Below, in pieces: positions 1 through 64,000 of a DNA stretch of 64,000 nucleotides; the stretch's first letter is position 1, and each line of letters begins with the position of its first letter. Origin of the DNA: Pelomonas aquatica. GTDB lineage: Bacteria > Pseudomonadota > Gammaproteobacteria > Burkholderiales > Burkholderiaceae_C. The notes beneath the pieces are model-generated. The model worked only from the letters and a program-made list of their open reading frames with translations. It searched no databases and was not told the DNA's origin. The stretch is from the NCBI RefSeq assembly GCF_026712205.1, contig NZ_JAPPUW010000013.1, positions 1 through 64,000 of the forward strand, in the 5' to 3' direction. The position numbers and the translations under genes are program-made.

Positions 1-114
1 GGCTTCCTTCAGACCCACAGTCACCCGCGGAACCCTTGCCATTGGCTAACCATTCCCCTTGCCGGGCTGATAGAGGACTCTCACCTCCGAGTAGGTGCAC
101 CCTGCCGGGCGCAC
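1..114 (-). mobile_element. Group II intron, 5' end (probable class C), truncated by the window edge
   Basis: Read on the minus strand from 114 the sequence opens with GTGCGCCCGGCAGGGTGCAC, the typical start of bacterial group II introns (GUGYG followed by domain I). It continues with GGTGAGAGTCC (85-75), a TTAGCC...GGCAAGGG segment (about 50-30) and GTCTGAAGGAAGCC (14-1). All of these are recurring domain I blocks of this intron type. The rest of the ribozyme and any reverse transcriptase gene would lie left of base 1. The exon immediately upstream is an intrinsic terminator hairpin plus T-run (116-145), which is the preferred target of class C introns. The class assignment is inference; that it is a group II intron is well supported by the block order. 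Confidence 0.82.
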
Positions 115-115
115 C

Positions 116-145
116 AAAAAGAAAGGCCCGGCCGAAGCCGGGCCT
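116..145 (-). terminator. Intrinsic terminator of the SDR gene, used as intron target
   Basis: On the minus strand a perfect 9-bp stem (137-145 with 124-132) closed by a four-base loop is followed by TTTCTTTTTG. It lies 16 bases after the SDR stop codon. The intron 5' end begins immediately after the T-run. Confidence 0.85.
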
Positions 146-161
146 GCGCCGAGTGTCGCTG

Positions 162-2168
162 CTAGAAGTGGATGCCGCGCATCATCTGCTGCAGCGCGAT
201 GGCCTCGGGCGACAGGCCGCCGCCCTTGCCCCCCTTTCCACTCCCTTCGCCCTTGGCCGCATCGCTGTCCGGGAACATGCGGAAGCTCGTGTTCATGACG
301 ATCTGCGCGATGCGCGGCGCCGCCGCGTGCAGCAGCTCGCCCGAGATGCCGAGCTTGGTCGCGATGCGCACCGGCTTGGCGACGCAGGCCTGGGCGATCA
401 TGTCGGCGGCCTCCTCGGGCGACAGCGTCGGCACGTTGTTGTAGATCTTGGTGGGGGCGATCATCGGCGTGCGCACCAGCGGCATGTTGATGGTGGTGAA
501 GGTGATGCCGGTGTCGGCGAACTCGCTGGACGCGCAGCGCGTCCAGGCGTCCAGCGCGGCCTTGGAGGCGACGTAGGCACTGAAGCGCGGCGCGTTCGTC
601 AGCACGCCGATGGAGCTGATGTTGACGACGTGGCCACGGCGCTTGGCCACCATGCCGGGCAGCAGGCCCATGGTCACGCGCAGGCAGCCGAAGTAGTTCA
701 GGTCCATCGTGCGCTGGAAGTCGTGGAAGCGGTCGTAGCTGGACTCGATCGCGCGGCGGATGGAGCGGCCGGCGTTGTTGATGAGGAAGTCGACGCCGCC
801 GAAGCTGTCGTTGCACCAGTGGATCAGGTCGGCGCAGCCGGCCTCGTCGGCGATGTCGCAGGCGAAGGCGTGGACCTGCGCGTCCTTGCCGGCCTGGCCC
901 TTGATCTCCTTGACGGCCTCGTCGAGCTTGGCCTGGTCGCGCGCGCAGATCAGCGTGATGGCGCCGGCCTCGGCGAACTTGATGGCCGCGGCCAGGCCGA
1001 TGCCCGACGAGCCGCCGGTGACCAGCACCACCTTGCCGGCGGTCGCGCCGCGCAGGCTGCGGTCGATGAAGAGGTCGGGGTCGAGATGGCGCTCCCAGTA
1101 GTCCCACAGCCGCCACGCGTAGTCGTTCAGGTCGGGGCAGGCGATGCCGCTGCCCTTGAGCAGGGCCTCGGTGTCGCGGCAGTCGAAGCGGGTCGGGTAG
1201 TTGATGAAGGTGAACATGTCCTCGGGCAGGCCGAGATCCTTCATCACCGCGTTGCGGATGCGGCGCACCGGCGCCAGCGCCATCAGGCCCTTCTTCACGC
1301 TCTTGGGGATGAAGCCCATCAGCGCCGCGTTGATGAAGAGGTTCATCTTGGGCGCGTGCGCGGCCTTGCTGAAGATGTCCAGCACGTCGCCGACGCGGTA
1401 GCCCTTGGGGTCGACGAGGTGGTAGCAGCCCTGGCCCTGGGTGACCTTGTGCGAGATGTGCTCCAGCGCGTCGACGACGAAGTCCACCGGCACGATGTTG
1501 ATGCGGCCGCCCTCCAGGCCGACGCTGGGCATCCAGGGCGGCAGGATCTGGCGCATGCGCTGGATCAGCTTGAAGAAGTAGTAAGGCCCGTCGATCTTGT
1601 CCATCTCGCCGGACGTGGAATCGCCGACGACCAGCGCCGGGCGGTAGACCGTCCAGGGGCGCCTGCACTCCTTGCGCACGAGCTTCTCGCTCTCGTGCTT
1701 GGTCATGAAGTAGGGGTGATCGAGGTTCTCGGCCTCGTCGAACATGTCCTCGCGGAACACGCCCTCGTACAGGCCTGCCGCCGCAATCGAGCTGACGTGA
1801 TGCACATGGCCGGCCTCGATGGCCTGCGCGAACTCCACCATGCTGCGCGTGCCCTCGATGTTGACGGCGATCTGCGAGGCCTCGTCGGCGCCCAGGTCGT
1901 AGACGGCGGCGAGGTGGTAGAGATGGTCGATCCGGCCCTTCAGGCCCTTGATGACGTCGCTGGCCACGCCGAGCTTCTTGCCCGTCAGGTCGCCGTAGAC
2001 GGGAATGGCGCGGGTCTTGGAGACGCCCCAGTAGGCGAGCAGGTCGGGCAGCTTGCCCGCGCTCTCCTCGCGCATCAGGAAGTGGACCGTGCTGCCCCGG
2101 CGGGCCAGCAGCTTCTTGACGAGTCGCTTGCCGATGAAGCCGGTGGCACCGGTGACGAAATACTGCAT
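162..2168 (-). CDS. Two-domain SDR oxidoreductase, fatty acyl-CoA reductase-like
   Basis: This 668-residue protein probably reduces an activated fatty acid with NAD(P)H. The N-terminal half is an extended-SDR/thioester-reductase-like domain with the Rossmann motif GATGFIG at 7-13 and YFMTK at 153-157. The C-terminal half is a classical SDR with TGGSSGIG at 384-391, Ser519 and YVASK at 532-536. Domain order and length match the roughly 660-residue fatty acyl-CoA reductases described from Marinobacter, which convert acyl-CoA to fatty alcohol; that function is inferred from family knowledge. The ATG at 2168 is chosen because AGGAG precedes it by seven bases; the reading frame runs 36 codons further upstream without a good ribosome site. 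The gene is divergent from the phasin and ends at an intrinsic terminator. Confidence 0.88.
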   Translation of the reverse strand: MQYFVTGATGFIGKRLVKKLLARRGSTVHFLMREESAGKLPDLLAYWGVSKTRAIPVYGDLTGKKLGVASDVIKGLKGRIDHLYHLAAVYDLGADEASQIAVNIEGTRSMVEFAQAIEAGHVHHVSSIAAAGLYEGVFREDMFDEAENLDHPYFMTKHESEKLVRKECRRPWTVYRPALVVGDSTSGEMDKIDGPYYFFKLIQRMRQILPPWMPSVGLEGGRINIVPVDFVVDALEHISHKVTQGQGCYHLVDPKGYRVGDVLDIFSKAAHAPKMNLFINAALMGFIPKSVKKGLMALAPVRRIRNAVMKDLGLPEDMFTFINYPTRFDCRDTEALLKGSGIACPDLNDYAWRLWDYWERHLDPDLFIDRSLRGATAGKVVLVTGGSSGIGLAAAIKFAEAGAITLICARDQAKLDEAVKEIKGQAGKDAQVHAFACDIADEAGCADLIHWCNDSFGGVDFLINNAGRSIRRAIESSYDRFHDFQRTMDLNYFGCLRVTMGLLPGMVAKRRGHVVNISSIGVLTNAPRFSAYVASKAALDAWTRCASSEFADTGITFTTINMPLVRTPMIAPTKIYNNVPTLSPEEAADMIAQACVAKPVRIATKLGISGELLHAAAPRIAQIVMNTSFRMFPDSDAAKGEGSGKGGKGGGLSPEAIALQQMMRGIHF

Positions 2169-2351
2169 GCGGGTCTCCTGCTCGTGGATCTGGACGATGT
2201 CGCGATGATTCTTCACTATCGCCGAAACCGCCCCGCTGGGCACTTTCCCCAGGGGCTGGCCGTAGAGGCCCGCCACTAGGAATCCCCGTGCCGATGGGGC
2301 ATCCGGCCGCTACAGTCTCGCTGGCAACACGCACACTCGAAAGGACAACCC

Positions 2352-3071
2352 ATGGTCAAGAAGCTCCAGAAGATGGCTGACAAGAAAAAGGCTGCGGCCG
2401 CCACCGGCTTCCCGGCTGGCCTGCTCGACAGCGCAATGGCACAGAACGTCAAGGACAGCGCCCAGCAGATCTGGGCCGCCGGTCTCGCCTCCTTCGCCAA
2501 GGCCCAGGGCGAAGGCTCCAAGGTCTTCGAGGCCCTCGTGTCGGAAGGACTCAAGTTGCAGAAGAAGACCCAATCCGCCGCCGAGGAAAAGCTCAGCGCC
2601 GTGGCCACCAAGGTCAGCGGCATGGCCGGCGACGTCGGCGCCAAGGCCGGCCAGCACTGGGACAAGCTGGAAAGCATCTTCGAAGCCCGCGTCGCCAAGG
2701 CGCTGAAAAGCCTGAACGTGCCCTCCGCCGGCGACGTCGACAGCCTCATCAAGCGCATCGACGCGCTGGCCGTGTCGGCCGGCCTGAAGAAGGCCGCGCC
2801 CGCGGGCAAGGCCAAGAAGGCCGTCGTCAAGAAGGCTGCCGCCGTGAAGAAGGCCGTCGCCACCAAGGCCGCGCCGGTCAAGAAGGCCGCCGCCAAGAAG
2901 GCTGCGCCCGTGAAGGCCGCCGTCAAGGCCGTGGCCAAGAAGGCTGCCGCCCCGGCGAAGAAGGCCGCCGCGCCCGCCAAGAAGGCTGCCCCGGCCAAGC
3001 GGGCCCCGGCCGCCAAGAAGGCCGCCGCCCCCGCGGTCGAGGCGAAGGCCGAGCAGGCCACCCAGGCCTGA
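2352..3071 (+). CDS. Phasin, polyhydroxyalkanoate granule-associated protein with basic tail
   Basis: This 239-residue protein resembles the PhaF/PhaI phasin family, which coats polyhydroxyalkanoate granules. Residues 1 to about 140 are amphipathic helix with the family-like run around SAQQIWAAGLASFAKAQGEG (about 36-55). From about residue 145 to the end it is a histone H1-like tail of repeated KKAA, KKAAP and KKAV units. PhaF-type tails are known to bind DNA and tie granules to the nucleoid, so a DNA-binding role is likely. AAAGGACAACCC before the ATG supplies a ribosome site. It begins a short plus-strand pair with the patatin gene 25 bases downstream. Confidence 0.9.
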   Translation: MVKKLQKMADKKKAAAATGFPAGLLDSAMAQNVKDSAQQIWAAGLASFAKAQGEGSKVFEALVSEGLKLQKKTQSAAEEKLSAVATKVSGMAGDVGAKAGQHWDKLESIFEARVAKALKSLNVPSAGDVDSLIKRIDALAVSAGLKKAAPAGKAKKAVVKKAAAVKKAVATKAAPVKKAAAKKAAPVKAAVKAVAKKAAAPAKKAAAPAKKAAPAKRAPAAKKAAAPAVEAKAEQATQA

Positions 3072-3096
3072 TACCTCTGGCTGACCCTTCTGTCCC

Positions 3097-4344
3097 ATGA
3101 GCCAGCCGAAGATCGGTTTGGCCCTGGCAGGCGGAGGCCCACTGGGCGCCATCTATGAAGTTGGCGCCCTTTGTGCTTTGGAGGAGGCCATCGAAGGCCT
3201 GGACTTCACCGCCTGCGACGGCTACATCGGCGTCAGCGCGGGCGGCTTCATCGCCGCCGGCCTGTCCAACGGCATGACGCCGCGCCAGCTCTGCGCCGCC
3301 TTCATCGAGAACAACGCCGAGCCGCCGGACCGCTTCGACCCGGCCGACCTGCTGGAGCCCGCCTGGGCCGAGTTCGGCCAGCGCCTGCGCCAGCTGCCGG
3401 CCCTGCTGGCCCATGCGGCGCGCGAGGTGTTGCTGGAGGGCCGCTCCCTGCTCGGCGCCGTCGAGCGCCTGGGCCGCGCGCTGCCCACCGGCCTGCTGTC
3501 CAGCGAGCGCTTCGGCGCGGCGCTGGAGCGCGTGTTCGCCGTGCCGGGGCGCAGCAACGACTTCCGCAGGCTGCGCCGCCCCCTCGTCCTCGTCGCCACC
3601 GACCTCGACAGCGGCGAGGCCATCCCCTTCGGCACGCCGGGCTGGGACCATGTGCCCATCTCGCGCGCCGTGCAGGCCAGCGCCGCGCTGCCGGGCCTGT
3701 TCCCGCCGGTCGAGGTCGACGGCCACCATTTCGTCGACGGCGCGCTAAAGAAGACGCTGCACGCCTCGGTGCTGCTGGACCGTGGGCTGGACCTGCTGAT
3801 CTGCCTCAACCCCCTCGTGCCCTATGCGAGCGACCGCCACTCGCCGGCCCGCGAGGACCGCTCGCGCCGCGCCCGCGACCTGGCCCGCAAGCTCGGCCGC
3901 CCCGGCGGGCGCTGGCTGCGGCCCGGCATCCCGCGCCTCGTGGACGGCGGCCTGCCGCTGGTGCTGTCGCAGACCTTCCGCTCGCTGATCCACTCGCGCC
4001 TGGCCCTCGGCCTGAAGGGCTACGAGCTGACCCACCCGCAGACCGACATCCTGCTGTTCGAGCCCGACCCGCACGATGCCGAGTTCTTCATGGCCAACAC
4101 CTTCAGCTACAGCCAGCGCCGCCACCTGGCCGAGCATGCCTACCAGGCCACGCGGGCGCTGCTGCGCGAGCGCGCGGCCGCGCTCGGCCCCCGGCTCGCA
4201 CGCGCCGGCCTGAGGCTGCGCGAAGACCTGCTGGCCGACCTGGAGGCCCGCCTGCTGCCCGTGCCGCGCGAGACCCGCACCGAGCAGGCACTGCGCACGC
4301 TGCGCCGCAGCCTCACGGTTCTTGAGCGGCGCCAACGCCGATGA
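3097..4344 (+). CDS. Patatin-like phospholipase family protein
   Basis: This is a predicted serine acyl hydrolase of 415 residues. It has the glycine-rich oxyanion element AGGGPLGA at 11-18, the nucleophile elbow GVSAGG with Ser47, and the dyad aspartate in VDGA (Asp214). Bacterial patatins hydrolyse phospholipids or neutral lipids; the substrate here is unknown. Position 25 bases behind a phasin gene suggests a lipid-turnover or granule role, which is inference. The C-terminal 180 residues are arginine-rich and helical, without a motif I recognise. No signal peptide is visible, so it is likely cytoplasmic or peripheral to membranes. Confidence 0.88.
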   Translation: MSQPKIGLALAGGGPLGAIYEVGALCALEEAIEGLDFTACDGYIGVSAGGFIAAGLSNGMTPRQLCAAFIENNAEPPDRFDPADLLEPAWAEFGQRLRQLPALLAHAAREVLLEGRSLLGAVERLGRALPTGLLSSERFGAALERVFAVPGRSNDFRRLRRPLVLVATDLDSGEAIPFGTPGWDHVPISRAVQASAALPGLFPPVEVDGHHFVDGALKKTLHASVLLDRGLDLLICLNPLVPYASDRHSPAREDRSRRARDLARKLGRPGGRWLRPGIPRLVDGGLPLVLSQTFRSLIHSRLALGLKGYELTHPQTDILLFEPDPHDAEFFMANTFSYSQRRHLAEHAYQATRALLRERAAALGPRLARAGLRLREDLLADLEARLLPVPRETRTEQALRTLRRSLTVLERRQRR

Positions 4345-4366
4345 CGAAGCCGGGGCATGCCGGGCC

Positions 4367-4391
4367 GAGCGCCGGGCCGCCCCAAGCCGGC
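4367..4391 (+). repeat. Partial copy of a GGGCCGCCCCAAGC-containing dispersed repeat
   Basis: Bases 4369-4388 read GCGCCGGGCCGCCCCAAGCC, identical to 30586-30605 inside murC, and in reverse orientation match the core of the 72-base elements at 41023 and 55208. It lies 22 bases behind the patatin stop codon. Confidence 0.65.
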
Positions 4392-4400
4392 CCGTCAGGC

Positions 4401-4495
4401 GATGTTGACCGGACTCGATGCCCGGTCAATCGCCGTCCCCTTGGGGGACCGACCAGACTCGCTCGCGTTCAGCGACGCGAGGCTGGGCGAGGGGC
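4401..4495. repeat. Cluster of hairpins between convergent genes
   Basis: Three foldable units occur in a row: TTGACCGG (4405-4412) with CCGGTCAA (4422-4429); GTCCCC-TTG-GGGGAC (4435-4449); and an imperfect CTCGCTCGCG/GCGACGCGAG hairpin (about 4459-4482). They separate the convergent patatin and flavin hydroxylase genes and may serve as a two-way terminator. The CCCCTTGGGGG core resembles the unit at 35152-35166. Confidence 0.5.
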
Positions 4496-4504
4496 CTCCA
4501 GATC

Positions 4505-5662
4505 TCAGGCATCCACCAGCTTGCGCGTGATCGCCGCGCGCAGCGGCGGCAGGTGGCGGGCCAGGTCGATGACGGCGCGGCGCAGTGCCAGCACCGGCGC
4601 GCGATCGTCGGTGAAGAAGCGCACCAGCGCATTCGTGCCGGCATAGAGCGGGCCAGCCATGCGGCGGTGTTCGGCCTCGTAGGCCAGCAGGGGGCCGAGC
4701 TCGCCCGCGTCGCGCGACGGGCTCAGCCGCCGTGCCAGCGCGTCGATGCCGTACAGGCCGAGGTTGTAGCCATGCGCGGTGACGGGGTGCATGCCCACCG
4801 CCGCGTCGCCGATCAGCGCCAGGCGCGGCGCGGCGAAGCGCTCGGCCCAGACCGCGACCAGCGGGTAGACATGCCGCGCCCCGGCAACCTGCATGGCGCC
4901 GAGCCGGCTCTCGGCCGCGGCCTCGATGGTGGCGGCCAGTTCGGCGTCGTCCATGGCCGCGATGCGCGGCAGCTCCGCGTTCGCCACCGTCCACACGGCG
5001 GAGCTGCAGCGGCCCGTCTTGGGCAGCAGGGCCAGCGTGTGGCCTTCGAGGAAGCATTCCTGCGCCAGCCCTTCGTGATCGCGCTCGTGGGCCAGCGGCA
5101 CCAGCAGCGCGCTGCGGCCGAAGTCCTTGTGGCGGGCGCCGATGCCGGCCAGGCGGCGCAGCGGCGAGAAGCGGCTGTCGGCCGCGACCACCAGCGGCGC
5201 CGCATGCACCTCGCCGCAGCGCGTGCGCAGCCTGGCCTCGGCCGCGTCGCGTTCGAAGCCCACCACCGTGCGGCCGCACAGCACCGGCAGGCCGCGCTGC
5301 TGCGCGCCGCGCCAGGCCGCCGCGCGCAGGCGGTGGTTGGACACCAGCCAGCCCAGGTCCTGCCCCGCCGACTCGAAGGGCAGCGGCGTGCGCGAGCCGC
5401 TGGAGCGCACGCTGGCGCGGCGCAGCGGCGCCACCTCGGGCAGGTGCTCCCACAGGCCCAGGCTTTCGAGCAGGCGGCGCGAGCGGTGGGTCAGCGCGAT
5501 CTCGCGGCCGTCGTCCGGCGGCGCGGCGAGCACGGCCGGGTCCGCCTGCTCCAGCACGGTCACGGCCAGGCCGCGGTCGTGCAGCGCGCAGGCCAGCGCC
5601 AGCCCGGCCGGGCCGGCGCCGCTGATCAGGACCTGGGGCGAGGAGGCGGCAATTTCGTTCAT
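4505..5662 (-). CDS. FAD-dependent UbiH/COQ6-family hydroxylase (possible UbiM)
   Basis: This 385-residue flavoprotein monooxygenase has the dinucleotide fold GAGPAG at 15-20, a central DG-type motif, and the second FAD motif around GDAAVGMHPVTAHGYNLGL near residues 285-305. That arrangement is the UbiH/UbiF/UbiI/Coq6 family, which hydroxylates the ubiquinone ring. The HPVTAHG variant leads me to think of UbiM, the multi-position hydroxylase found in some beta- and alphaproteobacteria, but I cannot confirm the subfamily from sequence alone. Its start is 46 bases downstream of the mdlB-like stop, so it may be cotranscribed with the exporter. Confidence 0.8.
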   Translation of the reverse strand: MNEIAASSPQVLISGAGPAGLALACALHDRGLAVTVLEQADPAVLAAPPDDGREIALTHRSRRLLESLGLWEHLPEVAPLRRASVRSSGSRTPLPFESAGQDLGWLVSNHRLRAAAWRGAQQRGLPVLCGRTVVGFERDAAEARLRTRCGEVHAAPLVVAADSRFSPLRRLAGIGARHKDFGRSALLVPLAHERDHEGLAQECFLEGHTLALLPKTGRCSSAVWTVANAELPRIAAMDDAELAATIEAAAESRLGAMQVAGARHVYPLVAVWAERFAAPRLALIGDAAVGMHPVTAHGYNLGLYGIDALARRLSPSRDAGELGPLLAYEAEHRRMAGPLYAGTNALVRFFTDDRAPVLALRRAVIDLARHLPPLRAAITRKLVDA

Positions 5663-5708
5663 GGTCGCGCAGCCTAGGCCGCAGCGCTGCGTGCCGCCTT
5701 GACCCAGG

Positions 5709-7461
5709 TCAGGCCGCCTCGGGATCGGCCTCTTCCAGCGTCTGCAGCTCGACCAGGCGCCGGTACAGGCCGCCGTCGATGGCCATCAGCGCCTCGTGGC
5801 GGCCGCGCTCCTGCAGGCGGCCATGGTTGAGCACGAGGATCTGGTCGGCCGCGCGGATGGTGGACAGCCGGTGTGCGATGGCCACCACCGTCACCCGCCC
5901 GTGCAGCGCCGCCAGCGCCTCGCCGACGCGCTGCTCGGTGGCGCTGTCGATGTTGCTGGTGGCCTCGTCCAGGAACAGGATGCGCGGCGCGCCGGCCAGC
6001 GCGCGGGCCATGGCCAGCAGCTGCTTCTGGCCCGTGGACACGCGGGCGCCGCCTTCGCCCAGCCGGGTGTCGTAGCCCTGCGGCAGCGCCGCGATGAAGT
6101 CGTGCGCGCGGGCGGCGCGGGCCGCGTCCTGCACGTCCTCGTCCGAAATGCCGGACCGGCCCATCGCGATGTTGTCGCGCACGCTGGCCGACATCAGCCA
6201 GGGCTCCTGCGGCACCAGGCCCACCGCGTCGCGGAAGGCGGCGTCCGGCACGGCCGCGAGCGGCTGGCCGTCCACCGTGATGCGGCCGGCCTGCGCCGTG
6301 TAGAAGCGCAGCAGCAGCGACAGCAGCGTGCTCTTGCCGCTGCCGGTGTGGCCGACGATGCCGACGAAGCTGCCGGCCGGGATGTCGACGTCGATGCCGC
6401 CCAGCACCGGCCGCGCCGGGTCGTAGCCGAAGCTCAAGCCCTCGATGCGGATCGCGCCCTGCGCGATGCCCTGCCCGTCCTGCGCCGGCCCGGGTGAGTC
6501 GTCCTCCGTCAGCAGCGTGCGCACGCGCGACGCGGCCACCATGGACTGCTGCAGCTGGCCGAACTGCATCGTGATCTGGATCAGCGGCTCCACCACCCAC
6601 GCGATATAGCTCAGGAAGGCGTACAGCAGGCCCACCTCCAGCCCGGACAGCTCGCGGCGGCCGAAGCTGTAGATGACGGTCACGAGCAGCAGCACGTTCA
6701 GCAGGTCCAGCGCCGGGCGCAGCAGCCAGGCGTTGGCGCGCAGCTCGGCGATACGCGACAGCCGGTGCGCCGCGTTCGTCGCCTCGAAGCGCGCACCGAA
6801 GCGCCCCGCCGCGCCGCTGGCCTGCAGCACCGCCATGCCGGCCATGCCCTCGGCCATCTGCGCATTGATGTCGCTGCGCAGCTGGCGGCTGCGCAGCACG
6901 GCCGGCGCCGACAGGCGCTGGTAGCCGGCGATGATGAGCACCATGGCCGGCACCAGCGTCGCGACGATGAGCATCAGCCGCCAGTCCAGCAGCGCCATCG
7001 CAGCGAGCGAGCCGATGACGACGATGCCCGAGTCCAGCATCACATAGAGCACCTGGCGGTAGAGCTGGTTGACGGCCTCGGTGTCGTTGGTCACGCGGCT
7101 GACGAGCTGGCCGGTGATGGCCTTGTCGAAGAAGCTCATCGGCAGCGCCAGCACATGGGCATAGACGCGCTCGCGCAGCCGCAGCACCGAGCGCCGCGCG
7201 ACGCCGGCCATGCGCGACAGCTGGGCGTAGCGGATCCAGGTCGCGGCCCAGCCGGTCAGCAGCATGACGGCCAGCAGCGTGGCCATCTCGCCGATGTCGT
7301 AGCGGCCGGGCAGCAGGTGGTGGTCGATGTAGCGCTTGCCGAGGATGGGCGCGAGCGCCTCGAGGCCGGCGGCCGTGACCAGCCACAGGCCGCCGCGGAT
7401 CAGTTGCGTGCGCTCGGGCCGGGCGGCATCCAGCAGCAGGCCGACGCTCTTCCAGGGTTGT

Positions 7462-7472
<11 letters not shown>
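5709..7472 (-). CDS. mdlB: ABC exporter half-transporter, MdlB-like
   Basis: This 587-residue fusion has an N-terminal six-helix exporter domain and a C-terminal nucleotide-binding domain. Walker A is GHTGSGKST (374-382), the signature motif is the variant VSTGQ (478-482), and Walker B ends in LFLDEATSNID with the catalytic Glu503. The variant signature and full catalytic glutamate are what E. coli MdlB shows, and the partner has the complementary pattern, so the two probably form an asymmetric heterodimer. The ATG at 7472 overlaps the partner gene by 11 bases; a longer start at 7514 would overlap by 53. The substrate is unknown, and multidrug or lipid export is the family expectation. Confidence 0.88.
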
Positions 7473-9246
<1,774 letters not shown>

Positions 9247-9285
9247 GAGGGGCGCCAGTGTCGCCTGGGCCGGCCGCCCGGCGCC

Positions 9286-9321
9286 AAAAACGGCACCGCC
9301 CGGGGGTGAGCCGGGCGGTGC
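9286..9321 (-). terminator. Intrinsic terminator behind the 9360-9866 gene
   Basis: A perfect 11-bp stem, GCACCGCCCGG (9293-9303) with CCGGGCGGTGC (9311-9321), has a seven-base loop and is followed on the minus strand by CGTTTTTGG. It lies 38 bases after the stop codon. Confidence 0.88.
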
Positions 9322-9359
9322 GCGGGTGGTCGGGGTGCGCCCTGGGGCGCCATCCGGTA

Positions 9360-9866
9360 TCAGTTCACCTTGGCGGCATCGGCATTGCGCTTGTGCACGT
9401 CGTGGGCCTTCTTCGCCTTGGCCTCGCCGAGTTCCTTGCGCTCCTGCTGGCGGTCGGCGCGGGCCGCGGCCAGGTCGGACTTGGCGTGGGCCTCGTTGCG
9501 CTTGAGGCCGCCGATCTCGCGGTTCTCCTGCTCGCGCGCCTTTTCGTCGCGCTGGGCGGCGGCCATGTCGCCGCGCTTGATGGCGGCGTCCTCGGCGCGC
9601 TGGTCGGCATTGCGTTCGCCGCGCTCCGTGGCCAGCTTGCGCTCGTCGCGCGCCACCCTTGCCTTGTCCGCGCCGACCTGGGCGTTGTCCTGCGCGATCT
9701 CCTTGCGCTGGTACTGGATGTTGCGGTTGTCCTTGCGGATCTGGGCGTTGTCCTGCTTGACCTGGGCCACCGGATCGGGGGCCGAGGCGGGGGCGGTCTG
9801 GGCCGAGGCCGCGCCACCGAGGGCGAGAACGATCGTGGCAAGCGCGAAGGAAACGACGGTCTTCAT
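9360..9866 (-). CDS. Secreted charged coiled-coil protein, function unknown
   Basis: A 168-residue protein begins with a clear Sec signal peptide (MKTVVSFALATIVLALGGAASA, cleavage near residue 22). The remainder is almost wholly charged and glutamine/alanine-rich helix, with repeating KQDNAQIRKDNR-like and RDERK/RDEKA units and no cysteine. It is expected to be a periplasmic coiled coil. I do not recognise a named family. Similar low-complexity periplasmic proteins are common in Burkholderiales, and another one lies at 21008-21607 in this window. CCAGGAGCCATCTC before the ATG gives a good ribosome site. It is a single gene with its own terminator. Confidence 0.8.
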   Translation of the reverse strand: MKTVVSFALATIVLALGGAASAQTAPASAPDPVAQVKQDNAQIRKDNRNIQYQRKEIAQDNAQVGADKARVARDERKLATERGERNADQRAEDAAIKRGDMAAAQRDEKAREQENREIGGLKRNEAHAKSDLAAARADRQQERKELGEAKAKKAHDVHKRNADAAKVN

Positions 9867-9904
9867 GAGATGGCTCCTGGGGTTGGGGTGGTGGAGTTGC
9901 GTTG

Positions 9905-9938
9905 AAAAAACGGCGGGCCCGTGCGGTGAACAACGCCG
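9905..9938 (-). terminator. Possible terminator behind ruvC
   Basis: On the minus strand CGGCG (9938-9934) can pair with CGCCG (9915-9911), followed by TTTTTT (9910-9905). The stem is short and the loop long, so this is tentative. It would lie in the leader of the secreted coiled-coil gene. Confidence 0.35.
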
Positions 9939-10000
9939 CCCTCCCTATCCCGTTGACCACGGACGGCTTGCCGACAGCTTGCCTGCCGGCCCAGCGAAGC

Positions 10001-10549
10001 TCAGTACGTCCTGCCGCCCTTGAACTGCGCATGCTGGCGGCGCGCCAGCGTCGTGCTGCGGCTCATGGCCTCGAAGCTGACGCGCGCATGGGCGTGCATG
10101 ATGGCCAGGCCCAGCGCGTCGGCCGCGTCCTTGCCGGGCAGGCCGGGCAGGTTCAGCAGGCGCTGCACCATGGCCTGGATCTGCTCCTTCTTCGCATGGC
10201 CGTGGCCGACGATGGCCTTCTTCATCTGCAGGGCCGTGTACTCGCTGACGGCGAGGTCCGCGGACACCAGCGCCGTCAGCGCCGCTCCGCGCGCCTGGCC
10301 CAGCAGCAGCGTGGACTGCGGGTTCACGTTGACGAAGACGATCTCCACCGCCGCGCACTGCGGCTGGTAGCGCGCCGTGACCTCGCGGATGCCGTCGAAC
10401 AGGATCTTCAGCCGCGCCGGCAGGTCGCCGGTGGCGACGCCGCTGGTCTTGATCGTGCCGCTGGCGACATAGGCCAGCCGCGGGCCGTCGGCGTCGACGA
10501 CGCCGAAGCCGGTGGTCTGCAGGCCGGGGTCGATGCCGAGGATGCGCAT
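10001..10549 (-). CDS. ruvC: Crossover junction endodeoxyribonuclease RuvC
   Basis: RuvC resolves Holliday junctions together with RuvAB. The 182-residue protein starts [10 protein letters not shown] and carries the four metal-binding acidic residues of the family: Asp7, Glu69, Asp141 and Asp144 (the last two in [10 protein letters not shown]). Length and motif spacing are normal. The ATG at 10549 shares one base with the stop of the CdsA-like gene (TGATG), so the two are translationally coupled. That is an unusual neighbour, since ruvC more often sits with ruvA-ruvB, and neither is present here. Confidence 0.95.
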
Positions 10550-11547
10550 CACCGATAACCGAGCGGCAGCTGGAAATACCAGCGCACCGAATGGAACAGG
10601 ATGGGCGCCGCGAAGCACAGCACCGCGATGCGGTCCAGCAGGCCCACCGCGCCGGTGATGGAGCTGCGGTTGCCCCAGTACAGCACGCCGGCGTCCTTCT
10701 TCAGCGCCTTCATGACGAGGCCGCCGAAGCCGGCCGCCGCGGCCGTCAGGAAGGCCATGGCCAGGGCCTGGCCGGCCTTGAAGGGCGTGATCCAGAACAG
10801 CAGCAGGCCGGCGACCGAGCCGGTCAGCGTGCCGATCCACCAGGCCCGCATCGAGAAGCTGCGGCTGATGTGGCGCGCGACCGGGCGGCGGCGCAGCGTG
10901 CGGGTCGCGATCTCCTGCGCGATCTGCGAGGCCGCGACGACCATGACGAGGAAGAACAGCAGGAAGGCGCCGCGGCCGGTGTAGCCGGGGAAGTCCAGCA
11001 GCAGCAGGGCCGGCGCATGCGACAGCCCGTAGACGCAGACCATCACGCCCCACTGGATCTTGGCGTTGCGCTCCAGGTAGTTGCGTGGGTCGTCGGCCAG
11101 CGCGCTGACGATGGGCAGCACGAGGAAGCCGTAGACCGGCAGGAAGACGGCGAACAGGTCGAAGAAGCGCGTGCCGCAGATCATGTACTGCACCGGCAGC
11201 AGCACGAAGAAGGCGACGATCAGCGTGCGGTGGTCGCTGCGCTGGGTGTGCATGAGGGTGATGAACTCGCGCAGCGCCAGGAAGGAGAACAGCGCGAACA
11301 GCAGCGTCGCGCCCAGCGGCCCCGAGATCCACGCGACCCAGAACATGCAGCCGCCGATCCAGGCCGCGCGCAGGTCGCGGCGCACGCGCTCCCAGGTCAG
11401 CTGCGAGGCCAGCCGCGCATGCTCGTCGGCGCGCTCGCGCAGCGAGTTCAGGAACAGGCCCACCGTCAGCAGGACCAGGAAGCCGAACAGCACGACGAAG
11501 AGCAGGGCCACCTGCTCGCTGGCGGTCAATTGCCGGAGCCAGTTCAT
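10549..11547 (-). CDS. CdsA-like phosphatidate cytidylyltransferase, divergent (YnbB-type)
   Basis: This is an integral membrane protein of 332 residues with about eight hydrophobic segments. CdsA enzymes make CDP-diacylglycerol from phosphatidate and CTP. The C-terminal signature region is present but altered: ALKKDAG matches the KRxxKD part, while the usual GHGG stretch reads RSSITGAVG and the following LDRIAV keeps Asp-Arg but lacks the final aspartate of DRxD. That pattern suggests a paralogue of the E. coli YnbB kind rather than the housekeeping CdsA. It follows a PlsC-type acyltransferase gene and is separated from it by a 161-base inverted repeat that ends two bases before this start codon, leaving no normal ribosome site. 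Confidence 0.82.
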
Positions 11548-11548
11548 C

Positions 11549-11709
11549 AGAAGCTATGAATGAATCCGGCGCGCCCGAGCGGAGCGCGCCAAGGGCCCCA
11601 ATCTAGGCGCAAAGCGCAGCCGTAGCGCGGGCTACGGCGAGCATTTGCAACGACGAGTGGGGTCCTTGGGGCGGGACGAGCGGGTGTGCAGGGTTCGTTC
11701 ATAGCTTCT
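11549..11709. repeat. 161-base imperfect palindromic element
   Basis: The termini AGAAGCTATGAATGAA (11549-11564) and TTCGTTCATAGCTTCT (11694-11709) are inverted repeats with one mismatch. The arms continue to match inward (for example CCAAGGGCCCCA against TGGGGTCCTTGG) up to the central GCCGTAGCGCGGGCTACGGC. It fills the whole gap between plsC and the cdsA-like gene, and its right end overlaps the plsC stop codon. It has no coding capacity. Its size and structure fit a miniature inverted-repeat element or a long RNA hairpin. Confidence 0.8.
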
Positions 11710-12356
11710 CAATCCTCCCCGTCGTGGCCGACCGCGTGCGGATCGGGCCGCTGCTCCATGACCGCCTCGCGGGCGCGGCACAGGAAGTCGGCCTTGCTCT
11801 CGCCCTCGCGCAGCTGGATGGGCTCGCCGAAGGTGACCGTGCAGAGGATGGGCACCGGCACGACCTCGCCCTTGGGCATCACGCGCTGCACGTTGTCGAT
11901 CCAGGTCGGGATCAGCTTCACGTGCGGGAACTGCTCGGCCAGGTGGTAGATGCCGCTCTTGAAGGGCTGCGGGCTGCCCTTGCTGGAGCGCGTGCCCTCG
12001 GGAAAGATGACCAGGGAGTCGCCGTTGGACAGCGCCTCGGCGAGGGGCTCCAGCGGGTCCTCGTCGGGGTTGGCGCGGGTGCGGCTGACGTAGATGGCGT
12101 TGAAGACCTCGGTCGTCAGCCAGCGCTTGAGGGCGCTGGTCGTCCAGTAGTCGCGCGCGGCGATGGCCCGCGTCTGCGCGCGCAGCTCATGCGGGAAGGC
12201 GGCCCAGATCAGGACGAGGTCGAAATGGCTCTGGTGGTTGGCGATGTAGATGCGCTGCTCCGCCATCGGCGGGCAGCCCTTCCAGTGGCCCTGCGCGCCG
12301 GTGATCAGGCGGGCGATGAAGGCGAGCAACTGGCCGGTGAAGGCGGCTAGCGTCAT
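11709..12356 (-). CDS. Lysophospholipid acyltransferase, PlsC family
   Basis: This 215-residue acyltransferase would convert lysophosphatidate (or a related lysolipid) to phosphatidate. It shows the family motif HX4D (His41 to Asp46 in NHQSHFD), the second block around residues 84-93, and FPEGTRSSKG (about 118-127) for phosphate binding. An N-terminal hydrophobic segment anchors it to the inner membrane. The product is the substrate of the CdsA-like enzyme encoded next in the same direction, so the two probably form a small phospholipid module. The final codon and stop fall in the terminal repeat of the 161-base palindrome. Confidence 0.88.
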   Translation of the reverse strand: MTLAAFTGQLLAFIARLITGAQGHWKGCPPMAEQRIYIANHQSHFDLVLIWAAFPHELRAQTRAIAARDYWTTSALKRWLTTEVFNAIYVSRTRANPDEDPLEPLAEALSNGDSLVIFPEGTRSSKGSPQPFKSGIYHLAEQFPHVKLIPTWIDNVQRVMPKGEVVPVPILCTVTFGEPIQLREGESKADFLCRAREAVMEQRPDPHAVGHDGED

Positions 12357-12402
12357 GGGGCGGGATTATCGCGGCCGCCACCCTGCCGCATGGCCGCTGC
12401 GT

Positions 12403-12420
12403 AGAGCGTGTTTACGCTCT
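12403..12420 (-). terminator. Weak hairpin behind the TPR-like membrane protein gene
   Basis: AGAGCGT (12403-12409) pairs with ACGCTCT (12414-12420) around a GTTT loop, seven bases past the stop codon at 12427. No T-run follows on the minus strand, so termination here is uncertain. Confidence 0.35.
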
Positions 12421-12426
12421 CAGGGC

Positions 12427-13302
12427 TTACCAGTCGTCGCCGCCGCCGCCGCCACCGCCGCCGATGTCGCCACCGCCGGCATCGCCGCCGCCCCAGCCGT
12501 CGCCGCGGCCGAAGTCGACGTCGCGCGAGGCCAGCTCGTCGGCCGCGCCGTTGCCGCCGCCGTCGAAGCTGCCGGGCACGAGGCCGCTGGCGCCGCCCGT
12601 GTCGCGCGGCAGGCTGCGCTCGTCATGGCCTTCGTGCAGCATCTTCTCGGCCAGCATGCCGGCCGCGACGCCGCCCGCCGCGGCCAGGCCGACGCCGAGC
12701 ATGCCGGAGCCGCCGGGCGCCGGCGCCGGGCCGTAGCCGGGGCCATAACCGGCGCCGTAGCCGGGCGCGCCGCCGCCATAGCTGCCGGCCATCGCAGGCT
12801 GGCTCTGCACGGCCGTGCGGTTGCGCATCCAGCGCGTCACCAGCCAGATGAAGACGACGACGCCGACGACGAGCAGCCACACCGGCACGCCGCCGCTGCG
12901 CTCGACCGGCGCGGCCCGCAGCGGCGGCGCGGCGCCGACGACGGCCGGCGCCGTGGCCTTCGCGGCCCCCGCCTGCTCGCGCTGCAGCAGCTGCTCGAAG
13001 GCGCTGAACTTGGCCGGATCGGCGAACTTGATGGCCGGGTCCAGCGCGCGGGCGCGCTGGCTGTGCTCGGCCGCCTCGGTGAACTGGCGCTCGTGGGCCA
13101 GGATCTCGGCCAGCACATAGTGGGCGCGGGCGCTGTCGGGCTTGGCCGCGACGACCTCGCGCACCATCTTCTCGGCGCCGGCGTAGTCGCCGCGCTGCAC
13201 GGCGGCCTGCACTTCGTCGATCTTGGGCAGGGCCTGGGCCGTGCCCAGCCACAGCGCGGCCAGCAGGCCGAAGCACAGCAGCAGCATTCGGGGAAACTTC
13301 AT
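12427..13302 (-). CDS. TPR-like membrane protein with glycine-rich tail
   Basis: This 291-residue protein has an N-terminal signal peptide (MKFPRMLLLCFGLLAALWLG...AQA). A helical repeat region at about 25-100 reads like a TPR pair (AVQRGDYAGAEKMVREVV, then ARAHYVLAEILAHERQF). One membrane segment lies near 138-157 (VPVWLLVVGVVVFIWLVTRW), and a long glycine/alanine-rich tail ends in GGGGGGGGDDW. GAGGAG lies 8-13 bases before the ATG at 13302. An earlier methionine at 13362 has no ribosome site and would hide the signal peptide. I do not recognise a characterised family; the tail could be a flexible or membrane-proximal linker. Confidence 0.75.
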   Translation of the reverse strand: MKFPRMLLLCFGLLAALWLGTAQALPKIDEVQAAVQRGDYAGAEKMVREVVAAKPDSARAHYVLAEILAHERQFTEAAEHSQRARALDPAIKFADPAKFSAFEQLLQREQAGAAKATAPAVVGAAPPLRAAPVERSGGVPVWLLVVGVVVFIWLVTRWMRNRTAVQSQPAMAGSYGGGAPGYGAGYGPGYGPAPAPGGSGMLGVGLAAAGGVAAGMLAEKMLHEGHDERSLPRDTGGASGLVPGSFDGGGNGAADELASRDVDFGRGDGWGGGDAGGGDIGGGGGGGGDDW

Positions 13303-13398
13303 CTCAACACTCCTCAAACCATGGGCCGCGCGCGACGCGCACGGACAGACGACAGTTTGCACCGGGATTTGGCGACAGCCCTTCAGATTTCAAGGGCT

Positions 13399-13788
13399 TT
13401 AGAACCAGTAGTCGCGGACGCAGCGGCCATCGCCCGGCAGGTCGTCGAAGCTGTCCAGCCCGTCGAAGTGATCGATCGGGATGGCGGCCACGGCCCCGGG
13501 CTCGGCCAGGCGCAGGTTGACGGCGATGCGGCGGCGCCCGTCCTCGTCCAGCTTCAGCGCGCGCCAGAAGGCCACGCAGGCACAGCGCGGGCAGAAGTGG
13601 AATTCGATGGCGCTGCCGCGCACATAGGCCCGGGTCTGGCCGCTGACGTGGATGCCCTGGTCGACATAGTCGTAGGCCCATAACGTGCCGTAACGGCGGC
13701 AGACGGTGCAGTTGCAGGCGGTGGCGCCATCAGGCAGGCCGTCAAAACGCCAGCGCACCGCGCCGCAGTGGCAGGAACCTTCGATCAT
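13399..13788 (-). CDS. GFA family protein (CENP-V/GFA zinc fold)
   Basis: This 129-residue protein has the GFA-family cysteine pattern: SCHCGAVRW at 5-13, ACNCTVCRRYG near 34-44 and FCPRCACVAFW near 75-85. In this family these ligands bind structural and catalytic zinc. Members were named for glutathione-dependent formaldehyde activation, but most have no demonstrated activity, so no substrate is assigned. GGAGG stands 10 bases before the ATG at 13788. It is the last gene of a three-gene run with the ABM protein and the GMC oxidoreductase. Confidence 0.85.
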   Translation of the reverse strand: MIEGSCHCGAVRWRFDGLPDGATACNCTVCRRYGTLWAYDYVDQGIHVSGQTRAYVRGSAIEFHFCPRCACVAFWRALKLDEDGRRRIAVNLRLAEPGAVAAIPIDHFDGLDSFDDLPGDGRCVRDYWF

Positions 13789-13817
13789 GATCGTCGTGCC
13801 TCCGTTGCAGGCCGCGG

Positions 13818-14129
13818 TCAACCGGTCCGCGGCTCCGGGCCGGCGATGCACTCGTAGTGCAGCACCGTCGGGAAGGGATCATAGAAATGATGCAGCAGCC
13901 GGCGCCAGTCCTGGTACTCCGGCGACTGGCGAAAGCCGACCTCGTGAGCCTCGACGCTCTCCCAGCGCACCAGCAGCATGTAGTGGCCGGCCCGCTCCAG
14001 GCAGCGCTGCAGCTCGTGGCCGAGGTAGCCGGACATGGACGAAATGATGCGCTGCGCCTCCGCGAACGCGGCCTCGAAGGCCGCGCCCTGGCCGGGGCGG
14101 ACCTGCAGCTGGGCAATCTCCAGGATCAT
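13818..14129 (-). CDS. Antibiotic biosynthesis monooxygenase (ABM) domain protein
   Basis: This small 103-residue protein has the ferredoxin-like ABM fold pattern: MILEIAQLQVRPGQ beta strand, a helix EAAFAEAQRIISS, and HYMLLVRWESVEAHEVGF near residues 49-66. ABM-fold proteins act as cofactor-free monooxygenases, heme-degrading enzymes or simple chaperone-like dimers, so the reaction cannot be named. The start is two bases after the stop of the GMC oxidoreductase gene, so the two are almost certainly cotranslated. Confidence 0.82.
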   Translation of the reverse strand: MILEIAQLQVRPGQGAAFEAAFAEAQRIISSMSGYLGHELQRCLERAGHYMLLVRWESVEAHEVGFRQSPEYQDWRRLLHHFYDPFPTVLHYECIAGPEPRTG

Positions 14130-14131
14130 CG

Positions 14132-15742
14132 TCAGACTTCGGCGCGCATCATCTGCGCGGCCTTCTCGCCGATCATCATCGCCGGCGCGTTGGTGTTGCC
14201 GCTGATGAGGGTGGGCATGATGGACGCGTCCACCACGCGCAGGCCCTGCAGGCCGTGCACGCGCAGCCGGGCGTCGACGACGGCGCCCTCGTCCGCCCCC
14301 ATGCGGCAACTGCCCACCGGGTGGTAGATGGTGTCGACGCGCTGGCGCAGCAGGGCCTCGATGTCGGTGTCGCTGCGCGCGTCGGCGCCCCACATCTCGC
14401 GGCTCCAGTGCGCGCGCAGCGCCGGCTGGTTCAGCAGCTCGCGCGTGAGCTTGTAGCCGGCCACCATCTGCGCGAGGTCCTCGGGGTGCTGGAAGAAGGC
14501 CGGGTCGATCAGCGGCGCGGCGTTCACGTCGGGGCTGGCCAGCTTCAGCGTGCCGCGGCTGCGCGGGCGCAGCAGGCAGACGTGGCAGGACATGCCGTGG
14601 CCCCAGCGCAGCTTGCGCGCATGGTCTTCCACGGCGGCCACGACGAAGTGCAGCTGCACGTCGGGCCGCGCCTGCGCCGCGCTGCTGCGCAGGAAACCGC
14701 CGCCCTCGGCGAAGTTGCTGGTCAGCATGCCGCGGCGCTCGCCGCGGTAGCGGCGCAGGGCCTTCCAGAACGCCAGGCCGCCGCGCAGCGACAGGCCGAA
14801 GGTGTCCAGGCTGCTGCTGCGCAGGCCGAAGACGAAGTCGGGGTGGTCCTGCAGGTTGGCGCCGACGCCGGGCAGGTGGTGCAGCACCGGGATGCCCAGC
14901 GCCTGCAGCTGGGCCGCGTCGCCCACGCCCGACAGCATCAGCAGCTGCGGCGACTGGATGGCCCCCGCGGCCAGCACGACCTCGCGCCGGGCCTGCAGGC
15001 GGCGCAGCACGCCGCCCACGCGCACCTCCACGCCCACCGCGCGGCGGCCGTCGAACAGGATGCGCTGCACCTGGGCTTGGGGCCTCACGCGCAGATTGGG
15101 CCGGCCCAGATGCGGGCGCAGATAGGCGCGCGCCGCGTGGCAGCGCTCGCCGCGGTCCTGCGTGACCTGGTAGATGCCGATGCCTTCCTGGGTGTCGCCA
15201 TTGAAGTCGGCGTTGATGGCATGGCCCGCCTCGCGGCCGGCCGCGACCCAGGCCTGCTGCAGCGGGTTGTCGCTGCGCAGCTGGCTGACCTTGAGCGGGC
15301 CGTCGCGGCCGTGCAGCGGCGCGCCGAAGCTGTCGTTGCCCTCGCTCTTGACGAAGAAGGGCAGCACGTCGTCCCAGCCCCAGCCCGGGTTGCCGAGCGC
15401 GGCCCAGTGGTCGTAGTCCTCGCGCTGGCCGCGGATGTAGACCATCGCATTGATGCCCGACGAGCCGCCCAGCATCTTGCCGCGCGGCACATAGCCGCGC
15501 CGGCCGGTCAGGCCCGGCTGGGGCACGGTCTCGAAGGCGTAGTTGTGCAGCTTGCTGGGCACCATCAGCACGGCGGCCGTGGGCACGGTGCCCAGCCAGT
15601 TGTTGACGTCGGCGCCGGCCTCCAGCACCAGCACGGCGGTGCCCGGATCCTCGCTCAGCCGGCCGGCCAGCGCCGAGCCGGAGGAACCGCCGCCGATGAC
15701 GATGACGTCATGGGTTTCGTCGAAGCATTGGGTGTCGTTCAT
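14132..15742 (-). CDS. GMC-family FAD-dependent oxidoreductase (choline/alcohol dehydrogenase-like)
   Basis: This 536-residue flavoenzyme probably oxidises an alcohol. It has the N-terminal FAD site VIVIGGGSSGSALAGRL (17-22 is GGGSSG), the GMC signature GKMLGGSSGINAMVYIRG (about residues 88-105), and the C-terminal catalytic block HPVGSCRMG followed by NTNAPAMMIGEKAA. These are the marks of choline dehydrogenase, alcohol dehydrogenase AlkJ and related enzymes. No betaine aldehyde dehydrogenase or transporter is adjacent, so choline is not favoured over other alcohols. The ATG at 15742 is used because the FAD fold starts 15 residues later; an upstream ATG at 15796 would add 18 unrelated residues. 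Confidence 0.88.
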   Translation of the reverse strand: MNDTQCFDETHDVIVIGGGSSGSALAGRLSEDPGTAVLVLEAGADVNNWLGTVPTAAVLMVPSKLHNYAFETVPQPGLTGRRGYVPRGKMLGGSSGINAMVYIRGQREDYDHWAALGNPGWGWDDVLPFFVKSEGNDSFGAPLHGRDGPLKVSQLRSDNPLQQAWVAAGREAGHAINADFNGDTQEGIGIYQVTQDRGERCHAARAYLRPHLGRPNLRVRPQAQVQRILFDGRRAVGVEVRVGGVLRRLQARREVVLAAGAIQSPQLLMLSGVGDAAQLQALGIPVLHHLPGVGANLQDHPDFVFGLRSSSLDTFGLSLRGGLAFWKALRRYRGERRGMLTSNFAEGGGFLRSSAAQARPDVQLHFVVAAVEDHARKLRWGHGMSCHVCLLRPRSRGTLKLASPDVNAAPLIDPAFFQHPEDLAQMVAGYKLTRELLNQPALRAHWSREMWGADARSDTDIEALLRQRVDTIYHPVGSCRMGADEGAVVDARLRVHGLQGLRVVDASIMPTLISGNTNAPAMMIGEKAAQMMRAEV

Positions 15743-15854
15743 GTCCGGTGCTCTTGTCGATGCATCGAGGCTAAACCCAACACGCCGGCCCACCATCGGG
15801 GGCGGCCCTGGACTAGAGGCGCGCGTCTAGACGCGCAGGTGACAGGTCTCATGC

Positions 15855-15877
15855 CCGATGCCGCGAGACGGCATCGG
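15855..15877 (-). terminator. Stem-loop behind purH
   Basis: A perfect 9-bp stem, CCGATGCCG (15855-15863) with CGGCATCGG (15869-15877), has a five-base loop and begins eight bases after the purH stop. No T-run follows on the minus strand, so it may be an RNA-stabilising hairpin or a weak terminator. Confidence 0.45.
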
Positions 15878-15884
15878 TCCCATC

Positions 15885-17465
<1,581 letters not shown>

Positions 17466-17527
17466 ATCTACCTGGTCAGTTGGGGTCGGAGCTTTTCGCT
17501 GCGCTCAAAGGTCCAACCCGCAAGGTT

Positions 17528-17779
17528 TTAAAGATCGTGATCGGTCAGCTTGCGGCGCAGCGTGTTGCGGTTGATGCCCAGCCATTGCGCGGCCTTGCTC
17601 TGATTGCCGCCGGCCTCGCGCATGACGATCTCGAACAGCGGCTTCTCGACCAGCTTGACCAGCATCTCGTGCATCGAATGCGGCTCCTGGCCGTCGAGGT
17701 CGCGGAAGAAGGCTTCGAGGTTGTCGCGCACGCAGGCGTCGATGGGATTAGGCGGGTTGGTGTTCTTCTGGGCACTCAT
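17528..17779 (-). CDS. fis: Fis family DNA-binding protein
   Basis: This 83-residue nucleoid-associated regulator carries the C-terminal Fis-type helix-turn-helix: GGNQSKAAQWLGINRNTLRR (about residues 58-77), followed by KL. The N-terminal part (MHEMLVKLVEKPLFEIVMRE) is the dimerisation helix region. Fis bends DNA and controls rRNA, recombination and growth-phase genes in enterics; in betaproteobacteria the homologue is shorter and its regulon is less clear. The start is 17 bases behind dusB, as in E. coli where dusB and fis form one operon. Confidence 0.93.
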   Translation of the reverse strand: MSAQKNTNPPNPIDACVRDNLEAFFRDLDGQEPHSMHEMLVKLVEKPLFEIVMREAGGNQSKAAQWLGINRNTLRRKLTDHDL

Positions 17780-17796
17780 GACAGGAGCGTGTGGGT

Positions 17797-18846
17797 TCAG
17801 GCAGCGCAGGCTTCGTCGGCCTGTGCGTCTTCGTCGTTGGCCGCTTCGGTGGGAGGCAGCCGGTCGTGGGTCTGGCCGAGGTCGTCGAACCAGTCGCGGA
17901 GCGCCTGCACCTGCTCGTCGCAGCGCTCCAGGATGTTCATGCGTTGGCGGAAGTCTTCGCCGCCGGGCAGGCCGCGCACGGCCCAGCCGATGTGCTTGCG
18001 CGCGCTGCGCACGCCGCTGCGCTCGCCGTAGAGGCCGTAGTGGTCGTGCAGATGCTCGGTCAGCAGGTCGCGGGCTTCGGGCACGGTGGGCGCGGCCAGG
18101 TGCTCGCCCGTCGCCAGGAAGTGCGCCACCTCGCGGAAGATCCACGGCCGGCCTTGCGCCGCGCGGCCGATCATCAGCGCGTCGGCCCGCGTGTAGGCCA
18201 GCACGTCGCGGGCCTTCTCGGGGCTGTCGATGTCGCCGTTGGCGACGACGGGAATCGCCAGCGCGGCCTTCACGGCGGCGATGGTGTCGTACTCGGCCAG
18301 GCCCTTGTAGCCCTGCTCGCGCGTGCGGCCGTGGATGGTCAGCATCGCGATGCCGGCGGCCTCGAAGCTGCGCGCCAGGCGCAGCGCGTTGCGCTCCTCA
18401 AGACTCCAGCCGGTGCGCATCTTCAGCGTGACGGGCACGCCACGCGGCGCGCATACCGCGACGACGGCTTCGACGATTTCCAGCGCCAGCGCCTCGTTGC
18501 GCATCAGCGCCGAGCCCGCCCACTTGTTGCAGACCTTCTTGGCCGGGCAGCCCATGTTGATGTCGATGATCTGGGCGCCGCGGTCGATGTTGTAGGCCGC
18601 CGCCTCGGCCATCATGGCCGCGTCGGTGCCGGCGATCTGCACGGCGATGGGGCCCGGCTCGCCCGCATGGTCGGCGCGGCGCGAGGTCTTCAGGCTGCCC
18701 CACAGCTCCTTGCGCGAGGTGACCATCTCGCTGACCGCATAGCCCGCCCCCAGGCGCCGGCAGAGCTGGCGGAAGGGCCGGTCTGTCACTCCCGCCATCG
18801 GCGCCACGAAGAGCCGGTTGGGGAGGAGGTGGGGGCCGATCTGCAC
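17797..18846 (-). CDS. dusB: tRNA-dihydrouridine synthase DusB
   Basis: DusB reduces a uridine in the tRNA D-loop using FMN and NADPH. Motifs seen are APMAGVTDRPFRQL near the N terminus, NMGCPAKKVCNKWAGSAL with the catalytic cysteine, GRTREQGYKGLAEYD, and VANGDIDSPEKA/RAAQGRPWIF for flavin phosphate binding. I choose the GTG at 18846, giving 349 residues beginning VQIGPHLLPNRLFVAP, because Burkholderiales homologues start with MQIGPY-like sequence. Upstream ATGs at 18906 and 18987 would translate DNA containing a TACAAT box. It is the first gene of dusB-fis-purH. Confidence 0.93.
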   Translation of the reverse strand: MQIGPHLLPNRLFVAPMAGVTDRPFRQLCRRLGAGYAVSEMVTSRKELWGSLKTSRRADHAGEPGPIAVQIAGTDAAMMAEAAAYNIDRGAQIIDINMGCPAKKVCNKWAGSALMRNEALALEIVEAVVAVCAPRGVPVTLKMRTGWSLEERNALRLARSFEAAGIAMLTIHGRTREQGYKGLAEYDTIAAVKAALAIPVVANGDIDSPEKARDVLAYTRADALMIGRAAQGRPWIFREVAHFLATGEHLAAPTVPEARDLLTEHLHDHYGLYGERSGVRSARKHIGWAVRGLPGGEDFRQRMNILERCDEQVQALRDWFDDLGQTHDRLPPTEAANDEDAQADEACAA

Positions 18847-18957
18847 GAGGGGTCTGCTTAAAAAAGAGGCGAGATTGTAGCTAGGGGTCTGCGCGGCAGC
18901 GCGCATGGCCCGCGCGCCGCCGCGCAGACCCCTTGCCCGTCCGTCGACAATGCCGGC

Positions 18958-19464
18958 ATGGAAGCCTGGCTCGCCCAACTCATCCACGATCTGCTCGCCG
19001 CGCTGGCCCTGCCCCAGGTCGGCCTGGTCGCGGTCTTCATCATCACTTTCGTCTCGGCGACGCTGCTGCCGCTAGGCTCGGAGCCGGCCGTCTTTCTCGT
19101 CGCCAAGGCCGACCCGGGCATGTTCTGGGCCGTCATCGCGGTCGCCACCGTGGGCAACACCCTCGGCGGCATCACGAGCTGGTGGGTGGGCTATGGCGCG
19201 GAAAGGGCGGTCGAAGCGGTCCAGCATCGCGAGCCGCCCAACCCGCGGGCGCTGGCCTGGCTGAAGCGCTTCGGCCCCAGGGCCTGCGTGCTGAGCTGGC
19301 TGCCCATCGTCGGCGACCCGCTCTGCGCCGTGGCCGGCTGGCTCAGGCTGCCGTTCTGGCCCTGCGTGGGCTGGATGGCGCTGGGCAAGGGCCTGCGCTT
19401 CATCTGTTTCACGGCCGCCTTGCTGTGGCTGGTTCCCGAATCATGGATGTCATGGATGCAATGA
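18958..19464 (+). CDS. YqaA/DedA-type inner-membrane protein
   Basis: This 168-residue protein has about four hydrophobic segments. The DedA/SNARE-associated pattern is visible in FVSATLLPLGSEPAVFLVAK (about 32-51), followed by GNTLGGITSWWVGYG, FGPRACVLSWLPIVGDPLC and GWLRLPFWPCVGWMALGKGLRF. YqaA is the closest E. coli relative. DedA-superfamily proteins are implicated in lipid flipping and membrane homeostasis, but YqaA itself is uncharacterised. It is divergent from dusB and its stop overlaps the start of the M32 carboxypeptidase. Confidence 0.87.
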   Translation: MEAWLAQLIHDLLAALALPQVGLVAVFIITFVSATLLPLGSEPAVFLVAKADPGMFWAVIAVATVGNTLGGITSWWVGYGAERAVEAVQHREPPNPRALAWLKRFGPRACVLSWLPIVGDPLCAVAGWLRLPFWPCVGWMALGKGLRFICFTAALLWLVPESWMSWMQ

Positions 19465-20951
19465 ACACCCCCGCCTACCAAGACCTGGTCGCGCGCCAGC
19501 GACGCCTGCACCACCTCGGCCACCTGCAGGCCATCGCGCAATGGGACCAGGCCGCCAACATGCCGGCCAAGGGCAACGAGGCGCGCAGCCTGGCCCTGGC
19601 CGAGATGGACGGCCTGCTGCACCAGCTCGCCACCGACCCCGCGCTGCCCGGCCTGCTGGACGCCGCCGCCACCGAGCCGCTGGACGACACCCAGCGCGCC
19701 AACCTGCGCGAGATCCGCCGCGCCTGGCGCGCCGCGAATGCGCTGCCGCAGGCGCTGGTGGAGGCCAAGAGCCTGGCCAACAACCGCTGCGAGCACGCCT
19801 GGCGCACGCAGCGCCCGGCCAACGACTGGGCCGGCTTCCTGCCCAATCTGCGCGAGGTGCTGAAGATCGCCCGCCAGGAGGCCGAATGCCTGTCGCAGAG
19901 CGCGGGGCTGTCGAAGTACGACGCGCTGCTGGACGTCTACGAGCCGGGCATGCGCAGCGCGGAGGTCGAGCGCGTGTTCGCGCCGCTGCGCCAATGGCTG
20001 CCGGGGCTGATCCGCGACGTCATCGCGAAGCAGTCGCGCGAGACCGTCATCGAACCGATCGGCCCCTTCCCCACCGCGGCGCAGAAGGCGCTCGGCCTGG
20101 ACGCGATGAAGCTGATGGGCTTCGACTTCGCGGCCGGCCGGCTGGACGAGAGCACCCATCCCTTCTGCGGCGGCGTGCCCGAGGACGTGCGCATGACGAC
20201 GCGCTACCGCGAGGACGACTTCCTGCCCAGCCTGATGGGCACCATCCACGAGACCGGCCACGGCCGCTACGAGCAGAACCTGCCGCGCGAGCTGCTCGGC
20301 CAGCCCATCGCCCGCGCACGCTCCATGGGCATCCACGAAAGCCAGAGCCTGAGCTTCGAGATGCAGCTGGGCAGCCACCCGGCCTTCGCCGCCCTGCTGG
20401 CGCCGCTGCTCGTGAAGCACTTCGGCGAACAGCCCGCCTTAGCGCCCGCCAACCTGCACAAGCTGCTGACGCGCGTGCAGCGCGGCTACATCCGCGTGGA
20501 TGCCGACGAGGTGAGCTACCCGGCCCACATCCTGCTGCGCTTCGACATCGAGCGCGCGCTGATCGAGGGCGAGGCCGAGGTGGAGGACATCCCGGCGCTG
20601 TGGGACGCGAAGATGGCCGAGCTGCTGGACCTCGACACGCGCGGCAACTTCAAGGACGGCCCCATGCAGGACGTGCACTGGGCCGCCGGCCTGTTCGGCT
20701 ACTTCCCCTGCTACACGCTGGGCGCGATGTACGCGGCGCAATGGTTCGCGGCGATGCGCGCCCAGCAGCCGCAGCTCGACGCGCAGATCGCCGGCGGTGA
20801 ACTCGGCGGCGTGTTCGGCTGGCTCGGCAGCAACATCTGGCAGGCCGCCAGCCGCTGGGAGACGCCGGAACTGGTCAGCCGCGCCAGCGGCGAGGCGCTG
20901 AACCCGGCGCACTTCGAGGCCCATCTGCGCGGCCGCTACCTGGGCGCTTGA
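19461..20951 (+). CDS. M32 family metallocarboxypeptidase
   Basis: This 496-residue zinc carboxypeptidase is of the thermostable carboxypeptidase Taq family. The zinc-binding HETGH motif is at His263-His267, and the further family blocks MGIHESQSL (glutamate ligand region), DADEVSYPAHILLRFDIE and DVHWAAGLFGYFPCYTLG all follow in order. It removes C-terminal residues from peptides in the cytoplasm; no signal peptide is present. Three in-frame ATGs occur at 19443, 19452 and 19461. I use 19461 because it forms an ATGA overlap with the preceding gene, indicating translational coupling. Confidence 0.92.
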   Translation: MNTPAYQDLVARQRRLHHLGHLQAIAQWDQAANMPAKGNEARSLALAEMDGLLHQLATDPALPGLLDAAATEPLDDTQRANLREIRRAWRAANALPQALVEAKSLANNRCEHAWRTQRPANDWAGFLPNLREVLKIARQEAECLSQSAGLSKYDALLDVYEPGMRSAEVERVFAPLRQWLPGLIRDVIAKQSRETVIEPIGPFPTAAQKALGLDAMKLMGFDFAAGRLDESTHPFCGGVPEDVRMTTRYREDDFLPSLMGTIHETGHGRYEQNLPRELLGQPIARARSMGIHESQSLSFEMQLGSHPAFAALLAPLLVKHFGEQPALAPANLHKLLTRVQRGYIRVDADEVSYPAHILLRFDIERALIEGEAEVEDIPALWDAKMAELLDLDTRGNFKDGPMQDVHWAAGLFGYFPCYTLGAMYAAQWFAAMRAQQPQLDAQIAGGELGGVFGWLGSNIWQAASRWETPELVSRASGEALNPAHFEAHLRGRYLGA

Positions 20952-20957
20952 AAGCAA

Positions 20958-20985
20958 GACGCCGAGGGGCGAACCCCTCGGCGTC
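20958..20985. terminator. Bidirectional terminator between convergent genes
   Basis: A perfect 12-bp stem, GACGCCGAGGGG (20958-20969) with CCCCTCGGCGTC (20974-20985), is capped by a CGAA tetraloop. It lies seven bases after the M32 stop and 23 bases past the stop of the convergent secreted protein gene. On the minus strand TTGCTTTC follows; the plus strand has no T-run. Confidence 0.75.
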
Positions 20986-21007
20986 GGTCACTCAGCAGGC
21001 CGGGCAA

Positions 21008-21607
21008 TCAGCCGGCGGTCTTGGCGCGGTGGATGCGCTTGCTCTGGTGGTTCTCGGCGCGCTGCACGCGCTGCTGCTCGCCGGCACCGACATGCCCGTC
21101 CGCCGCGGCATGCGCTTCGACACGATCCACATGGGCCTGCCCCTGCTCCAGGCGGGCCGCCTCATGCTGGGTCAGCGAACCCGTCTGCAGGCCGTTCTCG
21201 ATGCGCTTCTCCTGGTTCACGTTGCGCTGCACGTCGGCCTGCATGCGCTGGCTGGAGGCGGACAGCGGGTTGCCGTTGACGCCGTTGGTCTCGGCCGCCT
21301 TGATGTCGCGGCTGGCCTTGTTCTGCGCGGCGCGCAGCTGGCGGCGCTCGGCGGGGCTGAGCTTGCCATCCTTCATGTCCTTGGCCTGCAGCTTGTCGAC
21401 CTTGGCCTCGTCGCGCTCCAGCAGGCCGGCCTCACGCGTCGTGATCTTGCCGCTCTGCAGGCCGTTCTCGATGCGCTGCTGCTGGTTCACGTCGCGCTGC
21501 ACCGTGGTCTGCGCGGTGACGGGGGCGGCCGGCGCTGCGGGCGTCTGGGCCATGGCGGCACCAGTCAGCAGGGCAAGGGCGGCGGCGGCGATCAGGGAGG
21601 TCTTCAT
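21008..21607 (-). CDS. Secreted protein with two tandem repeats, function unknown
   Basis: A 199-residue protein has a Sec signal peptide (MKTSLIAAAALALLTGAAMA, cleavage about residue 20) and two homologous units. The first begins VQRDVNQQQRIENGLQSGKI and the second VQRNVNQEKRIENGLQTGSL, about 80-90 residues apart. Each is followed by a helix rich in E, D, K and R, and by a short turn (KDMKDGKLSPAE and AAADGHVGAGE) that recalls half of an EF-hand loop. It has no cysteines. I do not recognise a characterised family; it looks like an internal duplication of a small periplasmic helical domain. AAAGGA precedes the ATG by about nine bases. Confidence 0.78.
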   Translation of the reverse strand: MKTSLIAAAALALLTGAAMAQTPAAPAAPVTAQTTVQRDVNQQQRIENGLQSGKITTREAGLLERDEAKVDKLQAKDMKDGKLSPAERRQLRAAQNKASRDIKAAETNGVNGNPLSASSQRMQADVQRNVNQEKRIENGLQTGSLTQHEAARLEQGQAHVDRVEAHAAADGHVGAGEQQRVQRAENHQSKRIHRAKTAG

Positions 21608-21974
21608 TGGGAGGGTCCTTTCAGCGGTCAGCGACGGCTGGCCTGAGCAATCAACGCCGCGCCCCGCAACGGGTCGACCGACGCGCACACCGATCGGTGA
21701 GAGGAAGTAACCGGCCTGAAGGCTTGCCGACAGGCGCGCCGTGCGCGCAAAAAAAGGGGCCGCCTCACGAGAAGCGGCCCGCCAAACGATCTCTCCATCC
21801 AACCCACTGCGCTTCCCCGGCCCCCCGGCCTTCTCCGCGCGTGGCGCCCGGTCTTGTGTTCTCGGGCTCGGCCGCCGCAACTCGATTCGGCGACCGTGAA
21901 CGGATTCTGGGCATGCCGCCCCGCGCTGCCATCCCCGCAAGCCGAGGGGGCCTGCGGCGCCGGCGTGACAGGCG
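21608..21974. other. Gene-free stretch with one strong terminator
   Basis: This 367-base stretch holds the leader of the secreted repeat protein (minus strand, right of 21607) and the terminator at 21749-21780. I find no credible reading frame or RNA gene; short frames here lack ribosome sites and family features. Base composition stays GC-rich throughout. Confidence 0.6.
21749..21780 (-). terminator. Strong intrinsic terminator ending the lpxC transcript
   Basis: On the minus strand GGGCCGC (21780-21774) pairs with GCGGCCC (21763-21757), then CTTTTTTT (21756-21749) follows. It is the first intrinsic terminator downstream of lpxC and the small membrane protein gene. Confidence 0.88.
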
Positions 21975-22160
21975 TCACAGCAGCAGCGCCAGCCGCTCCA
22001 GGATCAGCGCGCCGAAGAAGGCCAGCCCGGCCACCAGCGTCCACTTGACGATGACGAGGCCCCGCCGCCGCCAGCGCGCCTGGCCGGTCGCGATGGAGAA
22101 GGCGAAGCAGACGACGGCGGAGAACAGCAGCAGGCCGATGAGGAGGCGGGCGATCACCAT
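21975..22160 (-). CDS. Small two-helix membrane protein, function unknown
   Basis: This 61-residue protein is mostly hydrophobic: helix one is about 2-23 ([20 protein letters not shown]), then a basic loop QARWRRRG, then helix two about 35-58. The positive loop between the helices predicts both termini outside the cytoplasm. Its ATG lies seven bases inside the 3' end of lpxC, so translation is probably coupled to LpxC synthesis. I do not know a named family. Placement directly after the committed lipid A enzyme and before a terminator makes it part of the same transcript. Confidence 0.72.
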
Positions 22161-23089
22161 GCCGGCGCCAGCTCCGCAAAGCCCTTGGGCGCCTCGCGCT
22201 CGTCGCCGAAGCTGACCACCTCGTAGGCCGACTCGTCGGCCAGCAGCGCGCGCAGCAGCTTGTTGTTCAGCGCGTGGCCACCCTTGAAGGAGGTGTAGGC
22301 GGCCATCAGCGGCATGCCGGCGACCTGCATGTCGCCGATGGCGTCGAGGATCTTGTGCTTCACGAACTCGTCGTCGTAGCGCAGGCCGTCGGCGTTCAGC
22401 ACCTTGTAGTCGTCGACGACGATGGCGTTGTCCATGGAGCCGCCCAGCGTCAGGCCGCGCGAACGCATCAGGTCGATGTCAGCCGTCATGCCGAAGGTGC
22501 GCGCGCGGGCGATCTCCTTCTTGTAAAGCCCTGAGCCCATGTCGAAGACGAAGCGGCTGCCGGTGGCGGCCACGGCCGGGTTGTCGAACTCGATCTCGAA
22601 GCTCAGCGTGTAGCCGTGGTGGGGCTCCAGCCGCGCCCACATCAGCTTCTTGCCCTCGCCCTGGCGCACCTCGACGGGCCTGTTCACCTTCAGGAAGCGC
22701 TTGGGCGCGTCCTGCATGACGATGCCGGCCGACTGCAGCAGGAAGACGAAGGCGGCGGCCGAGCCGTCCAGCACGGGCACCTCGTCGGCATTGATGTCGA
22801 TGACGAGGTTGTCCAGGCCCAGGCCCGCGCAGGCGGACAGCAGATGCTCGATGGTCTGCACCTTGGGGCCGCCCGGGTCGCCCGCCGGGCTGATGGTGGT
22901 GGCCATGCGCGTGTCGCTGACCGACATGACGCCGACCGGGATGTCCACCGGCGGGCAGAGGTCCACGCGGCGGAAGACGATGCCGGTGTCCGGCGGCGCG
23001 GGGCGCAGCGTCAGCTCGACCTTCTGGCCGCTGTGGATGCCGACGCCGACGGCACGCGTGATGGACTTCAGGGTGCGTTGCTTGAGCAT
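22154..23089 (-). CDS. lpxC: UDP-3-O-acyl-N-acetylglucosamine deacetylase LpxC
   Basis: LpxC is the zinc-dependent deacetylase that commits UDP-GlcNAc to lipid A synthesis. The 311-residue protein has [10 protein letters not shown]...[18 protein letters not shown] at the N terminus and zinc ligand His82 in [20 protein letters not shown], about two-thirds along, holds the other zinc histidine and aspartate. GGHALNN holds the catalytic histidine. Length and motifs are normal. It sits at the end of the dcw region, as in many Gram-negatives, but a sensor kinase gene lies between it and ftsZ. The kinase stop is only 17 bases upstream. Confidence 0.97.
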
Positions 23090-23106
23090 GCCCCGATTGT
23101 CCCGGA

Positions 23107-25074
23107 TCAGGCCTGAGCCTTGCGCTCCACGGGCAATCGCAAGGACAGCCGCGTGCCCAGGCCGGGCGTGGAGTCGATGCGCAGCTTGCCGCCCAGGTGC
23201 TGGGCGCGCTTGATCTGGCTCTTCAGGCCACGGCCGTGCTGCACGTTCTGCAGCTCGAAGCCGGCGCCGTCGTCCTCGACGCGGATCTCGACATAGCTGC
23301 CGTGATGGCGCGTGACCATGCGCACGCGACTGGCGTTGGCGTGCTTGACGACATTGTTCAGCGCCTCCTGCATCAGGCGCAGCACGTGCAGCGCGTCGGG
23401 CGGCTCCAGCCAGTCCAGCGGCGGCAGGTCCTGCACGTCCCACTCCAGCTTCAGCCCGCCGACCTGCAGGCGCTTGCCCAGTCGGTAGCGCATCGTCGCC
23501 AGCAGCGAAACCAGGTCGTGGCCCACCGGCTCCAGCGAATCGATGACCAGGCGCAGGTCGTCCACGCATTCGCGCAGCACCTCCACGCACTGCTCGTGCG
23601 ACATGCTGCCCTGCTCCATCGCGACCAGGGCCGACAGCAGCGAGGAGCCCAGGCCGTCATGCATGTCCGCCATGATGCGCTGGCGCTCCAGCAGCAGGGC
23701 CTGCTGGCGCTCGGCCTCGCGCAGCTGCGCGTTCTGTGCCTGCAGCACGGAGACCTGCTCGTCCAGGTTCTCCTGCAGCTGGCTGTTCTCGGCCTGGAAC
23801 TGCTCGACCGCGCCGACATAGCGGCGCTGCACCGCGTACAGGAAGCTGACCATGACGGTCAGCGTCGCGAACGGCATCAGGAAGACATGCTCGGGCCAGG
23901 CCCAGCCGGCCAGCACGGCCAGGTCGTGGGCACCGAGCACGACGCCGCAGACCAGGGCCAGGGCCATGACGCGCAGTTCGGGGCGGCGCTCGCGCCAGGC
24001 CAGCCGGCAGACCCAGGCCACGCCGACGGCGGCGACCGCGGCCGTCACCGCGTACTGCAGCACCACCATGTCGAGCCGGCGCAGCCACAGCGGCATGCTG
24101 AACAGGCTGACGAGCAGCACGCTGCCGAGCAGCACGCGCTCCAGCCGGGGTGCGCGCCGGCTCGCGAAGCGCAGTGCGAACAGCAGCGCCGTCAGCATGA
24201 CCCAGGCCATGGACGCATGCGTGGCCCACCAGAACCAGTCCTGCCCCCAAGGCGACTCCGGCAGGCCGGCGTAGTAGTGCAGGCAGCGCACCATCCAGGC
24301 CGCGGCGCTCGCCGCGAACAAGCCGTAGATGGCCTCGCCCGGGCGGCGCAGCCACAGCATCAACGCGAACAGGCCCAGCACTGCCAGCGTCAGGCTGACG
24401 GCCTGCGGCAGGGCGGTCTGAAGCCGCAGCCGCCACTGCCAGCGCTTCTCGAGCACATCGCGCGGGCCGACCCAGATGCGCGACACGGCGTGGTAGCTGC
24501 CGGCCGGCACCGGCAGCGCGACGACGAGCTCCAGCCCGCGCTCGCCCGCGCCGGGCAGCGGCAGCCACAGCGGCCGGATCCACTGCTCGCGCTCGGCGTG
24601 CCGGTTGTCGAGCAGCAACTGCCAGCCCGGGCCGTGACGCGCCAGCACCGCGGCCGACAGCGTGGCCAGGCGCGGCAGGTAGAGGGCCAGCGGCTCGTCG
24701 GCACCGGGCGGGATGCGCAGCCGGTACCAGCGCATCTGATACCCGGCCGCGTCGCCGACCAGGGCCGCGCCGGGGCGGGCCTGCACGTCGGGCAGGACCA
24801 CAGGCCGCCAGGCCGTGCCGGCCTCGGGCGGCAGCAGTTCGGGCGGCAGCGTGAGTTGGTCGCCGCCAGACACCGTCTGGTGACGCAGCGCGGCCCACCA
24901 GGCCTCGAGCTGGGCCGGCGTCCAGGCGCTGGCCGCGAGCTCGGTGGGAGCCGCATCGTCGGCGGCGATGCCGGAACTCGGCTGGGGCAGACGCTGGGCC
25001 TGGGCCGGCATGCCGACTGCCAGCGCCAGCAGCAACAACAACCAGCCGCGCAGCAGGACGCGCAGCTCAGGCAT
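23107..25074 (-). CDS. Membrane sensor histidine kinase, NarL-type (HisKA_3)
   Basis: This 655-residue kinase has a signal peptide (to about residue 26), then a periplasmic beta-rich region up to about 210 that resembles a 7TMR-DISM extracellular domain. Seven or so membrane segments follow (about 220-400), then a coiled coil (about 410-455), and a HisKA_3 dimerisation domain with the phospho-acceptor in [13 protein letters not shown]. The HATPase has [16 protein letters not shown] and DDGAGFE. No response regulator is adjacent, so its partner is elsewhere. The gene follows the ftsZ terminator and ends 17 bases before lpxC, so kinase and lpxC are probably on one transcript. The signal sensed is unknown. 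Confidence 0.85.
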
Positions 25075-25123
25075 CCCGGCTATTTCTGGGCATGGACATG
25101 GGGCGCCAGCATACGCGCGCGCC

Positions 25124-25158
25124 GGAAAGCAAAAGAGCGAGCCTGTCGCTCGCTCTTT
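25124..25158 (-). terminator. Intrinsic terminator at the end of ftsZ
   Basis: An 11-bp perfect stem, AAAGAGCGAGC (25132-25142) with GCTCGCTCTTT (25148-25158), has a five-base loop. On the minus strand it is followed by TTTTGCTTTCC. A second 9-bp hairpin (25215-25223 with 25229-25237) lies between it and the ftsZ stop. Confidence 0.82.
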
Positions 25159-25248
25159 GCGTGGCCTGCCTCGTGTCTGGCCGCCTGCATGCGGCCGGCC
25201 CTTCGGCAGGCGTCGGGCAAGACGCAGGGTCTTGCCCTTGGTCCTGCC

Positions 25249-26490
25249 TCAGTCAGCCTGCTTGCGCAGGAAGGCCGGGATCTCGATCTCGTCCATGCCG
25301 TTGGACGACAGCGCCTCGACCTTGGCGGCCGCGCTGCCCGAACGGCCATGGCGCCAGACGCTGGGCACGTTGGCGTTCGCGAAATCGCCCAGGCCCAGGC
25401 CGACATTGGCCTGCTGGGCCGTGGCGACCGGCGCGGCCATGGCCACGGCCTGCGTCAGCACGGGCATGCCGTCGGTGCCGTTGCGCACGACGGCCTGCGT
25501 CTGCACGACCTGCAGCGGCGCCTGCTGGCGGGCGCGGCCGGCGGTCAGGCCGGTGGCGATGACGGTCACGCGCAGCGCGTCGCCCAGGGTCTCGTCGTAG
25601 GCCGTGCCGAAGATGACGTGGGCGTCTTCCGAGGCGTAGCGCTTGATCGCGTTCATCGCGTTGCGCGACTCGCTGAGCTTGAAGTTGCTGCGGCCCGCGG
25701 CGATCAGCACCAGCACGCCGCGCGCGCCGGACAGGTCGATGCCCTCCAGCAGCGGGCAGGCCACGGCGGCCTCGGCGGCCTTGGCGGCGCGGTCCGGGCC
25801 GGTGGCCTGGGCCGTGCCCATCATCGCCTTGCCGGGCTCGCTCATCACCGTCTTCACGTCCTCGAAGTCGACGTTGACGAGGCCGGGGATGTGGATGATG
25901 TCGGAAATGCCGCCAACGGCGTTCTTCAGCACGTCATTGGCGTGCGCAAAGGCCTGGTCCTGCGTGACGTCGTCGCCCAGCACGTCGAGCAGCTTGTCGT
26001 TCAGCACGACGATCAGCGAGTCGACATTGGCCTCCAGCTCGGCCAGGCCGGCATCGGCCGCCTTGGCGCGGCGGCCGCCTTCGAATTCGAAGGGTTTGGT
26101 GACGACGCCGACGGTCAGGATGCCCATTTCCTTGGCGACGCGGGCAATCACCGGCGCGGCGCCCGTGCCGGTACCGCCGCCCATGCCGGCGGTGATGAAC
26201 AGCATATTGGCGCCGGCGATGGATTCGCGGATGCGGTTTTCGGCTTCCTCGGCGGCGGCCTTGCCCATTTCGGGTTTGGCGCCGGCGCCCAGGCCGGTGG
26301 AGCCGAGTTGCAGCAATTGGTCGGCCTTGGAGCGGTTGAGGGCCTGCGCGTCGGTATTCGCGCAGATGAATTCAACGCCTTGAACGCCCTGGGCGATCAT
26401 GTGGTCCACGGCATTGCCGCCGCCGCCACCGACCCCGATCACCTTGATTTGGGTGCCTTGGTCAAACTCTTCGATCATCTCGATGGGCAT
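25249..26490 (-). CDS. ftsZ: Cell division protein FtsZ
   Basis: FtsZ is the tubulin-like GTPase that forms the Z ring. The 413-residue protein starts MPIEMIEEFDQGTQIKVIGV, with the GGGGGNAV loop at 21-28 and the tubulin signature GMGGGTGTGAAPV near 105-117. After a variable linker it ends in EIEIPAFLRKQAD, the conserved C-terminal peptide that binds FtsA and ZipA. AGGAGG precedes the ATG at 26490 by seven bases, the strongest ribosome site in the cluster, fitting high expression. The 92-base gap to ftsA contains a perfect dyad (26511-26525). Confidence 0.98.
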   Translation of the reverse strand: MPIEMIEEFDQGTQIKVIGVGGGGGNAVDHMIAQGVQGVEFICANTDAQALNRSKADQLLQLGSTGLGAGAKPEMGKAAAEEAENRIRESIAGANMLFITAGMGGGTGTGAAPVIARVAKEMGILTVGVVTKPFEFEGGRRAKAADAGLAELEANVDSLIVVLNDKLLDVLGDDVTQDQAFAHANDVLKNAVGGISDIIHIPGLVNVDFEDVKTVMSEPGKAMMGTAQATGPDRAAKAAEAAVACPLLEGIDLSGARGVLVLIAAGRSNFKLSESRNAMNAIKRYASEDAHVIFGTAYDETLGDALRVTVIATGLTAGRARQQAPLQVVQTQAVVRNGTDGMPVLTQAVAMAAPVATAQQANVGLGLGDFANANVPSVWRHGRSGSAAAKVEALSSNGMDEIEIPAFLRKQAD

Positions 26491-26510
26491 ATCAAACCTC
26501 CTACTGCAAT

Positions 26511-26525
26511 TGTGCCCTGGGCACA
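26511..26525 (-). promoter_or_regulatory. Dyad symmetry in the ftsZ leader
   Basis: TGTGCCC-T-GGGCACA is a perfect inverted repeat with seven-base arms, 20 bases before the ftsZ start codon. It sits in the only comparatively AT-rich gap between ftsA and ftsZ. It may be an operator or a short RNA hairpin that tunes ftsZ translation; which one is not decidable here. Confidence 0.45.
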
Positions 26526-26582
26526 TGAATGTTGACTAGTTGCTGAAACAAATTTTTCGTCGTCGGTGTTGGTTTTGGGGGG

Positions 26583-27812
26583 TCAGAAATTCCCCATGAA
26601 CCAATCCTTGACCCGGCCGAGCAGGGTTTGCACCGAGCCGGCCTGCTGCGCCGCCTTGAAACCCCGGCTGCGCGACAGCCGGGCTTCTTCGAGCAGGCCC
26701 ATGACGGTGGCCGATCGCGGGTTGGCGACCATGTCGTAAAGAGCCCCGGAATAGGTCGGCAGGCCGCGGCGGACGGGTTTCAGAAAAATGTCCTCGGCGA
26801 GTTCCACCATGCCCGGCATGACGGCCGAGCCGCCGGTCAGCACGATGCCGGAGGACAGCAATTCCTCATACCCGCTCTCGCGAATGACCTGGTGCACCAG
26901 CGAAAAGATTTCCTCGACGCGCGGCTCGATGACGCCGGCCAGCGCCTGCTTGGACAGCATGCGCGGGCTGCGGTCGCCCAGGCCGGGCACCTCCACCTGG
27001 TCGGACGGGTCGGCCAGCAGCTGCTTGGCGACGCCATACTCGACCTTGATTTCCTCGGCATCCTTGGTCGGCGTGCGCAGCGCCATCGCGATATCGCTGG
27101 TGATCAGGTCGCCGGCGATCGGGATGACGGCGGTATGGCGGATGGAGCCGCCGGTGAATATCGCGACATCGGTCGTGCCGGCGCCGATATCCACCAGCGC
27201 AACCCCCAGGTCGCGCTCGTCGGCGGTCAGGGCGGCATGGCTGGAGGCGCTCGGGTTCAAAACCAGCTGGTCGACCTCCAAACCACAGCGGCGCACGCAT
27301 TTGACGATGTTCTCGGCGGCACTTTGGGCGCCGGTCACGATATGGACCTTGACCTCCAGCCGGCCGCCGCTCATGCCGATGGGTTCCTTGACCTCGTGGC
27401 CGTCGATGACGAATTCCTGCGGCTCGACCAGCAGCAGGCGCTGGTCGTTTGGGATATTGATGGCCTTGGCGGTTTCGACGACCCGGGTCACGTCGACCGG
27501 CGTGACCTCCTTGTCGCGCACGATGACCATGCCGGTGGAGTTCTGGCCGCGGATATGGCTGCCGGTAATCCCCGTGTAAACCCTGGATATTTTGCAGTCG
27601 GCCATCATTTCGGCCTCTTTCAGGGCCTGCTGGATGGACTGCACGGTGGCGTCGATATTGACGACGACGCCGCGCTTCAAGCCATGCGACGGCGCCACGC
27701 CGAGGCCGGCGATACGCAATTCCCCCCCCGGCAAAACCTCGGCCACGACGGCCATGATCTTGGCGGTTCCGATATCCAAGCCGACGACCAGATCCTTGTA
27801 TTCCTTGGCCAT
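26583..27812 (-). CDS. ftsA: Cell division protein FtsA
   Basis: FtsA is the actin-like protein that anchors FtsZ to the membrane and recruits later division proteins. It has 409 residues, with VVGLDIGTAKIMAVVAEV (phosphate 1), the 1C subdomain around 80-165, VDIGAGTTDVAIFTGGSI (phosphate 2), SGIVLTGGSAVMPG (adenosine), and the C-terminal amphipathic membrane helix LLGRVKDWFMGNF. The ATG at 27812 is used: GAGGA lies nine bases upstream. The frame could also begin at TTG 27824, but that would place the start inside the ribosome site. The start is eight bases after the ftsQ stop. Confidence 0.97.
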   Translation of the reverse strand: MAKEYKDLVVGLDIGTAKIMAVVAEVLPGGELRIAGLGVAPSHGLKRGVVVNIDATVQSIQQALKEAEMMADCKISRVYTGITGSHIRGQNSTGMVIVRDKEVTPVDVTRVVETAKAINIPNDQRLLLVEPQEFVIDGHEVKEPIGMSGGRLEVKVHIVTGAQSAAENIVKCVRRCGLEVDQLVLNPSASSHAALTADERDLGVALVDIGAGTTDVAIFTGGSIRHTAVIPIAGDLITSDIAMALRTPTKDAEEIKVEYGVAKQLLADPSDQVEVPGLGDRSPRMLSKQALAGVIEPRVEEIFSLVHQVIRESGYEELLSSGIVLTGGSAVMPGMVELAEDIFLKPVRRGLPTYSGALYDMVANPRSATVMGLLEEARLSRSRGFKAAQQAGSVQTLLGRVKDWFMGNF

Positions 27813-27820
27813 GTCCGTCC

Positions 27821-28648
27821 TCAACGCTTTCTATTTACGGGTTTACCCGGAATCTGTGTCGTCACGCCGCGCAGCCTGACCGCATAGCCGTCGGCGTGGC
27901 GCAGGTCGGCCGCGAGCAGCGGGCCGCGGTATTGCGCCGTGACCTGGGTGATGGAGCGGGCGAAGCGGCCGAAGCGCTCGGCGACTTCCGGCAAGCTGCC
28001 CCGGCCCAGCTCGATGACGGCACCGCTGCCGAAGGTCGCGCGCCATGAGCCGCGGCCGGACAGGTCCAGCCTTTCGATGCTTTCGCCCAGCTTCTCAGCG
28101 GCGGGCTGCAGCGCCCGCCACATCTGCAGCATCGGGCCGGCCGCGTTGGGCGGGCCGGCAAGCACGGGCAGGTCCTCGTCCTCGACGTCGCCGAGATTGG
28201 CCTGGAAGACCTCGCCGAAGCTGTTGACCAGGGCCGGCTCGGCGCTGGCCTCGCTGGCCGAGTCGGCGCTGTCGGTGCGCGCCTCCCAGTAGGCGGCGGC
28301 GCGGTGCTCTTCCAGCTTGACCTTGAGCCGCATCGGCCAGACGCGCTGCAGCTGCGCGTGGCGCACCCAGGGCACGGCCTCGAAGGCGGCGCGGCCGTCC
28401 TTCAGGTTCATGCTGAGGAAGGAGCCCTTCAGCCGCGGCAGCGCATTGGCGCGCAGCGACGCGACGCTGTTGCGGCTGACATCGCCGTCGACCTGGATGG
28501 CGCGGAAGTTGAACACCGGCAGCCGCACCGCCCAGCGCAGCAGGCCCCAGGCCGCCGTCGCCAGCAGCGCGGCGACGAGCAGCGCCGACACCGCGTTCAT
28601 CAGGCGGACGTCGGGGGGCATTGCGACGGTGGCGACGGCAGAGTTCAC
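27821..28648 (-). CDS. ftsQ: Cell division protein FtsQ
   Basis: FtsQ is the bitopic divisome protein that recruits FtsB and FtsL. The 275-residue protein has a short cytoplasmic part, one membrane helix at about 19-38 ([21 protein letters not shown]), a POTRA domain ([20 protein letters not shown] onward) and the FtsQ beta domain ending [17 protein letters not shown] place the start at GTG 28648, which overlaps the ddl stop as GTGA with GGACGG upstream. The same overlap type starts ftsW and murF. A later ATG at 28588 would leave almost no cytoplasmic segment. Confidence 0.94.
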
Positions 28649-29619
28649 TTCCCGTCCAACCTCGCTTGCGAAAGCAGCCACAGGCACAGCTGCGGGTAGG
28701 CTATGCCGACGGCCTTGGCGGCCTTGGGCACGAGGGAGTGCGAGGTCATGCCCGGGCTGGTGTTCATCTCCAGCAGGAAGGGCTTCATGTCGCCCTGGCG
28801 CAGCATCAGGTCGGCACGGCCCCAGCCGCGGCAGCCGAGCAGCCGGTAGGCCTGGAGCACGAGCTGCCGGATCTCGGCCTCGAGCGCGGCCGGCAGCGTG
28901 CCGAACAGGTATTGCGTCGTGTCGGTGTGGTATTTGTTCTCGAAGTCGTAGTTGCCCGCCTCGGCGCGGATCTCGACGACCGGCAGCGCCACCGCGCCAT
29001 CGCCCTGCCCCAGCACGGCGCAGGTGACTTCGGGGCCTTCGATGCACTGCTCGAATAGCAATTCGTCGTCGAATCCTAGCGCCAGCTCGACCGCGCCCTG
29101 CATGTCGGAATAGCCGGCCGCCTTGGTGATGCCGATGCTGCTGCCCTCGTGCGGCGGCTTGACGATGACCGGCAGGCCGAGCTCGTCGGGAATCGTGCGG
29201 ATGCGCTCGCGGGTCAGCTCGGCGCGCGTCAGCGCCAGGTATTGCGGCGTCGGCAGGCCCTCGGCGGCCCAGACGCGCTTGGTCATCGTCTTGTCCATCG
29301 CCACGCCGGAGGCCGTCACGCCCGAGCCGGTGTAGGGGATGCCCAGCCATTCGAGGGCGCCCTGCAGCGTGCCGTCCTCGCCGCCGCGGCCGTGCAGCGC
29401 GATGAAGGCGCGTGCGAAGCCTTCATCCTTCAGCGCCTGCAGCGGGCGCTCGGCGGGGTCGAAGGCGTGGGCATCGACGCCGCTGGCGCGCAGCGCGTCG
29501 AGCACGCCGGCCCCGCTCATCAGCGACACGGGGCGCTCGGCGCTCGTGCCGCCGAACAGCACGGCGACCTTGCCGAACGACTTGGCGTCGATGTTCAGGT
29601 CGATAGGCGTCTTCATCAT
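28645..29619 (-). CDS. ddl: D-alanine--D-alanine ligase
   Basis: Ddl joins two D-alanines for the muramyl pentapeptide. The 324-residue ATP-grasp enzyme shows [19 protein letters not shown] at the N terminus, [20 protein letters not shown], the substrate block [34 protein letters not shown], and the metal/ATP block [10 protein letters not shown]...[15 protein letters not shown]. All are complete. The ATG at 29619 overlaps the murC stop (ATGATG). It corresponds to the DdlB position of the E. coli dcw cluster. Confidence 0.97.
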
Positions 29620-31085
29620 GCCGACGCTCCTTGCGAAAAATATTGGGCGACGAGGCGCGGCAGCGCGCTCATCGAACCGGCGCCCATGCCGATGACGACG
29701 TCGCCGTCGCGGGTCAGCGCGGCCAGCGCGGCCGGCATGTCGGCCACCGCCGCGACGAAGTGCCGCGTGCCGACGGCATCGGCCAGCGCCTGGCCGGTCG
29801 CGCCGGCAATGGGCGCCTCGCCGGCCGAGTACACCTCGGTCAGCAGCACGACATCGGCGCCCTGCATCACGCGCACGAAGTCGGCGAAGCAGTCGCGCGT
29901 GCGGGTGTAGCGGTGCGGCTGGAAGGCCAGCACGAGGCGGCGGCCCGGATAGGCGCCGCGCGCGGCGGACAGCACGGCGGCCATCTCGACCGGGTGGTGG
30001 CCGTAGTCGTCGATCAGCGCGAAGCGGCCACCATCGGCGGCCGGCCATTGGCCGTGCTTCTCGAAGCGGCGGCCCACGCCGGAGAAGCCGGCCAGCGCCT
30101 TCAGGATGTCGGCATCGGCGCAGCCCAGCTCGGTCGCGATCGCGATGGCGGCCAGCGCGTTGCGCACGTTGTGCTCGCCGGCCAGGTTGAGCAGCACGTC
30201 GATGTCGGCCTGGCCTTCGCGCCGGCAGGTGAAGCGCATCTGCGCGCCGGCCAGCGCCTGCACGTTGACGGCGCGCACGCTGACGCCTGCGGACAGCCCG
30301 TAGCTGACGACCGGCCGCTCGATGCGGCCGAGGATGGCCCGCACGCCGGCATCATCCGCGCAGACCACGGCCGCGCCGTAGAAGGGCATGCGGTGCAGGA
30401 ACTCGATGAAGGCCTCGTGCAGCTTCTCGACCAAGTGCCCATAGGTGTCCATGTGGTCCTCGTCGATGTTGGTGACGACGGACAGCACGGGGCTGAGCTT
30501 CAGGAAGGAGGCGTCGCTCTCGTCCGCCTCGACGACGATGAACTCGCCGCGGCCCAGGCGCGCGTTGGCGCCGGCCGCCGGCAAGGCGCCGGGCCGCCCC
30601 AAGCCTTGCCCGCCCCCGTGGGGGGCAGCCTGCGTATCCGCAGGCGTGGGGGCTCCGTACAGTTTGCCGCCGATGACGAAGGTCGGGTCCAGGCCGGCCT
30701 CGACGAGGATGGCCGTGACCAGCGAGGTCGTCGTCGTCTTGCCATGCGTGCCGGCGATCGCGATGCCGCGGCGCAGCCGCATCAGCTCGGCCAGCATGAC
30801 GGCGCGCGGCACGACCGGCACCTGGCGCGCGCGCGCGGCGACGACCTCGGGGTTGTCGGCCGCGACGGCGGTGCTGGTGACCAGGGCCTGGGCGTCGCCG
30901 ATATTGGGCGCCGCATGGCCGATCTCGACGCGCAGGCCGAGGGCGCGCAGCCTCTCGGTCGTCGCGCTCTCGACCGCGTCCGAGCCGCTGACCGCGAAGC
31001 CCAGGTTGTGCAGGATCTCGGCGATGCCGCTCATGCCGGCGCCGCCGATGCCGACAAAGTGCAAACGCTGTACGGCGTGCTTCAC
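29616..31085 (-). CDS. murC: UDP-N-acetylmuramate--L-alanine ligase MurC, with a 27-residue insert
   Basis: MurC adds L-alanine to UDP-MurNAc. Family motifs are [17 protein letters not shown] (9-25), the ATP loop [10 protein letters not shown] (111-120), [22 protein letters not shown] and FQPHRYTRT. The protein has 489 residues, longer than typical betaproteobacterial MurC. The excess is an in-frame insert, about Tyr143 to Pro169, between FVIGGKL and AAGANARLG, two blocks normally adjacent. The inserted DNA (30579-30659) is made of hairpins and shares a 20-base core with a dispersed repeat. All catalytic motifs are intact, so the enzyme is probably active, with the insert exposed as a Gly/Pro/Ala-rich loop. 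Confidence 0.95.
30579..30659 (-). repeat. Repeat-derived insertion inside murC
   Basis: These 81 bases encode a low-complexity loop. On the minus strand they contain GCCTGCG-GATA-CGCAGGC, GCCCCC-CAC-GGGGGC and GGCAAGG...CCTTGCC pairings. Bases 30586-30605 equal 4369-4388 exactly. The length is a multiple of three and contains no stop codon in the murC frame. Confidence 0.72.
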
Positions 31086-32158
31086 TTCAACATTCCTTCG
31101 ATCTCATCGGCCACGCGCGCGGCGGCGCGCGGCCGGGCCAGCGAGCGAGCCTTCTCGCCCATCGCGAGCAGGGCCGCGCGGTCCAGGCCGGCCAGCAGCT
31201 CGTGCAGTTTCTCGGGCGTCAGCTCGGTCTGCGGCAGGTGGATGGCCGCGCCGTGCTGGGCCATGAAGATGGCGTTGTCGCGCTGGTGCGAGGTCGTGCT
31301 GACGACCAGCGGCACCAGCACCGCCGCGCAGCCGGCCGCGCACAGCTCGCTGACCGTGATGGCGCCGGCACGGCAGACGACGACGTCGGCCCAGGCCAGC
31401 GCCGCGGCCATGTCGTCGATGAAGGGCCTCACCTCGGCCGTCAGGCCGGCGTCGGTGTAGGCCTGCCAGACGGCGCCGAGGTGATCCTGGCCGGACTGGT
31501 GCAGCACCTGCGGGCGCTCTCCTTCAGGCCACAGCGCGAGCGCCTGCGGCAGCGTCTGGTTCAGCGCGCGCGCGCCGAGCGAGCCGCCCAGCACCAGCAG
31601 GCGCAGCGGGCCGATGCGATTGGCCATGCGCTCGGAAGGCAGAGGCAGCGCCTCGATCTCGGCGCGCACCGGATTGCCGCTGACGACGGCGCCGCGCGTC
31701 GAGGCCGCCGCCGCACCGTCGAAGCCGAATGCGATCCGGCGCGCAAAAGGTTTCAGCGCGGCATTGCTCTTCAGCATGGCCGCGTCGCCATTGACCAGCA
31801 TCAGCGGCCGGCCGCTGAAGGCCGCCGCCAGGCCGGCGGGCACGCAGACATAGCCGCCCATGCCCAGCACCGCCGTCGCATGGCGCTGCTGGTAGACGCT
31901 GCGCGCCCGGCCCAGCGCCTTGAAGAAGCCGACGACGCCGCGCAGCATGTGGCCGAGGCCCTTGCCGCGCAGGCCGGCGAAAGGCAGCGCGTCGAGCTCG
32001 ATGCCGCGTGCCGGCACCAGCCGGTTCTCCATGCCGGCCGGCGTACCGATCCACGACACGGTCCAGCCACGGCGCTGCATTTCTTCGGCCACCGCGAGGC
32101 CCGGAATGATGTGGCCGCCGGTGCCGGCGGCCATCACGACGAGGTGCTTCTCGCTCAT
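31082..32158 (-). CDS. murG: UDP-GlcNAc--lipid I N-acetylglucosaminyltransferase MurG
   Basis: MurG converts lipid I to lipid II on the inner face of the membrane. The 358-residue GT-B enzyme has the first glycine loop [18 protein letters not shown] (10-27), [13 protein letters not shown], a second glycine loop [16 protein letters not shown], and the UDP-GlcNAc site [16 protein letters not shown] followed by [13 protein letters not shown]. The start overlaps the ftsW stop as ATGA and its own stop overlaps the murC start, also as ATGA. Confidence 0.97.
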
Positions 32159-33408
32159 GAACGCCCTCCACGCATCATCTGCCGGTTCTCCAGGTCAATC
32201 CGAAGCACGACCGCCAGCGCCACGCAGTTCATCAGGATCGCCGACCCGCCAAAGCTCATCAGCGGCAGCGTCAGTCCCTTGGTCGGCAGCGCGCCCAGGT
32301 TCACGCCCATGTTGATGAAGGCCTGGCCGCCCATCCAGATGCCGATGCCCTGCGCGTAGAGGCCGGCGAACACGCGGTCCAGCGCGATGGCCTGGCGGCC
32401 GATCAGGAAGCAGCGGCGGGTCAGCCAGAAGAAGGCGAGGATGACGACGGCCACGCCGGCAAAGCCCAGTTCCTCGCCGATGACGGCGAGCAGAAAGTCG
32501 GTGTGCGCCTCGGGCAGGTAGTGCAGCTTCTCGACGCTGCCACCCAGGCCCTGGCCGAACCACTCGCCGCGGCCGAAGGCGATGAGGCTGTGCGTCAGCT
32601 GGTAGGCCTTGCCCTGGGCGTATTTGTCGTCCCAGGGGTTGAGGTAGGCAAAGATGCGCTCGCGGCGGAAGTCGCTCAGCGTGATCATCAGCGTGAAGGC
32701 GCCCAGCAGCACCGCGACGATCAGGAAGAACATGCGGCCGTTGACGCCGCCAAGAAAGAGGATGCCCATGGCGATCGCCGCGATGACCATGAAGGCGCCC
32801 ATGTCCGGCTCGGCCAGCAGCAGCAGGCCCACGAAGGCCAGCGAGATGGCCATCGGCGTGACGGCCTGGAAGAAGTTCTCCCGCGCGTCCATCTTGCGCA
32901 TCATGTAGTTGGCCGCGTACAGCGCGATGCCGAACTTGGCCAGCTCCGACGGCTGGAAGTTCATGACGCCGAGCGGGATCCAGCGGCGCGCGCCGTAGAC
33001 GACCTTGCCGAGGCCCGGGATCAGCACGGCCACGAGCAGCACCAGCGCCGCGACGAAGACCCAGGGCGCCCAGCGTTCCCAGACCGAGACGGGGATCTGC
33101 ACGGTGACGAGGCCGGCAACGAGGCCGAAGCCGATGGCCACCATATGGCGCGTCAGGAAATGGGTCGGCAGGTATTTGGCGAAGCGCGGGTTGTCCGGCA
33201 TCGCGATGGAGGCCGAATAGACCATCAGCAGGCCGAAGGCCATCAGCGCGAGCACGACCCAGACCAGCGTGATGTCGAAGCCCTGCAGCTGCGTCGGCCG
33301 GCCGGCGGAGGTGGACACCCAGTCGCGCACCGGCACCGCGGCCTCGGCCGCCTCGTCGCCGCCGCCGCGCTTCCACAGGCCTTGCAGGCGTTGGGCGAAG
33401 GCGTTCAC
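32155..33408 (-). CDS. ftsW: Septal peptidoglycan polymerase FtsW
   Basis: FtsW is the SEDS-family glycosyltransferase that polymerises lipid II at the septum together with FtsI. It has 417 residues and about ten membrane helices. SEDS motifs seen are [36 protein letters not shown] (with the essential aspartate), [20 protein letters not shown], and [19 protein letters not shown] near the C terminus. I start it at GTG 33408, which overlaps the murD stop as GTGA. An N-terminal cytoplasmic stretch of about 45 residues precedes the first helix. Confidence 0.96.
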
Positions 33409-35078
33409 AGCGCCACCCCGCGTTCGTCGGCGAGCCGCTGCACCGTCGCGACGAAGACCTCGGCGCGGTGGGCGTAGTTCCTGAACATGTCCAGGCTGGC
33501 GCAGGCCGGCGACAGCAGCACGCTGTCGCCGCCCTGGGCCCGGGCCAGGCACCAGGCGGTGGCGGCTTCCAGCGTGTCGTGGCGCTGCAGGGGTACGCCG
33601 GTGTCGGCCAGCGCCGCCTCGATCTGCGGCGCATCGCGGCCGATCAGCGCGACGGCGCGGGCATGGCGGGCGACGCCTTCGGCCAGCGGCGCGAAGTCCT
33701 GGCCCTTGCCGTCGCCGCCGAGGATCAGCACCAGCCTGGCCGGCGCGCGGTAGGCGCCCAGGCCCGAGATCGCGGCGACCGTGGCGCCGACATTGGTGCC
33801 CTTGCTGTCGTCGTAGAACTCGACGCCGGCTATGCTGCCCACGGGCTCCACGCGGTGCGGCTCGCCGCGGTAGTCGCGCAGGCCGTGCAGCATGGGCGCG
33901 AGCTCGCAGCCGGCGGCCGTGGCCAGCGCCAGCGCCGCCAGCGCATTGGCCGCGTTGTGGCGGCCGCGCACGCGCAGCGCGTCGGCGGGCATCAGGCGCT
34001 GGATGACCAGGGGCTCGTCTTCGGCGCCCTTGCGCTTCTTGATCGTCGGGTCCAGTTCGCGGGCGCGCACCAGCCAGGCCAGGCCGCCCTCATCCGTGAG
34101 GCCGAAGTCGCCCGGCGCCTTCGGAGGATTGAGGCCGAAGCGCACGACATGGCGCGACACCGTGCGGCCGGGCTTGCCGCGCGTGCCCTTCACGAACACG
34201 GGCTGCGGCACCAGGCCCTCCACTTCGGCGTCGTCGCGGTTGGCGACGATGACAGCCTCGCGGCCGAAGATGCGCGCCTTCGCGCGGCCGTAGGCGGCCA
34301 TGTCGCCGTGCCAGTCGAGATGGTCCTGCGTCAGGTTCAGCACGGCGCCGGCCGTCGGCTCGAAGCCGGCGACGTTGTCGAGCTGGAAGCTGGAGAGTTC
34401 GAGCACCCAGACCTCGGGCAACGTCTCGAAGACCGGGCCGCGCGGCGGCGGCGGATCGATCGGCAGCGGCGCGTCCTCGTCGGGCAGCGCGGCCGCAACT
34501 TCTTCACCGGCCTCGTCTTCGGCAGGCTCGTCTTCAACCACTTCGGCGACGACCTCGACGGGCGTCGGATCGGGCTCCTTGTCCAGCGCCTCGGTCAGCG
34601 TGTCGAGCAGCGTCGGGCCGATATTGCCGGCGATGGCCACGCGCTTGCCTGCGCGCTCGACCAGCAGGCCGGTCATGCAGGTCGTCGTCGTCTTGCCGTT
34701 GGTGCCGGTGATGGCCAGCACCGCGGGCGCATAGCCGTGCTGGGCCTTCAGTGCGGCCAACGCGTCGGCGAACAGGTCCAGCTCGCCGCGCACGGCGGGG
34801 CCGTGCTCGTAGACGGCCTTGAGCCGCCCATCCAGCGGCGCCAGGCCGGGGCTCTTCAGCACGGCGTTGAAACCTGCCACGGCCTCGGCCGTCAGCTCGC
34901 CGGTGATGAAGGCCGCCGTGTCGCCCAGCGCGCCCAGCTGCGGCGGCTGCGCGCGCGAGTCCCACACGGTGACCCGCGCACCGAAGCGCGCGCACCAGCG
35001 CGCCATCGCGAGACCGGAGTCCCCGAGGCCCAGCACGAGCACGCGCTGACCGACAAAAGACGACAGATCGAGCTTCAT
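33405..35078 (-). CDS. murD: UDP-MurNAc-L-alanine--D-glutamate ligase MurD, with acidic insert
   Basis: MurD adds D-glutamate to the muramyl peptide. It has [17 protein letters not shown], the ATP loop [12 protein letters not shown] (122-133), [38 protein letters not shown] and [11 protein letters not shown]. At 557 residues it is about 60-100 longer than most. Two insertions explain this: an acidic, proline-rich stretch at about 167-217 ([16 protein letters not shown], then [11 protein letters not shown]) before the SSFQL block, and a basic stretch around [13 protein letters not shown] in the central domain. The motifs around them are intact. GGAGG precedes the ATG at 35078; the upstream frame contains a repeat element and is not coding. 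Confidence 0.95.
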
Positions 35079-35108
35079 CAGCCAAGCCTCCGCACAAGAG
35101 TGCATGGC

Positions 35109-35193
35109 CAAGCGGCCCCGGTGGAACTGGCTTTGCCAGGCCACTCGGGGCGCCCCCTTGAGGGGGAGGCGCGAAGCGCTTCGGGGGTGGGCT
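35109..35193. repeat. Composite three-hairpin repeat between mraY and murD
   Basis: It contains a nested hairpin GCGGCCCCGGTGG...CTGGC-TTT-GCCAG...CCA...CGGGGCGC (35112-35152). Next come GCCCCC-TTGA-GGGGG (35152-35166) and the palindrome CGAAGCGCTTCG followed by GGGGGTGGGC (about 35172-35193). It fills the only large gap in the mur/fts run and ends at the mraY stop codon. The unit resembles REP-like sequences common between genes of Burkholderiales, from general knowledge. Confidence 0.7.
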
Positions 35194-36372
35194 TCATCGC
35201 AGCTTCAGGCTGGCCAGGCCGATCAGGCACAGCAGCATCGTGATGATCCAGAAGCGGATGACGACCTGCGTCTCCTTCCAGCCGCCCTTTTCGAAGTGGT
35301 GGTGCAGCGGCGCCATGCGGAAGATGCGTCGGCCGGTGCCGAACTTCTTCTTCGTGAACTTGAACCAGCTGACCTGGATCATCACGCTCAGCACCTCGGC
35401 GACGAAGATGCCGCCCATGATGCCGAGCAGGATCTCCTGGCGCGTGATGACGGCCAGCGTGCCCAGGCCGCCGCCCAGCGCCAGCGCGCCGACGTCGCCC
35501 ATGAAGACCTGGGCCGGGTGGGCGTTGAACCACAGGAAGGCCAGGCCCGCGCCGGCCATCGCGGCGCAGAAGATCAGCAGCTCGCCCGACCCCGGGATGT
35601 AGGGCAGCAAAAGGTATTTGGAGAACACCGACGAGCCCGTCAGGTAGGCGAACAGGCCCAGGGCCGAGCCCACCATCACGACCGGCATGATGGCCAGGCC
35701 GTCCAGGCCGTCGGTGAAGTTCACCGCATTGCTGGTGCCGACGATGACGAAGAAGGCCAGCGCGACGAAGCCCCAGACGCCCAGCGGCATGGAGATGGTC
35801 TTGAAGAAGGGGATCAGCAGGTCGGCCTTGGGCGGCAGCTCGGTCGAGAAGCCGCTGGACACCCAGCGGATGAAGAGCTGCACGACGCCGAGGAAGCTCG
35901 TCTCCGACACGCTGAACGCCAGGTAGATCGCCGCGAACAGGCCGATCAGCGACTGCCACAGGAATTTCTCGCGGCTGGCCATGCCCTCGGGGTTCTTGTC
36001 GACGACCTTGCGCCAGTCGTCCACCCAGCCGATGGCGCCGAAGCCCATGGTCACCAGCATGACGACCCAGACGAAGCGGTTGCTCCAGTCGAACCACAGC
36101 AGCGTCGACACGCCGATGCCGATGAGCACGAGCACGCCGCCCATCGTCGGCGTGCCGGTCTTGGCCAGGTGGGCCTGCACGCCGTAGGCGCGCACGGGCT
36201 GGCCGATCTTCATCTCGGTCAGGCGGCGGATGACCCAGGGCCCGAAGGCCAGGCCGATCAGCAGCGCCGTCATCGCGGCCATCACCGCGCGGAAGGTGAT
36301 GTACTGGAAGACGCGCAGAAAGCCCAGGTCGGGGTAGAGGCCCTGCAGCCACTGGGCCAGGCTAAGCAGCAT
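35194..36372 (-). CDS. mraY: Phospho-N-acetylmuramoyl-pentapeptide transferase MraY
   Basis: MraY makes lipid I from UDP-MurNAc-pentapeptide and undecaprenyl phosphate. It has 392 residues and ten membrane helices. Catalytic blocks are [30 protein letters not shown] (aspartate pair), [30 protein letters not shown], and the histidine-rich [16 protein letters not shown] near the C terminus. The start overlaps the murF 3' end by 11 bases. The stop abuts the composite repeat. Confidence 0.97.
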
Positions 36373-37759
36373 GCGTGTCTCCAGGAGGGGTTTGCAGGGC
36401 GGAGACCACTTGTTCCATCTTCATGAAGCGCGAGCCCTTGACCAGGGTCTGGGCCGCGTCGGGTTGTTCCTTGAGGGCCGCGATCAGCGCGGCCGTGTCG
36501 TCGAAGGCGCGGGCGCGCGGGCCATAGGCCGCGGCCGCGTCGCGGGCGGCCACACCGGCCGTCCAGAAATGCGCGATGCCGCGCTCGGCCGCATAGGCCC
36601 CCACCTCGCAGTGGAAGGCCGGGCCTTCGTTGCCCACCTCGCCCATGTCGCCGAGGACGAGCCAGCTCTCGCCCGGCATGCCGGCCAGCACCTCGATGGC
36701 GGCGCGCACGCTGTCGGGGTTGGCGTTGTAGCTGTCGTCGATCAGCGTGCGGCCACGCGCATCCCGCTTCAGCTCGGAGCGGCCCTTGACGGCGCGGAAG
36801 CTCTCCAGGCCGTTGGCGATGGCCGTCAGCGGCGCGCCGGCCGCCAGCGCGCAGGCGGCGGCGGCCAGCGCATTGCGCAGGTTGTGCTCGCCGGCCATCT
36901 GCAGCGCGACCGGCACGCTGCCCGCGGGCGTGTGGATCTCCAGCGCCCAATGCGTGCCCATCCAGGCCGCATCGCCGGTCACGTCGGCCGCGCCGCGCAG
37001 CGCGAAGCTCAAGTGCGGGCGCGAACCGGCCAGTTCCAGCCAGATCGGCGCGCAGCCGTCCTCGGCGGGGAAAACGGCGCAGCCGCTGGCGGCCAGGGCC
37101 TCGATGACGGCGCCGTTCTCGCGCGCGACGGCCTCGACGGTGGCCATGAATTCCTGGTGCTCGCGCTGGGCGTTGTTGACGAGGGCGACCGTGGGCTGGG
37201 CCATCGCGGCCAGCGGCCCGATCTCGCCCGGGTGGTTCATGCCCAGCTCGACGACGGCGGCGCGGTGGCTGAGCTCGTCGTCATGGCGCAGGCGCAGCAG
37301 CGTCAGCGGCACGCCGATGTCGTTGTTGTAGTTGCCCTCGGTGGCCAGCGCCGCATCACCGACCCACGCGCGCAGGATGCTGGCGATCATCTGCGTCGTC
37401 GTCGTCTTGCCGTTGGAGCCGGTGACGGCGATGACGGGCAGCTGCTGCTGGCGGCGCCAGGCGGCGGCGAGCTGGCCCAGCGCCGCCTTGGCGTCGGGCA
37501 CCAGCAGGCCCGGCAGGCCCGCTTCGGCGAGGCCGCGTTCGGCCAGCGCGGCGACGGCACCCGAGGCCTTGGCCTGCGCGAGGAAGTCGTTCGCGTCGAA
37601 GCGCTCGCCGCGCAGCGCGACGAAGAGGTCGCCGGCGCGCAGCGTGCGCGTGTCGCTGTGCACGCGGGCGAAGCCCAAATTGCCAATGTCATCGCCGTCG
37701 CCGACCAGCGTCGAGCCGGGCAGCAGGGCCTGCGCTTCAGCCACGGTCATGAAGTTCAC
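36362..37759 (-). CDS. murF: UDP-MurNAc-tripeptide--D-alanyl-D-alanine ligase MurF
   Basis: MurF adds D-Ala-D-Ala to finish the pentapeptide. The 465-residue protein has [23 protein letters not shown], the ATP loop [55 protein letters not shown] and [11 protein letters not shown]. All are canonical. The start is either GTG 37759, which overlaps the murE stop as GTGA, or ATG 37750 three codons later. I use the GTG for consistency with ftsW and ftsQ in the same cluster. Confidence 0.96.
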
Positions 37760-39222
37760 AGGCCGGCCCTCTCGAGCAAGGCCGCACGCGCCTCGGCCAC
37801 GTCGGAGAAGGGGCGGCGCACGCCGTTGACTTCCTGGTAGTCCTCGTGGCCCTTGCCGGCGATCAGCACGATGTCGTGCGCACCGGCCTCGGCGATGGCG
37901 GCACGGATGGCGGCCTCGCGGGCCTCGATGACCGCGGCCCCGGGCGCGGCGGCGGCGATGTCGGCCAGGATCCGGGCGGGCGCCTCGGTGCGTGGGTTGT
38001 CTGTCGTGATGACGACGCGGCCGGCCAGCCGCGCGGCGATGGCGCCCATCAGCGGGCGCTTGGTCGCATCGCGGTCGCCGCCGCAGCCGAACACGCAGAC
38101 CAGTTCGCCGCCACGTGCCTTCGCCAGCCCCTGCAGCGCGGACAGGGCCTTGTCCAGCGCGTCCGGCGTGTGGGCATAGTCGACGACAACCTGGGGCAGT
38201 TCGCGCCCATTGCCGACACGCTGCATGCGGCCGGGCACCGGCGTCACGAGTTCCAGCACGCGGGCCACGTCGGCCAATGCATGTCCCTGGGCGCGCAACG
38301 CGCCGGCCACGCCGAGCAGATTGGCCGCGTTGTAGTCGCCGATCAGGCCGGTCTGCACGGCAACCGCCTCCGCGCCCTCGTGCAGCATGAAGGCCAGGCC
38401 CTCGCCGGTGTAGTGCAGGCCGCGGGCCGCGAGGCGCGCGTCGCTGCGTTCGACGCCGGTGGTCCAGACGTCCAGGCCCGCCAGCTCGGCGGCCAGCGCC
38501 GCGCCCTTGGCGTCGTCGAGGTTGACGACGGCCGCGCGCAGGCCGGGGAAGCCGAACAGCGCGCGCTTGGCCGCCCAGTAGGCGTCCATGCTGCCGTGGT
38601 AGTCGAGATGGTCCTGCGTGAAGTTGGTGAACACGGCCACGCGCACGGCGCTGCCCGAGAGCCGGCCCTCGACGATGCCGATGCTGCTGGCCTCGATGGC
38701 GCAGGCGGCGAAGCCGTCGGCGCGCATGCCGGCGAAGGCGGCCTGCAGCAGCACCGGGTCGGGCGTGGTCAGGCCGTTGTAGTCGAGCCTGGGCGGCTCG
38801 CCGATGCCCAAGGTGCCGACGACGCCGCAGCGTTGCCCAAGCTGGCTGGAGGCCTGGGCGATCCACCAGGCCGACGAGGTCTTGCCATTGGTGCCGGTGA
38901 CGGCGATGACGTCCAGCGCGTCGGTGGGCTTGCCGAAGAAGGCGGCGGCGATCTCGCCGGTGCGGGCCTTGAGGCCGGGCAGCGAAGCCACGCGCGCGTC
39001 CATGAAGCCGAAGCGCTCGACGTCGTCGTCCTCGACGAGGCAGGTCGACGCGCCGGCGGCCAGCGCCGCGGCGACGAACTCGCGGCCGTCGCGCGCGTAG
39101 CCGGGCCAGGCGATGAAGGCGTCGCCGAGCCGCACCTGGCGGCTGTCGGTGCGCAGCGTGCCGGTGCACCACTCGGCGAGCCAGCGTGCGGCGGCTTCGG
39201 GGGATTTGAGTCTTGTCAGCAT
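37756..39222 (-). CDS. murE: UDP-MurNAc-L-Ala-D-Glu--meso-diaminopimelate ligase MurE
   Basis: MurE adds the third amino acid of the stem peptide. The 488-residue protein has TLRTDSRQVRLGDAFIAWPG, the ATP loop AVTGTNGKTSSAWW, TTPDPVLLQ, EASSIGIVEGRL, NFTQDHLDYHGSM, VVDYAHTPDAL and TTDNPRTEAP. The DNPR motif indicates meso-diaminopimelate as substrate, as expected for a Gram-negative. The ATG shares its A with the TGA of ftsI. Confidence 0.97.
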   Translation of the reverse strand: MLTRLKSPEAAARWLAEWCTGTLRTDSRQVRLGDAFIAWPGYARDGREFVAAALAAGASTCLVEDDDVERFGFMDARVASLPGLKARTGEIAAAFFGKPTDALDVIAVTGTNGKTSSAWWIAQASSQLGQRCGVVGTLGIGEPPRLDYNGLTTPDPVLLQAAFAGMRADGFAACAIEASSIGIVEGRLSGSAVRVAVFTNFTQDHLDYHGSMDAYWAAKRALFGFPGLRAAVVNLDDAKGAALAAELAGLDVWTTGVERSDARLAARGLHYTGEGLAFMLHEGAEAVAVQTGLIGDYNAANLLGVAGALRAQGHALADVARVLELVTPVPGRMQRVGNGRELPQVVVDYAHTPDALDKALSALQGLAKARGGELVCVFGCGGDRDATKRPLMGAIAARLAGRVVITTDNPRTEAPARILADIAAAAPGAAVIEAREAAIRAAIAEAGAHDIVLIAGKGHEDYQEVNGVRRPFSDVAEARAALLERAGL

Positions 39223-41018
39223 CAGAAGCTTTCTTCCGTGGCCACGGCGCCCTTGTTCGCGAAGATCTGGCTCTTCACGTCGAGGTCGGGCTGCACGCCC
39301 AGCAGGCGCAGCGTCTGCGCCGCCACTTGGCTGAACACCGGGCCTGCGACCTGACCGCCGTAGTGGGCGCCGGCCGTCGGCTCGTCGACCATGACGGCAA
39401 CGACGATGCGCGGCTTGCTGATGGGCGTGATGCCGACGAACCAGGAGCGGTATTTGTGGGCCGCATAGCCGCGGCCTTCCTGCTTGTAGGCCGTGCCGCT
39501 CTTGCCGCCGACGCTGTAACCGGGCACTTGCGCCTCGGGCGCGGTGCCGCCGGGGCCGGCGGCGGCCTGCAGCATCAGCCGCAGCTCCTGCGTGACCTTG
39601 GGCGAGAACACGCGGATGCCGGCCACCGGCTGGTCGTGCGGCTGGCGCAGCATGCTGACGGGGATGATCTCGCCGTCGCGCGCGAACACCGTGTAGGCGC
39701 GGGCCAGCTGGAACAGCGACGCCGACAGGCCGTAGCCATAGCTCATCGTCGCCTGCTCGATGGGCCGCCAGGTCTTCCAGGGGCGCAGCTTGCCGCTGAC
39801 CGCGCCGGGGAAGCTGATCTGCGGCCGCTGGCCCAGGCCGATGGCCGTGAACATCTCGTGCATCTCGCGCGGCTGCATCTGCATCGCGAGCTTGGTGGCG
39901 CCGATGTTGCTGGAGAACTTGATGACGTCGCGCACCGGGATCACGCCGTGGGCGTGGGTGTCGCTGATGACGGCGCCCTGGAAGGCGTATTTGCCGTTGC
40001 CGGTGTCGACCGGCGTGTCGGGCGTGGCGCGGCCGGTCTCCATCGCGAGGCCGGCGATGAAGGGCTTCATCGTCGAGCCGGGCTCGAAGACGTCGGTCAG
40101 CGCGCGGTTGCGCAGCTGCTCGCCGGAGAGGTTCTGGCGGTTGCCGGGGTCGTAGCTGGGGAAGTTGGCCAGGGCCAGCACCTCGCCGCTCTGCGCGTCC
40201 AGCACGACGACGGAACCGGCCCTGGCCTTGTTCTCGGCCACCGCGTCGCGGATGCGCTGGTAGGCGAAGAACTGCACCTTGGAATCCACCGACAGGTCGA
40301 TGTCCTGGCCGTTGGCGGCGGGCACGATGTCGCCGATGTCTTCCACGACGCGGCCCAGGCGGTCGCGCACGACGGAGCGCGAGCCGTCGCGGCCCTGCAG
40401 CTCCTTCTGGAAGGCCAGCTCGATGCCCTCCTGGCCCCTGTCCTCGACATTGGTGAAGCCGACGACATGGGCCGCGGCCTCGCCCTCGGGGTATTTGCGG
40501 CGGTACTCGCGGTCCTGGAAGACGCCCTTCAGGCCCAGGGCCTTGACCTTGGCGGCGGTGTCGTCGTCGGCCAGGCGCTTGAGCCAGACGAAGCGCGTGT
40601 CGGGGTTGAGCTTGGCCTCCAGTTCCTTGTTGGACAGGCCCAGCGCCTTGGCCAGCGCCTGGCGCTTGTCGGCGTCGGCATCGACCTCCTTCGGAATCGC
40701 CCAGATCGACGGCACGGCCACGCTGGCGGCCAGCGTCTGGCCGCTGCGATCGTTGATGCGGCCACGGCTGGCCGGCAGCTCCAGCGTGTGCGCGTAGCGC
40801 GCCTCGCCCTGCTTCTGGAAGAAGTCGGTGTTGAGCACCTGCACATAGACGGCGCGCGCCAGCAGGCCGAGGAAGGCCAGGCCCACGAGGGCGACGAGGA
40901 AGCGCGAGCGCCAGGGCGGCGTCTTGGACGCGAGCAGCGGGCTCGTCGAATAGCTGACGCCTCGGCCGGCGCCGAGCGCCCGGGCGCCGGACTTGTTGGC
41001 CTTGCCGCGACCGCTCAT
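39222..41018 (-). CDS. ftsI: Septal transpeptidase FtsI (PBP3)
   Basis: FtsI is the monofunctional class B penicillin-binding protein that cross-links septal peptidoglycan in a complex with FtsW. It has 598 residues: a cytoplasmic basic tail, one membrane helix (about 41-60), a pedestal domain starting RGRINDRSGQTLAASV, and the transpeptidase domain with Ser315 in the STMK box (EPGSTMKPF), SSN in KFSSNIGAT, and KSG in GGKSGTAYK. The ATG at 41018 lies just left of a 72-base repeat whose other end forms the ftsL stop; upstream codons in frame fall in that repeat. Confidence 0.97.
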   Translation of the reverse strand: MSGRGKANKSGARALGAGRGVSYSTSPLLASKTPPWRSRFLVALVGLAFLGLLARAVYVQVLNTDFFQKQGEARYAHTLELPASRGRINDRSGQTLAASVAVPSIWAIPKEVDADADKRQALAKALGLSNKELEAKLNPDTRFVWLKRLADDDTAAKVKALGLKGVFQDREYRRKYPEGEAAAHVVGFTNVEDRGQEGIELAFQKELQGRDGSRSVVRDRLGRVVEDIGDIVPAANGQDIDLSVDSKVQFFAYQRIRDAVAENKARAGSVVVLDAQSGEVLALANFPSYDPGNRQNLSGEQLRNRALTDVFEPGSTMKPFIAGLAMETGRATPDTPVDTGNGKYAFQGAVISDTHAHGVIPVRDVIKFSSNIGATKLAMQMQPREMHEMFTAIGLGQRPQISFPGAVSGKLRPWKTWRPIEQATMSYGYGLSASLFQLARAYTVFARDGEIIPVSMLRQPHDQPVAGIRVFSPKVTQELRLMLQAAAGPGGTAPEAQVPGYSVGGKSGTAYKQEGRGYAAHKYRSWFVGITPISKPRIVVAVMVDEPTAGAHYGGQVAGPVFSQVAAQTLRLLGVQPDLDVKSQIFANKGAVATEESF

Positions 41019-41022
41019 TGAT

Positions 41023-41094
41023 GCACCCTTCGCGCTGCGCGCTGTCCCGCCAGGCGGGAGCGAGCTTGCTTGGGGCGGCCCTGCGCGACGCTCA
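41023..41094 (+). repeat. 72-base dispersed repeat, copy A (ftsI-ftsL gap)
   Basis: It runs from GCACCCTTCGCGC to GACGCTCA. By my count 60 of 72 bases match copy B at 55208-55279 without gaps. It contains the hairpin CCCGCC-A-GGCGGG and the core GGGGCGGCCC. Its last three bases, TCA, are the stop codon of ftsL read on the minus strand, and its left end lies five bases from the ftsI start, so the element occupies the complete gap. Confidence 0.78.
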
Positions 41095-41355
41095 TGGCGT
41101 GACCCCCGACGCGACGACGGCCGGCGTGATGACGCGCATGCCCAGCCGCTCGCGCGCGACCTGCTCGACGCGCAGATTGGTGGCCTGGGCATGGCGCTCG
41201 GCCGCCAGGCGCTCGGCGTCGGCGGCCAGGCGCTGGCCCTCGGCCCGGGCCTTGTCGAGCTCGGCGAACAGGCGGCGCGACTCGTAGGCGCTGTGCACGA
41301 GCACGACGCCGCTGGCCAGCACGGCCAGGATGAGCAGCAGGTTGAGCTTGGCCAC
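41092..41355 (-). CDS. ftsL: Cell division protein FtsL
   Basis: FtsL is the small bitopic divisome protein that activates FtsWI together with FtsB and FtsQ. It has 87 residues, one membrane helix (about 4-22, LNLLLILAVLASGVVLVHS), and then a periplasmic leucine-zipper coiled coil (about 25-70). It starts with GTG at 41355, four bases after the rsmH stop. Its last codons and stop belong to the 72-base repeat copy A. Confidence 0.93.
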   Translation of the reverse strand: MAKLNLLLILAVLASGVVLVHSAYESRRLFAELDKARAEGQRLAADAERLAAERHAQATNLRVEQVARERLGMRVITPAVVASGVTP

Positions 41356-41359
41356 TGGC

Positions 41360-42313
41360 TCAGGCTTTCAACGGCGCGTCGGTGCGCTCGGCGATGCGCA
41401 GCACGGCCGAGCGGGCCCGCGGGTTGGCCTTGACCTCGGCCGCGCTCGGCATCACGCGGCCCAGGGACTTCAGCGCCAGCGCCGGCGGCGGCGCGAACGG
41501 CGCGCGGCGGTCGAACTCGGCCTTGCTGTGGGCGGCGATGAACTGCTTCACGCGGCGGTCTTCCAGCGAATGGAAGCTGATGACCGACAGCCGGCCGCCG
41601 GGGGCGAGCAGCCGCAGCGCCGCGTTCAGCCCCTGCTCAAGCTGCTCAAGCTCGCGATTGACATGAATCCGAAGGGCTTGAAAGGTGCGCGTGGCCGGGT
41701 CCTGGCCGGGCTCGCGGGTCTTGACCGCGCGAGCCACGAGTTCGCGCAGCTCGTCGGTGCGCGCGAGCGGCGCACCGGCTTCCCGGCGAGCAACAAGCGC
41801 CTTTGCAATCTGGCCAGCAAACCGTTCTTCGCCATAGTCCCGAATCACCTGTGCGATCTCGTGCTCGTCGGCGCGCGCGAGGAAGTCCGCCGCGCTTTCG
41901 CCGCGGGTCGTGTCCATGCGCATGTCCAGCGGCCCGTCGAAGCGGAAGCTGAAGCCCCGCTCCGGGTTGTCGATCTGCGGGCTGGACACGCCCAGGTCCA
42001 GCAGCACGCCATCCACCCGGTGCACGCCGATGGCCGCCAGCTGCTCGGCCATGTCGGCAAAGCCGCCGTGGACGATGGCAAAGCGCGGGTCGGTGACGGC
42101 CGCCGCCGCGGCAACGGCCTCGGGATCGCGGTCGATGCCGATCAGCCGGCCCTCGGGCGCCAGCCGCGCGAGCAGCGCGCGCGAGTGGCCGCCGCGGCCG
42201 AAGGTGCCGTCCACATAGATGCCGTCAGGGCGCGCCAGCACGCCCTCCACGGCCTCGTCCAGCAGCACGGTCGTGTGGCGGAACTCGGCGCCGGGGTTCA
42301 GGTCGGCGCCCAT
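41360..42313 (-). CDS. rsmH: 16S rRNA m4C1402 methyltransferase RsmH
   Basis: RsmH (MraW) methylates N4 of C1402 in 16S rRNA. The 317-residue protein has [14 protein letters not shown], the SAM-binding block [45 protein letters not shown], and [16 protein letters not shown] near the C terminus. The ATG shares one base with the mraZ stop (TGATG). It is the second gene of the dcw operon. Confidence 0.97.
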
Positions 42314-42753
42314 CAGAAGCTGAAGTCCTTGAGCGCGTCGGGCAGCGGGCCGGCCATGACCTCGGCCTCGTGGGCGGCATGGGCCTCGGCGTCCCAGAGC
42401 TCGAAGTGGCTGCCCATGCCCAGCAGCATCACGTCGTTCTTGAGCCCGGCGCTCCTGCGCAGCTCGGGCGAGATCAGCACGCGGGCCGCCGAGTCGATGT
42501 CGACATCCAGCGCGTTGCCGAGAAAGACCCGCTTCCAGCCGGCAGCCGGCATCGGCAGCGCGGCGACCTTGTCGCGGAAGACCTCCCAGGTCGGTCGCGG
42601 GAACAACATCAGGCAACCGTCCGGATGCTTGGTGACGGTCAGCCGCCCTTGGCAGAGCATCTGCAGCGCCTCACGATGCCGAGTGGGAACGCTCAGGCGG
42701 CCCTTGGCGTCCAGCGCCAGGTTGGAGGCTCCCTGAAAGACGATTTCCGACAC
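42313..42753 (-). CDS. mraZ: Transcriptional regulator MraZ
   Basis: MraZ is the SpoVT/AbrB-like repressor of its own dcw operon. The 146-residue protein contains the two family repeats, [18 protein letters not shown] (about 11-28) and the degenerate second one [18 protein letters not shown], each with the DXXXR motif. The start is GTG at 42753. No ATG lies near the conserved FQGAS block. The start codon itself falls in a ladder of GTG triplets spaced by exactly ten bases, which resembles the MraZ operator. Confidence 0.95.
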
Positions 42754-42785
42754 TTTTCACCACGAAACGACACTTAACCCCACTT
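42751..42785 (-). promoter_or_regulatory. Probable MraZ operator: ten-base-spaced GTG repeats
   Basis: On the minus strand GTG triplets begin at 42783, 42773, 42763 and 42753: GTGGGGTTAA, GTGTCGTTTC, GTGGTGAAAA, GTGTCGG. MraZ is known to bind three direct TGGG-type repeats with a ten-base period upstream of its gene. The first repeat is a full match and the others are degenerate. The last one is the start codon. Confidence 0.6.
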
Positions 42786-43174
42786 TAAGCGCCCCAACCC
42801 ACCCGGTCAAGATTCCGCACAAGTTTTTTCAATGAAATCAAGCACTTAGCTTGGCTGTCGAAATTCACAGCTCACCAAGAAAATATCGTTCATAAATAAG
42901 GACTTGCCCGTTACTTGCGAAGCGGCGCTTGAAGTATGGTGGAGCGCGGCACCGTGTTTGTCCCCATCCGCCGGGCCGCCGCCGCGGCTCCGGGCCTGGC
43001 GCTGTCTGGCCGGGGTTTTGCCGCACATATCACGGCAGGCCCGTCTCGCTGGCCGCTCAGATTGCATCCGGGGCGGCGATTTCTGCTGAAATTTCAGCCG
43101 GTTTCATCCTGTTGCGGCCCGCATCAAGAACGCCATCAAGCGGGCCGCACGCTTTCTCCAACCAAGGCTGCTCC
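42754..43174. other. Divergent control region of the dcw cluster and a chemoreceptor gene
   Basis: The part from 42784 to about 42930 is the most AT-rich stretch of the window and should hold promoters for both directions, although I cannot single out convincing -35/-10 pairs. It includes the MraZ operator at its left end. Towards the chemoreceptor it contains the perfect palindrome GCTGAAATTTCAGC (43085-43098) and a 10-bp inverted repeat (43113-43122 with 43140-43149). No coding capacity is convincing. Confidence 0.55.
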
Positions 43175-44731
43175 ATGAAGTTTTTGTCCCAACTGCGTAT
43201 CGGACAACGTCTCGCCGCGGGCTTCACCGTTGCGATCGCCTGCCTGGTGGCCATGGCGGCCCAGGGCTATTTCGGCATCCAGACCCTGAACGGCGAGATC
43301 AGCCGCCTCGTCGGCACCGACTACAAGGCCGCGGCCCTGGCCAACCGCGCGAAGGCCGAGCTCGGCGATGCGTCGCGCTCGATGATGACGACCCTCATCA
43401 TGAGCGGCGAGGAGCAGATCAAGAAGGAGCTGGACACCGTCGCCAGCCAGCTCGAAGCCCACGACAAGACCATGGCCGAGCTGGAGCCGCTGCTGACCGA
43501 CGAGGCCAGCCAGGAGCAGCTCAAGGCGGTCAAGGAGGCGCGCGCCAAGTTCATGCCGGCCCAGGCCTCCTTCGTGAAGATGGTGGCCGCCGGCGACACG
43601 GAAGGCGCGCCGCTGAAGTTCCAGTTCTCGGTGCGGGCCGCCCAGGTCAAGTACCAGGCCGCGCTGGACAAGCTGGTCGAGACCCGCAACGCCGCAATGG
43701 AGGCCGCCGGCCTCAAGTCCAACGGCGTCGCGCACAGGACCGGCCTGCTGCTGATCGCGCTGGCGCTGGCCGCCTGCGTGGCCAGCGTGGCCATCGGCGT
43801 GCTGACGACGCGCGGCATCGTCAACCCGCTGCGCGGCGCGGTGAACGTGGCGCGCCAGGTGGCCTCGGGCAACCTGACCAGCGAGATCGAGGTGCGCAGC
43901 CGCGACGAGACCGGCGAGCTGCTGCAGGCCCTGTCGGACATGAACGAGAGCCTGAAGGGCATCGTCGGCCGCGTGCGCGAGGGCACGGAGTCCATCTCCT
44001 CGGCGTCCAGCGAGATCGCCAGCGGCAACCTGGACCTGTCGGTGCGCACCGAGGCCCAGGCGGCCTCGCTGGAGCAGACGCTGTCGGCCATGAAGACGCT
44101 GACCGACGCCGTGCAGCAGAACGCCCAGAACGCCCAGCAGGCCAACCAGTTGGCCCAGGCCGCCTCGCAGGTGGCTGTCGAGGGCGGCGCGGTCGTGGCC
44201 CAGGTCGTCACGACGATGGGCAGCATCGACGCCTCGTCCAAGAAGATCGTCGACATCATCAGCGTCATCGACGGCATCGCCTTCCAGACCAACATCCTGG
44301 CGCTGAACGCCGCCGTCGAGGCGGCCCGCGCCGGCGAGCAGGGCCGCGGCTTCGCGGTCGTGGCCGGCGAGGTGCGCTCGCTGGCCGGCCGCAGCGCCGA
44401 CGCCGCCAAGGAGATCAAGCGCCTCATCGCCGACTCGGTCGAGCGCGTCGCCCAGGGCAGCCAGCTCGTGGCCCAGGCCGGCAGCACCATGCAGGGCGTG
44501 GTGGCGAGCGTGCAACGGATGACCGACATCATGGGCGAGATCACCCACGCCAGCGCCGAACAGAGCACCGGCATCGAGCGCGTCACGCATACCATCCACG
44601 ACATGGACAAGAGCACGCAGCAGAACGCCGCGCTGGTGGAGCAGGCCGCCGCCGCCGCCGACTCGCTGCGCAGCCAGGCCCATGGCCTCGAAGAAGTCGT
44701 CAGCCTCTTCAAGCTCGAAGCGGCGCACTGA
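43175..44731 (+). CDS. Methyl-accepting chemotaxis protein
   Basis: This 518-residue chemoreceptor has an N-terminal membrane helix (about 8-30) and a periplasmic four-helix-bundle-type sensor (about 31-188). A second helix near 190-212 is followed by HAMP (about 213-265) and a cytoplasmic signalling domain. The signalling hairpin tip is intact: [20 protein letters not shown] followed by [26 protein letters not shown]. No C-terminal NWETF pentapeptide is present, so adaptation enzymes must bind otherwise. AAGG lies about ten bases before the ATG. The ligand is unknown. It ends 34 bases before the chalcone isomerase-like gene. Confidence 0.93.
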
Positions 44732-44765
44732 ACCCATCCCCCGAAGACCAAGACCAGGAGACCTC

Positions 44766-45356
44766 ATGAAGACGAACACCGCCCTCCGCTGGATTGCCGG
44801 CCTGGGCCTCGCCCTCAGCCTCGGTGGCGCCGCGCAGGCCGTCGAAGTCGGCGGCCTGAAGCTCGACGACACCGCCAAGGTGGGCGGCAAGGAGCTCAAG
44901 CTCAACGGCGCCGGCGTGCGCGTGCGCATCGTCGTGAAGGTCTACGCGATGGCCCTCTACCTGACCGAGAAGAAGACGACGACGGCCGGCGTGCTGGAAA
45001 GCAGCGGCCCGCGCCGCTTCACCCTCGGCCTGCTGCGCGAGGTGACCGGCGACGAGCTCGGCCAGGCCTTCATGGCCGGCATCACGGCCAACACCGACAA
45101 GGCCGAGCGCTCCAAGTTCGTCAACCAGCTCGCGCAATTCGGCGAGGCCTTCGTCAGCATCCCGCAGGCCAAGAAGGGCGACATCATCACCGTGGACTGG
45201 GTGCCCGACACCGGCACGGTGATGGCGCTCAACGGCAAGCAGATCGGCGACCCGCTGAAGGACGTCGGCTTCTACAACGCGGTGCTGAAGATCTGGCTGG
45301 GCGACAAGCCCGTCGACTCCACGCTCAAGCCGGAGCTGCTGGGCAGCAAGGGCTGA
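44766..45356 (+). CDS. Chalcone isomerase-like periplasmic protein
   Basis: This 196-residue protein has a Sec signal peptide (about 1-25, ending GGAAQA). The chalcone isomerase-like fold is recognisable from FVKVYAMALYL-type and FYNAVLKIWLGDKPVD blocks: RIVVKVYAMALYLTEKK near residues 58-74 and DVGFYNAVLKIWLG near 167-180. Bacterial members lack flavonoid activity and probably bind fatty acids or other hydrophobic ligands; the role is unknown. AGGAG lies seven bases before the ATG at 44766. A strong terminator follows. Confidence 0.87.
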   Translation: MKTNTALRWIAGLGLALSLGGAAQAVEVGGLKLDDTAKVGGKELKLNGAGVRVRIVVKVYAMALYLTEKKTTTAGVLESSGPRRFTLGLLREVTGDELGQAFMAGITANTDKAERSKFVNQLAQFGEAFVSIPQAKKGDIITVDWVPDTGTVMALNGKQIGDPLKDVGFYNAVLKIWLGDKPVDSTLKPELLGSKG

Positions 45357-45375
45357 CGGCGCCATGCGCCAGCGA

Positions 45376-45418
45376 CCGCGCCACGCCGCCAGCGCGCCGT
45401 GGCGCGGCATGCCTTTTT
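45376..45418 (+). terminator. Intrinsic terminator behind the chalcone isomerase-like gene
   Basis: A perfect 10-bp stem, CCGCGCCACG (45376-45385) with CGTGGCGCGG (45398-45407), is followed by CATGCCTTTTT. It begins 19 bases after the stop codon. Confidence 0.82.
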
Positions 45419-45464
45419 CACGCCGTTCTTTAACGTGCCCGTCTTGTGGCAGCATGACCTCATC

Positions 45465-47819
45465 TTGAGCCGCAAGCCCTCCTCCTCGCTCTTCGCCGCG
45501 CTGGCCCTCGGCGCCAGCATCGGCCTGCTGCTGCCGGCTCTGATCGTCGGCGGCCTGTTCATCGGGCTGCGCGAGTCCCAGGTCGCCGAGCAGGCCCTGC
45601 AGCGCGACCTCGACGCCAAGCTCGACGTGCTGGCCAGCAGTCTGCCCGAACTGCTGTGGAACCTGGACGCCGTCGCCGCGCGCGAGGTCGTGTCGGCCAT
45701 CGTCAAGTCGCCCGAGGTCGTGCGCGTCAGCGTCAGCGACGCCTCCCAGGGCCAGCCCTTCATCGAGAACCACCTGCCCGAGCGGCGCCTGGGCCGCACG
45801 CTGACCGGCGAGCGCGACATCCTGCGCGGCGCCACGCGCATCGGCCACATCCAGATCGAGATCGACGACCATCTCAGCACGGCCGCCGTGCTGCGCCAGC
45901 GCTGGCTCTACGGCGCCACGGTCGGCGGCCAGTTGCTGGCGTCGCTGGCCCTGGTGCTGTGGCTGCTGAATTCGCGGCTGTTCCGCCCGCTGCGCGAACT
46001 CGGCGGCTTCGCCAACGACCTCGCCCAGGGCCGCTTCAACGCGAAGCTGCAGCACAAGCGCCGGGACGAGATCGGCCTGCTCGGCGGCCACCTGGAGCAC
46101 ATGCGCGACGCGCTGCAGCAGCAGTTCGACGCCCAGCGCGCCCTCATCGAAAGGCTGCGCGGCATGGCCGAGACGGCGCCCGGCGTCGTCTACCAGCTGC
46201 GCCTGGCGGCCAGCGGCGAATTCTCGTTCGCCTACGTCAGCGAGGCGGTGCGCGAATACTTCCGGCTCGGCAGCGCCGAACTGGGCCGCAGCGCCGCCCC
46301 CTGGTTCGAGCGCATCCACCCCGACGACCGCAATGCCGTGCGCGAGAGCCTGCTCGCGTCCGCCCGCAGCCTCGGCCCCTGGCAGCAGGAGTTCCGCGCG
46401 CTCCAGGCCGACGGCGGCGAGCGCTGGCTCTACGGCAACGCCATCGCGCAGCGCGAGGCCGACGGCAGCGTGCTGTGGCACGGCTTCCTGACCGACATCT
46501 CGCGCCAGCGCCGCGACCAGCTGGAGCTGGAGCGCTACCGCCATCACCTGGAGGAACTCGTCGAGGCCCGCACCGCCGAGCTGGCCGAGGCCACCGAGGC
46601 CGCGCAGGCCGCCAGCCTGGCCAAGAGCGCCTTCCTCGCGAACATGAGCCACGAGATCCGCACGCCGATGAACGCCATCATCGGCCTGACCTATCTGGCC
46701 CAGAGCGACGCCGTCGAGCCGGTGCAGCAGCAGCGCCTGCAGAAGGTGGCCAATGCGGCCGAGCACCTGCTCAGCGTCATCAACAACGTGCTCGACTTCT
46801 CCAAGATCGAGGCCGGCAAGCTGCAGCTGGAGCGCGTCGAGTTCAGCGTCGACGAGGTGCTGGACAACGTCGCCAACATGACGCTGCAGAGCGCCGCGGC
46901 CAAGGGCCTGAAGGTCGAGTGCGACATCGCCCCGGCGCTGCAGGGCCGCCCGCTGCTGGGCGACCCGCAGCGCATCACCGAGCTGCTGCTGAACTTTGCC
47001 GGCAACGCGGTCAAGTTCACCGACCGCGGCTTCGTGCGCCTGTCGGCGCACAGCGAGGGCTGGCCTTCGCCGCAGCGCCTGGCCGTGCGCTTCGAGGTGC
47101 AGGACAGCGGCATCGGCATCGCCCCGGAGGCGCAGGTGCGGCTGTTCCAGGATTTCGAGCAGGCCGACAAGTCCACCACGCGCCGCTACGGCGGCACGGG
47201 CCTGGGCCTGGCCATCTGCCGCCGCCTGGCCGAGCTGATGGGCGGCATCGTCGGCGTGGACAGCACGCCCGGCGGCGGCAGCCGCTTCTGGTTCCAGGTC
47301 AACGTCGAGCCCACCGACATGAACGACGAACACGTGCCCGAGGCCGATACGCTGACCCGCTCGCACACCGCGCGCGAGCGCCTGGCCGCGCTGGCCGCCA
47401 GCCACCCGCGCAAGGTGCTGCTGGCCGAGGACAACCCGGTCAACCAGGAGGTCGCGCTGGCGCTGATCGGCAGCACAGGCCTGGTCGCCGACGTGGCCGC
47501 CGATGGCCGGCAGGCTGTCGACATGGTCGGCAGCGGCGACTACGCGCTGGTGCTGATGGACGTGCAGATGCCCGTCATGGACGGCCTGGACGCGACCCGC
47601 GCGATCCGCCGCCTGCCCCAGGGCGCCGAGCTGCCCATCCTGGCGATGACGGCCAATGCCTTCGACGACGAGCGCCAGCGCTGCCTGGACGCCGGCATGG
47701 ACGACCACGTCGCCAAGCCCGTCGTCGCCGAACAGCTGTTCTCGACGCTGCACGACTGGCTGTCCGGCCAGCGCGCGACGCTCAAGGGGTCGCGCCGGGC
47801 GCCCCCTGCGACTCCTTGA
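45465..47819 (+). CDS. Hybrid sensor histidine kinase/response regulator
   Basis: This protein of about 784 residues has an N-terminal membrane helix, a short periplasmic region, a second helix near 145-165, HAMP, a PAS domain (about 230-330), a coiled coil, HisKA with the phospho-acceptor in [19 protein letters not shown], and an HATPase with GIGIAPEA and [12 protein letters not shown]. It ends with a receiver domain: [14 protein letters not shown], phospho-Asp in [13 protein letters not shown], and AKP lysine. The start is uncertain. GTG 45399 lies inside the upstream terminator stem and is unlikely. GTG 45435 or TTG 45465 are better placed; I use the latter. The output partner is not encoded nearby. 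Its 3' end overlaps the convergent carbonic anhydrase gene by 38 bases. Confidence 0.88.
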
Positions 47820-48687
47820 TGATGCGCCCGGAGCCGGCCTGCAGCGGCCGCGCATTCATCGGGTAGAGCCGCGCGAAGATGCCGATCTGCTGGGCCGTCA
47901 GCGGCACCGGCTGGCGCATCACCATCCACAGCACGCCCTCGCTGCAGGGCGGCGTCGTCAGCGAGCCCATATAGGTGTAGTAGCCGCGCTCGGCGGGCAG
48001 CAGCTGGCCCGGGTCGAGCGGGGCCTGGGCCTGCAGGGCCTCGCCCTTCTCCAGCGGCAGATTGGCCCAGACCACCTGCACGACCGGCTGGGGCTTGTCG
48101 TCGCGGCCGCGCTCCAACGGCACGGCGACGACGGCCAGGCGGCCCTGCTCGTCGCGGTGCACGAGGTGGACCACCATGTCGAACTGGCGGCCGTTGATGC
48201 GCTCCTCGCTCGGGCGGTGGAAGTGGAACTGCAGCAGCTCGAAGCGCCGGCCCATGACCGTCAGGCCGCTGCCCGGCGCGACATTGACCTGCACGGTGTG
48301 GCCGTTGTCCAGCACCGAAAAGCCGCCGACGCGGTAGTCGAAGGCGATGGGCTCCAGGTCCACGGCCAGCCCGTCGCGGATGTCGATGGGGCTCTGGCGC
48401 GTGCCGGCCGCGCAGAGCCGGTTCTCCGGCGCCAGCTCGCCCCAGTGCTCGGGGCCGACGTCGCCGGCATAGCCCCAGTGGGCTGCGTGGGCCGCCTCGG
48501 CCTTGGCCGGCTTCGCGGCCCGCGGCGCCGGCCTGGGCCTGGCCGTGGCGCTGCCCTCGCCCGGGTTGGACAGGCGCTCGGCCAGGCGCTGGCGCAGCGC
48601 CTCCACGGGTTCCTTCGGCTCCTCGGCCGGCGCCGCCGCCGCGGCCAGCAGCAGCGCGCCAAGCCACCAATGCGTCTTCTTCATCAT
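47782..48687 (-). CDS. Alpha-class carbonic anhydrase, periplasmic
   Basis: This 301-residue protein hydrates CO2 in the periplasm. A signal peptide (to about residue 21) is followed by a proline/alanine-rich spacer and the alpha carbonic anhydrase domain: [25 protein letters not shown], zinc histidines in [12 protein letters not shown] and [11 protein letters not shown], and the active-site block [19 protein letters not shown]. All three zinc histidines are present. The spacer of about 45 residues before the domain is longer than usual. Its stop codon lies inside the 3' end of the hybrid kinase gene on the opposite strand. Confidence 0.93.
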
Positions 48688-48714
48688 CTGGATTTCGGCG
48701 TCGCCGGCCCGGGC

Positions 48715-49923
48715 TTAAGCCTCGACGGAGCGGCGCACGCCATACCAGGCCGCCAGCCCCACCAGCATCAGGCCAGCCGACGTGAAGGCCAGCGCCACCG
48801 TCGAGTGCATGACCAGCGGCACCAGCACGCCGGCCACCAGGCCGTTGGCCGCGGAGCCTATGCAGGCCTGCAGCGACGAGGCCATGCCGCGCCGCTCGGG
48901 CACCTGGTCCAGCACCAGCAGCGTGACGACCGGCACCATCATGGCCCAGCCGAACGAGAACAGGCCGATCAGCGGCAGCGCCCACCAGGCGCTCAGCGGC
49001 GCGAACAGGTTCAGCAGGATGTTGGCCGCCGACACCGCGGACATGATGCGAAAGCCGCGCATGATCTGGCGCTTGGAAGACATCCGGCCCGCCAGCCGGC
49101 CGCTCATGGCCGCGCCGCCCATGATGCCGCCGATGGAGCAGATGAAGAACCAGAAGAACTGCGTCGGCGCGAAATGCAGGTGCTCGCCGAGGAAGACCGG
49201 CGTGGCCAGCACATAGAGGAACATGCCGTTGAACGGGATGCCGCTGGCCAGCACCAGCAGCATGAACTTGGCGCTGCTGCACAGCCGCCAGTATTCGCGC
49301 ATCAGCGCCACCGGGTGGAAGGGCTGGGTCAGGCCGGCGTGCAGCGTCTCGGGCAGCAGCCGCCAGTTGGACAGCAGCAGCGCCGCGCCGACGAGGGTCA
49401 GGAACCAGAAGATCGAGTGCCAGTCGGCATGCACGAACAGGAAGCCGCCCACCATCGGCGCGATGGCCGGCGCGACGCCGAAGAACAGCGTCACCTGCGA
49501 CATCACGCGCTGCGCATCCGCCGGCGGGAACATGTCGCGGATGATGGCCCGCGACACGACGATGCCGGCCCCGGCCGACATGCCCTGCACGGTGCGCCAG
49601 AACACCAGCTGGCCGATGCTGCCGGCCAGCGCGCAGCCCATGCTCGCCGCGGTGAAGACGGCCAGGCCGATCAGCACCACGGGCCGGCGGCCGAAGCAGT
49701 CCGACAGCGCGCCGTGGAAGAGGTTCATGAAGGCGAACCCGAGCAGATAGGCCGACAGCGTCTGCTGCATCTGCAGCGGCGTCGCATCCAGCGCCGCGGC
49801 GATGCCGGAGAAGGCCGGCAGATAGGTGTCGATGGAGAAGGGCCCGACCATGGCCAAACAGGCCAGCAGCACGGACAGGGCCCAGCGGGGCGCGCGCCAC
49901 AGGCGGCTGGCGTCGGGATTCAT
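48715..49923 (-). CDS. MFS multidrug transporter, Bcr/CflA family
   Basis: This 402-residue major facilitator has twelve predicted helices. Family hallmarks are DTYLPAFSGIAAALDATPLQ in the first loop, FHGALSDCFGRRPVVLIGL (motif A between helices 2 and 3), and SRAIIRDMFPPADAQR in the loop after helix 4, which are typical of the Bcr/CflA drug-resistance group (12-helix). It is likely a proton-driven exporter of the inner membrane; substrates are unknown. It starts 28 bases upstream of the carbonic anhydrase start and may share its transcript. Confidence 0.9.
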   Translation of the reverse strand: MNPDASRLWRAPRWALSVLLACLAMVGPFSIDTYLPAFSGIAAALDATPLQMQQTLSAYLLGFAFMNLFHGALSDCFGRRPVVLIGLAVFTAASMGCALAGSIGQLVFWRTVQGMSAGAGIVVSRAIIRDMFPPADAQRVMSQVTLFFGVAPAIAPMVGGFLFVHADWHSIFWFLTLVGAALLLSNWRLLPETLHAGLTQPFHPVALMREYWRLCSSAKFMLLVLASGIPFNGMFLYVLATPVFLGEHLHFAPTQFFWFFICSIGGIMGGAAMSGRLAGRMSSKRQIMRGFRIMSAVSAANILLNLFAPLSAWWALPLIGLFSFGWAMMVPVVTLLVLDQVPERRGMASSLQACIGSAANGLVAGVLVPLVMHSTVALAFTSAGLMLVGLAAWYGVRRSVEA

Positions 49924-49945
49924 CAGGGGGCGTCGGGCAAGACGA

Positions 49946-49974
49946 GCAAACGGCCGCGGGTTGCGGCCGTTTGC
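49946..49974 (-). terminator. Hairpin terminator behind the broken chemoreceptor gene
   Basis: A perfect 12-bp stem, GCAAACGGCCGC (49946-49957) with GCGGCCGTTTGC (49963-49974), has a five-base loop and lies 31 bases past the stop at 50006. The minus strand continues TCGTCTT, a poor T-run. Confidence 0.62.
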
Positions 49975-50005
49975 AGTTTATCGACCCCTTCCGGGCCGCG
50001 CCGGG

Positions 50006-51467
50006 TCAGGCCGCCAAGCCCCCGTGCGAGCGCGCCGTCTTGAACTGCGCGATGACCTCCGGCAGCCCGGCCGCCTGCTGCTTCAGGCTTTCCGCCGCCG
50101 CCGCGCTCTGCTCGACGAGGGCGGCGTTCTGCTGCGTGCCCTGGTCGATGGAGGCGACGGCCTGGTTGACCTGGCCGATGCCGCTGCTCTGCTCGCTGGC
50201 CGAGGCGTTGATCTCGGCCATCAGGTCGGTCATGCGCCGCACCTGGCCGACGATGTCGCCCATCGTCGCACCCGCCTCGCCGACCAGCGCGCTGCCGGCC
50301 TCGACCCGCTCGACGCTGGCGTGGATCAGGCCCTTGATCTCGCGCGCCGCCTGCGCGCTGCGCTGGGCCAGCGCCCGCACCTCGCCGGCCACCACCGCGA
50401 AGCCGCGCCCCTGCTCGCCGGCGCGCGCTGCACGACGTCGCTGCCGCGCCCCGCCACCTCGACGGCCGCGCTGGCGAGCTGGCTGGCCTGGCGCGAGCTG
50501 TCGGCCGTCTGCTGCACGGCGGACGTCATCTGCTGCATGGACGCCGCCGTCTGCTGCAGTGCGCTGGCCTGCTGCTCGGTGCGGCTGGACAGGTCGTGGT
50601 TGCCGGTCGCGATCTGCTGCGAGGCCGTCGCGACGGCTGTCCGCCGACAGGCGCACGCGGCCCACCCTGTCCACCAGGCTCTCGTTCATGCGCCTGAGCT
50701 CGGCCAGCAACTGGCCGAGCTCGTCGTCCCGGTCCACGACGATGTCGGAGCTGAGGTCGCCCGACGCCACCGCCTCGGCCAGCTGCACGGCGCGCTCCAG
50801 CGGCCGCGTGACGGCATTGCTGATCAGCCAGCCCATCAGCGCCGCCGCCACGACGGCCGCCGCGCAGACGGCCAGCATCAGCAGCCGGTCCGCCACATAG
50901 GCATTGGCGGCCGACGCCACGCGCTGGCCGGCCTGCTGCTGCTCATAGGCGATGTAGTCGTTGCTCGCCTTCAGCAGCGCCGCCAGCAGGGGGCCGGCAT
51001 TCGGCGTTCATCTTCGCGATCGCGTCGTCGTGCCTGTCGTTCAGCGACTTGCCGACGATGTCCAGCGCCACGGGTCCGTACCGGGTCTCGATGCGGCCGA
51101 TCTCGGCCACCAGCTCGCGGTCGCGCTGGTCCAGCCCTGCTGCGGCAGCCACCGCCTCCTGGAGCCGGGCCAGGGCCTTGCCCATGTCTTCATGCGCCTG
51201 CGTCACCAAGGCCTTCTCGACCTCGCGGTCGGCCGGCTGCGTGACGAGGACGAGGTTGCGCGCGGCGATCGCACGGCGCGTGGCCGCGCCGCGGATCTGG
51301 TTGGCCAGGCGCTCGCGCAGGCCGACGCCGTCGAGGTAGTCGGAAAAACGGTCGTTCGACCGCCCCAGCGCGCGCAGCGCCAGGCCGGACACCAGCAGCA
51401 CGACGGCCGCCAGCAACGCAAAGCCCAGGATCAATTTGGACCTCACTCTCAGATGGCTCAAACCCAT
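50006..51467 (-). pseudogene. Methyl-accepting chemotaxis protein, disrupted by two frameshifts and a deletion
   Basis: The N-terminal part (51467 down to about 50995) encodes MGLSHLRVRSKLILGFALL, a periplasmic sensor and a normal reading frame with GGGAG before its ATG. An extra base in a G5/C5 run at about 50988-50992 shifts the frame; one base fewer would continue [20 protein letters not shown] into the second helix and HAMP. A second extra base near 50635 shifts it again; the true frame would read [21 protein letters not shown]. Around 50425 the stretch normally encoding [30 protein letters not shown] is missing, joining VVQR directly to [13 protein letters not shown]. The 3' part is normal. 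Loss of the CheA/CheW-binding tip means it cannot signal even if the frameshifts were sequencing errors. Confidence 0.85.
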
Positions 51468-51640
51468 TACGTTCTCCCATTGAACACTTGATGCCTTGGC
51501 AAGGCGCGGCCTGGGCGGGCACGCGCCGGCGCTGTCTCGGCACCGGGCGCTATGGGGTGGCGCGGATTCCTAACGCCGGGATGGTGCGAAATCTAGACCT
51601 TCGCGGGCCGCTTGGCGAGGGGGATATGCAGATTGAAAGA

Positions 51641-52013
51641 GTGAAGCAAGCCGATAGGCCGGATTCTGTGCGCCGCCTTCCCCTTGCGGTTCGGACGGCG
51701 TGACCGCCATTCCTCTGGGCCGGGCATCGCTGCCCGGCTCGGTGCCACCTACCCGCCAGCTCTGCGAGCCGCATCGACGCTGGCCTACTTGGTGTTGCTG
51801 CGCGTAGAGATTGCCCGTTGCACCCGACCCCGTGGGCTGCGCTCACGGTCCCGCAGGGCGAACCCTGCACGTTTGGTCGACTCGTCTCTGTTGCTCTGAT
51901 CCTCGGCTTACGCCGGGCAGCCGTTAGCTGCTACGCCGCTCTGTGCAGTCCGGACCTTCCTCCAGGGCCGTGTTTCCACGCTTGCCCCAGCGGCGGTCTG
52001 GCTTGCTTCACAC
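51641..52013 (-). ncRNA. rnpB: RNase P RNA, bacterial class A
   Basis: This is the catalytic RNA that matures tRNA 5' ends. On the minus strand the 5' end GTGTGAAGCAAGCC (from 52013) pairs with GGCTTGCTTCAC at the 3' end (to 51641), forming P1. The conserved core GGAGGAAGGTCCGGACTGCA lies at about 51969-51950, and the 3' conserved GAATCCGGCCTATCGG stands just before P1. A length near 373 nt is normal for betaproteobacteria. A GATAAT box lies six bases before the inferred first base. Confidence 0.96.
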
Positions 52014-52018
52014 TAGCG

Positions 52019-52024
52019 ATTATC
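52019..52024 (-). promoter_or_regulatory. Extended -10 box of rnpB
   Basis: On the minus strand TGGGATAAT reads as an extended -10 element (TG-n-GATAAT) with the inferred rnpB 5' end five to six bases downstream. I see no strong -35 at the usual spacing, which fits an extended -10 promoter. It overlaps the leader of the divergent cysteine synthase gene. Confidence 0.6.
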
Positions 52025-52049
52025 CCAGCACCACGGCCCAGGCACCGAC

Positions 52050-52973
52050 ATGAAGGCTCAGAACGTCCTCGACACCATCGGCAACACCCCGCACATCCGG
52101 CTGCAGCGCCTCTTCGCCGGCGCCGAGGTCTGGGTCAAGTCCGAGCGCAACAACCCCGGCGGCTCGATCAAGGACCGCATCGCGCTGGCCATGGTCGAGG
52201 ACGCCGAGGCGCGCGGCCTGCTCAAGCCGGGCGGCACCATCATCGAGCCGACCTCGGGCAATACCGGCGTGGGCCTGGCGATGGTGGCGGCCGTCAAGGG
52301 CTACAGGCTGATCCTCGTGATGCCCGACAGCATGAGCATCGAGCGCCGCCGGCTGATGCTGGCCTATGGCGCCAGCTTCGACCTGACGCCGCGCGAGAAG
52401 GGCATGAAGGGCGCCATCGCCCGCGCCCGCGAACTGCTGGAGCAGCACCCGGGCTCGTGGATGCCGCAGCAGTTCGAGAACGCGGCCAACCCGGCCGTGC
52501 ACCTGAAGACGACGGCGCAGGAGATCCTGCGCGACTTCCCCGAAGGCCTGGATGCGCTGGTCACCGGCGTCGGCACCGGCGGCCACATCAGCGGCTGCGC
52601 CCAGGTGCTGAAGGCCGCCTGGCCGCAGCTCAAGGTCTATGCGGTGGAGCCCAGCGCCTCGCCCGTCATCAGCGGCGGCCAGCCCAGCCCCCACCCCATC
52701 CAGGGCATAGGCGCGGGCTTCATCCCGGCCGTGCTGGACACGGCGCTGCTGGACGGCGTCATCCAGGTCGAGGCCGAGGCCGCGCGCGAATACGCCCGCC
52801 GCTGCGCCCGCGAGGAGGGCCTGCTGGTGGGCATCTCCAGCGGCGCGACGCTGGCCGCCATCGCGCAGAAGCTGCCCGAGCTGCCCGCGAGCGCGCGCGT
52901 GCTGGGCTTCAACTACGACACCGGCGAGCGTTATCTGTCGGTCGAAGGCTTCCTGCCCAGCCAGGCGGCCTGA
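52050..52973 (+). CDS. Cysteine synthase, O-acetylserine sulfhydrylase (CysK/CysM family)
   Basis: This 307-residue PLP enzyme makes cysteine from O-acetylserine and sulfide. The PLP lysine is Lys41 in [12 protein letters not shown], the substrate loop is [12 protein letters not shown], the phosphate cradle is [10 protein letters not shown], and the C-terminal block reads [14 protein letters not shown] then [10 protein letters not shown]. The GIGAGFIP block is that of CysK rather than enteric CysM, so I lean to the A-type. The length is close to CysK and CysM alike. It is divergent from rnpB, with 36 bases between them, and has only a weak ribosome site (CCCAGGCACC). A terminator follows. Confidence 0.92.
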
Positions 52974-53062
52974 AAGCCCGCCGGGCTAGCGCCTGGCCAC
53001 GCCGGCGCGCTTCGGTCCCCCGCAAGCGCTCTCGAAATCACGCCCCGATTCAAACTTCGCGC

Positions 53063-53088
53063 CGCCGGCTCGGCCGGCGCGCCCCTTT
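53063..53088 (+). terminator. Intrinsic terminator behind the cysteine synthase gene
   Basis: CGCCGGC (53063-53069) pairs with GCCGGCG (53073-53079) around a TCG loop, followed by CGCCCCTTTTC. It separates the cysteine synthase from the lipoprotein gene. Confidence 0.65.
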
Positions 53089-53099
53089 TCTGCATACCG

Positions 53100-55181
53100 A
53101 TGACACTCTTCCGCAAGCCGGGCACGCGCCCCCTCACGCCCGGGCGCGCCAATCCACCCCTCATCGCGGCGATGCTGGTCGCGCTGGGTGGTTGCGGCGG
53201 CGGCGCAGGCAGCCCGTCCACGACGGGCACGCCCACACCGCCCACTCCCGCCACCGCCCTGCCCGGATTCAACTTCACGAGCTATCGCTCGCCGGCGATA
53301 CCGAACGCCGATTGCAAGTCGGCCGCCAATGACGCCGCGGCGATCACCCGCGTGCAGTTCGCGCAGACGGTGCTGCTGGAAACCTCGCATCCCTTCTTCT
53401 ACCTGAGTGCCGGCCGGGACACCGGCCTGCGCGTCAGCATCACCGGCAGTGGCGCGGCGCCGGACGTGCGCGTCACGGCCCAGGCCAACGGCACGACGCT
53501 GGGCAGCCTGTGCCTGGGCGGCCCGGCCACGCTGGCGGCCGCGGTGGATGAATCGGCCCCGAGCCAGGCCACCAGCTTCGTGGGCAATCTGCCGGCCAGC
53601 TGGATGGTGCCGGGCCTGCAGCTGACGGTCGCCGCCGGCCAGGCCAGCAGGACCATCGGCCCCGGCGAGCTGAAGATAGGGCCGCAGCCGGTGCTGAGCC
53701 TGGTGACGGTCGACTGGCTGCTCTGGGGCGACACCCAGCCCACCAACTTGCCGCCCGGCTTCGGCGCGGAGTACGCCTCGCGCCTGCCGGTGTCGAGCAT
53801 CCAGCACAGTGCCTTCCCGCAGAGCATCGCGCTGGCGCAACTGCCGATCGGCCCGCGCTCGGATGGCCGCAGCCCCACGGGCGCGACGCTCGGCACGCCC
53901 GCCGTGCTGGCGAACGGGCCATCACATTGCAGCAGCAGCGATACCGCCGCCGGCACCTGCACCGCGTGGAGCGGGTTCGGCATCCTGGCCAGCGTGCTGT
54001 CGCTGACGGACAGGCTCCGGGCCGCGAACGGCCTGTCGTCCGCCTCGTCCTGGTACGGCGCCCTGGGGCGGCACAGCGGCGTCGGCGGCGGGCTGGGCGG
54101 CGGCGGCGTCGGGTCGGGCGATGGCTATGGGCTGATCTTCAATCACGAGTTCGGCCATGCCTTCGACCAGCCGCACTGGGGCGATGCGCTTTACACCCGT
54201 GCCGCCGCAGGCGCGACGACGCTGCACCCCTACACCGGCCAATTCCAGACCGCGGCGGGGCAGCCCAACGGCGGCGGCGTCGGCAACAGCTGGGCCTTCG
54301 ACCCGCTGCAGCCGGCCCACTTCGTCAACCCCGTCTGCGCCGCCACCGGCAAGGAGCGCCAGGAGCCGATGCAGCGCTCGGGCAGCGCCTGCGTGCCGGC
54401 CGGCGAGACCTACGACTTCGCCAGCGACTACGCCGCGCTTTTCGTCGCCCGCTATTTCAACGGCGCGCCGAGCGCCTACACCGGCAACGTCGCCTCGCCG
54501 CGCGACCAGACCGGCAACTACAACCCGCCCTTCGCCCTGCCGAGCCAGGGCGGGCGGGACAATCTGGTCCTCGGCGGCGGATCGCCCCTGCCCGGCTTCA
54601 TGCACTGGGATGCCGGCTCGGCGAGCTATGTGGCGCAGCCCTCGGCCGGCCTGCCCGGCCAGCTGAACTACCCGCAGCAGTGGGACGTGCCGGTCTACAC
54701 CCTCTGGGGCGCCTACAGCAACACCACGGCCTCGGCCACGACGCTGCTGCAACCGCTGAAATACCGCGGCGCGGCGCCTCGGGTGCTCGACCCCACCAAT
54801 GCGGCCGATTTCGCGGACCTGAAGGCCAGCGCGAAGACGGGCCTGTTCTGGTGGGGCGCCGATCTCGTCGTGCAGGCGGACTTCGACAACGGCGCCACGC
54901 GCCATGCGCTGGTGCGCGGCAGCGCCCGCGGCACGGACCCGCTGGGCGGCAGCAGCTTCACCTACAGGGCCGTGAACCTGCCCGCGGTCGACGGTGCCCG
55001 GCTCGTCAAGGTGTCGCTCTACCGCCGCCCGATGGACGTGCGCAACGGTGACGGCGGCAACCCTGCGTCGCCCTACTACACGGCCACGAATCTGAACAGC
55101 ACGCTCAATGCCGGCGTCACCGCGGCCAGCTACATGGATGCCGCGACGCTGGTCGGCTCGCTGAGCCTGCCCGGGCTGTGA
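53100..55181 (+). CDS. Putative secreted zinc metalloprotease lipoprotein (M66-like)
   Basis: This 693-residue protein has a lipoprotein signal (LIAAMLVALGGC, lipidated Cys32) and a Thr/Pro-rich spacer (about 38-50), so it is likely anchored in the outer membrane or released. The central region holds a zinc-protease motif HEFGHAFDQPH at 349-359, i.e. HExxHxxxxxH with three histidine ligands, preceded by a glycine-rich stretch (GVGGGLGGGGVGSGDGYG). This arrangement and size recall the M66 family (StcE/TagA-like mucinases), but the assignment rests on the motif only. Several cysteines (53-75, 140-300, 410-440) could form disulfides. No secretion genes are adjacent. Confidence 0.72.
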   Translation: MTLFRKPGTRPLTPGRANPPLIAAMLVALGGCGGGAGSPSTTGTPTPPTPATALPGFNFTSYRSPAIPNADCKSAANDAAAITRVQFAQTVLLETSHPFFYLSAGRDTGLRVSITGSGAAPDVRVTAQANGTTLGSLCLGGPATLAAAVDESAPSQATSFVGNLPASWMVPGLQLTVAAGQASRTIGPGELKIGPQPVLSLVTVDWLLWGDTQPTNLPPGFGAEYASRLPVSSIQHSAFPQSIALAQLPIGPRSDGRSPTGATLGTPAVLANGPSHCSSSDTAAGTCTAWSGFGILASVLSLTDRLRAANGLSSASSWYGALGRHSGVGGGLGGGGVGSGDGYGLIFNHEFGHAFDQPHWGDALYTRAAAGATTLHPYTGQFQTAAGQPNGGGVGNSWAFDPLQPAHFVNPVCAATGKERQEPMQRSGSACVPAGETYDFASDYAALFVARYFNGAPSAYTGNVASPRDQTGNYNPPFALPSQGGRDNLVLGGGSPLPGFMHWDAGSASYVAQPSAGLPGQLNYPQQWDVPVYTLWGAYSNTTASATTLLQPLKYRGAAPRVLDPTNAADFADLKASAKTGLFWWGADLVVQADFDNGATRHALVRGSARGTDPLGGSSFTYRAVNLPAVDGARLVKVSLYRRPMDVRNGDGGNPASPYYTATNLNSTLNAGVTAASYMDAATLVGSLSLPGL

Positions 55182-55207
55182 CCGGCGCCGCGGCGGCGTT
55201 CACTGGC

Positions 55208-55279
55208 GCACCCTTCGCGCCAGGCGCCGTCCCGCCGAGCGGGAGCGAGCCGGCTGGGAGCGGCCCGGCGCGGCGCTCA
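55208..55279 (+). repeat. 72-base dispersed repeat, copy B
   Basis: It is the same length and orientation as copy A (41023-41094), with 60 of 72 bases identical by my count. The hairpin is CCCGC-CGA-GCGGG. The final TCA is the stop codon of the FHA-protein gene on the minus strand, exactly as copy A supplies the ftsL stop. It lies 26 bases after the metalloprotease stop. Confidence 0.78.
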
Positions 55280-56280
55280 CTCCCCGCCGTCGCCCGCGTC
55301 CGCATCGGGCAGGTCGCTGCCCTCGTTGTCCTTGCGCGCCTGCCTGGCCAGCTCGGCCTTCAGCGGCTTGAGCGACTCGATCAGCGCCTGCGGCGGCCGG
55401 GCGGGCGCGATGCGCAGGGCCGGCGGCGGCAGGCTGGCGAGATAGGGCGGGCCGAAGGTGTATTGCTGCTCCTGGCGGCCGGCCACCTGCAGGCCCAGGC
55501 CCAGCAGCAGCAGGGCCGCGATGCCGCCGTTCAGCGTGCGGCGCGCGCCCGGCCACACCAGGCGGGCATGCCAGGCGATCAGCAGCGCCGCGGCGACGGG
55601 CATGGACAGCGACTCCAGCGCCATCAGCCGCGGCCAGGAGAAGGCATAGGCCAGCGCCGGCAGCAGCCACTCCAGCAGCTGCAGCGCGACGATGGCGACG
55701 AGCACGCGGCGCAGATGCGTCGTGAACGGGAAGCGGTGCTGGAAAAGCTGGCTGGCCAGCGACCACAGCCCCGCCCAGCCCAGCGTGAGGGCCAGCGGCG
55801 CCAGCAGCGGCGACGCGTAGTCCACCCAGCGCGCATCGGGGTCGACGGCGCTCCAGCGGTCCAGCCACTGCAAGAACAGCATCGCCACCAGCAGCAGCGG
55901 CACGAGGGCCCAGTGGCGCACCGGGTGCACGACGAGCAGTTGCTCCGGCGCGAGCGCGTCGGCGCTGGTGCGCAGGCGCAGCGAGCAGCCGCCCAGCTGG
56001 AAGGCGCCGCCCGCCGGCAGCACGGCCTCGGCGCCCGCGGGCAGCCGCTTGCCGGCCACCGCGCCGCCGTTGCGGCTGTCCAGCAGCTTCAGCCGCACGC
56101 CGCCTGCGGGCGCCAGCTGCAGCTCGGCGTGCTCGGCGGCGAGATGGGCGTCGTCCAGCACGATGTCGCAGGCCGGCGAACGGCCGATGCGCACGGGCCA
56201 GCGCGTCACGCGCTGCACGAGCACGGCGCGGCCATCGCGGCCCAGCAGCTCGACGACGGCGGCGGCGGGGGCGGCGGGCA

Positions 56281-56281
<1 letters not shown>
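55277..56281 (-). CDS. FHA-domain multi-pass membrane protein
   Basis: This 334-residue protein has an N-terminal forkhead-associated domain (about 10-105): WPVRIGRSPACDIVLDD is the GR and S phosphothreonine-binding part, then HLAAEHAELQL and LLDSRNGGAVAGKRL. The rest is a membrane domain of about five helices (about 120-275), followed by a charged cytoplasmic tail ending GDGGE. FHA domains bind phosphothreonine peptides, implying a Ser/Thr kinase elsewhere in the genome. The ATG at 56281 shares a base with the protease stop (TGATG), so the two are translationally coupled. I know no characterised homologue of the membrane half. The stop codon is provided by repeat copy B. Confidence 0.82.
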
Positions 56282-57648
<1,367 letters not shown>

Positions 57649-57727
57649 CAACAAGCGAGACCTCCCGGGGCGGGCGCCGATGCTAGCCGCTTTGCGCGCC
57701 ATCCCGGGCCGCCGGCGCCGCGCGCGA

Positions 57728-58567
57728 TCAGCCGTGGCCGAAGCGCACCTGGTTGGGCTGCTTCTCGGGCTGCAACTGGAAGGCCTGCGGGTGCTTGCGG
57801 AACAGCTTGGTCGACGGCGCGTTCTTCGCCAGCAGGCCGGCTTCCTTCAGCGCCTTGGCCGCGGCGCCGAGGTCGTGCCACTGGCCGTCGGCCAGCCTGG
57901 GCAGCAGGGCCAGCACCGCATTGATCTCCTTGGCCGCGGCGACGTTGGCGTCGACCGGAGCCGGCGCAGCTGCGGCCTTGGGAGCGGGCGCAGCGGGCGG
58001 CTTGGGTGCAGGCGCCGGTGCCGGCTCGGGCTTGGGCGCCGGCGCGGCGGCCTTGGCCGGTACGGCCTTCTTCGCCGCGGGCTTGGGCGCCGCGGCCTTG
58101 CGGGCCGGCTCGCGCTTGGCCGCCGGCTTGGGCGCCGGGCGGCCGCTGTCGTGGGCCAGCTCGTTGAACTGGTCGTAGATCTGGATCACGCCGTCGCCGG
58201 TCTTGCCCTGCTGCCCGAAGCCGCGCAGCCAGGCGCCCTTCTCGCGCAGGCGCAGCACCAGCGGCGCGAAGTCGCTGTCCGACGACACCAGCACGATGAT
58301 GTCGGGCTTCTCGGTGATGGCCAGGTCCATCGCGTCGGCGGCCAGTGCGATGTCCGTCGAGTTCTTGCCGATGGCGAGGTTGACGATGGCGCGCAGGCCC
58401 AGGCGCTTCAGGAAGCCCTGCTCGCGCTGGGCCTGCTCGGCATTGCAGTAGGCACGGCGGATGTGGGCCGCGCCATAGTCCTTGAACACGGTGTTCAGCG
58501 CCTGCTCGATGACGTCGGTGGCGACGTTGTCGAAGTCGACGAGGAAGGCGACCTTTTTGTCGTTCAT
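57728..58567 (-). CDS. NYN-domain (LabA/DUF88) protein with C-terminal LOTUS-like domain
   Basis: This 279-residue protein has an N-terminal NYN/PIN-like putative ribonuclease domain (1-140). Acidic residues are in VAFLVDFDNV (Asp11, Asp13), NSTDIALAADAMDLA and LVSSDSDFAPLVLRLREKG. An Ala/Pro/Lys-rich linker (about 150-205) leads to a C-terminal helical domain, INAVLALLPRLADGQWHDLG with a KHPQAFQL end, that matches the OST-HTH/LOTUS pattern seen fused to NYN in other bacteria. LOTUS domains bind RNA (G-rich or G4), so an RNA-processing role is plausible but unproven. The ATG shares one base with the pyrC stop. Confidence 0.85.
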   Translation of the reverse strand: MNDKKVAFLVDFDNVATDVIEQALNTVFKDYGAAHIRRAYCNAEQAQREQGFLKRLGLRAIVNLAIGKNSTDIALAADAMDLAITEKPDIIVLVSSDSDFAPLVLRLREKGAWLRGFGQQGKTGDGVIQIYDQFNELAHDSGRPAPKPAAKREPARKAAAPKPAAKKAVPAKAAAPAPKPEPAPAPAPKPPAAPAPKAAAAPAPVDANVAAAKEINAVLALLPRLADGQWHDLGAAAKALKEAGLLAKNAPSTKLFRKHPQAFQLQPEKQPNQVRFGHG

Positions 58568-59598
58568 CAGATCAGTTTCCAGTTCAGCGTTTCGCCGCCA
58601 CGCAGCGGCTTGAGCTGCGCCTCGCCGAAGGGCACGGCGCTGGGCAGCGTCCACGGCTCGCGCTTCAGCGTGACGGTGCCGGTGTTGCGCGGCAGGCCGT
58701 AGAAGTCGGGGCCGTGATGGCCGGCGAAGGCGTCGAGCTTGTCGAGGGCGCCGATGGCCTCGAAGGCCTCGGCGTACAGCTCCAGCGCCGAGATCGCCGT
58801 GAAGCAGCCGGCGCCGCAGACCGAGTTCTCCTTCAGCTGGGCCGCATGCGGCGCGCTGTCGGTGCCGAGGAAGAACTTGGGGCTGCCCGAGCCCGCGGCC
58901 TCCAGCAGCGCCTGGCGGTGCTCCTCGCGCTTGAGCACCGGCAGGCAGTAGTAGTGCGGGCGCAGGCCGCCGGTGAAGATGGCGTTGCGGTTGTAGAGCA
59001 GGTGCTGGGGCGTGATGGTGGCGGCCGTGAAGCGGTCGGCGTCGGTCACGTACTGCGCGGCTTCCCGGGTCGTGATGTGCTCGAAGACGACCTTGAGCTC
59101 GGGCATGGCCGCGCGCAGCGGCGTCATCACGCGCTCGACGAACACGGCCTCGCGGTCGAAGACGTCGATGTCGCCGTCGGTCACCTCGCCGTGCACGAGG
59201 AAGAGCAGGCCCTCGCGCTGCATGGCCTCCAGCGTCCTGTAGGTCTTGCGCAGGTCGGTCACGCCGGCATCGCTGTTGGTCGTGGCGCCGGCCGGGTAGA
59301 GCTTCAACGCGACGACACCCGCGTCCTTCGCGCGCCTGATCTCGTCCGGCGGCGTGTTGTCCGTCAGGTACATCGTCATCAGCGGCTGGAAGTCGCTGCC
59401 CTCGGGCAGGGCAGCCAGGATGCGCTCGCGGTAGGCCGCGGCCTGCGCGGCGGTCGTGACCGGCGGGCGCAGATTGGGCATGACGATGGCCCGGGCGAAC
59501 TGGCGCGCCGTGTAGGGCAGCACGCTGGCCAGCGCCGCTTCGTCGCGCAGGTGCAGATGCCAGTCGTCGGGCCGGGTAAGGGTGAGGATGTCGATCAT
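58567..59598 (-). CDS. pyrC: Dihydroorotase PyrC
   Basis: PyrC closes carbamoyl aspartate to dihydroorotate in pyrimidine synthesis. The 343-residue length is typical of class II enzymes. The metal ligands are seen in DDWHLHLRD (His14, His16), the carboxylated lysine in [37 protein letters not shown] and [10 protein letters not shown]. It is preceded by the terminator of the glt operon and overlaps the NYN-protein gene downstream, so it heads a two-gene unit. Confidence 0.96.
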
Positions 59599-59627
59599 GG
59601 GCCGCGATTGTCGCGCCGGGGCGGCGC

Positions 59628-59656
59628 AAACAAGAACGGCGGCCCGAGAGCCGCCG
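59628..59656 (-). terminator. Intrinsic terminator of the glt operon
   Basis: CGGCGGC (59637-59643) pairs with GCCGCCG (59650-59656); on the minus strand TTCTTGTTTG follows. It lies 22 bases past the gltL stop. Confidence 0.75.
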
Positions 59657-59678
59657 GCCGTCGCCCGTCGTGGTCGGA

Positions 59679-60413
59679 TCAGTGCTGCAGGATCTTGGCC
59701 AGGAAGTCCTTGGCGCGCGGCGAGCGCTCCTCGGGCTTGCCGAAGAAGTCCGCGCTGCTGCAGTCCTCGATGATCCTGCCGGCGTCCATGAAGATGACGC
59801 GGTTGCTGACGCGCTTGGCGAAGCCCATCTCGTGCGTCACGCACATCATGGTCATGCCCTCGTTGGCGAGCTGCACCATCACGTCCAGCACCTCGCCGAC
59901 CATCTCGGGGTCCAGCGCCGACGTGGGCTCGTCGAACAGCATGACGATGGGGTCCATCGACAGCGCGCGTGCGATGGCCACGCGCTGCTGCTGGCCGCCG
60001 GAGAGCTGGCCGGGGAACTTGTCCCTGTGGGCCGACAGGCCGACGCGGTCCAGCATCTTCAGGCCGCGGGCCTTGGCGTCGTCCGCCGAGCGGCCCAGCA
60101 CCTTGATCTGCGCGATGGTCAGGTTCTCGGTCACCGACAGGTGGGGAAAGAGCTCGAAGTGCTGGAACACCATGCCGACGCGCGAGCGCAGCTTGGGCAG
60201 GTTGGTCTTGGGGTCGGCGATGGAGATGCCGTCGACGACGATGTCGCCCTGCTGGAAGGGCTCCAGCGCGTTGACGGTCTTGATCAGCGTCGACTTGCCC
60301 GAGCCCGACGGCCCGCAGACGACGACGACCTCGCCCTTCTGGATGGACGTCGTGCAGTCGGTCAGCACCTGGAAGCTGCCGTACCACTTGGAGATGTTCT
60401 TGATGTCGATCAT
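59679..60413 (-). CDS. gltL: Glutamate/aspartate ABC transporter ATP-binding protein GltL
   Basis: This is the ATPase of a polar amino acid importer, 244 residues. It has Walker [10 protein letters not shown] (about 34-42), Q-loop [14 protein letters not shown], signature LSGGQQQR, Walker [16 protein letters not shown] and the switch histidine in CVTHEMGFA. Together with GltK, GltJ and the binding protein GltI it imports glutamate and aspartate, with the assignment resting on operon order and similarity to the E. coli GltIJKL system. It starts 14 bases after gltK. Confidence 0.93.
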
Positions 60414-60427
60414 GGGGAACTCAATGG

Positions 60428-61093
60428 TCAACGAATGATGGCGATCTTCTTCTGCAGCTGGCGCACGAGCTGCGACAGGCCGAAGCAGATGACGAAGTAG
60501 ACGACGGCGGCGACGAGATAGGTCTCGACCGGGCGGTTGAAGTTCTTGCCCGCGACCTCGAAGCCTTTCAGCAGGTCGTACTCGCCGACGGCATAGACCA
60601 GCGAGGTGTCCTGGAACAGGATGATGGTCTGCGTCAGCAGCACCGGCAGCATGTTGCGGAAAGCCTGGGGCAGCACGACGAGCTTCATCGTCTGCGCATA
60701 GTTCATGCCCAGCGCATAGCCGGCATTGACCTGGCCCTTGGACACCGACTGGATGCCGGCGCGCATGATCTCGGAGTAGTAGGTCGCCTCGAACAGCGTG
60801 AAGGTGATGAAGGCCGACATCTGCCCGCCCAGCGGCCCGAGCAGCTTGGGGATGAGCAGGAAGAACCACAGGATCACCATCACCAGCGGGATGGAGCGCA
60901 GCGTGTCGACGTAGAAGGCCGCCGGCGCCGACAGCCAGCGGTGGCTGGACAGGCGCATCATCGCCAGCAGCGTGCCGAGCACGATGCCGCCGATCATGGC
61001 CACCAGCGTCAGCTGGATGGAGAACCAGAAGCCCTTGGCGACGAAGCTCTGGACGACGCCCCAGTTCAGGAAGGAATAGTCGAGGTTCAGCAT
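60428..61093 (-). CDS. gltK: Glutamate/aspartate ABC transporter permease GltK
   Basis: This 221-residue inner-membrane permease has five predicted helices. It begins [20 protein letters not shown] and has the HisMQ-type inner-membrane component region [15 protein letters not shown] and the EAA-like loop [23 protein letters not shown] that couples to GltL. The ATG shares one base with the gltJ stop. It pairs with GltJ to form the heterodimeric channel. Confidence 0.93.
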
Positions 61094-61836
61094 CACTTGC
61101 CTCCGCCCGAGCCGGGGATGCGCACGCGCGCCTCGACGAACTTGGCGACGCGGTTGATCGCGAAGGCGGACACGAAATAGAGCAGCGTCACCGGAATGAA
61201 GATCTCCTCGAAATGCGAGGTCTCCTCGGACGCCTGCTGCGCGAACTGGGCCAGCTCGGGGATGCTGACCGCGAAGGCGACGGCCGAGTTCTTGACGATG
61301 TTCATGCTCTCGCTGGTCAGCGGCGGGATGACGATGCGGAAGGCCATCGGCAGCAGCACGAAGCGGTCGGTCTGCGGCAGCGTCATGCCCACGGCCAGGC
61401 CGGCATAGCGCTGGCCGCGCGGCAGCGTCTGGATGCCGGCCTTGACCTGCTCGCCGATGCGGGCGCTGGTGAAGAAGCCCAAGGCGCAGACCACCAGCAC
61501 CGACGGCGGCAGCGCGTCGCGCAGCACCGGGAACAGCGCCGGCAGCACGTGGTACCAGAGGAAGACCTGAACCAGCAGCGGGATGTTGCGGAACAGCTCC
61601 GTCCAGGCCTCGCCGAAGCGCGCCAGCCATTTGTTCGGCGCCGTACGCGCGATGCCGATCAGCGAACCCACGACCAGCGCGAGCAGCAGCGCGAGCAGCG
61701 AGACGCTCAGCGTCCAGCCCCAGGCGTTCAGCATCCATTGCAGATAGGTCTGCTCCTTGCCGCCAGGGCCGAAGCAGCCGGCGACGGCCTCGCCGGTGGC
61801 GGTGTCATTGCAGTAGAACTGCCAGTCCCAACTCAT
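61093..61836 (-). CDS. gltJ: Glutamate/aspartate ABC transporter permease GltJ
   Basis: This 247-residue permease starts [11 protein letters not shown], like E. coli GltJ, with a first helix preceded by a periplasmic stretch containing [15 protein letters not shown]. It has [20 protein letters not shown], and its EAA loop reads [23 protein letters not shown] followed by GMTLPQT. AGGAG lies seven bases before the ATG at 61836. A strong hairpin separates it from gltI upstream. Confidence 0.93.
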
Positions 61837-61850
61837 GGGTTCTCCTAGAA

Positions 61851-61877
61851 CAAAGCGGGTGCCAGGCACCCGCTTTG
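61851..61877 (-). promoter_or_regulatory. Intercistronic hairpin between gltI and gltJ
   Basis: CAAAGCGGGTG (61851-61861) pairs with CACCCGCTTTG (61867-61877) around a five-base loop, directly after the gltI stop. There is no T-run (TTCTAGGAG follows). Such hairpins often stabilise the upstream message or partly terminate, giving more binding protein than permease. Confidence 0.65.
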
Positions 61878-61901
61878 CGGTCAGTCAGACGAGCTCGCGA
61901 A

Positions 61902-62789
61902 TCACTTCTTCGCGTAGTCTTCCATCGGCTTGTCGTTGGGGTTGGCCCAGGCGTCCTTGTTTGCGGCAGACAGCGGCAGGCCGATCTTGGTGTTGGTCGG
62001 CGGGATGGGCTGCATGAACCACTTGTCGTAGACCTTGGCCAGGTCGCCCGACTTCATCATGCCCTTGATGCTGTTGTCCACGGCCGTCTTGAAGGCCGGA
62101 TCGTCCTTGCGCATCATGATGGCGATGGGCTCGACGGACAGCACCTCGCCGACGATCTTGAAGTCGGCCGGGTTCTTGGACGTGGCGATGTTCTTGGCCA
62201 GGATGGAGCCGTCCATGACGAAGGCGTCGGCGCGGCCGGAGTCCAGCAGCAGGAAGCTGTCCGCGTGGTCCTTGCCGAACACTTCCTTGAAGTCCACGCC
62301 GGTGGCGCGCTCATGCTTGCGCAGCGTCTGCACCGAAGTCGTGCCGGTGGTCGTCGCGACGGTCTTGCCGTTGAGCTGGTTGATCGACGTGATGCCCGAG
62401 TTGGCCTTCACGGCGATGCGCACTTCCTCGACATAGGTCGTCACGGCGAAGGCGACGTCCTTCTGGCGGGCGATGTTGTTGGTCGTCGAGCCGCACTCCA
62501 GGTCGACCGTGCCGTTGACGGTCAGCGGAATGCGGTTGGCAGACGTGACCGGCTGGTACTTGGTCTCCAGCTTGCGGCCGAGCTGCTTCTCGAGGTCGGC
62601 GATGACGCGGTGGCAGACGTCGATGTGGTAGCCGACGTATTTGCCGTCGCCGATGGTGTAGGCCAAGCCCGAGGACTCGCGCACGCCCATCGTGATGACG
62701 CCGCTGTCCTTGACTTTCTTCAGCGTGTCCTCGGCGTGCACGGCAACCGCGCCGGCCGCCAGGGCCGCGGCGAGCAGAATTTTCTTCAT
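61902..62789 (-). CDS. gltI: Glutamate/aspartate periplasmic binding protein GltI
   Basis: This 295-residue solute-binding protein has a signal peptide (MKKILLAAALAAGAVAVHA) and the family-3 binding-protein pattern: GVITMGVRESSGLAYTIGDG, YVGYHIDVCHRVIADLEKQLG, then IPLTVNGTVDLECGSTTNN and GKTVATTTGTTSVQTLRKHE. The TGTTS segment contacts the amino acid in homologues. It delivers glutamate/aspartate to GltJK. GGAG lies before the ATG at 62789, and a perfect GATATCGATATC palindrome lies in the leader. It is the first gene of the operon and is preceded by a LysR gene in the same direction. Confidence 0.94.
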   Translation of the reverse strand: MKKILLAAALAAGAVAVHAEDTLKKVKDSGVITMGVRESSGLAYTIGDGKYVGYHIDVCHRVIADLEKQLGRKLETKYQPVTSANRIPLTVNGTVDLECGSTTNNIARQKDVAFAVTTYVEEVRIAVKANSGITSINQLNGKTVATTTGTTSVQTLRKHERATGVDFKEVFGKDHADSFLLLDSGRADAFVMDGSILAKNIATSKNPADFKIVGEVLSVEPIAIMMRKDDPAFKTAVDNSIKGMMKSGDLAKVYDKWFMQPIPPTNTKIGLPLSAANKDAWANPNDKPMEDYAKK

Positions 62790-62810
62790 GGAGACTCCAA
62801 CAACAGGGGG

Positions 62811-62822
62811 GATATCGATATC
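62811..62822 (-). promoter_or_regulatory. Palindrome in the gltI leader
   Basis: GATATCGATATC is a perfect 12-base palindrome, 22 bases before the gltI start. It is the only such AT-rich dyad between lysR and gltI and could be an operator. A TATAAA lies further upstream (about 62868-62873, minus strand) as a possible -10. Confidence 0.4.
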
Positions 62823-62899
62823 AAACAGGCGTGAGCAGACCACGCTCGACACTCAGCCCGAATACGGGTTTATACGCGGCATGCGGATGCGCGATGACC

Positions 62900-63817
62900 T
62901 CATGCCTTGGACGTCAGGTAGTCCCACAGCGCCGCCGAGGCGGGTTTCAGCCGGCGCGAAAGCTCGGGGCGCTCGCGGTAGATGCGCAGTTCCATGCTGG
63001 CGCTGAAGCTGCCGGGCGCCGCGGCCGGCACGAGGCGTCCGCCGGCCAGCTCCTTCTGCACCGAACTGGCCGGCAGAAAGGCCAGGCCGTGCCCTTCGAG
63101 CGCCATCGCCTTCAGGCCCTCGGCCATGTCGGTCTCGTAGATGGCGTCCAGGTTCAGCGCGCAGTCGGCCTCCTTGACGATGAGCTCGACCAGGCGGCCG
63201 AGGTAGGCGCCGGCCGCGTAGCTGAGGAAGGGGATCTTCTGGCCCGGCCGGCCCGGCAGCCGGAACAGCGGCTCGCCCTGGGCGTCGGCCCGGGCATAGG
63301 GCGACAGCGTTTCGTGGCCCAGCGACGCCATCTGGTAGCGCTCGGGATCGAGCTGCAGCGGCTGGCTGGCATGGTGGTAGACCAGCAGCAGATCGCAATT
63401 GCCTTCGCTGAGCTGCAGCATCGCGTCGTGCACATTGGCCGCGTTGAGCCGGCACTTGATCGCGCCGAAGCCGCGGCGCAGGTCCATCAGCCAGTGCGGG
63501 AAGAAGGAGAAGGCCAGCGAATGCGGCACGGCGAACTCGATCATGTCCTGGTCGGCCGCCTGGTGGCTGCGCAGCATATTGCGCGTCGCCTGCAGATTGC
63601 CCAGCACCTCGACCGCCTGGCCCAGCAGCGTCGCGCCGGCGGCCGTCAGGCGGGTCGGGTAGGACGATCGGTCCACGAGATCGACCCCGGCCCAGGCCTC
63701 CAGCGCCTGGATGCGGCGCGAAAACGCCGGCTGGGTCACGTGGCGGAGCTGGGCGGAGCGGGAAAAACTGCGCGTCTCGGCCAGGCTGACGAAGTCTTCA
63801 AGCCATTTGGTTTCCAC
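62900..63817 (-). CDS. LysR family transcriptional regulator
   Basis: This 305-residue regulator starts VETKWLEDFVSLAETRSFSR, with the winged helix-turn-helix at about 16-60 (AETRSFSRSAQLRHVTQPAF then SRRIQALEAWAGVDLVDR). A linker helix and a periplasmic-binding-like effector domain follow. I use GTG 63817 because LysR proteins of this type begin MxTxWLEDF; TTG 63835 would add six residues. It lies upstream of and parallel to gltI, 110 bases apart, and may control glutamate uptake or hydrophobic amino acid metabolism. The effector is unknown. Confidence 0.92.
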   Translation of the reverse strand: METKWLEDFVSLAETRSFSRSAQLRHVTQPAFSRRIQALEAWAGVDLVDRSSYPTRLTAAGATLLGQAVEVLGNLQATRNMLRSHQAADQDMIEFAVPHSLAFSFFPHWLMDLRRGFGAIKCRLNAANVHDAMLQLSEGNCDLLLVYHHASQPLQLDPERYQMASLGHETLSPYARADAQGEPLFRLPGRPGQKIPFLSYAAGAYLGRLVELIVKEADCALNLDAIYETDMAEGLKAMALEGHGLAFLPASSVQKELAGGRLVPAAAPGSFSASMELRIYRERPELSRRLKPASAALWDYLTSKA

Positions 63818-64000
63818 CGGCAGCAGTGTAGCCAAGGCCCCGCAACCGCCTGGCGGCGCCCGCGGCTGCCCGGACTCGCGCAGCCCCCCCCCGAAATCCG
63901 GCCCCCGGGGCGCCCGAGCTCCCCCTCAACTGAAGGGGCGGCGGCGGGGCCCAATTTCCAGGTGCTTGTTTACAGTTCAAGCACAAAGCCAACTCGAACA

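Follow-up and report, generated by a model that had tools for sequence, protein, structure and literature searches.

The murC Gene and Its Insert

The window analyzed here is a stretch of 64,000 nt from Pelomonas aquatica. The gene murC, encoding UDP-N-acetylmuramate--L-alanine ligase, was located at 29616..31085 on the minus strand, started with GTG, and specified a protein of 489 aa, which scored 504 bits against the NCBIfam murC equivalog (cut-off 335.1). No second MurC was seen in the genome, since the remaining matches had only 28–39% identity.

Comparison of filled and empty sites revealed an in-frame insert of 78 bp in murC (30579..30656, minus strand), corresponding to residues 144–169. 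The earlier note on this DNA had counted 27 extra residues (81 bp) at this place; the extra stretch was real, but the net gain in comparison with relatives carrying an empty site was 78 bp, or 26 residues, the rest being one replaced codon (Asn to Tyr at position 143). The 26 residues lay between the blocks FVIGGK and AAGAN and were absent from 79 of the 80 named relatives aligned. In agreement with the earlier note, these blocks were adjacent elsewhere: two residues separated them in all 79, and no length variation was found at the site among these proteins. The exception was the MurC of MAG AWTP1-24 (L009; 90% identical to the window MurC), the sole insert holder among the named relatives. 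The loop was therefore not conserved across many genera; the alignment of close relatives placed it in one diverged congener, all other sites being empty. Within the genus, the murC site was filled in 2 of 19 rows (the window genome and G011) and empty in 17, while nothing resembling murC was matched in the twentieth genome (G019, 83% complete). L009 and G011 were taken as one record, which leaves the window genome and one diverged congener as holders of the insert.

The insert splits the motif GGxLxxAGxN, the length of which was constant in the 79 other relatives. At the level of nucleic acid, the inserted stretch folded as three hairpins (−57.9 kcal/mol, z −2.27; 6 of 200 shuffles folded at least as well), in agreement with the fold described earlier.

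Structure of the Repeat Family

The identity that had been noticed between the murC insert and positions 4369–4388 was real (100% over 20 bases). A chance match of this 20-mer was ruled out by the count of GGCGCCGGGCCGCCCCAAGC, which, with up to two mismatches, occurred in 36 places of the 5.1 Mb genome versus 2 for the reversed control. The 17-nt core CTTGGGGCGGCCCGGCG, with up to one mismatch, was present in 6 to 49 places per genome in the 20 genus genomes versus 0 to 3 in the control. Aligned copies consisted, from the 5′ end, of CCCCCA, a hairpin GCCCCCC-RR-GGGGGC, and two mutually complementary arms on either side of the 17-nt core. The 17-nt core formed a nearly invariant loop, while the sequences of the stem arms mostly differed among copies with their complementarity kept. 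From CCCCCA to the end of the loop, copies of the murC-copy class measured 63–68 nt in 123 of 124 cases and 73 nt in one, to which the arms are added; an element of this class is about 64–67 nt long between these points.

The copy in murC was matched by the covariance model R1 at 30575..30653 (minus strand) with 74.4 bits and an E-value of 6.2e-11 for the genome, being itself one of the 19 sequences from which the model was built. All its parts lay on the minus strand. Hairpin 1 (GCCTGCG GATA CGCAGGC, 7 bp) occupied 30628..30645, and hairpin 2 (GCCCCCCACGGGGGC), with five C-G pairs constant in the 19 aligned copies, occupied 30612..30626. Hairpin 3 was composed of a left arm (GGCAAGG, 30604..30610), differing in sequence among copies, the 17-nt loop CTTGGGGCGGCCCGGCG, the hallmark of the family (30587..30603), and a right arm pairing with the left one (CCTTGCC, 30580..30586). 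A stable hairpin 1 was typical of copies of 66–68 nt; the same segment hardly folded in the 63–65 nt class, so that "three hairpins" was discarded as a trait of the whole family.

The 19 aligned copies demonstrated two-sided changes at all seven pairs of hairpin 3. In the tested structure, consisting of the arms and hairpin 2, 94.7% of cells were paired versus 69.0% in shuffles, while slid versions reached no more than 61.4%; the covariation score was 0.619 versus 0.132 in shuffles. None of 500 shuffles reached the paired fraction or the covariation score of the real alignment. Two of five covariation measures did not exceed the shuffles (two-sided pairs, 7 versus 6.5; pair types, 19 versus 18.2). 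The alignment was not fitted to the tested structure, and the pairs were placed after the copies had been inspected. At least six of the seven pairs of hairpin 3 were kept in 117 of 124 copies.

No Rfam family lay over any scanned copy. At the gathering score, the only match in the window was RNase P RNA of class A (51639–52009, minus strand), with no family over the murC repeat; a search of 10 copy-bearing loci at E ≤ 1 gave two matches, neither overlapping a copy.

Two further copies of the loop were found in the window. The one sharing 20 bases with the murC insert (4370..4386, minus strand) belonged to a longer subtype of the repeat (approximately 4330–4500), lying behind what we take to be the patatin gene. 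In this subtype, an extra hairpin (CGGCGAT...CATCGCC) was present, and the same 17-nt loop was set in a GGGCCGG/CTCGGCCC frame; many copies of it occurred in the window genome and in congeners. The third loop copy, with one mismatch, was located at 41069..41085 on the plus strand within a weak R1 match (41023–41098, E 0.0093). It represented another subtype with GTCCCGCCAGGCGGGAGCGAGCTTG ahead of the loop.

Distribution and Genomic Placement

A genome search for the hairpin unit had been proposed in the earlier note. With the covariance model at E ≤ 0.001, 39 matches were detected in the window genome, and each of the 20 genus genomes, among them that of the window, contained 6–53 matches, which amounted to 415 in all. 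With stricter filters, 15 of 150 genomes of the order (the window genome included) were matched at E ≤ 1e-6. In four more distant genomes of the same order (G048, G107, G137, and G157), model matches were arranged head to tail with a spacing of approximately 78–91 bp.

The placement of copies was analyzed in a set of 125 distinct copies, which comprised the 30 top-scoring of 52 copies (E ≤ 0.01) in the window genome together with high-scoring congener copies and was thus not a random sample. From one set of 75 matches, eight were left out (five repeated copies, L285, and the second matches of L396 and L399), and one further duplicate was dropped. A copy was regarded as lying stop-to-start when one coding-like frame ended with its stop codon no more than 16 nt before the element and another had a possible start codon (ATG, GTG, or TTG) no more than 22 nt after the loop. 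In the sense orientation, 65 of the 125 copies had this position; in the antisense orientation none had it, and nine copies demonstrated one of the two signals. The stop alone was found for 17 further copies, the start alone for 15, and neither for 10. The first possible start codon was mostly 8–12 nt past the loop.

An in-frame position within a gene was predicted for 18 of the 125 copies, including 6 of the 30 from the window genome, on the basis of an open frame and third-position G+C. A coding-like frame ran through 25 copies, of which seven (L302, L303, L337, L357, L368, L384, and L385) were dropped owing to a short frame or a position at the gene start. A loop-like 17-mer within a gene at L144 was also left out, as no element surrounded it.

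The same junction held an element in five congeners (L306, L308, L309, L325, and L357). In L357, the gene following the element begins with MLLMIDNYDSFTFN and is presumably trpG/pabA-like. Some of the junction copies look old and stable.

The view that a dispersed, mostly intergenic repeat stands in frame in murC was supported by the filled and empty sites and by the covariance model match. The explanation that we consider very probable as a whole is that the murC insert belongs to a family of small, structured, mobile repeats in the Pelomonas/Roseateles group and is carried as a tolerated passenger within the gene. The usual home of the repeat is the gap between co-directional genes of an operon, from just past the stop codon to just ahead of the next start. 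Occasionally a copy would land inside a gene, where it could survive if the added length were a multiple of three and the frame free of stops; the host gene would then encode an additional peptide, which is probably disordered. That the spread is due to mobility is our inference. Because the arms differ from copy to copy, the family is not accounted for by simple copying of a single master.

The main competing explanation assigns a function to the RNA itself. The element would be a device for operons with its stem, loop, and right arm placed immediately ahead of the start codon, in which hairpin 3 hides or presents the downstream ribosome-binding site and couples translation to the preceding gene; mobility would only spread the device, and in-gene copies would be strays. 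We regard this as a serious candidate that nevertheless falls somewhat short of being probable. It agrees with the strand-specific stop-to-start placement (65 of 125 copies in the sense orientation and none in the antisense one), with the distance of 8–12 nt that mostly separates the loop from the first possible start, with the covariation of stems and not of the loop, and with the presence of the element before the trpG-like start at the same junction in five congeners. The right arm opened with GGAG, moreover, in 13 of the 45 non-gene copies displayed. Most of the right arms displayed, however, lacked an initial GGAG, and 42 of the 107 non-gene copies missed one or both of the position criteria. 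The sense bias could also stem from a target preference or from selection for start and stop codons, and the device itself is predicted from sequence and placement.

Copies inside Other Genes

Empty sites in relatives were read for five genes of the window genome, murC among them. The gene topB, encoding DNA topoisomerase III, contained an additional 81 bp (19 of 20 rows, from 18 genomes, were empty); dapC contained 63 bp (18 of 19 rows empty), and the gene for an M13 peptidase 78 bp (14 of 16 rows empty), the latter insert being common to the window genome and G005. A pccA-like gene for the alpha subunit of propionyl/acetyl-CoA carboxylase contained 81 bp; of the 15 rows run (L447–L461, with L462–L466 left out), one was filled, 13 were empty at 72 nt, and L461 had another length. 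The inserts of topB, dapC, and pccA were found in the window genome alone among the rows read. All five measured insert lengths (63–81 bp) were multiples of three.

The sixth in-frame copy of the window genome, in a gene for an EamA transporter (L356), and the copies in congeners were placed by open frame and family model. According to Pfam and NCBIfam, the congener hosts were miaA, recG, rimI, kdpA, and the genes for an alpha-E/ATP-grasp protein, a SecA-like protein, an ABC exporter, a GH97 hydrolase, a tryptophan halogenase, and a POR-domain oxidoreductase, presumably of the indolepyruvate type. L371 was kept as an in-gene copy with no Pfam family. The copy of L377 (G016) stood antisense and in frame in the ABC exporter, at a position presumably flanked by the ABC signature motif and the Walker B strand.

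Judged by open frame and family model, in-frame copies occurred in 15 gene families besides murC, with empty sites for four of them, and murC is not special as an insertion host. In-gene copies were found in both sense and antisense orientations and in several reading frames; therefore, no particular peptide is being spread. Common to them were the absence of a stop codon and, in the five measured cases, a length divisible by three. The 67–68 nt class accounted for 12 of 17 in-gene copies versus 16 of 107 others (Fisher p 5.8e-6), in a test where the copies were partly dependent (that of M13 was counted twice) and which the dapC copy, not measurable in this way, did not enter.

Origin and Constraint of the murC Copy

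In the dcw region, the genome nearest to the window species was G005 (91.3% identity), which has no murC insert; the identity with the insert-bearing G011 was 86.6%. The dcw tree joined G011 to the window species and G005 with weak supports (0.60 and 0.71). Because the nearer G005 is empty and the more distant G011 filled, loss, recombination, or transfer must be invoked. Judging by these sequences, the murC insert would be about as old as the split of its holders, in which case G005 later lost or replaced it, or else would have moved by recombination. Within the passenger explanation, the murC copy would have been kept since the split of the window species from one congener, and inheritance by descent is the history that we infer.

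Acquisition of murC by one holder from the other through transfer or recombination, instead of descent, is rather unlikely. The patchy presence of the insert against the dcw tree would fit it, as would the shift of best partners from one part of the dcw region to the next, which points to recombination within the genus. Over 80 nt, the two versions of the insert were 91.2% identical, and the adjoining 200-nt blocks had identities of 0.90 and 0.92. The latter values, however, were not above those with other congeners.

No indel and no stop codon separated the two versions of the insert, and five of their seven changes fell on third positions, which says that the frame has been kept. Codons 143–169 contained three synonymous and four non-synonymous changes, giving a dN/dS of 0.51 versus 0.11 and 0.14 in the flanking parts; with seven changes only, this suggests that the inserted peptide is less constrained than the rest of MurC. 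The insert-bearing MurC, like the other host proteins, is predicted from the gene. In the AlphaFold model, residues 140–175 had pLDDT below 50, and the loop is predicted to be disordered; these values are too low to place it at the surface or away from the active site.

The earlier note had proposed that the repeat was domesticated as a surface loop, which would place a useful peptide under selection. The insert is indeed kept, with its frame, in two species whose MurC proteins are approximately 10% apart, and 22 of its 26 residues are identical between them. The proposal was nevertheless not supported and appears most improbable: the dN/dS in the insert is approximately 0.5, the predicted loop is of low confidence, the motif GGxLxxAGxN is split, the nearest genome lacks the insert, and the other gene families hit share no obvious function. 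The peptide is probably neutral, with the copy as a tolerated passenger.

An assembly or binning artefact can be dismissed as having next to no probability, since the diverged congener also holds the insert: although both holders are draft assemblies and the second is a metagenome bin, they carry diverged versions in the same place, both in frame, and in-frame inserts are present in four more genes of the window genome for which relatives show a clean empty site.

Probable Mobility and Target Sites

A Y1 transposase (Y1_Tnp) was encoded in all 20 genus genomes (40 matches), with open frames of approximately 230–320 aa at L417–L436; it could be a REP-associated transposase. Of the 40 matches, 30 were scanned as loci, and none had a model match at E ≤ 0.05, for which reason a RAYT-like mobilizer is not claimed. 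One 14-mer resembling hairpin 2 was noted at the Y1 transposase locus L440.

No consistent target-site duplication was found for the 125 copies, but similar flanks gave a weak duplication signal in a minority. The score between left and right flanks was at least 8 for 16 of the 125 copies versus 3.6 expected from shuffling, and a shared run of at least 8 was present in nine versus approximately 2.2 expected; start and stop codons contribute to both values. Pairing of the right arm with the left flank was in small excess (mean 4.12 versus 3.64 shuffled).

As the arms vary between copies, an arm may be remade at each insertion. The element would then be a mobile translation cassette with one part near the stop codon and, near the start codon, a stem that closes the fixed loop and has an arm made anew to pair with the adjoining target, sometimes the ribosome-binding site. 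We consider this idea doubtful; the pairing of right arm and left flank, with its small excess, is the direct test of the remade arm. If true, the idea would imply a guide-like insertion mechanism and a repeat by which operons are rewired and essential enzymes accidentally gain new peptides.

A group II intron match (RF00029, 44.8 bits) was located in L006 at 2149–2220, no more than 700 bp from a repeat copy.

Comparison with Known Repeats

The palindromic elements of Rickettsia (RPEs) are the closest parallel of the murC repeat. Together with those of Wolbachia (WPEs), they are described as small palindromic repeats dispersed between genes and also present in frame within conserved protein genes; RPEs of Rickettsia are approximately 100–150 bp long and form long stem-loops with terminal inverted repeats, and an RPE-bearing guanylate kinase was active with a changed substrate affinity (PMC2229807, PMC3767692). 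The comparison was made by description. Like these elements, the murC repeat is both intergenic and in frame within conserved genes (65 of 125 copies at junctions and 18 in genes). Unlike RPEs, it has a class of 63–68 nt plus arms with inserts of 63–81 bp, although the same loop also occurs in longer subtypes, and it is found in betaproteobacteria, with a fixed loop, variable arms, and a stop-to-start home in operons.

In-frame repeats in conserved genes, best known from Rickettsia, are now found in betaproteobacteria with genomes of 4–6.6 Mb. We presume the hosts of the Pelomonas/Roseateles group to be free-living. The host genes include murC, dapC, topB, recG, and miaA, which illustrates how an old protein can acquire a new piece from a small repeat. 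With filled and empty sites available in congeners, the cost of such inserts is directly testable.

REPs tagged with GTAG/CGTC are presented as short palindromes situated mostly between co-directional or convergent genes and occasionally inside genes; their families are defined by stem sequences together with a terminal tetranucleotide tag, the GTAG kind is associated with a transposase, and in some other genomes REPs have also given rise to in-frame repeats inside genes (PMC3733652). The murC repeat resembles REPs in being short, palindromic, and mostly intergenic, with some copies in genes. In contrast to REPs of 20–40 bp with a conserved stem, its copies are longer, the arms of hairpin 3 vary at all seven pairs, and hairpin 2 alone is constant; in contrast to GTAG REPs, the 30 scanned Y1 transposase loci were free of repeat copies.

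We found no description of the murC repeat among the papers listed from open-licence PMC text, nor did its literal sequence give a match there. The fixed loop, variable stem, and stop-to-start placement point to an element type of which these listings showed no description.

In-frame fusions of small non-autonomous repeats with host genes are also reported for ERIC/RU-1, RU-2, RU-3, and the Correia/NEMIS MITEs (PMC2229807, PMC2759123). Target-site duplications and terminal inverted repeats are known for several of these families (PMC2229807); beyond the weak signal in a minority, a consistent duplication of this kind was not found for the 125 copies of the murC repeat. In Neisseria, one size class of a repeat occurs in genes and another almost only between them (PMC2229807, PMC2759123), and the 67-nt and 64/65-nt classes of the murC repeat resemble this division.
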